Positions 1-39,950 of a stretch of 39,950 nucleotides of DNA are shown here, one piece after another; within the stretch, counting starts at the first letter, position 1, and the number at the start of each line of letters is the position of its first letter. This stretch comes from an uncultured Cetobacterium sp. Its GTDB lineage: Bacteria; Fusobacteriota; Fusobacteriia; Fusobacteriales; Fusobacteriaceae. Both the position numbers and the translations under genes were made by a program. The notes beneath the pieces are model-generated. The model searched no databases. It saw only the letters and a list, made by a program, of their open reading frames with translations, and was not told the origin of the DNA. Location: NCBI RefSeq assembly GCF_945952365.1, contig NZ_CAMFHX010000022.1, forward strand, positions 1-39,950, given 5' to 3'.

Positions 1-98
1 TTCTGTTATTTTCATAACTTCTGACTATTTTCTCTATTCGGTTGCTAATGTCCTTATCACTTATTCGTTGTTTGCGGTGTTTCCCGCTCACAAGAAAT

Positions 99-127
99 AT
101 AGTACCATAAATTTGAAACTTCGTCAA
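99..127 (-). promoter_or_regulatory. Strong promoter reading out of the left edge (probable stable-RNA promoter)
   Basis: On the minus strand there is TTGACG (127-122), a 17-nt spacer and TACTAT (104-99), preceded by TGG, which gives an extended -10. A/T tracts upstream (129-180) look like an UP element. The predicted transcript starts near 92 and soon contains a small GCGG/CCGC hairpin (70-86). The same TG-purine-TACTAT box drives the tRNA genes at 7409-7492. An rRNA or tRNA operon beyond the edge is inferred, not seen. Confidence 0.55.
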
Positions 128-398
128 CACTTTTTTTATTTTTTTTATTTTTTATAAACAAAAATTTAAATTATCATGTAATTCATTTTTTCTTTTACAA
201 TACTATTATAAATATACCTATTTTTGCCCCACCTTCTACTAATTTAAAAAATATCAAAATTATAATATCTATTAATTTTAACTATATTTTTTAGAACGAC
301 TATTCTTTATAATTTTTTTAAAGCAACTTATCTAAATTTTATTCTTTATAAGAGCATTCCATATTTTTCGCCACAACTTTTTTACTTTTATAACAAAA
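128..398. other. Gene-free AT-rich stretch
   Basis: Very AT-rich DNA between the left-edge promoter and the terminator of the outer-membrane protein gene. I see no open frame with a ribosome binding site, no RNA gene and no repeat here. Its only apparent content is the A/T tracts upstream of the promoter at 99-127. Confidence 0.5.
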
Positions 399-422
399 GA
401 GGATGGAAAAACTTCCATCCTC
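385..422 (-). terminator. Rho-independent terminator of the outer-membrane protein gene
   Basis: A perfect 10-bp stem (399-408 pairing with 413-422) with a 4-nt loop is followed on the minus strand by TTTTGTTA. It lies about 60 nt after the stop codon at 484. Confidence 0.85.
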
Positions 423-483
423 ATATCTATCTTTAAAACTTATAAAAACTTTCTAAAAAAAAGTTATAACTCTTTAAATTTTA

Positions 484-1440
484 TTAGAATTTATAATCCC
501 AACCAGCTACAAACTCTCCGTAGTATTTATCTCTTTTATCAGTTGAATACTTTACAATTTCATATAAGTAACTTACATTAAAACTTAAATTATCTGAATA
601 TTGATAGTTTGTATTAATTCCATATCTTTGTAAATCTCCGAAATCATAATCTTCTTCAGTTTTAGCCGCTTTATCTGCTGCTGTAGAATCTTTCTTTAAT
701 CCTAATCTTATTTCAGCATCTGACGAGAATTTTCCAACAGAATATAATGGGAAGTAAGCTCTTAATTGATGCTCAGCAGACTCTACTCTATTACCGTTTT
801 CTACTACATCTCCAGTTTCTCTTACACCTTGGAAGTTATATCCTAATGTTAATGGCCCAAATGTTAAGTTTAAAGGCATTACCTCTACTCTATGATTGTC
901 ATTTTTATCACTTGAATCGTTTGCTGATTGGTGCATTAAATCAACCCATCCTGATACGAATCCATAAGAATACTTAGCTCTTGCATAATATCTGTCATAA
1001 GAACCTGCAAATCTAGCTCTTGCTCCTAATGAGTATTTGAAATCAGATGTTCTGTTGAAGTTTCTCCACGCATCTAACTCAAATCTTCTATCGTTCGCTC
1101 CATCTATAACTCCCTCATCAGAATCTAAAGTCCAAGCTCTATATGCATGAACTCCGTATGTCCAATCCCCTGATCCAGAAGCTAATCCTAATTTAGTTCC
1201 TAAATAAGTTAAACCGATGTCACCATCTGTACTTCCTGCATTGTTATCAATCTCTGTATACATTCCAAACTTAGTTACCTTTAGTAAAGGAGTCTCCTCT
1301 ACAACTACTACCTCTGCTACAGGCTCAGCTACTACTACAACCTCTTTTGATACTTCTACCGGCGCTACTACAGCCTCTTTCGCAGATGCAGTTGCTCCAA
1401 CTACTAATAAAGAACCTAATAAAAGTGCTAACTTTTTCAT
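484..1440 (-). CDS. Outer-membrane beta-barrel protein (porin-like)
   Basis: The 318-residue product begins with a signal peptide (MKKLALLLGSLLVVGATASA), probably cleaved after residue 20. A short acidic, valine-rich stretch (residues 21-50, two E-VVVV blocks) follows, and the rest is alternating polar/aromatic sequence typical of transmembrane beta strands. It ends in Lys-Phe, the terminal aromatic used in barrel assembly. The signal peptide and Val/Glu-rich segment resemble fusobacterial FomA-type outer membrane proteins, but the length and barrel sequence do not let me name the porin. Start: ATG at 1440 with GGAGGG 8 nt upstream. It is monocistronic, with its own promoter (1508-1536) and terminator (385-422). 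Pore function and substrate are unknown. Confidence 0.75.
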   Translation of the reverse strand: MKKLALLLGSLLVVGATASAKEAVVAPVEVSKEVVVVAEPVAEVVVVEETPLLKVTKFGMYTEIDNNAGSTDGDIGLTYLGTKLGLASGSGDWTYGVHAYRAWTLDSDEGVIDGANDRRFELDAWRNFNRTSDFKYSLGARARFAGSYDRYYARAKYSYGFVSGWVDLMHQSANDSSDKNDNHRVEVMPLNLTFGPLTLGYNFQGVRETGDVVENGNRVESAEHQLRAYFPLYSVGKFSSDAEIRLGLKKDSTAADKAAKTEEDYDFGDLQRYGINTNYQYSDNLSFNVSYLYEIVKYSTDKRDKYYGEFVAGWDYKF

Positions 1441-1507
1441 ATAAATTCCCTCCAGTTAATTTTATTTTTTTTAGAAATCCCCGTTTTGAATTTCTCCCGT
1501 TATGTAG

Positions 1508-1536
1508 TTTATACAATATTTTAATTCATTTGTAAA
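1508..1536 (-). promoter_or_regulatory. Promoter of the outer-membrane protein gene
   Basis: TTTACA (1536-1531), a 17-nt spacer and TATAAA (1513-1508) on the minus strand. This leaves a 5' untranslated region of roughly 60 nt before the ATG at 1440. Confidence 0.7.
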
Positions 1537-1810
1537 CATTTTTTTATTTTTTTCAAACTTTTTACAACTTTTTTACGTCTACATTTTTTCGCTTTTTTTA
1601 ATGATTTTTTATCATTTTTTTAATCCAACTAAACTTTTTTGTAATTTTGTAAAGTATAACATCACTGAATATTTAGTCATCGCTTTTTTTACATATATAT
1701 TTTTTATTTTAAAATTCTATTATATATATCTATATCTATCAAAATATTTTTTTGTAATTAATATTTTACACCTTCACTTTATTAAAAAAATTAATTAACT
1801 TTTAGAGTAT
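1537..1810. other. Gene-free AT-rich stretch
   Basis: T/A-rich DNA between the outer-membrane protein promoter and the rpsI terminator. The only open frame (plus strand, near 1601-1798) is low-complexity Phe/Ile/Tyr/Lys sequence without a ribosome binding site. I see no RNA gene. Confidence 0.5.
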
Positions 1811-1848
1811 TTACAAATAAAAAAAAGCAGATACATAAATGTATCTGC
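1811..1848 (-). terminator. Terminator of the rplM-rpsI operon
   Basis: A GCAGATAC / GTATCTGC stem (1827-1848) is followed on the minus strand by a run of eight T. It lies about 22 nt after the rpsI stop. Confidence 0.9.
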
Positions 1849-1870
1849 AAAACTTCTTGAATAAAAACAA

Positions 1871-2269
1871 TTATCTCTTTGAGAATTGTGGAGATCTTCT
1901 TGCTTTTCTCTTTCCGTATTTCTTTCTTTCTACCATTCTTGAGTCTCTTGTTAAGAATCCAGCTGCTTTTAAAGCTCCTCTTAAAGTCTCATCAGCTTCA
2001 ACTAAAGCTCTTGATAATCCGTGTCTGATAGCTCCTGCTTGTCCAGCGTTTCCTCCACCGATTACGTTTACTTTAACTTCGAACTTGTCTAAAGTTTCAG
2101 TTAAGTTTAATGGTTGCTCAACGATTTTAGAAAGTAACTCTCTTCCACCGAAGTAATCTGCCATAGTTTTTCCGTTTATTTCGATTCCTTTTCCACCAGG
2201 GATAAGTCTTACTCTTGCTACTGAAGTTTTTCTTCTTCCAGTTCCTCTATATTGAATCATTTCTGCCAC
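1871..2269 (-). CDS. rpsI: 30S ribosomal protein S9
   Basis: A 132-residue protein of normal S9 length. It has the S9 landmarks: [13 protein letters not shown] near the N-terminus, a [19 protein letters not shown] block in the middle and a basic tail ending in the conserved Ser-Lys-Arg, which reaches the ribosomal P-site tRNA. The frame stays open up to a TTG at 2275, but AGGAGG sits only 2 nt from that TTG and 8 nt from the GTG at 2269. I therefore take the GTG as the start. It is the second gene of the L13-S9 operon, 17 nt after rplM, and ends at the terminator at 1827-1848. Confidence 0.95.
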
Positions 2270-2286
2270 TGTCAATCCCTCCTAAA

Positions 2287-2721
2287 TTAAAATTCTACCT
2301 TTACTGGTTTTTGTGCAGTATGAGCGTGCTCAGCTCCAACAAATATTCTTAGTCTTGTTAATTGCTCTCTTCCTAATCTGTTCTTTGGAAGCATTCTCTT
2401 AACAGCTAGCATTAAAGCTTCTTTAGGATTCTTAGCAAGAATCTCTTCTAATCTTCTTTCTTTTAATCCACCAGGGAATCCTGAGTGACTGTAGTATACT
2501 TTATCTGTTAATTTCTTTCCAGTTACAGCGATCTTCTCGATGTTTGTAACGATTACGAAGTCTCCTCCATCAATATGTGGAGTGTAAGAAACTTTATCTT
2601 TACCCATTAATTTCTTAGCTATTTCAGCAGCTAATCTTCCTAAAATTTTACCTTCTGCGTCGTATTGAACGAATTCTCTAACAACGTCTTCTTTTCTTTG
2701 CATTGCTGTGTATTTTTTCAC
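2287..2721 (-). CDS. rplM: 50S ribosomal protein L13
   Basis: A 144-residue protein matching L13 throughout. Recognisable blocks are DAEGKILGRLAAEIAKKLMGK, HIDGGDFVIVTN, YYSHSGFPGG and AVKRMLPKNRLGR. It is an early-assembling 50S protein that binds 23S rRNA. The start is a GTG at 2721: AGGAGG lies 9 nt upstream, whereas the ATG six codons later has no such site. It is the first gene of the rplM-rpsI operon, driven by a consensus promoter (2808-2836) with an approximately 80-nt structured leader that may mediate feedback control. Confidence 0.96.
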   Translation of the reverse strand: MKKYTAMQRKEDVVREFVQYDAEGKILGRLAAEIAKKLMGKDKVSYTPHIDGGDFVIVTNIEKIAVTGKKLTDKVYYSHSGFPGGLKERRLEEILAKNPKEALMLAVKRMLPKNRLGREQLTRLRIFVGAEHAHTAQKPVKVEF

Positions 2722-2801
2722 GTTTTTTTTCCTCCTCGAAAATAGTTATATTTTTTTAATATAACGAACGGCGTTCCTTTGTGGGAAAGGATTTATTATA
2801 C
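2722..2801 (-). promoter_or_regulatory. Candidate L13 operon leader RNA
   Basis: This is the predicted 5' untranslated region of rplM. It can fold into TCCTTT/AAAGGA with a 5-nt loop (2775-2791) and GTTATATT/AATATAAC (2745-2765), separated by GAACGCCGTTC. Neither hairpin has a T-run, so they do not look like terminators. L13 leaders that regulate rplM-rpsI are known in other phyla. Assignment to that class rests on position and a loosely remembered motif. Confidence 0.45.
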
Positions 2802-2807
2802 CTATCT

Positions 2808-2836
2808 ATTATATCCACTTTTTCTTATTTTGTCAA
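2808..2836 (-). promoter_or_regulatory. Consensus promoter of rplM-rpsI
   Basis: TTGACA (2836-2831), 17-nt spacer, TATAAT (2813-2808): a perfect sigma-70 type match. The -35 begins directly after the stop codon of satP (2837-2839). Confidence 0.9.
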
Positions 2837-3448
2837 TTACTTTTTGAAGATTCCTAAAGGTTTTCCTAGAGGTAAAAACTCTCTTCCAAAAGTTTTATTT
2901 AATACGTTTGCAGCCGATCCGTAGAATGACATTAAAGCGATTAGTAACTCAGCTACTGATGCTAAAGTGTGCATTGCATGAGGAGCAATTCCAAATGCTG
3001 ATCCAGCTAATCCTATGAATAGGAAATCGATTAATACAAATATTATTAATAAAGTTTTGTTTGTTTCAACTGATCCAAGTGTCATGTATAATGAGAAGAT
3101 TAAATATCCTAAAAATACAAATCCAAAAGCCTTAGGGTCTGCTGCAGCTTTCATAGCCTCTCCAAATACTCCAAGTTGTATCATCCAACTCATTGCCATA
3201 CCAAACCAGAAGAATGCATATCCTCCGAATGCTGTAGTTCCGAATACATTTCCGTGTTTAATATCGTTTAAACAAGCGATTAATTGAACAAAAGCTCCTA
3301 AGAATATTGCCCAAGGAATTACCATAGATACTCCACTTACAATTCCAAACTTATTTGCTGATGCTACTAACGTAACAATTGCAAGACCTAATAGTCCTAA
3401 TGCTGAAGGGTCTGCTACTTCAATTTTTACATGATTGTTTTGATTCAT
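2837..3448 (-). CDS. satP: Acetate/succinate transporter, GPR1/FUN34/YaaH family
   Basis: A 203-residue integral membrane protein with six predicted hydrophobic helices (about residues 17-34, 43-60, 72-92, 108-127, 132-150 and 157-180). The N-terminal ADPSALGLLGLA corresponds to the family's NPAPLGL signature. Family members move acetate and succinate across the inner membrane with protons. The start ATG (3448) has AAGGAG about 13 nt upstream, a long spacing. It has its own promoter (3492-3520), and I see no terminator before rplM, so some readthrough is possible. The exact substrate is inferred from the family. Confidence 0.88.
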   Translation of the reverse strand: MNQNNHVKIEVADPSALGLLGLAIVTLVASANKFGIVSGVSMVIPWAIFLGAFVQLIACLNDIKHGNVFGTTAFGGYAFFWFGMAMSWMIQLGVFGEAMKAAADPKAFGFVFLGYLIFSLYMTLGSVETNKTLLIIFVLIDFLFIGLAGSAFGIAPHAMHTLASVAELLIALMSFYGSAANVLNKTFGREFLPLGKPLGIFKK

Positions 3449-3491
3449 TTTCTTTTTTTAGCTCCTTAATTAATTTTTTTTCGCAAGGAGT

Positions 3492-3520
3492 ATTTTAACC
3501 TTTTAATAAAGCTTTGTCAA
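3492..3520 (-). promoter_or_regulatory. Promoter of satP
   Basis: TTGACA (3520-3515), 17-nt spacer, TAAAAT (3497-3492) on the minus strand, starting 25 nt after the upstream ROK kinase stop codon. Confidence 0.75.
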
Positions 3521-3545
3521 CAAATACTTAACTTAATTTATTTTA

Positions 3546-4493
3546 CTAAATTGTTAAAGCCGATGCCCCTTTTATTCCAGCATCATTTCCTAACTCTCCC
3601 AATCTAATTTTCAAGTTTTCAATTGTTATTGCAAGAGCGTAGTTAGGTAGCTTTTCTTTAACTTTATCCAACAATATATCTCCTGCTAAAGCTACTCCAC
3701 CAGATAAAATTATTACATCTGGATTGATGATATTTAAAACATTTCCAATTCCCATAGACAAGTATTCTGCTACATAATCGACAATACTCAAAGCAAACTC
3801 GTCACCTTTTTTAGCTTCATCAAATACGTGCTTAGCTTCTAATTTATTTAAATCACCATCTATAGCTTTATAAACTCCATTAGTTTTATTTATTTGTAAT
3901 CTAGATAATGTTTCTCTTATCACTCCTGTTGCTGAAGCGTATGTTTCAAAGCACCCTTTTTGACCACATCCACAAAGCTTACCCTCTTTTTCTAACTTCA
4001 TATGTCCTATCTCTCCACCAGCACCTGTTGCACCTGAAATCAGCTTTCCATCTACAAATATTCCTCCGCCAACTCCAGTTCCAAGAGCTATCGTTACACT
4101 TTTAGAATACCCTTTCCCTGCACCATAAAGAGTTTCACCAAGAGCTATTACATTTACATCGTTATCAAGTCTTGTTTTTACACCTGAAATCTCTTCCATT
4201 TTTTCACTTATATTTATATTTTTTTCCCAAGGGAAGTTAGCAAAAAACGCTACTTTCTTTTGATCTATAACTGGCCCAGGGATTCCCATTCCAATTCCTT
4301 TTATCAAATCTCTACTTATATCTAACTCTTCAGCCATCTCTAAAACAGTTTCCCATATTTTGTTAAGTGTATAATCAACACCCTCTATCGAATCTGTCTT
4401 TATACTCGTACTTTTCAAAATGTCACCTTGGTCATTTAATAACCCTATTTTACTGTTTGTTCCTCCGATATCTACCCCTACAAAATAATTCAT
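3546..4493 (-). CDS. ROK-family sugar kinase (probable glucokinase)
   Basis: A 315-residue cytoplasmic kinase of the ROK family. The N-terminal phosphate-binding motif is DIGGTNSK (residues 8-15). The ROK signature follows: GGEIGHMKLEKEG, then the zinc-binding CGCGQKGCFET cysteine cluster. NDVNVIALGE and GTGVGGGI are also present. Fusobacterial and Firmicutes proteins of this length usually phosphorylate glucose, but other hexoses or ManNAc cannot be excluded from sequence. No N-terminal helix-turn-helix is present, so it is a kinase rather than a NagC-type repressor. Its ribosome binding site (AGGAGGGAG) overlaps the stop codon of the M32 peptidase gene, so the two are probably co-transcribed. 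Confidence 0.85.
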   Translation of the reverse strand: MNYFVGVDIGGTNSKIGLLNDQGDILKSTSIKTDSIEGVDYTLNKIWETVLEMAEELDISRDLIKGIGMGIPGPVIDQKKVAFFANFPWEKNINISEKMEEISGVKTRLDNDVNVIALGETLYGAGKGYSKSVTIALGTGVGGGIFVDGKLISGATGAGGEIGHMKLEKEGKLCGCGQKGCFETYASATGVIRETLSRLQINKTNGVYKAIDGDLNKLEAKHVFDEAKKGDEFALSIVDYVAEYLSMGIGNVLNIINPDVIILSGGVALAGDILLDKVKEKLPNYALAITIENLKIRLGELGNDAGIKGASALTI

Positions 4494-4508
4494 TTTAAAA
4501 TCTCCCTC

Positions 4509-5996
4509 CTAGTCATAAATTTCTCTATATTTTTCTTTTAAATACTCTATATAATAATCTGGATTTAACTCCTCTCCAGTTATTAGAACCATCAGTTCTT
4601 TTGGTGATTTCAACTTTCCAAACTTATGAATTTTTTCTATCAACCACTTTTTTATATCCTTTAACTCTCCTCGTTCTAAAGCTCCCTCTATATTAATCTC
4701 TTTTTTCATAGCTCTCAAAATCTGAATTGAGTATACATTCCCTAATGCATATGATGGAAAATACCCTATAAGACCACAAGACCAATGAACATCTTGTAAA
4801 ACCCCTTCTGAATCTTTTTCAGGAACAACTCCTAAATACTCCTTCATTTTTCCATTCCAGATTTCAGGTAAATCTTTAATCAAATACTCTCCTGACAAAA
4901 TCCCTTTTTCAATCTCATATCTTATCATTATATGTAATGAATATGTTAACTCATCCGCTTCAACTCTTATAAATGAAGGTGAAACTTCATTTATACCTTT
5001 ATATATCTCATCTAAAGTTAAATTTTCTAACGCTTCATATTTACACTTACTTTTATTTAAAAATCCATACCAAAACTCTCTACTTCTTCCAATTACATTT
5101 TCATAAAATCTAGACTGCGATTCATGAATTCCCATAGAAGCTCCATCTGCTAATAAAGTATCTTTTATCTCGTCTCCAATATTTTGCTCATATATCCCAT
5201 GTCCACCTTCGTGAATTGTACTATATACACTTGAAAATGGTAACTCTTCAAAATATCTTGTTGTCAGTCTTACATCACTTTTATCAACTGTTAAAGTAAA
5301 TGGATGAGCACTCTCCGATAAAACTCCTCTTTCTAAATCAAACCCTATATATTTTAGTATCTCTTCTGAGAATCTCTTTTGCTCTCTTTTATCAACTTTA
5401 AAATTAAGTTTTTCTGAAAATTTTCTATCTCTACTTTTAATCTCTTTTAGTAAAGGAACAATCTCTTTTTTCAACTCTGCAAAAAACAAATCTAACTTCT
5501 CTACATTCATCCCTTTTTCATAATCATTTAAAATAGTAGAATAAATATCACCTTCTACTTTTCGATACTGAATAAATTTTTTATTAAAATTAAAAATCTC
5601 CTCTAAAACAGGTGCAAAACTCTCAAAATCATTTTTCTCACGAGCTACTTCCCAAATCCCTTGAGCTTTTGCTGTCAGCTCAGAATAAGCTTTATACTCA
5701 TCCGCTGGAATAACCTTTATTTTCAAAATCTCTTCCTCAAGCTGCTCTATCTCTTTTTTCGTTATCTCATCTAATTCGTTTTCTTTCTCCTTCAATACCT
5801 CAATCATTTTCAAAAATTTTTCTGATGTAGTTAAATTATAACTTCTTAAACTCAATTCTCCTATCATTTCAGAGAGTAATTTATAACCACCCTTTGGTGT
5901 TTGTGTCTCCAAATCCCACTGAAGCAGGGCTAACATCGAATCAATCATTTTCTTCTCTTTAATCATCTCTCTAAAACTAATTATATTTTTTTCCAT
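4509..5996 (-). CDS. M32-family metallocarboxypeptidase (carboxypeptidase Taq type)
   Basis: A 495-residue cytoplasmic zinc peptidase of the usual M32 length (about 500). The catalytic HEGGH is at residues 262-266 with its preceding Ile, the third zinc ligand lies in HESQSRFYEN (291-300), and HPF (231-233) is also an M32 hallmark. The family trims C-terminal residues from peptides, with broad specificity except for proline. Start: ATG at 5996 with GAGGTG about 4 nt upstream. It is the first gene of a two-gene unit with the ROK kinase, transcribed from 6022-6050, divergent from trpS. Confidence 0.92.
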   Translation of the reverse strand: MEKNIISFREMIKEKKMIDSMLALLQWDLETQTPKGGYKLLSEMIGELSLRSYNLTTSEKFLKMIEVLKEKENELDEITKKEIEQLEEEILKIKVIPADEYKAYSELTAKAQGIWEVAREKNDFESFAPVLEEIFNFNKKFIQYRKVEGDIYSTILNDYEKGMNVEKLDLFFAELKKEIVPLLKEIKSRDRKFSEKLNFKVDKREQKRFSEEILKYIGFDLERGVLSESAHPFTLTVDKSDVRLTTRYFEELPFSSVYSTIHEGGHGIYEQNIGDEIKDTLLADGASMGIHESQSRFYENVIGRSREFWYGFLNKSKCKYEALENLTLDEIYKGINEVSPSFIRVEADELTYSLHIMIRYEIEKGILSGEYLIKDLPEIWNGKMKEYLGVVPEKDSEGVLQDVHWSCGLIGYFPSYALGNVYSIQILRAMKKEINIEGALERGELKDIKKWLIEKIHKFGKLKSPKELMVLITGEELNPDYYIEYLKEKYREIYD

Positions 5997-6021
5997 AATT
6001 CACCTCACCATCTTTTTTCTA

Positions 6022-6050
6022 ATTATATTTAATTTTTCTAACTTTAACAA
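6022..6050 (-). promoter_or_regulatory. Promoter of the M32 peptidase-ROK kinase unit
   Basis: TTGTTA (6050-6045), 17-nt spacer, TATAAT (6027-6022) on the minus strand, giving a leader of about 20 nt. Confidence 0.8.
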
Positions 6051-6067
6051 GATTTTTCCTGCTCTTA

Positions 6068-6096
6068 TTGATAATTTTATAAAAATAATGTAAACT
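6068..6096 (+). promoter_or_regulatory. Promoter of trpS
   Basis: TTGATA (6068-6073), 17-nt spacer, TAAACT (6091-6096) on the plus strand. The leader would be only about 30 nt, too short for a T-box. Confidence 0.55.
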
Positions 6097-6132
6097 TAAA
6101 TGTAAAATATATTAAAATTAAAAGGAGTGCTT

Positions 6133-7116
6133 ATGAAAAGAAGTATATCTGGTATCCAACCAAGTGGAATTTTACACTTAGGTAACTATTTCGGTGCCAT
6201 GAAACAATTTATAGAAAACCAAAACAACTACGAAGGATTTTACTTTATAGCTGACTACCACTCATTAACATCACTTACTGATCCTAAATCTTTAAGAGAA
6301 AACTCATACAATATAGTTTTAGACTATTTAGCTTTAGGACTTGATCCAGAAAAATCAACAATTTTCTTACAATCAGATGTTCCTGAGCATGTTGAATTGA
6401 TGTGGTTACTATCTAATATAACTCCTGTTGGACTTTTAGAAAGAGGTCACTCATATAAAGATAAAGTTGCAAAAGGATTTACACCTAACACAGGACTTTT
6501 AACTTATCCTGTCCTTATGGCTTCTGATATCTTATTATACGATGCTGATGTTGTTCCTGTCGGTAAAGATCAAAAGCAGCATTTAGAGATGGCTAGAGAT
6601 ATTGCTATCAAGTTCAATCAACAATATGAAGTTGAACTATTTAAACTTCCTGAACCTCAAATTTTAGAAAGTTTAGCTGTTATTCCTGGAACTGACGGTC
6701 AAAAAATGAGTAAATCTTACGGAAATACAATTAACATGTTCGCCTCTAAAAAAGAGTTAAAAAAGCAAGTTATGAGTATCGTAACCGATTCTACTCCTTT
6801 AGAGGAGCCTAAGAACCCTGATAACAATATTGTAAAACTTTATGAATTATTTGCTACTAAAGAAGCTGTTGAAGAGATGAAAGCGAAATTTGTTGCTGGA
6901 AACTACGGTTATGGACACGCTAAAACTGAACTTTTAAATGCCATTCTTGATTACTTTAAAGACGCAAGAGAAAAAAGAGAAGAGTTAGCTAACAATATGG
7001 AGTATGTTGAAGAAGTTTTAGCTAAAGGAGCAACTAAAGCTAGAGCTATTGCTAGAGAAAAGCTTACTGCTGCTAAAATTGCTGTTGGATTAGCTGGAAA
7101 CGCTTATAGAAAATAG
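6133..7116 (+). CDS. trpS: Tryptophanyl-tRNA synthetase
   Basis: A 327-residue class I aminoacyl-tRNA synthetase that charges tRNA-Trp. The class I HIGH motif appears as HLGN (residues 15-18, in PSGILHLGNYFGA) and the KMSKS loop is exact (191-195). The GLLTYPVLMASDILLY block forms part of the Trp/ATP site in the family. The frame is open from a GTG at 6127, but that GTG overlaps the Shine-Dalgarno AAAGGAG, so the ATG at 6133 (5 nt after it) is the start. It is the only plus-strand gene in the first 11 kb and ends at a bidirectional terminator shared with the facing tRNA genes. Confidence 0.97.
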   Translation: MKRSISGIQPSGILHLGNYFGAMKQFIENQNNYEGFYFIADYHSLTSLTDPKSLRENSYNIVLDYLALGLDPEKSTIFLQSDVPEHVELMWLLSNITPVGLLERGHSYKDKVAKGFTPNTGLLTYPVLMASDILLYDADVVPVGKDQKQHLEMARDIAIKFNQQYEVELFKLPEPQILESLAVIPGTDGQKMSKSYGNTINMFASKKELKKQVMSIVTDSTPLEEPKNPDNNIVKLYELFATKEAVEEMKAKFVAGNYGYGHAKTELLNAILDYFKDAREKREELANNMEYVEEVLAKGATKARAIAREKLTAAKIAVGLAGNAYRK

Positions 7117-7140
7117 ATATATAATATAGTAGGAAAACAA

Positions 7141-7170
7141 AAAAGACAGCTTTTGCTGTCTTTTAATTTT
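7141..7170. terminator. Bidirectional terminator between trpS and the tRNA genes
   Basis: A 10-bp perfect stem, AAAAGACAGC (7141-7150) with GCTGTCTTTT (7155-7164), and a TTTT loop. T-runs follow on both strands, so it can end trpS (+) and tRNA-Arg (-) transcripts. Confidence 0.9.
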
Positions 7171-7178
7171 ATTATTTA

Positions 7179-7255
7179 TGGCGCACCCGAGAGGAATCGA
7201 ACCCCTAACCCCCTGATCCGTAGTCAGGTGCTCTATCCAATTGAGCCACGGATGC
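7179..7255 (-). tRNA. tRNA-Arg (anticodon ACG)
   Basis: A 77-nt cloverleaf with encoded CCA. The acceptor stem is GCATCCG with CGGGTGC, the T-loop is GGTTCGATTCC and the anticodon loop is CTACGGA (plus-strand 7217-7223), with ACG at 7219-7221. The first anticodon base is presumably deaminated to inosine by TadA to read CGU/CGC/CGA, as in other bacteria. Confidence 0.96.
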
Positions 7256-7265
7256 ACATTTTAGT

Positions 7266-7293
7266 TATAAAAAAAAGGTAGTTATTCTACCTT
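7266..7293 (-). terminator. Terminator between tRNA-Ser(GCT) and tRNA-Arg
   Basis: An AAGGTAG/CTACCTT stem (7275-7281 with 7287-7293) and a 5-nt loop are followed on the minus strand by eight T. It sits inside the tRNA cluster, ahead of tRNA-Arg. Confidence 0.7.
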
Positions 7294-7308
7294 CAGTTAT
7301 CTTTATAA

Positions 7309-7400
7309 TGGCGGTGAAGGTGAGATTTGAACTCACGGTACGGGATTAACCGTACTCTCCCTTAGCAGGGGAGTGCATTAGGCCACTCTGCCACTTCACC
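7309..7400 (-). tRNA. tRNA-Ser (anticodon GCT)
   Basis: A 92-nt class II tRNA with the long variable arm typical of serine (GTACGG...CCGTAC). The acceptor stem is GGTGAAG/CTTCACC, the CCA is encoded, and the anticodon loop CTGCTAA carries GCT (plus-strand 7364-7366). It reads AGC/AGU. Confidence 0.96.
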
Positions 7401-7408
7401 ATCCTTTA

Positions 7409-7492
7409 TGGCGGAAGGTCAGAGACTCGAACTCTGAAGTCTTGCGACGCCGGTTTTCAAGACCGGTTCCTTACCAGTTAGGGTAACCTTCC
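7409..7492 (-). tRNA. tRNA-Ser (anticodon TGA)
   Basis: An 84-nt class II tRNA with a shorter variable arm (GTC-GCAA-GAC). The acceptor stem is GGAAGGT/ACCTTCC, the CCA is encoded, and the anticodon loop CTTGAAA carries TGA (plus-strand 7457-7459). It is first in the minus-strand tRNA cluster. Confidence 0.96.
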
Positions 7493-7502
7493 GTACATAG
7501 AA

Positions 7503-7531
7503 ATAGTATCATATTTTTCATTTGATGTCAA
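7503..7531 (-). promoter_or_regulatory. Promoter of the tRNA cluster
   Basis: TTGACA (7531-7526), 17-nt spacer, TACTAT (7508-7503) preceded by TGA (extended -10). The predicted start is a few bases upstream of the tRNA-Ser(TGA) 5' end at 7492. Confidence 0.85.
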
Positions 7532-7540
7532 ATACTTTTT

Positions 7541-7575
7541 TGAAAAAATAAAAAAAAGCTGCTTTAAAAGCAGCT
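7541..7575 (-). terminator. Terminator of the 230-residue protein gene
   Basis: AGCTGCTT/AAGCAGCT stem (7557-7564 with 7568-7575), followed on the minus strand by a long T-run. Confidence 0.9.
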
Positions 7576-7583
7576 CTAGTTCA

Positions 7584-8276
7584 CTATTTTTCTTCAGAGT
7601 CATTAGTTTCAGTTGCAGTTTCCTCTTCTTTCGGAATAGGATTTCCAAACATCCACTCTATTTGTCTTCTAACTCCAGTTAAGTCAATCTCTTGACCCTC
7701 TATCTCTAATTTATCAGTTTCAGGAATCGCTAAGAATCCATCTTCTATTGGAGCATCCTTTAATAAATTATGCTGTAATTTTATAGGGTTTTCAAATCCA
7801 AATGGTTTGAACTCTGTTTTTACACTTCTTATTAATTCATCATTTTTTGCAATCTCTTCTACTTGCTCTTCTGAGAATCTTCTTTGAGGTGGATATTCAG
7901 CAATGAATAAAGTTTCTGTTTTTACAAACTTTAACTCCTCTCCCTCTTTTTCAAAAACATCTATTGTATATCTTCCTCTAGTTTTTACTAAAAACTTATC
8001 GATATCTACAATCTTTTTTCCTACACCTAAAGGATCAACCATTGGAGTTAACTCTCCTCTAGAGATTAAATCATCGTCAGGACCATTTAATCTTACTTCA
8101 AATACTGTAGGTTTTGTTATCTCTTCAAAAGTTAAAACAATTGATAATCTCATCATTGGATGAGGAAATAACGGTTGAATTATATTATCAAAAGAGCCAA
8201 AAATATCTACAGCTCCTCCTATTTGTTGACTCATTTGTGCTGCATGTGCTACTACTACACTTCTTAACTTAGCCAT
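7584..8276 (-). CDS. Uncharacterised 230-residue cytoplasmic protein (possibly DUF6941-like N-terminal domain)
   Basis: I do not recognise a function. There is no signal peptide or membrane segment. The first ~110 residues read as a compact beta-rich domain (SVVVAHAAQMSQQIGGAVDI, then RLSIVLTF and VFEVRLNGPDD). This pattern recalls DUF6941-type proteins, but that is a weak memory match. The middle holds a second beta-rich segment and the C-terminal ~20 residues are acidic (Glu/Thr-rich). The frame is open to 8327, but a purine-rich AAAGGGGG sits about 5 nt before the ATG at 8276, so the longer start is rejected. It is a single-gene unit with a good promoter (8313-8341) and terminator. Confidence 0.7.
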   Translation of the reverse strand: MAKLRSVVVAHAAQMSQQIGGAVDIFGSFDNIIQPLFPHPMMRLSIVLTFEEITKPTVFEVRLNGPDDDLISRGELTPMVDPLGVGKKIVDIDKFLVKTRGRYTIDVFEKEGEELKFVKTETLFIAEYPPQRRFSEEQVEEIAKNDELIRSVKTEFKPFGFENPIKLQHNLLKDAPIEDGFLAIPETDKLEIEGQEIDLTGVRRQIEWMFGNPIPKEEETATETNDSEEK

Positions 8277-8312
8277 TTTATCCCCCTTTTTTTGGTTGTT
8301 TTGTTCTAATTT

Positions 8313-8341
8313 ACTATAGCATATCAATTTAGATTTGTAAA
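8313..8341 (-). promoter_or_regulatory. Promoter of the 230-residue protein gene
   Basis: TTTACA (8341-8336), 17-nt spacer, TATAGT (8318-8313) preceded by TGC (extended -10). It begins 3 nt after the stop codon of the histidine kinase gene. It also shows that translation from the longer frame start at 8327 is unlikely. Confidence 0.75.
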
Positions 8342-8344
8342 TTC

Positions 8345-10069
8345 CTATTTAAGGATCGTAAAAATAAAAATAGTACCTTTCCCCTCTTTAGAAATCACAT
8401 CTATTTTACCACCGCATCTCTCGACTAACTCTTTTACAATCGAAAGCCCCAATCCAGTTCCAGCTTTATTACTCGTTCTAGCTTTATCCACTCTATAGAA
8501 TCTTTCGAATATCTTTTCAATCTCCTCTGGACCTACTCCAACTCCGTTATCTTTCACACCAATTTTATATCTACTTTTTGTTTCTATTATAGATATCTCT
8601 ATCTCTGGAACTTTATTTCCTCTATAGATAATTGCATTTTCTACTAAATTTTTTAATATAGTCAATACTTTTTCAAAATCTATTTTCAACTCATTCTCTT
8701 TATTTAAAAGATTTAAATTATAAGAGATAGTTGCATCACTACTTTTTATTCTCTCGTTTAAAACCGCTTGAAGTTCTGTCTTAACTCTACTCACAGGAAC
8801 TTTTTCTATATTAACTATATTTGAACTTTCAATTTTACTTATATTTAAAAAATCTATGATTATATTTTCCAATTTATCAATATTATTTTTTATCGTTTTT
8901 ATAAACTGAATTTTTAAAGGATCTGGAGCATCCTCTAAAGCTATAACATATCCTTTTATATTTGTTAACGGAGTCTTCAATTCGTGACTTACATTACTTA
9001 TAAAAGTCTTCTGAACTTCAATCATTCCTTTAGTTGCAGTTATATCTTTAACTGATAAAAGATACCTTTGATCCTGATCTAAATATTTTACATTCACACT
9101 AAAATATCTTTTTAATCTTAAAATATAAACTTCCGACTTTTGATTTTGTTTCTCATTTATAGCTTTTTTCATCACATCAATAATCTCTAAATCTTTTATT
9201 AAATTCAAATAGTTAGTTTTATCTTTTTCATAAAGATAATTAAATTTACTATTTTTTATTATCAATCCTAGTTTTTCATCAAATAAACAAATTGAAGAAT
9301 CAATAGATGTTATAATTTGATGAAGAATTCTTTTCTCTCTATTCAAATTGATTATATTTTCTAAATTTTGCTTTTGCCACTTTTGTACAACATCCCAAAG
9401 ATTTAATATCCATGGATCTTTTTCAAAATATAAGTTTTCTCCATTACCTTTCTCTTTTAAAAAGTCTTCAATGACTTCAATTTTTCTATACAAATCTCTT
9501 TTCAAATAATTTTTATAAAAAGCGTGGATTATAAAATTTAAAAATGTAAAGAATAGTAGTTCTGCTAATAAAATTAACCTCAACATTCTCAGTGTCTCAC
9601 CATAGTTTTTAGAAACTCTTACAACTACCCTTTCGCCCTCTCTATTAACTCTTTTCACTGCATAATATGCCATTGTTTCGTCTGAAATACTACTCTTTCT
9701 AATATCAAATCCTGTTCCAGTATCTCTAACCTCTAAAACTTCTTTTCTGTTACCATGATTTTCTAACTTTTCTTCTTCGTTATATTTTCTCGAATCATAA
9801 ATAACTTTACCATCTAAAGCTATTATATTAAATCTCATATCAGAGTTTTCAAAAATTTGTTGGTAATCCTCTTTTTCATACTCTCTTATTAAATTTGATA
9901 TAATAAAAACATTTTCTTTCAATCCATTCTTTGCTCCATCTTTATATAGCGCTGATAAAAAAGAGATATTTGTAATAACAAATATTATCTCAATCATCAC
10001 TATAAAAAAAAGAGCAATTATCTCTTTTCTTCTAATCTGTATCCAACTCCTTTTACTGTTTTTATGCAC
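8345..10069 (-). CDS. phoR: PhoR-like sensor histidine kinase
   Basis: A membrane sensor kinase of up to 574 residues. Its layout is TM1 (about 17-41), an extracytoplasmic loop of about 120 residues, TM2 (about 161-184), a cytoplasmic PAS-like region (about 250-345), a HisKA H-box ISNVSHELKTPLTN with His362, then the N box (NLVENAI), G1 (DNGVGVG) and G2 (GTGLGLSIV) of the ATPase domain. Together with the upstream regulator and flanking pst genes this is the phosphate-sensing PhoR role, by inference. The gene overlaps the regulator by 52 nt if the GTG at 10069 is used. That GTG has no Shine-Dalgarno, so the start is uncertain. No terminator follows. Confidence 0.85.
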   Translation of the reverse strand: MHKNSKRSWIQIRRKEIIALFFIVMIEIIFVITNISFLSALYKDGAKNGLKENVFIISNLIREYEKEDYQQIFENSDMRFNIIALDGKVIYDSRKYNEEEKLENHGNRKEVLEVRDTGTGFDIRKSSISDETMAYYAVKRVNREGERVVVRVSKNYGETLRMLRLILLAELLFFTFLNFIIHAFYKNYLKRDLYRKIEVIEDFLKEKGNGENLYFEKDPWILNLWDVVQKWQKQNLENIINLNREKRILHQIITSIDSSICLFDEKLGLIIKNSKFNYLYEKDKTNYLNLIKDLEIIDVMKKAINEKQNQKSEVYILRLKRYFSVNVKYLDQDQRYLLSVKDITATKGMIEVQKTFISNVSHELKTPLTNIKGYVIALEDAPDPLKIQFIKTIKNNIDKLENIIIDFLNISKIESSNIVNIEKVPVSRVKTELQAVLNERIKSSDATISYNLNLLNKENELKIDFEKVLTILKNLVENAIIYRGNKVPEIEISIIETKSRYKIGVKDNGVGVGPEEIEKIFERFYRVDKARTSNKAGTGLGLSIVKELVERCGGKIDVISKEGKGTIFIFTILK

Positions 10070-10695
10070 TCAGTTAAAAATGGTATTTTTTCTCTTAACT
10101 TAGATATATAAACATCAACTGTTCTATCACCCGAATAGTAATTACTTCCCCAAACCTTGTCTAATATTTTCTCTCTACTTACAACTATCCCTTTATTCTT
10201 CACTAGAAGTAATAGTAAATCATACTCTTTTTTAGAAAGCTCTACCTCTACTCCGCTATTTGTCACTAAATGTTTATCTTCATCTATCTCTAACTCTAAG
10301 AATCTATTTCTTATTTTTTTATTTTTCTCTTGTTGATTAAGAAGCTTCTTACCTCTCAACAATAACTCTCTTGGATCGAAAGGTTTCTTCATATAGTCAT
10401 CTGCTCCAATCTCTAACCCTTTAAGAACATCTTCTACCTCTGTTTTAGCTGTTAACATAATAATATATGGCGTTCCATACTCATCTTCCATCTCTTTAAC
10501 AATTTTTGTGAAGTTTATCCCATCTAAATTGGGTAACATCAAATCTAAGATGATTAATTCATGTTTATCTTTTTTCAGATATTTTAACCCCTCTAAACCA
10601 TCAGAAGCTACAGTTACTTTATACCCCTCTTTTGTAAAATAGTAATTTATTAACGCTTGTATTTCTAAATCATCTTCAACTACTAGTACCTTCAT
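10018..10695 (-). CDS. phoB: PhoB/PhoP-like OmpR-family response regulator
   Basis: A 225-residue two-component regulator. The receiver domain spans 1-115 with acidic pocket EDD (7-9), phospho-acceptor Asp51 in ILDLMLPNLDG, and the conserved Lys104 in KKPFDP. The winged-helix DNA-binding domain covers about 130-225 (TVDVYISKLREKI recognition helix, VKGVGYRLE wing). Position between pstS and the sensor kinase, in a locus with PhoU and the Pst transporter, indicates phosphate-starvation control. Start: ATG at 10695 with GGGAG upstream. It is transcribed from an extended -10 promoter and perhaps also by readthrough of the pstS terminator. The 11-bp repeat arrays at 11682-11765 are its likely targets. 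Confidence 0.88.
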   Translation of the reverse strand: MKVLVVEDDLEIQALINYYFTKEGYKVTVASDGLEGLKYLKKDKHELIILDLMLPNLDGINFTKIVKEMEDEYGTPYIIMLTAKTEVEDVLKGLEIGADDYMKKPFDPRELLLRGKKLLNQQEKNKKIRNRFLELEIDEDKHLVTNSGVEVELSKKEYDLLLLLVKNKGIVVSREKILDKVWGSNYYSGDRTVDVYISKLREKIPFLTECIKTVKGVGYRLEEKR

Positions 10696-10721
10696 ATCAT
10701 CTCTCCCATTACTTTTTTATT

Positions 10722-10730
10722 ATTATATCA
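10722..10730 (-). promoter_or_regulatory. Extended -10 promoter of the phoB-like gene
   Basis: TGATATAAT (TATAAT at 10727-10722 with TG 1 nt upstream) on the minus strand. No recognisable -35 is present, since the position is occupied by the pstS terminator hairpin. Confidence 0.5.
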
Positions 10731-10732
10731 CA

Positions 10733-10769
10733 AATATAAAAAAGGCGTCCCATTTTAATCAGGACACCT
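10733..10769 (-). terminator. Terminator of pstS
   Basis: AGGTGTCC pairing with GGACGCCT (one G-U pair; 10762-10769 with 10743-10750) and an 11-nt loop, followed on the minus strand by six T. The phoB-like gene starts about 40 nt further on, so leakage would co-express it with pstS. Confidence 0.8.
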
Positions 10770-10777
10770 ATATCATG

Positions 10778-11605
10778 CTATTTTGCTGGAACGAATCCTT
10801 CGTCTGAAACTACTCTTTGTCCGTCTGCTGATAATGCAAAATCAACTAATCCATTTACATCTTTATTATCTGTATCTATAACATACCAGTAGATCTCTCT
10901 AGCGATCGGGTATTTTTTATCTGCTACGTTTTGTACATTTGGTTCAACCGAATCAACTTTTAAACTTTTTACAGATTTATCCATGTATCCCATTCCAATA
11001 TATCCAATTGCATATTTATTATTTTTAGCTTCTTGCTTTATAGCTTCGTTTGATGGCATGTATAAAGTATTTCTTCCATACTCTGCATCTTTCTTAGTAT
11101 TCTCTTCTCTTATGATATGCTCTTTAAAGAACTCATGAGTACCAGATGATGAATCTCTTGATAAAACAACGATTGTTGCGTCGTCTCCTCCTAACTCTTT
11201 CCAGTTAGTAATCTCTCCTCTAAAGATTTTTGCTAAATCTAAATGATTTACATTATCTAGTTTGTTATTTTCATTTACAATTACTGTTATTCCATCATAT
11301 CCTAAAACAACCTCTTTTAATTTTAATCCTTTGTCTGCTGCTGTTTGTAACTCTTTTTCTTTTATATTTCTAGATGCCATTCCAATATCTGCAGTTCCAT
11401 TGATTAAAGATGAAATTCCTACTCCTGATCCTCCACCAGTTACAGCTATTCTCGCATCTTTGTTTTTCCCCATGTACTCTTCTGCGATGTATTGAGATAC
11501 GTTAACTATTGTATCTGAACCTTTTACTTGAATAACTTTTGATGCCATTGCTGTTGTTCCCATTAGTGCCATTAACCCCATTAGAAAAAACTTTTTCATT
11601 TTCAT
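10778..11605 (-). CDS. pstS: Phosphate ABC transporter substrate-binding protein
   Basis: A 275-residue periplasmic phosphate-binding protein. The signal peptide covers about residues 1-21 (cleavage likely after AMA). There is no lipobox cysteine, so it should be soluble in the periplasm, as fits a diderm. PstS landmarks: VKGSDTIVNV near the mature N-terminus, GGGSGVGISSLINGTADIGMASR, and SRDSSSGTHEFF, whose Ser/Arg/Thr residues bind phosphate in the family. Start: ATG at 11605, with AGGAGGAG 8 nt upstream. Transcribed from a promoter whose -35 is replaced by a Pho-box array (11682-11720), divergent from pstC. Confidence 0.95.
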   Translation of the reverse strand: MKMKKFFLMGLMALMGTTAMASKVIQVKGSDTIVNVSQYIAEEYMGKNKDARIAVTGGGSGVGISSLINGTADIGMASRNIKEKELQTAADKGLKLKEVVLGYDGITVIVNENNKLDNVNHLDLAKIFRGEITNWKELGGDDATIVVLSRDSSSGTHEFFKEHIIREENTKKDAEYGRNTLYMPSNEAIKQEAKNNKYAIGYIGMGYMDKSVKSLKVDSVEPNVQNVADKKYPIAREIYWYVIDTDNKDVNGLVDFALSADGQRVVSDEGFVPAK

Positions 11606-11666
11606 CTTTTAAACTCCTCCTGAATTTTATCTTAATTTTTCATTTCCTTTTTTTATTCTCAAGAGT

Positions 11667-11687
11667 AGTATAGAACATCTATGTTAA
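11667..11687 (-). promoter_or_regulatory. Pho-box-dependent promoter of pstS
   Basis: On the minus strand TTAACA (11687-11682), exactly 9 nt, then TATACT (11672-11667). There is no normal -35. Three more TTTACA-like hexamers lie upstream at 11-bp steps. Confidence 0.7.
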
Positions 11688-11765
11688 TCTAGTTTAAATT
11701 TAATGTAAAAAAACTGTAAAATATTTTTTACAGTTTTTTTACATGCTATTAATCCTATTTTAACA
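11682..11765. repeat. Symmetric Pho-box array: two sets of four 11-bp-phased hexamers
   Basis: Toward pstC (+): TTTACA 11727, TTTACA 11738, TTAATC 11749, TTAACA 11760. Toward pstS (-): TTTACA 11720, TTTACA 11709, TTTAAA 11698, TTAACA 11687. All steps are 11 bp, which matches direct-repeat sites of PhoB/PhoP-type regulators. The inner halves form a perfect 19-bp inverted repeat (11703-11721 with 11726-11744). Confidence 0.8.
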
Positions 11766-11780
11766 AGTAAGATATATTAT
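11760..11780 (+). promoter_or_regulatory. Pho-box-dependent promoter of pstC-pstA-pstB-phoU
   Basis: TTAACA (11760-11765), exactly 9 nt, then TATTAT (11775-11780). It is the mirror image of the pstS promoter and likewise has no standard -35. Confidence 0.7.
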
Positions 11781-11791
11781 ATTCATAGTGA

Positions 11792-11820
11792 GTTTAAATT
11801 TTGTTTAAAAACAGTTTAAA
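11792..11820. repeat. Three GTTTAAA direct repeats at 11-bp spacing
   Basis: GTTTAAA starts at 11792, 11803 and 11814. They lie in the predicted 5' untranslated region of pstC. Read on the minus strand they precede a perfect TATAAT (11781-11776) by about 10 nt, so they may be a second Pho array facing pstS. Confidence 0.6.
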
Positions 11821-11859
11821 ATTTTTTTAATTTTTTAACATAGGCTTAGGAGGTTTGTC

Positions 11860-12741
11860 ATGCATAGTATAAGAAAGATTAAAGACTCGATTATGAGCGG
11901 TGTTCACTCAGTTATTGGAATCTTTAACATTCTAATTGTTATACTTATTTTTATCTTTATTTTAGTAAATAGTTTATCATTCTTTAAGGAATATCCAATT
12001 TCAAAATTCTTTACCGGAACTGATTGGATCTCTCTTTCTGGAAAATATGGTCTTTTACCATTATTAGTCGGTTCATTTTGGGTAACTGTAGTTGCATTAG
12101 GAATTTCTGTTCCAATAGGAATAACTACAACAATATATCTATCTGAGTTTGCTAGCAAAAAAACGAAAAAAACATTAAAAATTATCATAGAAACAATGTC
12201 AGCTCTACCGTCAGTTGTTCTTGGATATTTAGGACTTTATGTTCTTTCTGGATTTGTAAAAACAACTTTTGGTTTACCAAGTGGATTAAACGCTTTAACT
12301 GGTGGAATAATGCTTTCATTTATGGCGATCCCTACTATTGTAAGTTTATCTGATGATGCATTAAACGCTTTAGATAAATCTTACAGAGAAGCTTCTTTAG
12401 CTCTTGGCGCAAATAAACTTGAGACTGTTTTCAAAATTCTTTTACCTGCAGCTTTCCCAGGTATATTCGCTGGTATAATGCTTGGATTCGGAAGAATTAT
12501 CGGTGAAACAATGGCCGTACTTATGATTACAGGAAATGCACCAATAATGGCAACAACACCACTTTCTCCTGTAAGAACATTAACTGCTACTATAGCTGCT
12601 GAAATGGGAGAGGTTGTTCAAGGAAGTAAACATTATCACGCTTTATTTGCAATCGGATTAGTTTTATTCGCTATCAGTTTCTTAACAAACAGTATCGCTG
12701 ATAAATATATCCGTAAATCAAGAAAGTTAATGGGTAAATAG
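11860..12741 (+). CDS. pstC: Phosphate ABC transporter permease PstC
   Basis: A 293-residue inner-membrane permease with six predicted helices. The MetI-type EAA loop reads SYREASLALGANKLETVFKI, where the ABC subunit docks. It pairs with PstA to form the phosphate channel. The start ATG (11860) has GGAGG 6 nt upstream. It is first in the plus-strand operon pstC-pstA-pstB-phoU and divergent from pstS. Its stop codon overlaps the pstA ribosome binding site, so translation of the two permeases is probably coupled. PstC is called rather than PstA from gene order and similarity to typical PstC N-termini. Confidence 0.93.
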   Translation: MHSIRKIKDSIMSGVHSVIGIFNILIVILIFIFILVNSLSFFKEYPISKFFTGTDWISLSGKYGLLPLLVGSFWVTVVALGISVPIGITTTIYLSEFASKKTKKTLKIIIETMSALPSVVLGYLGLYVLSGFVKTTFGLPSGLNALTGGIMLSFMAIPTIVSLSDDALNALDKSYREASLALGANKLETVFKILLPAAFPGIFAGIMLGFGRIIGETMAVLMITGNAPIMATTPLSPVRTLTATIAAEMGEVVQGSKHYHALFAIGLVLFAISFLTNSIADKYIRKSRKLMGK

Positions 12742-12753
12742 GAGGAGTAAAAA

Positions 12754-13593
12754 ATGAATATTTTAAAAGGAAAAAGCGGTACATTTATAGAACTTTTAAT
12801 TAAGTCAGTTGCTTTACTAGCTGTTGTACCAATATTTCTAATATTAGGTTATATAGTTTATAAAGGTGTTCCTGCTATCACTTGGGAGTTTTTAACGGAA
12901 GTTCCAAGAAGAGGTATGAGAGCTGGTGGAATTTTCCCAGCTATTGTCGGAACTATCTATCTAACTCTAGGAACTATAGCTGTTTCAGTTCCATTTGGAA
13001 TATTCACTGGAGTTTATCTAGTTGAATATGCTAAAGATAATATGTTAACAAGAATAATAAATCTTACTATTATAAATCTAGCTGGAATTCCAAGTATAAT
13101 ATATGGACTTTTCGGAATGTCACTGTTTGTAATATACTTCAAATTAGGAGTTTCTATTCTTTCAGGATCATTAACTCTTGGTATTATGTGTTTACCAGTT
13201 ATTATAACTGCAACAAGAGAATCACTACTAGCTGTTCCCAATAGTTTAAGAGAAGCATCTCTTGCTCTTGGAGCTACAAAGTGGGAAACAGTTTCAAAAA
13301 TTGTTATCCCTGCAGCACTTCCGGGAATTTCAACTGGAGTTATCTTAAGTATATCTAGAGCTGCTGGAGAAACAGCACCAATACTATTTACTGCTGCTGC
13401 TTTCTACTTACCATTCCTGCCTCAATCAATCTTTGATCAGGTTATGGCACTACCGTATCACCTTTATGTTATCTCTACACAAGTTCCAAATATGCCACAA
13501 AGCAATATGCACGGAACTCTATTTATCCTTGTGTTTATAACTGTTGGATTTAACCTTATTGGTGCGTACATTAGAAATAAATTTGAAAAATAA
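12754..13593 (+). CDS. pstA: Phosphate ABC transporter permease PstA
   Basis: A 279-residue inner-membrane permease with six predicted helices and the EAA loop SLREASLALGATKWETVSKI. The motif VPRRGMRAGGIFPAIVGT near residues 48-65 is typical of PstA. It forms the translocation channel with PstC. The ribosome binding site TAGGAGGAG begins in the pstC stop codon, 12 nt upstream of the ATG. The pstB gene follows after 30 nt. Confidence 0.94.
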   Translation: MNILKGKSGTFIELLIKSVALLAVVPIFLILGYIVYKGVPAITWEFLTEVPRRGMRAGGIFPAIVGTIYLTLGTIAVSVPFGIFTGVYLVEYAKDNMLTRIINLTIINLAGIPSIIYGLFGMSLFVIYFKLGVSILSGSLTLGIMCLPVIITATRESLLAVPNSLREASLALGATKWETVSKIVIPAALPGISTGVILSISRAAGETAPILFTAAAFYLPFLPQSIFDQVMALPYHLYVISTQVPNMPQSNMHGTLFILVFITVGFNLIGAYIRNKFEK

Positions 13594-13623
13594 TAATCTC
13601 ATAAATTTGGAGGAGTATATATA

Positions 13624-14385
13624 ATGAAACAAGATGTTAGAATATCTGTAAAAGACTTTAACTTTTACTACGGTGATTTCAAAGCTTTAAAAGGCATAAA
13701 TATGGATATATTAAAAAATAAAGTTACTGCACTAATCGGTCCATCTGGTTGTGGAAAGTCAACTTTCTTAAGATCAATAAATAGAATGAATGATTTAATA
13801 ACTGGAGTTAAATACGAAGGTGAGATTCTTCTAGATGATCAAAATGTTTTTGATAAGCAGTTTGATATCGTTGAACTTCGTAAAAAAGTTGGAATGGTTT
13901 TCCAAAAACCAAATCCATTTCCTAAGACAATCTATGAAAATTTAGTTTATGCTCCTAAGTTACACGGAGAAACTGATAAGAAAAAATTAGATGAAATTGT
14001 TGAATCATCTTTAAAAGCTGTTGCTCTTTGGGATGAAGTAAAAGATAAACTTCACCAATCAGCTCTTGGATTATCTGGAGGACAACAACAAAGACTTTGT
14101 ATAGCTAGAGCTATCTCTATCAATCCTGAAATCCTACTTATGGATGAACCTACTTCAGCTCTAGATCCTATATCTACAGCTAAGATAGAGGAGCTTATCG
14201 TTGAGTTAGCTAAAAACTACAGTATCGTTATCGTTACTCACAATATGCAACAAGCATCAAGAATATCAGATTACACAGGATTTTTCTACCAAGGTGTTCT
14301 AGAAGAGTTTGATGAAACTTCTACAATCTTTACTACACCTAAAGTTAAAAAGACTGAAGACTATATCACAGGAAAATTCGGATAA
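13624..14385 (+). CDS. pstB: Phosphate ABC transporter ATP-binding protein
   Basis: A 253-residue ATPase that powers PstCA. Walker A is GPSGCGKST (residues 39-47), the Q-loop lies in [17 protein letters not shown], the ABC signature is LSGGQQQR, Walker B is [13 protein letters not shown] and the switch His lies in VTHNMQQ. The FPKTIYENL segment is characteristic of PstB among ABC ATPases. Length is normal (about 250). Start ATG at 13624, with GGAGGAG 7-8 nt upstream. phoU follows after 12 nt. Confidence 0.97.
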
Positions 14386-14397
14386 AAAGGAGATTTT

Positions 14398-15090
14398 ATG
14401 AGAACTTTAATTGAATCTTTAAAAGCACTAGATGAACACTATTTAGAAACATTAAAATATGTTGGAAGAAATTTTGATGTAAACTTAGAGATGCTTCAAA
14501 ATAACAGCTTCAATCCAACTCTTTATGGAGAAGCTAAAATGATAGAGGATTTTATAAACTCTTTTGAGGTTAAATTAAAAGAGGATTCTATAATTACTAT
14601 GGCTAGATTCCAACCTGCTGCTAAAAATCTTAGAAAACTAGTTATGATAATTAACAGTGTTAGAGTTTTAGAAAGAATGGGTGACCTTTTAAAAGCAAAC
14701 CTTACTCTTATTAAAGATATTGAAAAAAAGTCACCAAACTTAGCTTATGCTATGAGCGAAAGAGTTTTACCAATTGCTAAAAAAATTAGAGGACTTTTCG
14801 GAATGTATGTTGAAGCTTTCTTAAACGAAGATGTAAGTTTACTTTATAACATCTTATATCTAGATGAAGAGATTGATGATTTAATCGATGAAAACACTAA
14901 CTATTTCTTAGGTAAAATGAGAGAAACTCCTGACAATGTTGTTGGAGGATCAGAACTTATGTTACTTGATAAGAAGTTTGAGAGATTATCAGATCATATA
15001 ATTCATCTAGCAAGTGATTTAATCTACATTTTAAATGGAGAGAACACTAGAAAAGCTGAACTAGAAAGTCAAATTAAAACTAAAAAATAA
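14398..15090 (+). CDS. phoU: Phosphate signalling protein PhoU
   Basis: A 230-residue, nearly all-helical cytoplasmic protein made of two tandem three-helix PhoU repeats. Each repeat carries the family's E-R-x-(G/S)-D metal-binding motif: LERMGD in the first (about residue 97) and FERLSDH in the second. It damps the PhoR-PhoB response when phosphate is plentiful, probably through contacts with PstB and PhoR. The N-terminal ~40 residues diverge from the usual HF-x-x-EL opening, but the rest fits. It is last in the pst operon, 12 nt after pstB, with AAGGAG just upstream of the ATG. Confidence 0.92.
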   Translation: MRTLIESLKALDEHYLETLKYVGRNFDVNLEMLQNNSFNPTLYGEAKMIEDFINSFEVKLKEDSIITMARFQPAAKNLRKLVMIINSVRVLERMGDLLKANLTLIKDIEKKSPNLAYAMSERVLPIAKKIRGLFGMYVEAFLNEDVSLLYNILYLDEEIDDLIDENTNYFLGKMRETPDNVVGGSELMLLDKKFERLSDHIIHLASDLIYILNGENTRKAELESQIKTKK

Positions 15091-15091
15091 T

Positions 15092-15126
15092 AGAAAAGGG
15101 AGCTTTTAAAAGCTCCCTTTAATTTT
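15092..15126. terminator. Bidirectional terminator between phoU and ispA
   Basis: A palindrome AAAGGGAGC (15095-15103) with GCTCCCTTT (15112-15120) and flanking T-runs on both strands. The ispA stop codon (15119-15121) lies inside the right arm. Confidence 0.9.
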
Positions 15127-16000
15127 CTCTAAAAGCGATATAATCAGCTAACTCTATAAACATTGTAATTTTCTCTTTTTCAAAAACTTCCAATGCTTTT
15201 TTAGCGTTTTGAACTACCTCTTTTAAAATCTCTTTACTTTTTTCCAATCCAAAAATACTTGGATAAGTTGTTTTCTCTAACTCTAAATCACTTCCAACAG
15301 GTTTTCCTATCTTTTCAAAGTCACCTTCAATATCTAAGATATCATCCTTTATTTGAAAAGCCAATCCTATTAATTCAGAGTATTTTTCTAAAGCTTCATA
15401 CTCCTCTTTTGTAGCATCAGAAATTATAGCTCCAATCTCTACTGGTAGCTTCAATAACTTTCCAGTTTTATTAGTATGAATATACTCTAAAGTTTCTAGC
15501 GATACTTTCTTTTTTTCACTTTGAATATCTACCATCTGGCCACCAATCATTCCATTTATCCCGGCGTATCTAGATATCATTCCTATAATTTTTAAAAGCT
15601 TTTCTGCCGATACTTCTTCAGTTTCATCCGCTACAATTGAGAACGAATGAGTCAGTAGAGCATCTCCTATCAGAATTGCCTCTGCTTCACCAAATTTTTT
15701 ATGAGTTGTAAGCTTACCCCTTCTATAATCATCATTATCTAAAGCAGGTAGATCATCATGAACTAAAGAATATGAATGTATCAACTCTATGGCAACAGCT
15801 GATGGAATTCCTAACTTTAAATCTTTTCCATAGAGCTCTAATACCATTAGCAGCAGTATCGGTCTCAATCTTTTTCCACCATTTAAAACAGAGTATCTCA
15901 TTCCCTCTGCAATAATACTTGGGTATTCTAACTTATTCAAATAAAACTCTATTTTCGAATCAATTAGCTCTCTCTTTGACTTTAAATGGCTTTTAAGCAT
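15119..16000 (-). CDS. ispA: Short-chain polyprenyl (farnesyl) diphosphate synthase
   Basis: A 293-residue trans-prenyltransferase. The first aspartate-rich motif is DDLPALD (residues 82-88) with an aromatic Tyr77 five residues before it, and the second is DDILD (219-223). The two-residue expansion of the first motif plus Tyr77 is the bacterial farnesyl-diphosphate pattern (E. coli IspA). It condenses DMAPP with IPP to the C15 precursor for undecaprenyl phosphate and quinones. The IPP would come from the MEP pathway, to which the nearby ispG also belongs. It overlaps xseB by 8 nt, the same pairing seen in many bacteria. It is the last gene of the prfA operon. Geranylgeranyl product cannot be ruled out. 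Confidence 0.92.
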   Translation of the reverse strand: MLKSHLKSKRELIDSKIEFYLNKLEYPSIIAEGMRYSVLNGGKRLRPILLLMVLELYGKDLKLGIPSAVAIELIHSYSLVHDDLPALDNDDYRRGKLTTHKKFGEAEAILIGDALLTHSFSIVADETEEVSAEKLLKIIGMISRYAGINGMIGGQMVDIQSEKKKVSLETLEYIHTNKTGKLLKLPVEIGAIISDATKEEYEALEKYSELIGLAFQIKDDILDIEGDFEKIGKPVGSDLELEKTTYPSIFGLEKSKEILKEVVQNAKKALEVFEKEKITMFIELADYIAFREN

Positions 16001-16214
16001 CTTCTTCCACCTCTAACTCTATCTCATTTCCATTAGATGTTACTTTTATTATTTTTCCCTCTGCTTTATTTAAAAGATCAGAAGATTTTTTTAATAGCTT
16101 CATAGCTTTTTCATACTCTTTTATTGATTCATCTAAAGATAACTCTCCACTATCTAATTTTTCAATTATCATATCAATCTCATTAATATTAAACTCAAAA
16201 CTATCCTTTTTCAT
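15993..16214 (-). CDS. xseB: Exodeoxyribonuclease VII small subunit
   Basis: A 73-residue helical protein matching XseB: an N-terminal INEIDMIIEKLDSGELSLDE helix, then EYEKAMKLLKKSSDLLNKAEGKI. It binds XseA to form exonuclease VII, which degrades single-stranded DNA. The large subunit gene is not in the window. It overlaps ispA by 8 nt, implying translational coupling. Start: ATG at 16214. Confidence 0.93.
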   Translation of the reverse strand: MKKDSFEFNINEIDMIIEKLDSGELSLDESIKEYEKAMKLLKKSSDLLNKAEGKIIKVTSNGNEIELEVEEDA

Positions 16215-16230
16215 GAATCCACCCCTATAA

Positions 16231-16779
16231 TTATCTTGTATAGAACGTTACAACTTTTTTTCCATATTTTCTTTCATCTGTTTTTCTGAATTCTCCAACT
16301 TCATCAAGCATATCTTCAAACATATGATGCTCACAAATTATAAGTCCATCCTCAGCTAATAAATTCGCCTTAGATATAGCTCTCATAACTCTTTCACATA
16401 CCTCATCCTTATAAGGAGGGTCCATGAAGATTATATCAAACTTCTCACCTTTTCTTCCTAAAATCTCTACAGCTCTTAAAGTTTCATTTTTATAAGCTCT
16501 TGATTTATTTTCATAACCTAAGTTATTTATATTTTTTATTATATATTTTAAAGCTTCTTGATCTTTTTCAATCATTACAGCTCTTTTAGCTCCTCTACTC
16601 AAAGCTTCTAAAGCTATATTTCCCGTTCCACTAAATAAATCTAAAAATCTAGCGTCCGTTATATACGGAGCAATTATTGAGAAAAGAGATTCCTTTATAC
16701 TATCTTGTGTAGGTCTTGTATCTACACCTTTTCTACACTCTAATCTTTTTCCTTTTGCTTCTCCAGCAATTATTCTCAT
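16231..16779 (-). CDS. rsmD: 16S rRNA (guanine-966-N2)-methyltransferase
   Basis: A 182-residue class I SAM methyltransferase of standard RsmD length. It has the family N-terminus MRIIAGEAKGKRL...TRPTQDSIKESLF, the SAM-binding FLDLFSGTGNIALEALSRGA (residues 45-64) and the catalytic DPPY (120-123). It methylates G966 of 16S rRNA during 30S assembly. Start: ATG at 16779 with GAGGTAAG upstream. It sits between queA and xseB in the prfA operon. Confidence 0.94.
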   Translation of the reverse strand: MRIIAGEAKGKRLECRKGVDTRPTQDSIKESLFSIIAPYITDARFLDLFSGTGNIALEALSRGAKRAVMIEKDQEALKYIIKNINNLGYENKSRAYKNETLRAVEILGRKGEKFDIIFMDPPYKDEVCERVMRAISKANLLAEDGLIICEHHMFEDMLDEVGEFRKTDERKYGKKVVTFYTR

Positions 16780-16797
16780 ATTCTTACCTCACTTTTA

Positions 16798-17841
16798 CTA
16801 AGCAATAAACATTGCGTCTCCGAAGCTAAAGAAATGATAGTTTTCTTTTACAGCTTCATTATACACATCTAACATAAACTCTCTTGTTGAAAATGCCGAA
16901 ACTAGCATAAGCAGTGTCGACTTTGGCAAGTGGAAATTTGTTATAAGTGCATCTAAAACTTTAAATTCATATCCTGGATATATAAATATATCTGTAGAAC
17001 CTGTTTTTGAAACTAGGTTTCCACTCTCATCTAAAGATGATTCTAATGCTCTAACAGTAGTTGTTCCCACTGCGATAACTCTTCTATTTTCCTCTTTTGC
17101 CTTTTTTATTCTTTCTACTGTATACTCAGGAATTTCAAAAATCTCTTCATGCATTTTGTGATCTAAAACATCCTCAGTTTGAACAGGTCTAAATGTTCCT
17201 AATCCAACTTCTAAAAATACATCTAAAATTTCTACACCTTTAGCTTTTATTTTTTCTAAAAGCTCAGTTGTAAAGTGTAGTCCCGCTGTTGGAGCAGCTA
17301 CTGATTCTCCTTTTATAGCATATACAGTTTGGTATCTATCTTTTGTCTCTAAAGCTTCAACTATATACGGAGGTAAAGGCATCTTTCCAAGTTTATCTAA
17401 AACTTCTTCAAATGCACCCTCATAGTAAAACTTTAAAACTCTATTCCCGTCATCTTTTATTTCGATGAGTTCAGCAACTAGCTCTTTATTATCTCCAATT
17501 TCAAGTTTTTGACCTACTTTTAATTTTTTAGCTGGCTTTAATAAGCACTCCCAAGTATCTAAACTAACTCTTTTTATTAAAAGTATTTCTAACACTCCAC
17601 CAGTTTCTTTTTTACCAAAAAGTCTAGCAGGTATAACTTTTGTTGAATTTCTTACAAGAACATCTCCCTCTTTTAAATAATCGATAATATTAAAAAATTG
17701 TTTGTGTTCTATCTTTTGATTCTCTTTATCAACTATCATCAACTTTGAGTGATCTCTAGGCTCTCTAGGCTTTTGTCCAATCAGCTCATCTGGCAGATGA
17801 TAATCATAATCAACTAACTTTGTTGACACCCTCTTCACCAC
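16798..17841 (-). CDS. queA: S-adenosylmethionine:tRNA ribosyltransferase-isomerase
   Basis: A protein of up to 347 residues that makes epoxyqueuosine in tRNA from 7-aminomethyl-7-deazaguanine and SAM. QueA hallmarks are YDYHLPDELIGQKP, REPRDHSKLM, SVAAPTAGLHFT, LEVGLGTFRPV and TTTVRALES. The reading frame begins with tandem GTG codons at 17841 and overlaps prmC by 32 nt. Neither these nor the GTG at 17829 has a well-spaced Shine-Dalgarno, so the start is uncertain and translation is probably coupled to prmC. It lies in the prfA operon, 18 nt before rsmD. Confidence 0.94.
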   Translation of the reverse strand: MVKRVSTKLVDYDYHLPDELIGQKPREPRDHSKLMIVDKENQKIEHKQFFNIIDYLKEGDVLVRNSTKVIPARLFGKKETGGVLEILLIKRVSLDTWECLLKPAKKLKVGQKLEIGDNKELVAELIEIKDDGNRVLKFYYEGAFEEVLDKLGKMPLPPYIVEALETKDRYQTVYAIKGESVAAPTAGLHFTTELLEKIKAKGVEILDVFLEVGLGTFRPVQTEDVLDHKMHEEIFEIPEYTVERIKKAKEENRRVIAVGTTTVRALESSLDESGNLVSKTGSTDIFIYPGYEFKVLDALITNFHLPKSTLLMLVSAFSTREFMLDVYNEAVKENYHFFSFGDAMFIA

Positions 17842-18949
17842 TCTTTCTTCCGATTACAACTCTATCTATTCCAGCATAATCTTTTATAATTCCAACTATT
17901 TCAAATCCAGCTTTCCTCATGAATTCACTCACTTCAAAAGCTTGATTATATCCAACTTCAAAAGCTAAATATCCTCCATCTTTTAGATATTTAGGTGATT
18001 CTTCTGATATTTTCTTATAGAAATAGTATCCATCTCCATTATCAGTTAATGCTCCTAACGGTTCATGAAGTTTAACTTCAGGCATTAGCTCCTCATACTC
18101 CTCTTTAGGAATATATGGAGGATTTGATATTATCATATCGTAATCTGTATCTTTTATATTTGAAAATACATCTGATTTTATAAACTTCAGATTTTTTTCC
18201 ACACCATTTAATTTTCTATTTTCTACTGCTACTTCTAAAGCATCTGTACTTATATCTGCACCTAATACATCTGCATCAGGTACTTCTTTAGCTATTGTTA
18301 CAGATATTGCTCCACTTCCTGTTCCGATATCTAAAACTTTAGGGCTTTGAAGCTCACTTAAAATAAACTTACACTGCTCTACTAAAATCTCTGTATCAGC
18401 TCTAGGTATTAAAACTCTTTCATCAACCTTAAATGGCAATCCATAAAACTCCCATTCACCTAAAAGATATTGAAGTGGTTTTTTAGCTTTTGCTCTTTTA
18501 TGAAGTAACTCTTTTATTTCAGATTTTTCCTCTTCTGTTATCTCTCTTCTTAAATTTAAAGAAAGAACTGTTCTTTTAACATTAAGAACATGAGCAAAAA
18601 TATATTCTGCATCTAATTTAGCATCTACAACATCATTATTTTGTAGATACTGGATACTTTTTTGTAAAAGTTCTTTATTTTCTACTGAAAAATCTTTCTC
18701 TTCTACTTTATCTTTCTCCTCTTTAGGAAGTTCATCAAAAGTAACTCTATTTCTAGCCATAGCTTTTAAATAATCTTTTATCTTTTCTTTTTGTTCTAAG
18801 TTTAACTCCATATCAAAATAAGCGTATAAAGTTATTCTTTCAAGCTTCAATACATGAGATATAATTTTTTCACTCTCTAATCTGGGTTTTGAAAAGGAGT
18901 ATTTTTTCAAATACTCCTCAGAAAATTTTAATATATTCAGTAATTTCAT
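17810..18949 (-). CDS. prmC: Release factor glutamine methyltransferase with duplicated N-terminal domain
   Basis: A 379-residue SAM enzyme that methylates the GGQ glutamine of release factors. The catalytic part is standard: VLDIGTGSGAISVTIA (205-220) and the substrate-binding NPPY (276-279). Usual PrmC proteins have about 280 residues. The extra ~95 residues at the N-terminus look like a second copy of the helical release-factor-binding domain: residues 21-68 align with 109-156, sharing the pattern L-x-x-E-x-I-x-x-HVL, R-x-x-L and later K-x-x-I-K-x-x-L. The two copies are joined by a Glu/Lys-rich linker (about 72-105). It starts directly after prfA, its substrate's gene, with the ribosome binding site inside the prfA end. 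Confidence 0.92.
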   Translation of the reverse strand: MKLLNILKFSEEYLKKYSFSKPRLESEKIISHVLKLERITLYAYFDMELNLEQKEKIKDYLKAMARNRVTFDELPKEEKDKVEEKDFSVENKELLQKSIQYLQNNDVVDAKLDAEYIFAHVLNVKRTVLSLNLRREITEEEKSEIKELLHKRAKAKKPLQYLLGEWEFYGLPFKVDERVLIPRADTEILVEQCKFILSELQSPKVLDIGTGSGAISVTIAKEVPDADVLGADISTDALEVAVENRKLNGVEKNLKFIKSDVFSNIKDTDYDMIISNPPYIPKEEYEELMPEVKLHEPLGALTDNGDGYYFYKKISEESPKYLKDGGYLAFEVGYNQAFEVSEFMRKAGFEIVGIIKDYAGIDRVVIGRKSGEEGVNKVS

Positions 18950-18952
18950 AAA

Positions 18953-20026
18953 TTACTCCGCTGAACTTGAAAGCATTTCTGCTTGAGCAAACGTAGTTAA
19001 AGCATCTATCATGTGATCGATATCTCCATCTAAGAAAGCTTCTAATTGATGAGCAGTGAATTTAATTCTGTGATCAGTTATTCTTCCTTGTGGGTAGTTG
19101 TAAGTTCTGATTTTTTCAGATCTATCTCCTGATCCAACTTGAAGTCTTCTTTCGCTTTCAACAGCTGATCTTTGCTTCTCTAACTCCATCTCGTATAATT
19201 TTGAAGCCAGATGTTTCATAGCTTTCTCTCTATTTTTTAACTGTGATCTCTCATCTTGACATTGAACAATAACTCCTGATGGTAAGTGAGTTATTCTAAC
19301 AGCAGAGTCAGTCATGTTAACGTGCTGACCTCCCGCTCCAGAGGCTCTAAATGTATCAATTTTCAGATCAGATGTATTGATTTTTACTCCTTGTACTTCG
19401 TCAACTTCTGGTAAAACTGCTACTGTTGCAGTTGAAGTATGAATTCTTCCTGACGACTCAGTTTCAGGAACTCTTTGTACTCTATGAACTCCAGATTCAA
19501 ACTTTAATCTTGAGTAAGCACCTTGACCAGTAATAGAGAATACAGCTTCCTTTATTCCTCCTACACCAATCTCTTGCTTTTCGATTATTTCTATCTTCCA
19601 CTTTTTTCTTTCTGCATATCTAGTATACATTCTGAATAAGTTTCCAGCGAATAGAGCAGCCTCGTCTCCTCCAGCTCCTCCTCTTATCTCTATAATAACG
19701 TTTCTATCATCGTTAGGGTCTTTTGGTAATAATAAAACCTTCATCTCTTGTTCGATGTTTGGAATTATTTCTTCTATCTCTTTTAATTCCTCTTGCATCA
19801 TCTCTTTCATATCAGGGTCTTTTTCTCCTCTGATATTATCCTTTATAAACTCTAAATCTTCTTGATATCTTTTGTACTCTTTGTACTTCTCAACAATAGG
19901 TGTTATATCATTTAATGCCTTGTTACACTCCATCATTTTTTTAGGATTGCTTAAAACTTCTGGAGAACCTAAAGCTTCTGTTAACTCATCAAATCTTACT
20001 ATAACTTCTTCTAATTTAGTAAACAC
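18953..20026 (-). CDS. prfA: Peptide chain release factor 1
   Basis: A 357-residue release factor that reads UAA and UAG. The catalytic GGQ lies in [19 protein letters not shown] and the stop-recognition tripeptide is P-E-T in RVPETESSG, the P-x-T form of RF1 (RF2 has SPF). The frame is open to a GTG at 20035, but that codon overlaps the Shine-Dalgarno AAGGAG. The GTG at 20026 is 8 nt downstream of it and gives the usual N-terminus, so I take 20026. It is first in the operon prfA-prmC-queA-rsmD-xseB-ispA and is followed directly by its modifying enzyme, prmC. Confidence 0.95.
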
Positions 20027-20065
20027 TATCTTCACTCCTTTTTATAACTATACTTTAACTTATAA

Positions 20066-20074
20066 ATTATACCA
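20066..20074 (-). promoter_or_regulatory. Extended -10 promoter of the prfA operon
   Basis: TGGTATAAT (TATAAT 20071-20066) on the minus strand, about 40 nt before the prfA start. The -35 position (TTTTAT) is poor, so the TG extension probably carries recognition. Confidence 0.55.
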
Positions 20075-20087
20075 TACTTACTTTAAA

Positions 20088-20133
20088 AATAAAATAAAAA
20101 ATCTCCTTCCTTATATTATATATGGAAGAAGAT
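20088..20133 (-). terminator. Terminator of the sigma-factor operon
   Basis: A 10-bp stem (20101-20110 with 20124-20133, one G-U pair) and a 13-nt AT loop, followed on the minus strand by T-rich sequence. It separates the exported protein gene from prfA. Confidence 0.8.
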
Positions 20134-20139
20134 TTTTTT

Positions 20140-20550
20140 CTATTGCTTTTCTGCTGATCCAGCTATTCTTTTTAATGATAACTCTCTAGCTTTTAAATAT
20201 TGATCTGTGCTTATATGCTTTTGAACTTCAATCTGATATTTCAATCTATCTTTTATTATTTCAGCATCTAATAAACCTACTTTTTCTACTAACTCATTTA
20301 ATTTTTCAAGATTTTTTTCTGTTCCATCTAGTATATATTTGTTAATTTCAATCTCTAAAGCTTTTTTGTCCAATGTTTTTAATTTATATTGAATACTTGC
20401 TCTTTCAATTATAATTTTAACTCTTTCTATGTTATCTTGACTAACCCCTACAGCTTTAAAATCATCATCTTTTACTATCCCTATTCCTGATGTTGCATAG
20501 GCTGATACACTAGCCACAAGTATCAGTAGTCCCATTACTATTTTCTTCAT
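20140..20550 (-). CDS. Small exported helical protein, candidate envelope sensor
   Basis: A 136-residue protein with a clear signal peptide (MKKIVMGLLILVASVSAYA) and a mature part of about 117 residues predicted to be helical and highly charged. Size, export and helical hairpin pattern recall periplasmic Spy/CpxP/CnrX-type proteins, but the LTxxQ motif is not evident. There are almost no His/Cys/Met residues to bind metal, so a metal-sensor role is not supported. I do not recognise an exact family. The frame is open to a GTG at 20562, but that overlaps GGAGG, so the ATG at 20550 is the start. It is the third gene of the sigma-factor operon. Confidence 0.7.
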   Translation of the reverse strand: MKKIVMGLLILVASVSAYATSGIGIVKDDDFKAVGVSQDNIERVKIIIERASIQYKLKTLDKKALEIEINKYILDGTEKNLEKLNELVEKVGLLDAEIIKDRLKYQIEVQKHISTDQYLKARELSLKRIAGSAEKQ

Positions 20551-20561
20551 AAAATCCTCCA

Positions 20562-20891
20562 CTAAATTTGTAGATCTGTCACGAAAAGATTTTCACTGTT
20601 GAAATCTCTCTTATTTATTCTTATTTCATCTGCTTGAAATAGATCATCTATTGTAAAACCAATCTCTTTTCTATCTGAAACTTTTCTTTGTAGCTCTCCT
20701 GATTCAAAAGCCACTAAACTCTCAGTAGGAGCTGTATTTTTACTGATTATTCCATTGTATGAAGTTCCTGTGAAAACTCCTACAACGAAAAGAGATACAG
20801 AGAAAACAGACATTTTCTTCTTCTTTTTTTTCTCCTCCTCTAACAATGTTTTATAAATATTAGCTCTTACTCTCTCTTTTGGAGATACCAT
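20562..20891 (-). CDS. Small single-TM membrane protein, putative anti-sigma factor
   Basis: A 109-residue protein with a short basic cytoplasmic N-terminus (about 26 residues, ending in six lysines), one transmembrane helix (about 27-46) and a periplasmic C-terminal part of about 60 residues. It lies immediately after the ECF sigma gene (adjacent, no gap) and before the exported protein. By position it is the candidate anti-sigma factor. There is no HxxxCxxC zinc anti-sigma motif, and the cytoplasmic part is very short, as in CnrY. No named family is recognised. Binding to the sigma factor is inference. Confidence 0.65.
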   Translation of the reverse strand: MVSPKERVRANIYKTLLEEEKKKKKKMSVFSVSLFVVGVFTGTSYNGIISKNTAPTESLVAFESGELQRKVSDRKEIGFTIDDLFQADEIRINKRDFNSENLFVTDLQI

Positions 20892-21344
20892 TTATATTAC
20901 ACCTCCCATATCTTTAATTGCCTTATAATATATTGTTTTTACTGTAGATATATTCATATCTTTCATATCTGCAATCTCCCTCAGCTTATAGCCATATATA
21001 TCTTTTAAAAGTACTATCTCTCTCTCCTCGAAAGGTAGCTCTTTTAATTTCTCCTCTAAGAGAATTGGAATATTAAAGTCTTCATTGCTTTCAACACTTA
21101 AAATCTCATCGTTTAGCTCAAGATTAATTTTTTTCTTTCTAAAGAAATCGTAAGTTTTATTTATAGCTATCCTATAAATCCAAGTATATATATTACTCTC
21201 TTCTCTAAATCCTTTAAGATTTTTATAAACACTAATGAAAACTTCTTGTGCTATGTCTTCGGCATCTTCGGCATTTTTTACTGTTGATAGTATTTTATAG
21301 TATATTCTATCAAAATACTCATTATATAATTGATCAAAATCCAT
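20892..21344 (-). CDS. ECF-type RNA polymerase sigma factor
   Basis: A 150-residue sigma-70 family protein reduced to regions 2 and 4. Region 2 (about 1-70) contains NAEDAEDIAQEVFISVYKNL and TWIYRIAINKTYDFFRKKK. Region 4 (about 100-150) contains LPFEEREIVLLKDIYGYKLREIADMK and the helix-turn-helix ISTVKTIYYKA. Both match ECF sigma factors. Start: ATG at 21344 with GAGGTA upstream. It is followed without a gap by a one-TM protein and an exported protein, which probably control it. A candidate self-recognised promoter lies at 21376-21404. The signal it answers is unknown. Confidence 0.88.
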   Translation of the reverse strand: MDFDQLYNEYFDRIYYKILSTVKNAEDAEDIAQEVFISVYKNLKGFREESNIYTWIYRIAINKTYDFFRKKKINLELNDEILSVESNEDFNIPILLEEKLKELPFEEREIVLLKDIYGYKLREIADMKDMNISTVKTIYYKAIKDMGGVI

Positions 21345-21375
21345 TTAAATACCTCATTATTTTAGCTTTATACTT

Positions 21376-21404
21376 TTAGACTATAATTAGCTTAAAAAAG
21401 TTTT
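21376..21404 (-). promoter_or_regulatory. Candidate ECF-type promoter of the sigma operon
   Basis: AAAACTT (21404-21398), 16-nt spacer, GTCTAA (21381-21376) on the minus strand. This resembles the sigma-E-class consensus GGAACTT-N16-GTCTAA, with AACTT and the whole -10 kept. The -35 overlaps the ispG stop codon. Confidence 0.45.
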
Positions 21405-22452
21405 AATTAAAATCCTCCTCAATCATTTTTTTCAACTCATGAAGAATATCTTTTTCATCAACTTTTTTCACTATCTGCCCTTTTTTGAAAAGGACACCCA
21501 CACCTTTTCCACCAGCTACTCCATAATCGGCCTCTTTGGCTTCTCCAGGTCCATTTACAACACAACCCATCACAGCTATTTTTATTTTTTTATCAACCTT
21601 TTGAAACTCCTCTTCAACTTGATGAGCTAACCCTATTAAATCTATCTCTGTTCTACCACAAGTTGGACAAGATATAATCTCTACTCCAGCCTCTCTCAGT
21701 CCTAAAACTTTTAAAATCTCTTTAGCAACTTTTATCTCCTCTACAGGATCCTCTGTTAAAGAAACTCTGATTGTATCTCCTATTCCATCCACTAATAAAG
21801 AACCTATTCCAATAGCTGATTTTACCGTTCCTTGAAATGCTGTTCCAGCTTCTGTAACCCCTAAATGTAAAGGATAATTACATAATTTAGACAACTTTCT
21901 ATAGGCTTCAACCATCATTTTTACATTACTTGATTTTAAAGATATAATGATATCATCAAAATTAAATTTTTCTAAAAGTCTCATATGGTAAAGAGCACTC
22001 TCCACCATCCCTTCTGATGTTGGTTTTCCATATTTTTCTAAAATACTTTTTTCTAACGACCCTGAATTAACTCCTATTCTTATTGGAATATTTTTCTCTT
22101 TGGCTTTCTGAACAACCACTTTTACTTTTTCATCGTCTCCAATATTTCCTGGATTTATTCTCAATTTATCAATTCCATTTTCAATAGCTAAAAGTGCTAG
22201 TCTATAATCAAAATGTATATCTGCTACTAATGGAATGTCTATTTTTTCCTTTATACCTTTTATTGCGGTTGCTGCTGCTTCTGTATTTACTGTAACTCTT
22301 ACTAATTGACATCCCTCTTCTTGTAGTTTTTTTATCTGTGTAACAGTCTTATCTACATCGTGAGTTGGAGTATTTGTCATTGATTGAATTACAACTTCAT
22401 TTCCCCCTCCTATTAATAAGTTACCAATTTTTACAACTTTAGATTCTCTCAT
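21403..22452 (-). CDS. ispG: 4-Hydroxy-3-methylbut-2-en-1-yl diphosphate synthase
   Basis: A 349-residue iron-sulfur enzyme of the MEP isoprenoid pathway that converts MEcPP to HMBPP. It has the family N-terminus ([15 protein letters not shown]), LRINPGNIG, and the 4Fe-4S cysteines in [12 protein letters not shown] and GCVVNGPGE near the C-terminus. Start: ATG at 22452 with GAGGTG upstream. It begins only 20 nt after the terminator of the M23 peptidase gene, and I found no separate promoter. No terminator separates it from the ECF sigma gene downstream. Confidence 0.95.
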
Positions 22453-22471
22453 TTTTTCACCTCATATAAAT

Positions 22472-22500
22472 CTAAAAAAAGCCCTAGTTCAATCTAGGGC
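22472..22500 (-). terminator. Terminator of the miaB-rho-M23 operon
   Basis: GCCCTAG/CTAGGGC stem (22481-22487 with 22494-22500) and a 6-nt loop, followed on the minus strand by seven T. The peptidase stop codon starts in the stem. Confidence 0.88.
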
Positions 22501-23513
22501 TATCTAACTAAATAATTCATCGGATTATTAGCTTTTCCATTTTTTCTAATTTCAAAATGCAGATGTGGTCCAGTAACTCTTCCCGTCATTCCTGTTTGAC
22601 CAATAACTTGTCCAGACTTAACCTTATCTCCAACCTTTACATACATCTTCTCTAAGTGAGCTGACCTTGTTTCATAACCACTACCATGATTAATTTTTAT
22701 AACCTTACCATATCCAGTCATATATCCTGCAAAGACTACCGTTCCCTCTCTTGAAGCCATCAAAGGAACATATCTTGCTCTCATATCTATTCCAGCATGT
22801 TGTATATATCTTTTTAACACTGGATGGAATCTTCTTCCAAAAGGACTTGTAACTCCAGCCCATTTTACTGGCATTGTGAAGTTTCTTTGAGTTGAAGTTG
22901 CTTTTACTCCTCCGCTTTGAGTAAGTCTTTTTAAACTTTCTTCACTCGGATTATTTATAAAAAGTTCCTCTCCAACTCTAATATTATCACTTTTTAAGTT
23001 ATTATACTTTCTTAAATCGTCAACATCAACTTTATAAGCTAAAGCTATTTTAAAAAGAGAGTCTCCTCTTTTTACTTTATAAAAAACACCATTTACTTTA
23101 ACTATATTTATCTTCTGTCCTACTTTTAAGCTATTTGAAATCCCTGGGTTGTTAGCCTTCAAAACTTCTAAAGACATACCATTTTTATCTGCTATCGTTC
23201 CTAAAGTATCTCCATTAGCTACTACATAATTTTCTAGTTTTGGAATTTCATAAGCTTTTTTCAAATCCACTTCTTCTAAAGGAACTCCTTCGAACTCCTC
23301 TTCAACTCCAATCTTGTATTCCTTTTCTATTGTAAAAAAGTTGCTACCTACTAACTCAAAACCTCCACCATCTTCAACAGTTGTAGTATCTGAGTAATAT
23401 TCTGTGAACTTTTTCAAATCTACAACTTCTGATTTATACGGTTTAAAAACTAGTATTAACATAGCTATAAATGCTGCTATTATTATAGCAAATATTTTTA
23501 GTATTTCCTTCAC
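22500..23513 (-). CDS. LysM-containing M23 metallopeptidase
   Basis: A 337-residue envelope protein. An N-terminal TM helix (about 5-22) anchors or exports it. Two LysM peptidoglycan-binding repeats follow (about 93-138, NYVVANGDTLGTIADKNG; and about 143-190, FYKVKRGDSLFKIA). The C-terminal lysostaphin-type M23 domain (about 215-337) carries zinc ligands in HAGIDM and HLHFEI. It could cleave peptidoglycan cross-links or, if inactive, activate amidases as EnvC/NlpD proteins do. The metal ligands look intact. The start is GTG at 23513, sharing its G with the rho stop codon, and AGGGGG lies 5 nt upstream. Confidence 0.9.
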   Translation of the reverse strand: MKEILKIFAIIIAAFIAMLILVFKPYKSEVVDLKKFTEYYSDTTTVEDGGGFELVGSNFFTIEKEYKIGVEEEFEGVPLEEVDLKKAYEIPKLENYVVANGDTLGTIADKNGMSLEVLKANNPGISNSLKVGQKINIVKVNGVFYKVKRGDSLFKIALAYKVDVDDLRKYNNLKSDNIRVGEELFINNPSEESLKRLTQSGGVKATSTQRNFTMPVKWAGVTSPFGRRFHPVLKRYIQHAGIDMRARYVPLMASREGTVVFAGYMTGYGKVIKINHGSGYETRSAHLEKMYVKVGDKVKSGQVIGQTGMTGRVTGPHLHFEIRKNGKANNPMNYLVR

Positions 23514-24760
23514 TATTTCCCCCTTGCAAAAGATTTCGCATACATCTCTATAAGCTTATCATTACTCTCCGTAGATGAAATAGTGTCTATCAACTTCTTA
23601 GTTGCTGTTGCTTTATCAAGAGATGTCAAATATCTTCTTATCTCCCAAATCGATTCTAATTTTTTCTTTTCAATCAGTAACTCCTCTTTTCTTGTTCCTG
23701 ACCTTTGAATATCTATCGATGGATAAATTCTAAGCTCTGCAATATTTCTATCTAAATGTATATCTAAATTTCCTGTTCCTTTAAACTCTTCATATATAAC
23801 ATCATCCATTTTACTTCCAGTATCAACTAAAGCTGTCGCTAAAATTGTTAAACTACCACCATTTCTAATATTTCTTGCTGAACCAAAGAATTTTTTAGGA
23901 TAGTACAATGCTGTTGGGTCTATTCCTCCAGAAATTAACTTTCCACTTGATGGAATAACAATATTATATGCTCTCGCTAATCTTGTTAAAGAGTCCATAA
24001 GTATTACTATATTTTCTCCATTCTCAATTTTTCTTTTTGCTCTTTCAAGTAATGATTCTGTTACTTTTATATGGTTTCTAGGATCATCATCAAACGTTGA
24101 GGCATAAACTTGAGCACCTTTTACAGTTTCTTTTATATCTGTAACCTCTTCTGGTCTTTCATCAATTAATAATATCCACACTTCAATATCTTTATTATTT
24201 TCAATAATTGAATTAGCTATATTACTGATTAAAACTGTCTTTCCAGCTTTTGGCGGAGCAACTATAAGTCCTCTTTGCCCTTTTCCTATTGGTGCTATTA
24301 AATCTATTATTCTTCCAGAGATGTTTTTAGAATCTGTTTCTAACTTTAATAACTCTGTTGGATAAGCTGGTGTCAACTCATCAAAAGGTACTCTTGCTAC
24401 AGCTTCTTGAAGAGTTCCATTATTAATTAACAACACTTTTCTAAGACCGTAGTTATTCTCTCCTTGAACAGCTTCTCTAACCTCTCCTACAACAAAATCC
24501 TCTGTTCTCAATTTAAATTTTCTTATTTGAGATGCTGATACATATACATCTTTTTCAACATTTGTATTTCTTAAAAATCCATACCCATCTGCCATAACTT
24601 CAAGGTTTCCCCAAGCTAAATGCATTCCATCTTTAGCTGCTATAGCTTCAGTTATAAGATCTACAATCTCGGCTTTTTTCGTTCTACTCGAATAATCGAT
24701 TTCCATCTGCCTTGCCATCTCTTGTAACTCTTTTAGTAAAAAATTCTCTAACTTCTCCAT
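23513..24760 (-). CDS. rho: Transcription termination factor Rho
   Basis: A 415-residue hexameric RNA-dependent ATPase. The N-terminal helical domain (about 1-45) precedes an RNA-binding cold-shock-like domain (about 46-120, DGYGFLR) and the ATPase domain, with Walker [10 protein letters not shown] (167-175), the [14 protein letters not shown] block and Walker [15 protein letters not shown]. Length is close to E. coli Rho (419), with no large N-terminal insertion. Start: ATG at 24760 with GGAGGT 3-4 nt upstream. It overlaps the M23 gene by 1 nt and follows miaB by 16 nt. Confidence 0.97.
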
Positions 24761-24776
24761 TATACCTCCAAGGTTA

Positions 24777-26087
24777 CTATTTTACTATTTCTCCGTATAA
24801 AGACCATGTCTTACACTCATTTATTTTTACATTGATAAACGTTCCCTCTAACTCTTTATCTCCATCAAAGATAACAACTTTGTTTGTAGATGTTCTTCCA
24901 CTTAATACTTTTTCATTTTTCTTACTTGGTCCATCCACCAAAACTCTTTCAATTTTACCTTCGTAAGGAGCACTTGTTTCTTTAGAAGTTGCATTTTGTA
25001 AATCTATCAATCTCTTTAATCTTTCTTTCTTTACCTCTGCATCTATTTGACCATCCATTGTTGCAGCAGCAGTTCCCTCTCTTGGCGAATACATAAACAT
25101 AAATGCTGCATCAAATTTCACTTTAGAAACAACATCTAGTGTATCTAAGAAATCCTCTTCTGTTTCATGAGGGAATCCTACTATAATATCTGCTGTTAAG
25201 GCAACTCCTGGTATTTTAGTTTTTAGCTTTTCTGCTAACTCTAGATACTGTTCTTTTGTATATTTTCTATTCATTAGTTTTAAAATTTTTGATGACCCTG
25301 CTTGAAGTGGAAGGTGTAGACATCTTGCAATTTTTTCATTTTTAGCGATAACATCAATTACGTCATCTCCGAAATCTTTTGGATGTGGTGACACAAATCT
25401 TACTAAAAACTCTCCCTCTATTTTACAAATCTCTTCTAATAACTTTGCAAAATTTTCTCCTGTTTTAAAATCATTTCCATAAGAGTTTACATTTTGCCCT
25501 AATAACATTATCTCTTTATAACCTTTTTCTACAAATACTTTAATCTCATCTAAAATTTGATCCATAGGTACAGATCTCTCTCTTCCTCTTACGTATGGAA
25601 CTATACAATAAGTACAGAAATTATTACATCCATAAGTAATTGGAATTGAAGCTGTTTTCTTAGAATCAAATTCTGCATCTATTCTTGGAGGTAACTCGTC
25701 CTCTTCTCCAGTGTAGATAACATGTTTGAAATCTCCAGATTCTATTTTCTCAAGAGCTGCTGGAATTTTCCCTATATTTTGATTTCCCATAACTATATCA
25801 ATTATTGGAAACTTCTTAGCTAACTCCTCTCCTTGCTCTTGTGCGAAACAACCTGTAATTCCAATAATTGTTCCTCTTTTTTCTCTTACAACCTTTAATT
25901 CACCTAATTTTCCATAGATTTGAGTCGCTGCTCCCTCTCTAACTGTACATGTATTTAAAAATACTGCATCGGCTTCTGAAACGTCTTCTGTTATATTATA
26001 TCCCATATTTTGTAATATCTTTTTTATTTTTGCGCTTTCGTTGACATTCATTTGACAACCGTAAGTTACAATTGCTGCATTCTTCAA
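24777..26087 (-). CDS. miaB: tRNA-2-methylthio-N6-dimethylallyladenosine synthase
   Basis: A 436-residue radical SAM methylthiotransferase acting on A37 of tRNAs. The N-terminal MTTase domain has cysteines in YGCQMN (Cys11), NTCTVRE (Cys47) and GCFAQ (Cys80). The radical SAM motif CNNFCTYC is at 154-161, and a TRAM domain ends the protein. The frame is open to an ATG at 26111, but GGAGGAG lies 5-7 nt before a TTG at 26087, and starting there gives the family N-terminus (M)[12 protein letters not shown] therefore call a TTG start. It is first in the miaB-rho-M23 operon. Confidence 0.95.
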
Positions 26088-26134
26088 TTTTTCTCCTCCA
26101 AAATTTAACAAATTATGACTTAAATATGTTAAAA

Positions 26135-26164
26135 ATTATATCATAATAATGTAAGTTTTATCAA
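26135..26164 (-). promoter_or_regulatory. Promoter of the miaB-rho-M23 operon
   Basis: TTGATA (26164-26159), 18-nt spacer, TATAAT (26140-26135) with TGA directly upstream (extended -10), minus strand. Confidence 0.7.
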
Positions 26165-26182
26165 TAAATCTTTAACTAGGTA

Positions 26183-26836
26183 TTACTTAAATATATCCTT
26201 AGCTTCTAAATACCAAAGTAACAAATCCATATTTTCCATAGGTATATCCACCTCTTTACAATAATCTCTTAACTTTCCCTCTATCTCTTTATAAAGTTTT
26301 GGTGACAATGTTTTGGGTAGTGCCTCTATAACCTCTAATTTTACTAAATTTTTCAAAATATGTCTGTCTAAAATTGCTAACTCTTCTCCAAATCCTACGT
26401 TTCTTAAAAAGTGACTCGCTTCTTTATAAGACATCCCTCTTATATTTTTTACTATCCACTCTCTCATTTCAAATACCGAAGTAAAACTAGAGAAAAAATC
26501 TTTTGTTATAAACTCACCTTTTTCATTCGTCATCTGCTGTCTTAAAAGATATAAGTTTTTAGCTTTAGTTTTATTAAAACGTACAATATTTAAATATGGT
26601 AAAATCTCTTCCTCTGTACCTGTAAAAAGAGTTGTAGAATCTCTTAGTTCACTTATCGCTTTCCAAGCGTTTTTAGCTTTTGATTGAGGTGTCAATATAC
26701 AAAAAGCTAGTTCACAATATACATCTTTATTATTTCCCTCTCTCCAAACACTTCTATAATCTTTTAATCTATTTTCTATTCTCTCTTTTATACTTTCATA
26801 AATCTTTTCAACTTCATAAAAATAGGTATTTTTCAT
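26183..26836 (-). CDS. Ogg2-type 8-oxoguanine DNA glycosylase/AP lyase
   Basis: A 217-residue helix-hairpin-helix (HhH-GPD) DNA repair enzyme of the Ogg2 family, first described in archaea. ELAFCILTPQSKAKNAW (42-58) is its N-terminal signature. The catalytic pair is Lys138 in GMSYKEASHFLRNVGFG and Asp157 in AILDRHI. It excises 8-oxoguanine and nicks the backbone. Ogg2 lacks the N-terminal domain of eukaryotic Ogg1, and the short length agrees. Start ATG at 26836 with GGAGGT upstream. TATAAT at 26861-26856 is a possible -10 without a clear -35. It lies between the SNF2 pair and miaB. Confidence 0.9.
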   Translation of the reverse strand: MKNTYFYEVEKIYESIKERIENRLKDYRSVWREGNNKDVYCELAFCILTPQSKAKNAWKAISELRDSTTLFTGTEEEILPYLNIVRFNKTKAKNLYLLRQQMTNEKGEFITKDFFSSFTSVFEMREWIVKNIRGMSYKEASHFLRNVGFGEELAILDRHILKNLVKLEVIEALPKTLSPKLYKEIEGKLRDYCKEVDIPMENMDLLLWYLEAKDIFK

Positions 26837-26901
26837 AAATTTACCTCCTAGAGCTATTATATTCTAATTCTATCATACTTTTTTAACTCTTTGCAGTTGT
26901 T

Positions 26902-26934
26902 TTTAAAAAAAATAGAGTAGAACAACTGTTCTAC
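26902..26934 (-). terminator. Terminator of the SNF2-partner operon
   Basis: GTAGAACA/TGTTCTAC stem (26917-26924 with 26927-26934), followed on the minus strand by TCTA and eight T. Confidence 0.85.
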
Positions 26935-26947
26935 CCTGTCTTTCAAA

Positions 26948-28708
26948 TTACAGATTTACAAAGTACCCATACTCTTTAAATAAACCTGAAACCTTATCTA
27001 AATTTTCTTTTTTTACCATTATATGTAAGTCTTCACCTTTTAAAATTAAACTTTTAAATCTTTTATCCTTTGTAATTGCAGATAATAGTTCTTTATCATT
27101 TTTTAATTTTAATACTTTATATTCTGGTACATGTGTAATTAGTTCTGTTTTTTCCATAACCTCTCCAAAGAATCTATTCCAATTTGTTGGTAAGTCATTT
27201 GTAATCTTCTCTTTAAACTCTTGAATCTTACTTTGTACTTCATTTAAATTCTCCAAACCTTTTGTCAATGTTTCCTCTGTTATTTTAAATTTATTTGGAG
27301 CTATTTTATTTGCTATTTTTTCTAATGTCATCATTCTTAATGGACTTTCACCTAAAACAGTAACAATTAGTCTATCCTCATCTAAAACTACCTGTCCTTC
27401 ATCTTGTAAAACTTTAAAATCATAAGTAGCTACTCTATCAAAAATATATCTTCCTAACTCTGTAAATTTCACATATTTTATTCCATCATACTTACTTAAA
27501 TATCCATTTTTTAAATAAAGTGAATTTGCTGAAGATGGTTTCTCATAACAAATTTCTAATACTCCTAATGAAGCTAAAATAAAGAATACTGACTTTATAA
27601 ATGGTTCAACTACATATGCTAGATATTTATCATATCCCACAATTTTTGTTCTTTCGTAGTTTGCTTCATTTATATAAAGAGTTGCAAAAGCTGATTCTAC
27701 ATCTATAATCTCTATAAATTCATCTCTATAAAGAATACTCTTTATAATATTATCGATTGAAACATATCCATCATCAGGAAACTCTGATAAAATCATTTTT
27801 ATTGTAGCTAAACCTCTTTTTATCTCATCATTTGATTTTCCTACGTTCTTTATTCCTTTTAAATAATTTAAATAAAGGCTTATGTAAGTATTATCTTCAC
27901 TTTTGATAGCACTTCCATCTAAAAAACCATTAACAATAGATTTAAGATTACTCGATCTTATAAAATCATCATTCAGATATTCATCTTTAAACAGGAATAA
28001 AAATAATCCCATTGTCTCCGTTTTTAAAAACTCTAAATCTTTTATACCTTCATAATACTCATGAATATTACAATATTTTTTCATATTGTTCTTAGATTCT
28101 TTCAATAACTTTCCACTACTAGAAAGTTGCATCTTACCATCTTTAAAGAATGAATAGTATTTTCTAAGATTTTCTTGGATTTTCTCCTCATTGTTTTCTT
28201 TAAACTCTGTTTGACAGCTATTTAATTTATAAATAAAATACTCTTTTGGTTTAGTCATGAATCTTCTCATAACTCTTACAATATCGTTATTTAAAACTAG
28301 ATATTCACCTTTTTTAGTGTCTCCAACTTTTGTAAAGAATAGAAAATCATCTTTTAACTCTGATTTTATATTATACCCCTCTTCGTCTTTAAGATAAACA
28401 TCTCTATTTTTTATCTTAAACTTTCCTTTCCAAGCAACACTTTCAAAAACCTCTTGAACCTCTTTTGGAAGTGATAAGTATATTCCCTTAAAAATCTCCT
28501 CTTTTGAATACATCTGCTCCATCAGTTCTAAAAACGTTTGCTTGTTTGTAGACTCTGATATCAGAGATATTTCAAATAACCCAAGATTACTTCCTATGTA
28601 TCCTTCTGCAATCCAATCTAAAAAATATTTTTTAAATATTTTAAAAAGTACTTCTTTTGAATAGCTTTCATTTAAAGCTTTTCTAAATCTATCTCTACTT
28701 ATTCCCAT
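26948..28708 (-). CDS. Helicase-associated protein partnered with the SNF2 ATPase (no ATPase motifs)
   Basis: A 586-residue soluble protein encoded 9 nt after the SNF2 gene. It has no Walker motifs, signal peptide or TM helix. The last ~150 residues (about 437-586) read like the helicase-associated XPB/Ssl2-type C-terminal domain: VVLDEDRLIVTVLGESPL, then KFKITEETLTKGLENL, then ELLSAITKDKRFKSLILKGEDL and a final LFKEYGYFVNL. The N-terminal ~430 residues are helical, Lys/Glu-rich and unrecognised, with possible winged-helix segments (for example YVKFTELGRYIFDRVATYDF). The likely role is DNA binding or regulation of the SNF2 enzyme, by inference from pairing. The domain assignment is from recall of the pattern and needs a profile search. 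Confidence 0.65.
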   Translation of the reverse strand: MGISRDRFRKALNESYSKEVLFKIFKKYFLDWIAEGYIGSNLGLFEISLISESTNKQTFLELMEQMYSKEEIFKGIYLSLPKEVQEVFESVAWKGKFKIKNRDVYLKDEEGYNIKSELKDDFLFFTKVGDTKKGEYLVLNNDIVRVMRRFMTKPKEYFIYKLNSCQTEFKENNEEKIQENLRKYYSFFKDGKMQLSSSGKLLKESKNNMKKYCNIHEYYEGIKDLEFLKTETMGLFLFLFKDEYLNDDFIRSSNLKSIVNGFLDGSAIKSEDNTYISLYLNYLKGIKNVGKSNDEIKRGLATIKMILSEFPDDGYVSIDNIIKSILYRDEFIEIIDVESAFATLYINEANYERTKIVGYDKYLAYVVEPFIKSVFFILASLGVLEICYEKPSSANSLYLKNGYLSKYDGIKYVKFTELGRYIFDRVATYDFKVLQDEGQVVLDEDRLIVTVLGESPLRMMTLEKIANKIAPNKFKITEETLTKGLENLNEVQSKIQEFKEKITNDLPTNWNRFFGEVMEKTELITHVPEYKVLKLKNDKELLSAITKDKRFKSLILKGEDLHIMVKKENLDKVSGLFKEYGYFVNL

Positions 28709-28716
28709 ACCATCTC

Positions 28717-31449
28717 CTATTCTCCAAGAATAAACTCTATGTCTTTTTCAGTTAAAGTTTTTAAAGTCGCTCCCTCATCAGATATTAAATTATCTAACAA
28801 TTGACTCTTACTCTCTTGTAATTTTAATATTTTCTCCTCTATTGTATCTTTCAATATCAACTTATAAGAGAATACAGTTCTATCTTGTCCTAGTCTATAA
28901 GCTCTATCAACAGCTTGATTTTCAACAGTTTTATTCCACCAAGGATCATATATAAAGATTGTATCTGCTGCAGTTAAGTTAAGCCCCACTCCACCAGTTT
29001 TCAATGTCATTACAAACACTTTATATTTTTTATCTTTTTGGAATAGGTTTACTAGACCTTGTCTATCTTTTGTAGCTCCTGTCATCTCTAGGTATTTAAT
29101 ACCTCTTTTTCTTAAATCTGCTGTTATACTCTCTATACTTTTTATATAATTTGTAAAGATTAACACTTTATGTCCATTTTCAACTGCATCTTGAACATTA
29201 TTTATAAGTACCTCTCTTTTACTTGAAAGTATATTTGGATTTTTCATCTCTGGGCAACTTGTCAACTGTCTTAGCTCATTTAAAGCTTGAAGGATATAGA
29301 ACTGAGTTTTTCCTAGTCCTTGAGTTTTTATCTGGCTATTTATCATTCCATAATAATAAGCTCTTCTCTCCTCGTACAATCTCTTTTGCTCTGGATTCAT
29401 TCCTATAAATAGAGTTTTCTCTATCTTATCTGGTAAGTCTTTTAAAACCTCTTTTTTTACTCTTCTAAGAATAAATGGATATATTTTTTTCTTCAACTCT
29501 TCAATTGCTTCTTTATCATTTTCTTTTTGAATTGGATTTGCGTAATGATAATTAAATTCATCAAGAGTTCCAAACATTGATGGATTTAAGAATCTAAATA
29601 GCGAATATAACTCTCCTAAGTTGTTCTCTATCGGAGTTCCACTTAAAGCTAATCTATATTTTGCATCTAATAACATAACTGCTTTTGTCGTCTGTGCATT
29701 CACATTTTTTATATTTTGAGATTCATCTAAAACGATTAAATCAAACTTCATCTCTTTTAAATACTCAATATCATTTCTCACAGTTCCATAAGTAGTTATT
29801 ATTGTATCCACTTCATTAAATATCGTTTTATCTCTAAAGTTTCCATAATATATTCCACACTTTAATGTCGGACTGAACTTTTTTATTTCACTCTCCCAGT
29901 TGTATATCAAACTTTTTGGCATTATTATTAGAGACTTTCTTCCTGATACCGTATGTAAACTAGTAATTAATGTAATAGCTTGAAGAGTTTTTCCAAGTCC
30001 CATATCATCTGCTAGACATCCACCTAGATTATTATCCATAAGATATCTTAACCATTTGTAGCCATACTCTTGGTACTCTCTCAATGTTGCATTTATTGCA
30101 GGCATATCAGCATTATAATTCTCTATCTGATTTATACCTCTGTAGAAACTCTTTGTTTTCTTTATCTCATTTGCTAAAACCTTATCTTCAATTAAATCAT
30201 CTATAATTGGTAGATCAAAGAATGAAATTTTTACATTTGATTTTCCATTATCTTTAAAGACTCTTTCTAATTTTTCCATATACTTTCTATTTATAAGTGC
30301 ATTTGTTCCATCACTTAAAACTATATATGAATCTTTTTTAAAGCTGTTTAAAACATCAACTATCGAGAATTTCTCTCCTTCGATTTCTAAATGTACATCT
30401 CCCTCTAAGAAATCTATCCCATGTTTGAAGTTTCCTACAACTTTAGGTTTTACAGCTTTTACACTGTATTTCTTTAAGTTATCTGTTCCTACAACTTTAT
30501 ATTTTCCTGCTAATTGAAGTAACTCTTGAGTTACAAACTCTCTTGCTAACTTCTCTTGTAATATTATAAAGTTTTCATCCACGTAAAAACTTGATTTTAT
30601 TTTTAAATTTTTCTGATGTTTATGGATTGTTTTTACAATCTCTTCTACTGTTTCATCCAAATATGCTGATTCTACTTTTGTTATTTCCACTTTTTTTATT
30701 TCATCTTTAATTACTAATGCATTTTCTAAAGTATGAGCTTTTAAAAACTCATAGTCAATAGTTGAGATTGATGCTCCTATTTTTAAATATAGGCTGTTAT
30801 CCTGAGATATCTTTTCAATTATAAGCTCTTGAACTGGTTTCATATTTCCCTCAGAAACCACTTCATAGTCTAGACACTCTATCTCTACTCCACTTCCAAA
30901 AGAAAAAGCTAAACTTAAATATTTTTCTAACTCTGCTCTGCTAAACTTAGATTCCATCTCTTTTAATATATGGATTGTATCCTTTGGGATATCAACTCTA
31001 TACATCGAATCTTCACTTAAAACATAATTATCTGAAACTATCGTAAACTCTTTTTCACCATTTAAAAGTAGCTTTCCTTCACAAAGCTCACTATCTTCTT
31101 CAACAAAATTAATTTTTAATACTATTTTATTCCCACTTAGAAACCAGTTTATTGGTCTCATATCCCCTGTAACTACCTTTGTACTATTTTTAAGATAATC
31201 TAAAATCTCTATATTTTCATCGATATATAGTTCATTTTTTTCATTATCCCACCCAGAGAAAAAGCTATCCTCTTTTATCTCTTTAATTAAATCAATAATA
31301 CTTAAATCGTTGTCATCATTGATTTCAAAGTCTGTAGTATCCTCTACTACTTCACCATTATTGTCTACTAAAGACACATAAGTTCCTACTTCATCACAAG
31401 TCAAAGCAAAAAATAATGATTGTTCCTTTTTTTCTAAATTAGATTCCAT
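28717..31449 (-). CDS. SNF2-family DNA-dependent ATPase (Swi2/Snf2 helicase-like)
   Basis: A 910-residue protein. The C-terminal ~450 residues form a complete SNF2 motor: LADDMGLGKT (Walker A, ends at 488), DESQ (575-578, in place of DEAH), ALSGTPIENNLGELYSLFRFL (motif III), GVGLNL and QAVDRAYRLGQDR (motifs V-VI). The first ~450 residues are poorly conserved, and I see no SWIM zinc finger. It would translocate on double-stranded DNA and remodel protein-DNA complexes. The physiological role is unknown. The frame is open to 31515, but that region holds the promoter (31487-31515). GAGGG precedes the ATG at 31449, which I take as start. The partner gene follows in the same transcript. Confidence 0.92.
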   Translation of the reverse strand: MESNLEKKEQSLFFALTCDEVGTYVSLVDNNGEVVEDTTDFEINDDNDLSIIDLIKEIKEDSFFSGWDNEKNELYIDENIEILDYLKNSTKVVTGDMRPINWFLSGNKIVLKINFVEEDSELCEGKLLLNGEKEFTIVSDNYVLSEDSMYRVDIPKDTIHILKEMESKFSRAELEKYLSLAFSFGSGVEIECLDYEVVSEGNMKPVQELIIEKISQDNSLYLKIGASISTIDYEFLKAHTLENALVIKDEIKKVEITKVESAYLDETVEEIVKTIHKHQKNLKIKSSFYVDENFIILQEKLAREFVTQELLQLAGKYKVVGTDNLKKYSVKAVKPKVVGNFKHGIDFLEGDVHLEIEGEKFSIVDVLNSFKKDSYIVLSDGTNALINRKYMEKLERVFKDNGKSNVKISFFDLPIIDDLIEDKVLANEIKKTKSFYRGINQIENYNADMPAINATLREYQEYGYKWLRYLMDNNLGGCLADDMGLGKTLQAITLITSLHTVSGRKSLIIMPKSLIYNWESEIKKFSPTLKCGIYYGNFRDKTIFNEVDTIITTYGTVRNDIEYLKEMKFDLIVLDESQNIKNVNAQTTKAVMLLDAKYRLALSGTPIENNLGELYSLFRFLNPSMFGTLDEFNYHYANPIQKENDKEAIEELKKKIYPFILRRVKKEVLKDLPDKIEKTLFIGMNPEQKRLYEERRAYYYGMINSQIKTQGLGKTQFYILQALNELRQLTSCPEMKNPNILSSKREVLINNVQDAVENGHKVLIFTNYIKSIESITADLRKRGIKYLEMTGATKDRQGLVNLFQKDKKYKVFVMTLKTGGVGLNLTAADTIFIYDPWWNKTVENQAVDRAYRLGQDRTVFSYKLILKDTIEEKILKLQESKSQLLDNLISDEGATLKTLTEKDIEFILGE

Positions 31450-31486
31450 ACCCTTTTCCCTCGTATATAAATTTTTTCTGAAATAT

Positions 31487-31515
31487 ATTATATCAAATTT
31501 TCTAAGGGTTATCAA
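31487..31515 (-). promoter_or_regulatory. Promoter of the SNF2 operon
   Basis: TTGATA (31515-31510), 17-nt spacer, TATAAT (31492-31487) with TGA before it, minus strand. The predicted start site is near 31480, about 30 nt before the ATG. Confidence 0.8.
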
Positions 31516-31551
31516 GAAATTAAAAAAGGACTCTTTTAATTAGAGTCCTTT
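31516..31551 (-). terminator. Terminator of the DUF1858 gene
   Basis: AAAGGACTCT/AGAGTCCTTT stem (31525-31534 with 31542-31551) with a 7-nt loop, followed on the minus strand by a T-run. The SNF2 promoter starts right after it. Confidence 0.88.
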
Positions 31552-31560
31552 CAAATATAA

Positions 31561-31767
31561 TTATTTTGCTTCTGATTCTTTTATTAAAGCGTTCATCTCT
31601 TCAACTAGAGTATCCGCGTCTAATCCGTGAGCAGAGATTCCTTCTCCTAAAGTTTCTCCAGCTGCTACCATACATCCTACGCATCCTAATCCATGCTTTT
31701 TAAATACCATTGAAATCACTGGGAATTTTTGTACTGCTTCTAAAATATTCATATCTTTAGTTACCAT
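31561..31767 (-). CDS. DUF1858-domain protein with CxxC motif
   Basis: A 68-residue cytoplasmic protein that is almost entirely a DUF1858 domain: an N-terminal KDMNILEAVQKFP helix, then GLGCVGCMVAAGETL with Cys29 and Cys32, then an HGLDADTLVEEMN helix. The CxxC pair suggests redox activity or metal/cluster binding. The family's biochemical function is not established, though it often appears with hybrid-cluster or redox proteins. Start ATG at 31767 with AGGAGG 8-9 nt upstream. It has its own consensus promoter and terminator, so it is probably strongly expressed. Confidence 0.88.
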   Translation of the reverse strand: MVTKDMNILEAVQKFPVISMVFKKHGLGCVGCMVAAGETLGEGISAHGLDADTLVEEMNALIKESEAK

Positions 31768-31804
31768 TTGTTAAGCCTCCTATTTTCCTTTATATTACGT
31801 TTTA

Positions 31805-31833
31805 ATTATATTAAACTTTACTTTTTTTGTCAA
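31805..31833 (-). promoter_or_regulatory. Consensus promoter of the DUF1858 gene
   Basis: TTGACA (31833-31828), 17-nt spacer, TATAAT (31810-31805): a perfect match on the minus strand. The -35 abuts the kdsD stop codon (31834-31836). Confidence 0.88.
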
Positions 31834-32790
31834 CTATTTTCCAACTACATTTAACAAATCATGGATTCTTACAACTCCAACAACTTTGCTATCTGCTAAA
31901 ACTGGTAATACAGAGATTTGACTCTCTCTATTTTCCATAAGTTCTAACGCATCTAAAGCCATTATATCCTCTGTTGCAAATGTATAGTTTCTAGTCATAA
32001 TATCTTCAGCTTTCATTTCAAAGAACTTATCTCTCATCTTTAAGGCTCTTCTGATATCTCCCTCTGTTATTATCCCTACTAAACTATCGTTTTCTGCTAT
32101 ACAAACTACTCCTAATCTTTTCTTAGTCATAGTCATTATAACTGTATCCATATCACTGTTCAGTTCTGCTAAAGGTAAATCTTTATGCATAACATCTTTT
32201 ACCTTCATTAAAAGTCTTCTTCCTAAACTTCCACCTGGATGATACACAGCAAAATTTTCTGGCTTGAAGTTTCTAGCTTTTATTAAAACTGTTGCTAGTG
32301 CATCTCCCATAACTAATGTGCTTGTAGCTGAAGACATCGGAGCTAAGTTTAAAGGACATCCCTCTTGTTCTACTCCTATATCCAAAACTGCTGTGGCTTC
32401 TTTTCCAAGTCGTGAGTTTGGATTTGCTGTCATAGCAATCAATGTTGCTCCTATTTTTTTGATAGATGGAAGTATCGAGATTACCTCATCACTATTTCCA
32501 CTATTTGATATAGCTATAACTACATCATCTTTATTTACCATTCCTAAATCTCCGTGTAGCCCCTCTGCTGAATTCATAAATACAGCTAAAGTTCCTGTCG
32601 AAGCTAAAGTTGCCGCTATCTTTTTACCAATTATTCCTGACTTTCCAATTCCTGTTATTACAACTTTTCCTTTTGAGTTAAGAATAAGATTTACAACCGT
32701 CTCTAAAGAATCAGAAATTTTATTTTTTACTTTTTCTAATTCACATATCTCTTTGTCGAAAAGGTCTTGGGCTATTTTTTTCATATCCAT
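31834..32790 (-). CDS. kdsD: Arabinose-5-phosphate isomerase
   Basis: A 318-residue enzyme that makes D-arabinose 5-phosphate from ribulose 5-phosphate, the first step toward Kdo for LPS. The SIS domain (about 30-180) shows VVITGIGKSGIIGKKIAATLASTGT, AEGLHGDLGM and ISNSGNSDE. GCPLNLAPMSSAT and the YHPGGSLGRRL linker are KdsD-specific. Two CBS domains fill about 205-318. It starts 2 nt after the kdsA stop, in the murE-kdsA-kdsD operon. Its product feeds the KdsA reaction. Confidence 0.95.
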   Translation of the reverse strand: MDMKKIAQDLFDKEICELEKVKNKISDSLETVVNLILNSKGKVVITGIGKSGIIGKKIAATLASTGTLAVFMNSAEGLHGDLGMVNKDDVVIAISNSGNSDEVISILPSIKKIGATLIAMTANPNSRLGKEATAVLDIGVEQEGCPLNLAPMSSATSTLVMGDALATVLIKARNFKPENFAVYHPGGSLGRRLLMKVKDVMHKDLPLAELNSDMDTVIMTMTKKRLGVVCIAENDSLVGIITEGDIRRALKMRDKFFEMKAEDIMTRNYTFATEDIMALDALELMENRESQISVLPVLADSKVVGVVRIHDLLNVVGK

Positions 32791-32792
32791 AA

Positions 32793-33635
32793 CTATCTAC
32801 CTTTTACTAAATCATCTATTTTAACTGCTACTTTTAATATCTCTTCTAAATCAGATAAGAATAACATATTTGGTCCATCTGATTTTGCATTTGTTGGATC
32901 TGGATGAACTTCAGCAAATATTGCATCTATTCCTATTGCAAGTCCAGCTCTCATAAGAGGGAATACAAACTCTCTATCACCAGATGTAGCTGTTCCTAAT
33001 CCTCCAGGCTTTTGTACAGCATGAGTCACATCAAATACAACAGGGTATCCAAACTTTCTCATCTCTGCAAATCCTCTCATATCTACAACCATGTTGTTAT
33101 ATCCAAAAGTTGAACCTCTTTCACATAACATAATGTTTGGATTGTTCATCTCTTCCATTTTAACAACAACATTTTTCATATCCCAAGGGGCTAAGAATTG
33201 TCCTTTTTTTATATTTACAGGTAATCCTGTTTCGGCTGCTGCAATCAGTAAATCTGTTTGTCTACATAAAAATGCAGGTATTTGTATTATATCTACAACT
33301 TTTGCAACCTCTTTACAATGCCACACTTCATGAACATCTGTTACTACAGGTACATTAAATCTCTCTTTTACTTTTTTTAAAATCTCTAAACCTTTTTCAA
33401 TTCCAGGTCCTCTATATGAATGGATTGACGATCTATTAGCTTTATCAAAAGATGCCTTGAATATGTAGTTTATTCCTAATCTATCACAGATATCTTTTAC
33501 TTTTTCAGCAACTTCCATCACTAACTCTTCAGACTCTATTACACAAGGTCCTGCTATTAATGTAAATCTATTATCTCCACCAATTTCAAATTTATCTGCT
33601 ATCTTAACTTTTTTTACTTCTTGAACTATTTTCAA
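32793..33635 (-). CDS. kdsA: 3-Deoxy-8-phosphooctulonate (KDO-8-P) synthase
   Basis: A 280-residue TIM-barrel enzyme that condenses arabinose 5-phosphate with phosphoenolpyruvate. Recognisable blocks are LIAGPCVIES, FKASFDKANRSS, SYRGPG, TDVHE, QIPAFLCRQTDLL and FDVTHAVQKPGG. The start is TTG at 33635, with GAGGTG 6 nt upstream inside the end of murE and no better ATG or GTG. It directly abuts the murE stop, so the two are translationally coupled. With kdsD it shows that the organism makes Kdo-containing LPS. Confidence 0.96.
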   Translation of the reverse strand: MKIVQEVKKVKIADKFEIGGDNRFTLIAGPCVIESEELVMEVAEKVKDICDRLGINYIFKASFDKANRSSIHSYRGPGIEKGLEILKKVKERFNVPVVTDVHEVWHCKEVAKVVDIIQIPAFLCRQTDLLIAAAETGLPVNIKKGQFLAPWDMKNVVVKMEEMNNPNIMLCERGSTFGYNNMVVDMRGFAEMRKFGYPVVFDVTHAVQKPGGLGTATSGDREFVFPLMRAGLAIGIDAIFAEVHPDPTNAKSDGPNMLFLSDLEEILKVAVKIDDLVKGR

Positions 33636-35033
33636 TTATTTCACCTCTTTTAATTCTTTTATAGCCTCTATTGCAATCTCTCTATCATCAAAGTGTATCT
33701 TTGTATTTCCTAAAATTTGATAAGTTTCATGCCCTTTTCCAGCTATCAGTATTATATCATCTTTTTCAGCTTTTAAAACCGCTTTTTTTATAGCTTCTTT
33801 TCTATCAATTTCTATAATATAATTTTTATTTTTAAATCCTTTTATAACATCCTCTATTATATCCTCTGCTTTTTCTGTTCTTGGATTATCTGATGTCACT
33901 ATTACAAGTTGACTGTATCTTTCTGCTACCTCTGCCATAACAGGTCTTTTAGTTTTATCTCTGTCTCCTCCACATCCAAAAACAGTGATTACCTTTCCTG
34001 CTTCTCCTAAATCTTTTACTCCTTGAAGTATATTTTCTAAAGCATCTCCTGTATGAGCATAATCAACAATAACTCTAAAATCTTGTCCAACTGAAACCGC
34101 TTCAAATCTTCCAGGAGCTCCTTTTATATTTCTAACTCTCTCTTTTATTAGGTTTAAATCTATCTCTAAAATCTGTCCAACTCCTATAGCAGCTAATATG
34201 TTATACATATTAAATTTTCCAAGCAATGTTGGCTTCATCTCTTTTATTGTTTTTGAATCTAAATCTGCATCTTTATTTAAAGAGTAAGTAATTCCACCAT
34301 ACTCTTTAGCAATTTTTTCTCCATAAGAATCATCAATATTTATAACACCATTCTCTTTATTTTTTAACTTATCAAAAAGTATTTTTTTAGCTGCAAAGTA
34401 ATCGTCCATATCTTTATGATAATCTAAATGCTCTGGAGTTAAATTTGTGAATACAGCTACATCAAAGTCTAACATATCCACTCTTCCACTTGTCAGTCCA
34501 TGAGAACTAACCTCCATAACAAGATACTTCAATCCCTTATCTACAGCTTTTTTACTCATCTTTATGATATCCAAAGATTCTGGAGTTGTATTTGGAGCTT
34601 CTATAATCTCATCTCCAATTTTATACTCTACCGTCCCAATTCTTGCAACAGATTCCTCTCCTAAAATTTGCTCTATCAAATAAGTTGTTGTTGTTTTTCC
34701 ATTTGTTCCTGTGACTCCAACTATCTTTAATTTTTTCTCAGGACTTTCATAGAAATTAGAAGCAATCTTTCCTAATCTGTTTCTTAAATCATCTACTAAA
34801 AAATAAGTTACATCGCCTTTTAGCTCCACATCTTCAGAAACGATAACTGCAACAGCTCCATTTTCTAAAGCTTTAGCTATGTATTTATGACCATCTACCA
34901 AAGTTCCTTTTAAAGCTACAAATATATCCCCGGGTTTTATTTTTCTAGAATCGTATTCTAAATCTCCTGAGTATATATTTTTAGTACCTGATTTTAAAAT
35001 TTTATATTCTAATCCTTTAAATAATTTTTCCAT
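33636..35033 (-). CDS. murE: UDP-N-acetylmuramoyl-tripeptide synthetase
   Basis: A 465-residue Mur ligase that adds the third amino acid to the peptidoglycan stem. Landmarks: YDSRKIKPGDIFVALKG, the ATP loop TGTNGKTT (108-115), the carbamylated lysine in YFAAKKILF (about 216), VDYAHT, and the substrate-specifying DNPR (382-385). DNPR indicates a meso-diaminopimelate-type substrate, not L-lysine. Fusobacteria are known to use meso-lanthionine, which is compatible. The frame is open to a GTG at 35045 that overlaps the Shine-Dalgarno GTGAGGG, so the ATG at 35033 is the start. First gene of murE-kdsA-kdsD. Confidence 0.94.
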   Translation of the reverse strand: MEKLFKGLEYKILKSGTKNIYSGDLEYDSRKIKPGDIFVALKGTLVDGHKYIAKALENGAVAVIVSEDVELKGDVTYFLVDDLRNRLGKIASNFYESPEKKLKIVGVTGTNGKTTTTYLIEQILGEESVARIGTVEYKIGDEIIEAPNTTPESLDIIKMSKKAVDKGLKYLVMEVSSHGLTSGRVDMLDFDVAVFTNLTPEHLDYHKDMDDYFAAKKILFDKLKNKENGVINIDDSYGEKIAKEYGGITYSLNKDADLDSKTIKEMKPTLLGKFNMYNILAAIGVGQILEIDLNLIKERVRNIKGAPGRFEAVSVGQDFRVIVDYAHTGDALENILQGVKDLGEAGKVITVFGCGGDRDKTKRPVMAEVAERYSQLVIVTSDNPRTEKAEDIIEDVIKGFKNKNYIIEIDRKEAIKKAVLKAEKDDIILIAGKGHETYQILGNTKIHFDDREIAIEAIKELKEVK

Positions 35034-35061
35034 CTCATCCCTCACTCATATTATTGGGTTT

Positions 35062-35088
35062 ATTATAACACTTTTAAAATAAAAACAA
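35062..35088 (-). promoter_or_regulatory. Promoter of murE-kdsA-kdsD
   Basis: TATAAT (35067-35062) with TGT directly upstream (extended -10) and a weak TTGTTT (35088-35083) 15 nt further upstream, minus strand. Confidence 0.55.
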
Positions 35089-35100
35089 CACCTTAGATTA

Positions 35101-35129
35101 AACAAAAACAGAGGATCTCTCCTCTGTTT
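35101..35129 (-). terminator. Terminator of the FMN_bind-like gene
   Basis: AAACAGAGGA/TCCTCTGTTT stem (35106-35115 with 35120-35129) with a 4-nt loop, followed on the minus strand by a T-rich tract. Confidence 0.85.
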
Positions 35130-35135
35130 CAAATA

Positions 35136-35528
35136 TTATTTAGCAGGTGTATAAACGCCTGTATTTAATCCATGTTTTATTGCTGATCTTACTTTAGTTG
35201 CTCTTACTGTTGCTCCTGCATTTTCAATATCCGCTGGTGCATAAAGAGTTTCCATAGCCTCATTTACATTTTTCCCTACAATTGCTGGGAATAATGCTTC
35301 GTATTGCCCTTTATTTTTTTCTAAAGCTTTATTCTTTAAAAAATCTTCACCTTTATAGAATAAAGTTCTATATCTTGGATTTTCAACTTTATCATCTTTT
35401 AAATCGAATTGAATCTCCACTTGTGTTTCTTGTCCTGATATGTAAACCCCTCTATAAGTACCATCTCTATGCTCTGCTGCAAATGTAACTGCTCCTAATA
35501 CTGTTAATAACACAAATAACTTTTTCAT
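35136..35528 (-). CDS. Small exported protein resembling an FMN-binding domain
   Basis: A 130-residue protein with a signal peptide (about residues 1-18, cleavage after TFAA). The mature part starts DGTYRGVYISGQETQVEIQFDL, a beta-hairpin pattern seen in FMN_bind domains. It ends with NAGATVRATKVRSAIKHGL, which resembles the flavinylation segment SGAT-(S/T)-(S/T) of NqrC/RnfG-type domains. The Thr that would carry FMN is present but is followed by Val rather than Ser/Thr, so covalent FMN is uncertain. It is a single-gene unit with its own promoter and terminator. No electron-transfer partner gene is adjacent. Confidence 0.6.
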   Translation of the reverse strand: MKKLFVLLTVLGAVTFAAEHRDGTYRGVYISGQETQVEIQFDLKDDKVENPRYRTLFYKGEDFLKNKALEKNKGQYEALFPAIVGKNVNEAMETLYAPADIENAGATVRATKVRSAIKHGLNTGVYTPAK

Positions 35529-35555
35529 TAAACCCTCCCGTAAGATTTTTCTATA

Positions 35556-35585
35556 ATATTACCTCATTAAACTAACTGTTGTCAA
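35556..35585 (-). promoter_or_regulatory. Promoter of the FMN_bind-like gene
   Basis: TTGACA (35585-35580), 18-nt spacer, TAATAT (35561-35556), minus strand, starting 17 nt after the ung stop codon. Confidence 0.6.
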
Positions 35586-35602
35586 TAGAGGTCTCTATAA
35601 AA

Positions 35603-36271
35603 TTAATATATATTCCAATCTATTTTTGTACCATATAGTTTTTCTAATATTTTATTTATATCTTTAAAGTGATTGCATCCAAAAAATCCTCTACTTGCTG
35701 AAAGCGGACTAGGATGAACCCCTTCTAAAACTATGTGTTTTTCATTAGTTATATATTTTTTCTTTGCTTTGGCATTATTTCCCCAAAGAACAAAAACTAC
35801 TGTTTCATCTTTTTCATTTATCTTTTTTATTACTGCATCTGTAAATACTGACCATCCTATTTTACTATGAGAGTTCGCATCGCTTTCTCTCACTGTCAAA
35901 GCTGTATTTAATAGAAATACTCCCTGCTCGGCCCAAGATTCTAAGCATCCATGATTGAATGTATCTCCCTCTTCTTCTGCCGAAATCTCCTTATACATAT
36001 TTCTCAATGAAGGTGGAATCTTTATATCTTTTTTTACAGAAAATGCTAATCCATGAGCTTGACCAAATCCATGATAAGGATCTTGCCCTAATATAACAAC
36101 TTTCACATCCTTATAAGATGTCAGTTTAAACGCTGTAAATATCTCATTTTTTGGTGGATAAATAGTTTTCTCTGAATACTCTTGTTTTAAATATTCTTTC
36201 ATCTTTAAAAAATATTCTTTCTCAAATTCAGATTTTAAAATCTCATCCCAATCATTACCTATTTTTATCAT
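35603..36271 (-). CDS. ung: Uracil-DNA glycosylase
   Basis: A 222-residue family 1 UDG that removes uracil from DNA. The water-activating motif GQDPYHG is at 62-68 (catalytic Asp64). The uracil-binding Asn lies in LNTALTVR, and the DNA-intercalation loop is HPSPLSASRGFFG. All are intact. Start: ATG at 36271 with GGAG upstream. It is the last gene of the run that starts at tdk, 8 nt after the radical SAM gene, so dUTP/dTTP metabolism and uracil repair are co-transcribed. Confidence 0.96.
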   Translation of the reverse strand: MIKIGNDWDEILKSEFEKEYFLKMKEYLKQEYSEKTIYPPKNEIFTAFKLTSYKDVKVVILGQDPYHGFGQAHGLAFSVKKDIKIPPSLRNMYKEISAEEEGDTFNHGCLESWAEQGVFLLNTALTVRESDANSHSKIGWSVFTDAVIKKINEKDETVVFVLWGNNAKAKKKYITNEKHIVLEGVHPSPLSASRGFFGCNHFKDINKILEKLYGTKIDWNIY

Positions 36272-36279
36272 GAGCTCTC

Positions 36280-38052
36280 CTATTTTTTATCTAAAGTTAA
36301 TGATCCACACTCTTTTATATATTTTTTCATTCCACAACCAGAACACTGCTCTCTACAATCTACTGTTAAAGCTTGTTTCTCACTGTTCTTTAACTCTCTT
36401 ACGAAGAACTCTTTACTTACACCAACATCAACGATATCCCAAGGTAGAGTTGCATCTAAGTCTCTCTCTCCTAAGTAATCTTTGTCAGTTATATTTAACT
36501 CTTCCATAGCTTCTTTCCAAATTGAGTAGTTATCTTTGTAATCATCTAACTTAGCTCCGATTTCATAAGCTTTTTCTATTAGATCAGCAGTTCTTTCATC
36601 TCCTCTAGATAAGAACCCTTCTAAGTATGACTTTTTAGGTGGATGCATTCTAAGAGTTGATCCTTTCATTCCTCTAAAGGCATCTCTTAACATAGCTTGC
36701 TTTCTCTCTGTTTCCTCTACACTCATCTGCTCTTGCCATTGGTAAGGCGTATGAGGTTTTGGTACAAAGTTTGATACACTTGCAGTTATGTTTACTCTTC
36801 TTCTTATCATTCTACATTTGTAAGTTACTTTTTTTACTAACTCATATATACCCATTACATCTTCATCAGTTTCAAATGGTAATCCTATCATGAAGTAGAA
36901 CTTTAAATTATCCCAACCAGCTTTTACTGCAGCTTCTGCTGTTTCTAATATCTCCTCCTCTGTTACTCCTTTATTGATTACATCTCTCATCTTTTGGCTT
37001 CCAGCTTCAGGTGCAAATGTAAATCCTGGTCTTTTACCTCCACTTATATTTACAGCTACATCTACAGAGTGAGTATTCATTCTTAAAGATGGTAAAGAGA
37101 TCGCTAAGTTTTTATTCTCATATTTCTTTTGTAATCCATCTATCAATGGAGTTATTGCAGTGTAATCACTACTACTTAATGATGACAGTGAAATTTCAGA
37201 ATATCCTGTATTGTATAACATATCATCAATAAGCTCTATATTTTTCTCTAAACTTCTCTCTCTAACTGGTCTATATACATAACCTGCCTGACAGAATCTA
37301 CATCCTCTTGTGCATCCTCTTTGAATCTCAACAGAGGCTCTGTCATGAACAATTTGAATGTATGGAACCAGTTGTTCTGAGTATGATGGTGTGTTATCTA
37401 AATCTTGTAATATCGCTCTTTTTATTCTTTTTACACCTTTATGTAATTTTGGAATATATACTCCTTCAAAATCTTTTATAGCATCTAACTTTTCAGCTTT
37501 ACTTTTTCCTGCTAAAGCTACTAAAGTTTGAGCTAATTTAGTCATTGTTTCCTCTCCGTCACCAATAACGAAGAAATCTAAGAACTTTTCCATTGTAGTT
37601 GGGTTCATCATACAAGTTCCACCAGCCATTATAAGAGGGTGCTCCTCTCCTCTTTGGTCTGCATGCAATGGAATTCCTGATAAATTTAAAGCATTTAAAA
37701 CATTTGGATAACACATCTCATAAGAAAGCGAGAATCCTACAACATCAAAATCTTTTAACTCTGTTTTTGTTTCTAATGAAAACATTGGAATATTATTCTC
37801 TCTCATTAAAGTTTCCATATCTTCCATAGGAGCAAATCCTCTCTCTAAATAGAAGTTATCAACTTTATTCATAATTGAATATAAAAGTTTAATTCCTAAA
37901 TTTGACATTCCCACTTCATAGATGTCTGGGAAGAATAAACACATTCTTGCCTTTATCGTATCTAAATCTTTATGAAAACTATTTATCTCGTTTCCTAAGT
38001 ATTGAGCTGGTTTCTCTACTGACATTAAATATTTACTTATATCTACTCTCAT
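36280..38052 (-). CDS. TIGR03960-type B12-binding/radical SAM protein
   Basis: A 590-residue enzyme of unknown substrate. A cobalamin-binding-like N-terminal domain (about 30-180, FFPDIYEVGMSNLG and AGGTCMMNP) precedes a radical SAM core with CTRGCRFC (Cys247, 251, 254). The C-terminus has a cysteine cluster CREQCSGCG that may bind a second iron-sulfur cluster. In many bacteria this family is fused to, or encoded beside, a DUF2344 protein. No such gene appears here; its neighbours are an HD-domain protein and a TruA-like enzyme. The frame is open to 38073, but AGGAG sits 4-5 nt before the ATG at 38052, which I take as start. Confidence 0.88.
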   Translation of the reverse strand: MRVDISKYLMSVEKPAQYLGNEINSFHKDLDTIKARMCLFFPDIYEVGMSNLGIKLLYSIMNKVDNFYLERGFAPMEDMETLMRENNIPMFSLETKTELKDFDVVGFSLSYEMCYPNVLNALNLSGIPLHADQRGEEHPLIMAGGTCMMNPTTMEKFLDFFVIGDGEETMTKLAQTLVALAGKSKAEKLDAIKDFEGVYIPKLHKGVKRIKRAILQDLDNTPSYSEQLVPYIQIVHDRASVEIQRGCTRGCRFCQAGYVYRPVRERSLEKNIELIDDMLYNTGYSEISLSSLSSSDYTAITPLIDGLQKKYENKNLAISLPSLRMNTHSVDVAVNISGGKRPGFTFAPEAGSQKMRDVINKGVTEEEILETAEAAVKAGWDNLKFYFMIGLPFETDEDVMGIYELVKKVTYKCRMIRRRVNITASVSNFVPKPHTPYQWQEQMSVEETERKQAMLRDAFRGMKGSTLRMHPPKKSYLEGFLSRGDERTADLIEKAYEIGAKLDDYKDNYSIWKEAMEELNITDKDYLGERDLDATLPWDIVDVGVSKEFFVRELKNSEKQALTVDCREQCSGCGMKKYIKECGSLTLDKK

Positions 38053-38062
38053 CTTTCTCCTC

Positions 38063-38482
38063 TTATTCATCATCTATTTGTTGGAAGATTCTCATTTTAT
38101 CTTCAACATTTCTTTTATGGTGATCTCTACATAATCTTGCTAACTCTAAATCTATATCTTTTAATTTTTGATAAGCATTTTGTGGATGTCTCTCTAACAT
38201 TTCATCACCTACCAAAACTTTTTTAACTCTTCTATAAAAAGTGACATTACCTTTTCCACAATCATGTAGTAAAGCTAACTTTAAATATCTAATCTCTTTC
38301 TTTAAAATCTCATTTTTTTGAACAGCTTTATAAATCAGAAAAGAGTGCAATCTATCATAATCACTCATCTCGTTAAAAATTTTAAACTCATCTTTTGAAA
38401 GTATTTTTTTTACTTCATCTTCATTTTTTTTATCAAACTTTAAAAACAAACATCTAAAAGCTTGTTTTAATCTAGAAATCAT
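38063..38482 (-). CDS. HD-domain protein (putative phosphohydrolase)
   Basis: A 139-residue cytoplasmic protein consisting of one HD domain. Metal ligands visible are His46 (DRLHSFLIYKAV), the His73-Asp74 pair (LLHDCGKG), His98 (RHPQNAYQKL) and the RDHH near residue 121. The pattern is that of HDIG-type metal-dependent phosphohydrolases. The substrate (nucleotide, cyclic nucleotide or RNA end) cannot be told from sequence. It abuts the TruA-like gene with no gap and is followed by the radical SAM gene. Confidence 0.82.
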   Translation of the reverse strand: MISRLKQAFRCLFLKFDKKNEDEVKKILSKDEFKIFNEMSDYDRLHSFLIYKAVQKNEILKKEIRYLKLALLHDCGKGNVTFYRRVKKVLVGDEMLERHPQNAYQKLKDIDLELARLCRDHHKRNVEDKMRIFQQIDDE

Positions 38483-39334
38483 TTAAATCTCCCTTATAAT
38501 TATATTCCCAAACTCTTTTCTTAAAGCTTTAATATTTGAAGCATTTTTTCCAATCACTTCACCTTTTTTATCTTTTTGAACATAGAATATATAAATTTTT
38601 TCATCTGCTGTTCTCTCTATTTTTTCAACACCTGAAACAATCATATCAGGGATAGGTAAAATCATTTTATCTAACAACTCATCTTTTAAATATACATTCT
38701 CCAAAGTTAGATATTTACCTGGAAAAGTTTCAACCTCTCCTGTTAAAATATATCCTGACATATTTCTAACTTGTTTAGGCATAAAAGAGTTTCCTATAAA
38801 TCTAAGAACATTTTTTTCAAAAGTTACAACTACGCTTCTTTCATGCTCTTTTAGCTCTAAACCTTTCTTATCTGTAAATCTACTTACATCATAAGTTCCA
38901 CTGATCTCTTCTAAAGTTTTTTGAATCTCTTCTAAAGATCTTTTTATTCTTTTCTTAGGATATCTATAAAGATACTCTCTTTTATCTACATATTCAGGAA
39001 ACGAAAGATTTGGAAAAGTTTTTTGAACCTTTCTTATAAAGATAGATTCTTTCATCTTCTCATTAAATTTAAAAATAATATCTTTCAAGTCTCCCTCAAA
39101 GTTACTGCTCACATAAAGCATATTTCTTTCAGCTGATACTTTCGCATCTGTTCTTCCACCTTGTTGAATACCTTTAGCCCAAGTAAATCCTAACTCATTC
39201 ATTACTCTTCTAAACTCACCTTTTACAGTTATTTTTCCTGCCATCTCATCAAAAGAGTGAAATCTCTCTCCATTATAAAAAACTGTAAATATATATCCCC
39301 ATTTATCAGTTTTTTCAACTCCTCTAAAATCCAT
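38483..39334 (-). CDS. TruA-like pseudouridine synthase with C-terminal KH motif
   Basis: A 283-residue protein. The first ~210 residues follow TruA: FTVFYNGERFHSF...KITVKGEF, then GGRTDAKVSA with the catalytic Asp63 (canonical GRTDAGVHA), YLYRYP, and NSFMPKQVRNMSGYI (canonical GNGFLHHMVRN). The match is divergent, so its target may not be tRNA 38-40. The last ~26 residues (258-283) read VIGKNASNIKALRKEFG-(N)III, a KH-domain GxxG-type RNA-binding motif that ordinary TruA proteins lack. It overlaps tdk by 1 nt and abuts the HD gene. The synthase fold is fairly certain. The KH assignment is inference from the motif. Confidence 0.8.
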   Translation of the reverse strand: MDFRGVEKTDKWGYIFTVFYNGERFHSFDEMAGKITVKGEFRRVMNELGFTWAKGIQQGGRTDAKVSAERNMLYVSSNFEGDLKDIIFKFNEKMKESIFIRKVQKTFPNLSFPEYVDKREYLYRYPKKRIKRSLEEIQKTLEEISGTYDVSRFTDKKGLELKEHERSVVVTFEKNVLRFIGNSFMPKQVRNMSGYILTGEVETFPGKYLTLENVYLKDELLDKMILPIPDMIVSGVEKIERTADEKIYIFYVQKDKKGEVIGKNASNIKALRKEFGNIIIREI

Positions 39335-39933
39335 TATTCTCCTCTTTTTCTAACTATATGACATCTTCTGCATCTAGCTTCATAACTTTCACTTGCTCCA
39401 ACTAGTACAATCGGATCATCCTCATAAGCAGGCTCTCCATTTACAAGCCTTTGTGTTCTAGATGCTGGGTTTCCACAGCAAGCACATATCGCATTGAACT
39501 TATCTACATATTCAGCTTTTGCCATCAATCTATCCATTGGCTTAAAAGGTTCTCCTCTAAAATCTTGATCCAATCCTGCAACAACAACTCTTTTTCCTGA
39601 ATCTGCTAACTCTTCACAAAACTCTGCTACTTCTTCTCCGAAGAATTGAACCTCGTCTATTCCAACAACCCTTACATCTTTATATTGAGTTTCTATTATC
39701 TCTCTCATCTCTGCTACTGTTGAAGCTGGAACAGCTTCTATAAAAACTTGGCTATGTGAAGCCACTTTTGTGTCATCATATCTATCATCACTTGCGTGCT
39801 TAAAAACTACCATTTTTTGGTTTGCATACTTTGATCTTCTCATTCTTCTAATTAGCTCTTCACTTTTTCCTGAGAACATACTTCCTGTTACAACCTCTAT
39901 CCAACCCATTCCTTCTGTTAATAATAAATGCAT
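39334..39933 (-). CDS. tdk: Thymidine kinase (type II)
   Basis: A 199-residue salvage enzyme that phosphorylates thymidine. P-loop GSMFSGKS (17-24), Walker B-like [10 protein letters not shown], the lasso region, and a structural zinc site made of CACCG and RCRRCH cysteines. Type II Tdk is usually about 190-200 residues, so it is complete. Start: ATG at 39933, with GGAGG 10 nt upstream at the window edge. An ATG ten codons later (MGWIEVV) is a possible alternative, but no Shine-Dalgarno supports it. First visible gene of tdk-truA-like-HD-rSAM-ung. Confidence 0.95.
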
Positions 39934-39950
39934 TGTATTTTTTCCTCCAT

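Follow-up and report, generated by a model that had tools for sequence, protein, structure and literature searches.

The window, that is the whole stretch of 39,950 nucleotides that was analysed, lies on a contig that is part of a 2.5-Mb genome. An intergenic region (11606-11859) separates pstS, on the minus strand, from pstC, on the plus strand. The pstC gene is followed by pstA, pstB and a phoU-like gene, and pstS by the genes for a response regulator and a histidine kinase:

8345-10069, minus strand: PhoR/PnpS-like histidine kinase, start codon uncertain
10018-10695, minus strand: OmpR/PhoB-family response regulator, best NCBIfam match PhoB (TIGR02154)
10743-10769, minus strand: terminator-like hairpin with T run, in the gap between pstS and the regulator gene
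10778-11605, minus strand: pstS, phosphate-binding protein (TIGR02136, above cut-off)
11860-12741, plus strand: pstC, permease (TIGR02138, above cut-off)
12754-13593, plus strand: pstA, permease (TIGR00974, above cut-off)
13624-14385, plus strand: pstB, ATPase (TIGR00972, above cut-off)
14398-15090, plus strand: phoU-like gene (TIGR02135, 97.8 bits, under its cut-off of 130.25)

The product of 10018-10695 combines a receiver domain with an OmpR-type winged helix and matched OmpR-family regulators of the PDB over its full length. Among 96 families, PhoB (TIGR02154) gave the top match and covered residues 2-221, with a score of 189.7 bits that lies below the NCBIfam equivalog cut-off of 296.2; the protein was therefore named PhoB/PhoP-like, and not PhoB proper. 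The gene after the kinase (7584-8327, minus strand) matched the Pfam family DUF6941 only weakly, at 24.6 bits versus a cut-off of 27.

Two mirrored hexamer arrays between pstS and pstC

Direct reading of the intergenic sequence revealed two outward-pointing arrays, each with four hexamers at steps of exactly 11 bp, which together span 11682-11765. Each has the form hexamer-N5-hexamer-N5-hexamer-N5-hexamer and is followed, after N9, by a -10:

11667-11672, minus strand: TATACT, -10 of the predicted pstS promoter, 9 nt past box 4
11681-11673, minus strand: 9-nt gap, pstS side
11682-11687, minus strand: box 4 of the pstS array, TTAACA
11693-11698, minus strand: box 3 of the pstS array, TTTAAA, conserved weak variant
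11704-11709, minus strand: box 2 of the pstS array, TTTACA
11715-11720, minus strand: box 1 of the pstS array, TTTACA
11721-11726, no strand: 6-bp joint between the arrays, AT-rich
11727-11732, plus strand: box 1 of the pstC array, TTTACA
11738-11743, plus strand: box 2 of the pstC array, TTTACA
11749-11754, plus strand: box 3 of the pstC array, TTAATC, conserved weak variant
11760-11765, plus strand: box 4 of the pstC array, TTAACA
11766-11774, plus strand: 9-nt gap, pstC side
11775-11780, plus strand: TATTAT, -10 of the predicted pstC promoter, 9 nt past box 4

A sequence-only reading of this DNA had already located the hexamers, with their 11-bp steps, the 9-nt gaps and the two -10 words, and all of these were found as described. 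The perfect 19-bp inverted repeat that it had reported for the inner halves is also present (11703-11721 / 11726-11744), and measures 18 bp when the joint is excluded. Its account of four TTTACA/TTAACA-like hexamers per direction, making eight sites, had to be amended: it holds for boxes 1, 2 and 4, that is for six strong hexamers, but not for the two copies of box 3, which are conserved weak sites in relatives too.

Scored against TTWACA, the two arrays reached 22 and 23 out of 24, and did so at period 11 alone among the periods tried (6 to 19). Among 3,000 dinucleotide-preserving shuffles of 11606-11859, none reached a score of 22 on either strand, and the best scored 21. No good -35 hexamer was seen 17 nt before either -10 when the sequence was read directly. 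Pho boxes are direct-repeat units of 11 nt (PMC4415409), a canonical -35 is missing from PhoB promoters, where PhoB recruits sigma domain 4 (PMC4496699), and the spacing from the boxes to the core promoter is expected to be strict (PMC10294691). The region between pstS and pstC displays direct repeats of 11-bp period, a position upstream of phosphate-acquisition genes, and the absence of a canonical -35 together with a fixed distance from array to -10.

The pstC leader (11792-11820, plus strand) contains three GTTTAAA units, also at exact 11-bp steps. These units lie in a 38-nt segment that repeats 11691-11728 with 82% identity, and are partly retained solely in close relatives (L018-L023). 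It is possible that they provide extra weak sites for the regulator.

Conservation of the arrays and sites before other genes

PstC was searched in 61 Fusobacteriaceae genomes and was present in 47. Upstream regions were collected for 48 loci (these 47 and one from another family of the same order), oriented, and the best four-hexamer array of each was scanned on the hexamers alone. The pstS gene is divergent from pstC in 33 loci from six genera, and both arrays, one per direction, are present in all 33. The mirrored layout is kept in about half of the Fusobacteriaceae. Regulator orthologs adjoin pstS in divergent loci. The word TANNNT occurred at gap 9 in 76 arrays out of 76, as against 0-21% at the other gaps (2 to 25). 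The hexamer phase, the 9-nt gap and the -10, proposed by the sequence-only reading as features to compare in relatives, are kept across the family.

The four boxes differ in sequence. TTTACA was found as box 1 in 60 and as box 2 in 68 of the 76 arrays, and box 4 was TTAACA in 42 and TTTACA in 23. Box 3 was never TTWACA in these arrays; it read mostly TTAATA (32 arrays), TTAATC (9), TTTAAA (7) or TTAATT (7) and is a conserved weak variant, a point absent from the sequence-only reading. When box 3 was left unconstrained, the array pattern gave 98 matches in the 61 genomes and none in the reversed control. Outside the divergent arrays, C was present at position 5 of box 3 in one of 29 sites of a hand-compiled list, from which near-identical copies were omitted and to which a few one-directional sites close to pst-like genes belong.

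Most non-divergent loci retain a single good array before pstC. At five of these pstC promoters (L038, L040, L041, L042 and L160), an inverted TGTAAA lies 2-4 bp upstream of box 1, which may represent a single mirrored half-site even without a divergent gene.

A search of the own genome for the array followed by a -10, with up to three mismatches, produced 12 matches, versus none for the reversed pattern. In eleven of them the -10 stands 24-85 nt ahead of a start codon. The targets are pstS and pstC, an alkaline phosphatase, a histidine acid phosphatase, an ABC permease, solute-binding proteins, an ABC ATPase, a choice-of-anchor I protein and one protein without a Pfam match. The remaining match, 303 nt before an IS605-type gene, may be due to chance. 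Judged by its predicted members, this is the target set that a Pho regulon should look like. The occurrence of the same array before phosphatase and transporter genes supports the earlier reading of a Pho-type operator. Since the array is both conserved and placed before such genes, its identity as a Pho operator of the PhoB/PhoP type can be considered close to certain by comparative standards.

In four loci of uncultured phyla (Omnitrophota, Saganbacteria and Elusimicrobia; L099, L140, L094 and L106), TTAACA/TTTACA repeats at 11-bp steps were observed roughly 930-1000 bp ahead of pstC, and some of them are followed at 9 nt by a -10-like word. The Pho code of these arrays may be widespread. 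The mirror layout did not appear above the score threshold at any of the related PstC loci in other phyla (L068-L143).

The joint between the two arrays

The distance from box 1 to box 1 is 6 bp in 31 of the 33 divergent loci, in six genera. (For one locus, L162, the register given by the script was one off, an 11-bp shift, and was corrected by hand.) The joint measures 3 bp in L028 and 5 bp in L043, so that a length of 6 bp is not absolutely required; in both of these loci the pstS-side box 1 is also degenerate. The letters of the joint differ between loci (ATATTT, AAAAAT, TTTTTT, AAAGAT, TAACAT, AAACTT). With a joint of 6 bp the centres of the inner hexamers are separated by 12 bp, close to one helical turn, which would place the eight hexamers on roughly one face of the DNA. 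A mirror pattern of two perfect boxes per side, with the joint free to vary from 0 to 25 bp, was found in 15 of the 61 genomes; every match was at the pst locus and had N6, and the controls gave none. It is mainly because of this fixed length, not remarked on in the sequence-only reading, that we treat the two arrays as one operator. The idea of one shared operator, put forward in that reading, is supported in this way, the fixed joint being the strongest argument for the arrays acting as a unit. Coupling of the two arrays is likely on these comparisons.

The arrays could instead be two independent Pho promoters lying back to back, uncoupled, with a joint that was merely inherited or that corresponds to a steric minimum. 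The divergent loci all fall in one clade, with a single change between divergent and tandem layout on the PstC tree, as expected for an inherited arrangement, and an array can stand alone, as it does before pstC in most non-divergent loci. However, nearby insertions and deletions are frequent: on this tree, a quick one in which many inner branches are weakly supported, joint length changed twice versus 23 changes for leader length (from the -10 to the ribosome-binding site), while the letters of the joint changed freely. A steric minimum would moreover permit longer joints, and none was seen in the 33 divergent loci. We regard independence as unlikely, while granting it an appreciable share of the probability.

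The perfect inverted repeat of the inner halves and its fixed spacing would also suit a second, dimeric regulator (GlnR-, Crp- or Rex-like) bound to the central TGTAAA-N6-TTTACA, the impression of an array then being secondary. Yet box 2, which lies outside the core of the palindrome, is better conserved than box 1, the arrays before other genes are one-directional and have no mirror partner at 6 bp, and the genome shows no clear enrichment of TGTAAA-N6-TTTACA (3 sites versus about 1.5 per spacing). A separate palindrome-binding regulator was rejected on the conservation of box 2 and the lack of a clear genome-wide N6 excess, and we consider it very improbable. Finally, ordinary sigma-70 promoters with chance -35-like words would fit the AT-rich character of the region, where a generic sigma-70 promoter scan gave as many matches as in shuffles, but this explanation was rejected, its probability being practically negligible, as no shuffle reached the array score, the arrays are conserved family-wide and neither -10 is preceded by a good -35 at 17 nt.

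Proposed mechanism and comparison with known systems

We propose that the two arrays form a double-headed Pho operator for pstS and pstCAB-phoU, with a probability of roughly four in five for the full mechanism that follows. When phosphate runs out, the regulator of PhoB/PhoP type from 10018-10695, the likely binder of the operator, would in its phosphorylated form occupy the 11-bp repeats head-to-tail, probably with two dimers on each array. Boxes 3 and 4, at the promoter-proximal end, would substitute for the -35 and recruit sigma-70 RNA polymerase to the -10, which follows box 4 at exactly 9 nt, directing transcription of pstS one way and of pstCAB-phoU the other way. The upstream ends of the arrays would meet at the 6-bp joint, with the innermost hexamers on the same DNA face, and the arrays would probably be filled as one cooperative unit, so that both halves of the uptake system are switched on together. 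We infer regulator binding, the number of dimers, cooperativity across the joint and phosphate control from sequence comparison; the role of the array in place of a -35 is carried over by analogy from E. coli PhoB, for which it is established (PMC4496699).

The position of box 4 is intermediate between those usual for a -35 and a -10; a normal -35 would overlap the last part of box 3 and the following spacer. It is suggestive that box 3 is systematically weak at the expected place of sigma domain 4. A stronger version of the proposal would have an obligate eight-subunit assembly, nucleated at the joint through contacts of oppositely facing regulators, such that the pst halves are induced only together, box 3 being a built-in weak site contacted by sigma domain 4 and not by the regulator alone. 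We put this version forward tentatively, as possible but less probable than not.

The hairpin at 10743-10769 may leave pstS mRNA more abundant than the mRNA of the phoB/phoR-like genes, so that PstS would exceed the regulator, while transcripts extending through the hairpin would provide positive feedback. An extended -10-like word, TGATATAAT, is present just upstream of the regulator gene (10722-10730, minus strand) and is possibly the gene's own basal promoter.

The replacement of a -35 by Pho boxes is already known. The mirrored 4+4 layout, the fixed 6-bp joint and the weak third box look undescribed as far as the literature was searched; the search, of partial coverage such that absence proves little, found neither a paper on Pho boxes in Fusobacteria, nor a mirrored Pho operator, nor a described Pho regulon for the Fusobacteriaceae. 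For this family the arrays give a predictive Pho promoter code, TTTACA-N5-TTTACA-N5-weak box-N5-TTWACA-N9-TANNNT, which can be used in regulon annotation. The fixed joint constitutes a natural experiment on the behaviour of OmpR-family regulators, whose sites are normally read as head-to-tail repeats, at the meeting point of two filaments, and renders coupled divergent activation directly testable through joint length.

In E. coli, the PhoB boxes upstream of pstS, whose sequence we confirmed at that position, likewise comprise four hexamers (CTGTCA/CTTACA) at 11-bp steps before a -10 without a proper -35. They run in one direction, whereas the arrays here are mirrored. Read in the same hexamer frame, the E. 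coli boxes are separated from their -10 (TATTTT, assigned by eye) by 11 nt, versus 9 here, so that the Fusobacteriaceae geometry is 2 bp tighter. The third E. coli box, CTTACA, retains the CA that box 3 of the Fusobacteriaceae lacks.

The PhoP boxes of Bacillus subtilis follow TT[ACT]A[CT]A with spacers of about 5 bp and a core at about -60 to -20. Compared in this general form, they agree with the present arrays in hexamer, 11-bp period, number of repeats (four) and position relative to the -10; we know of no mirrored 4+4 operator with a fixed joint in B. subtilis.

In Streptomyces, the parts of the literature consulted do not describe a mirrored operator, and the unit given there is GC-rich (GTTCACC; PMC4415409), unlike the AT-rich hexamers here. 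The PHO boxes of Streptomyces are made up of direct repeats of 11 nt, with between two and five units at a promoter (PMC7866108), and likewise present tandem units, variable in number, to a PhoP-type regulator.
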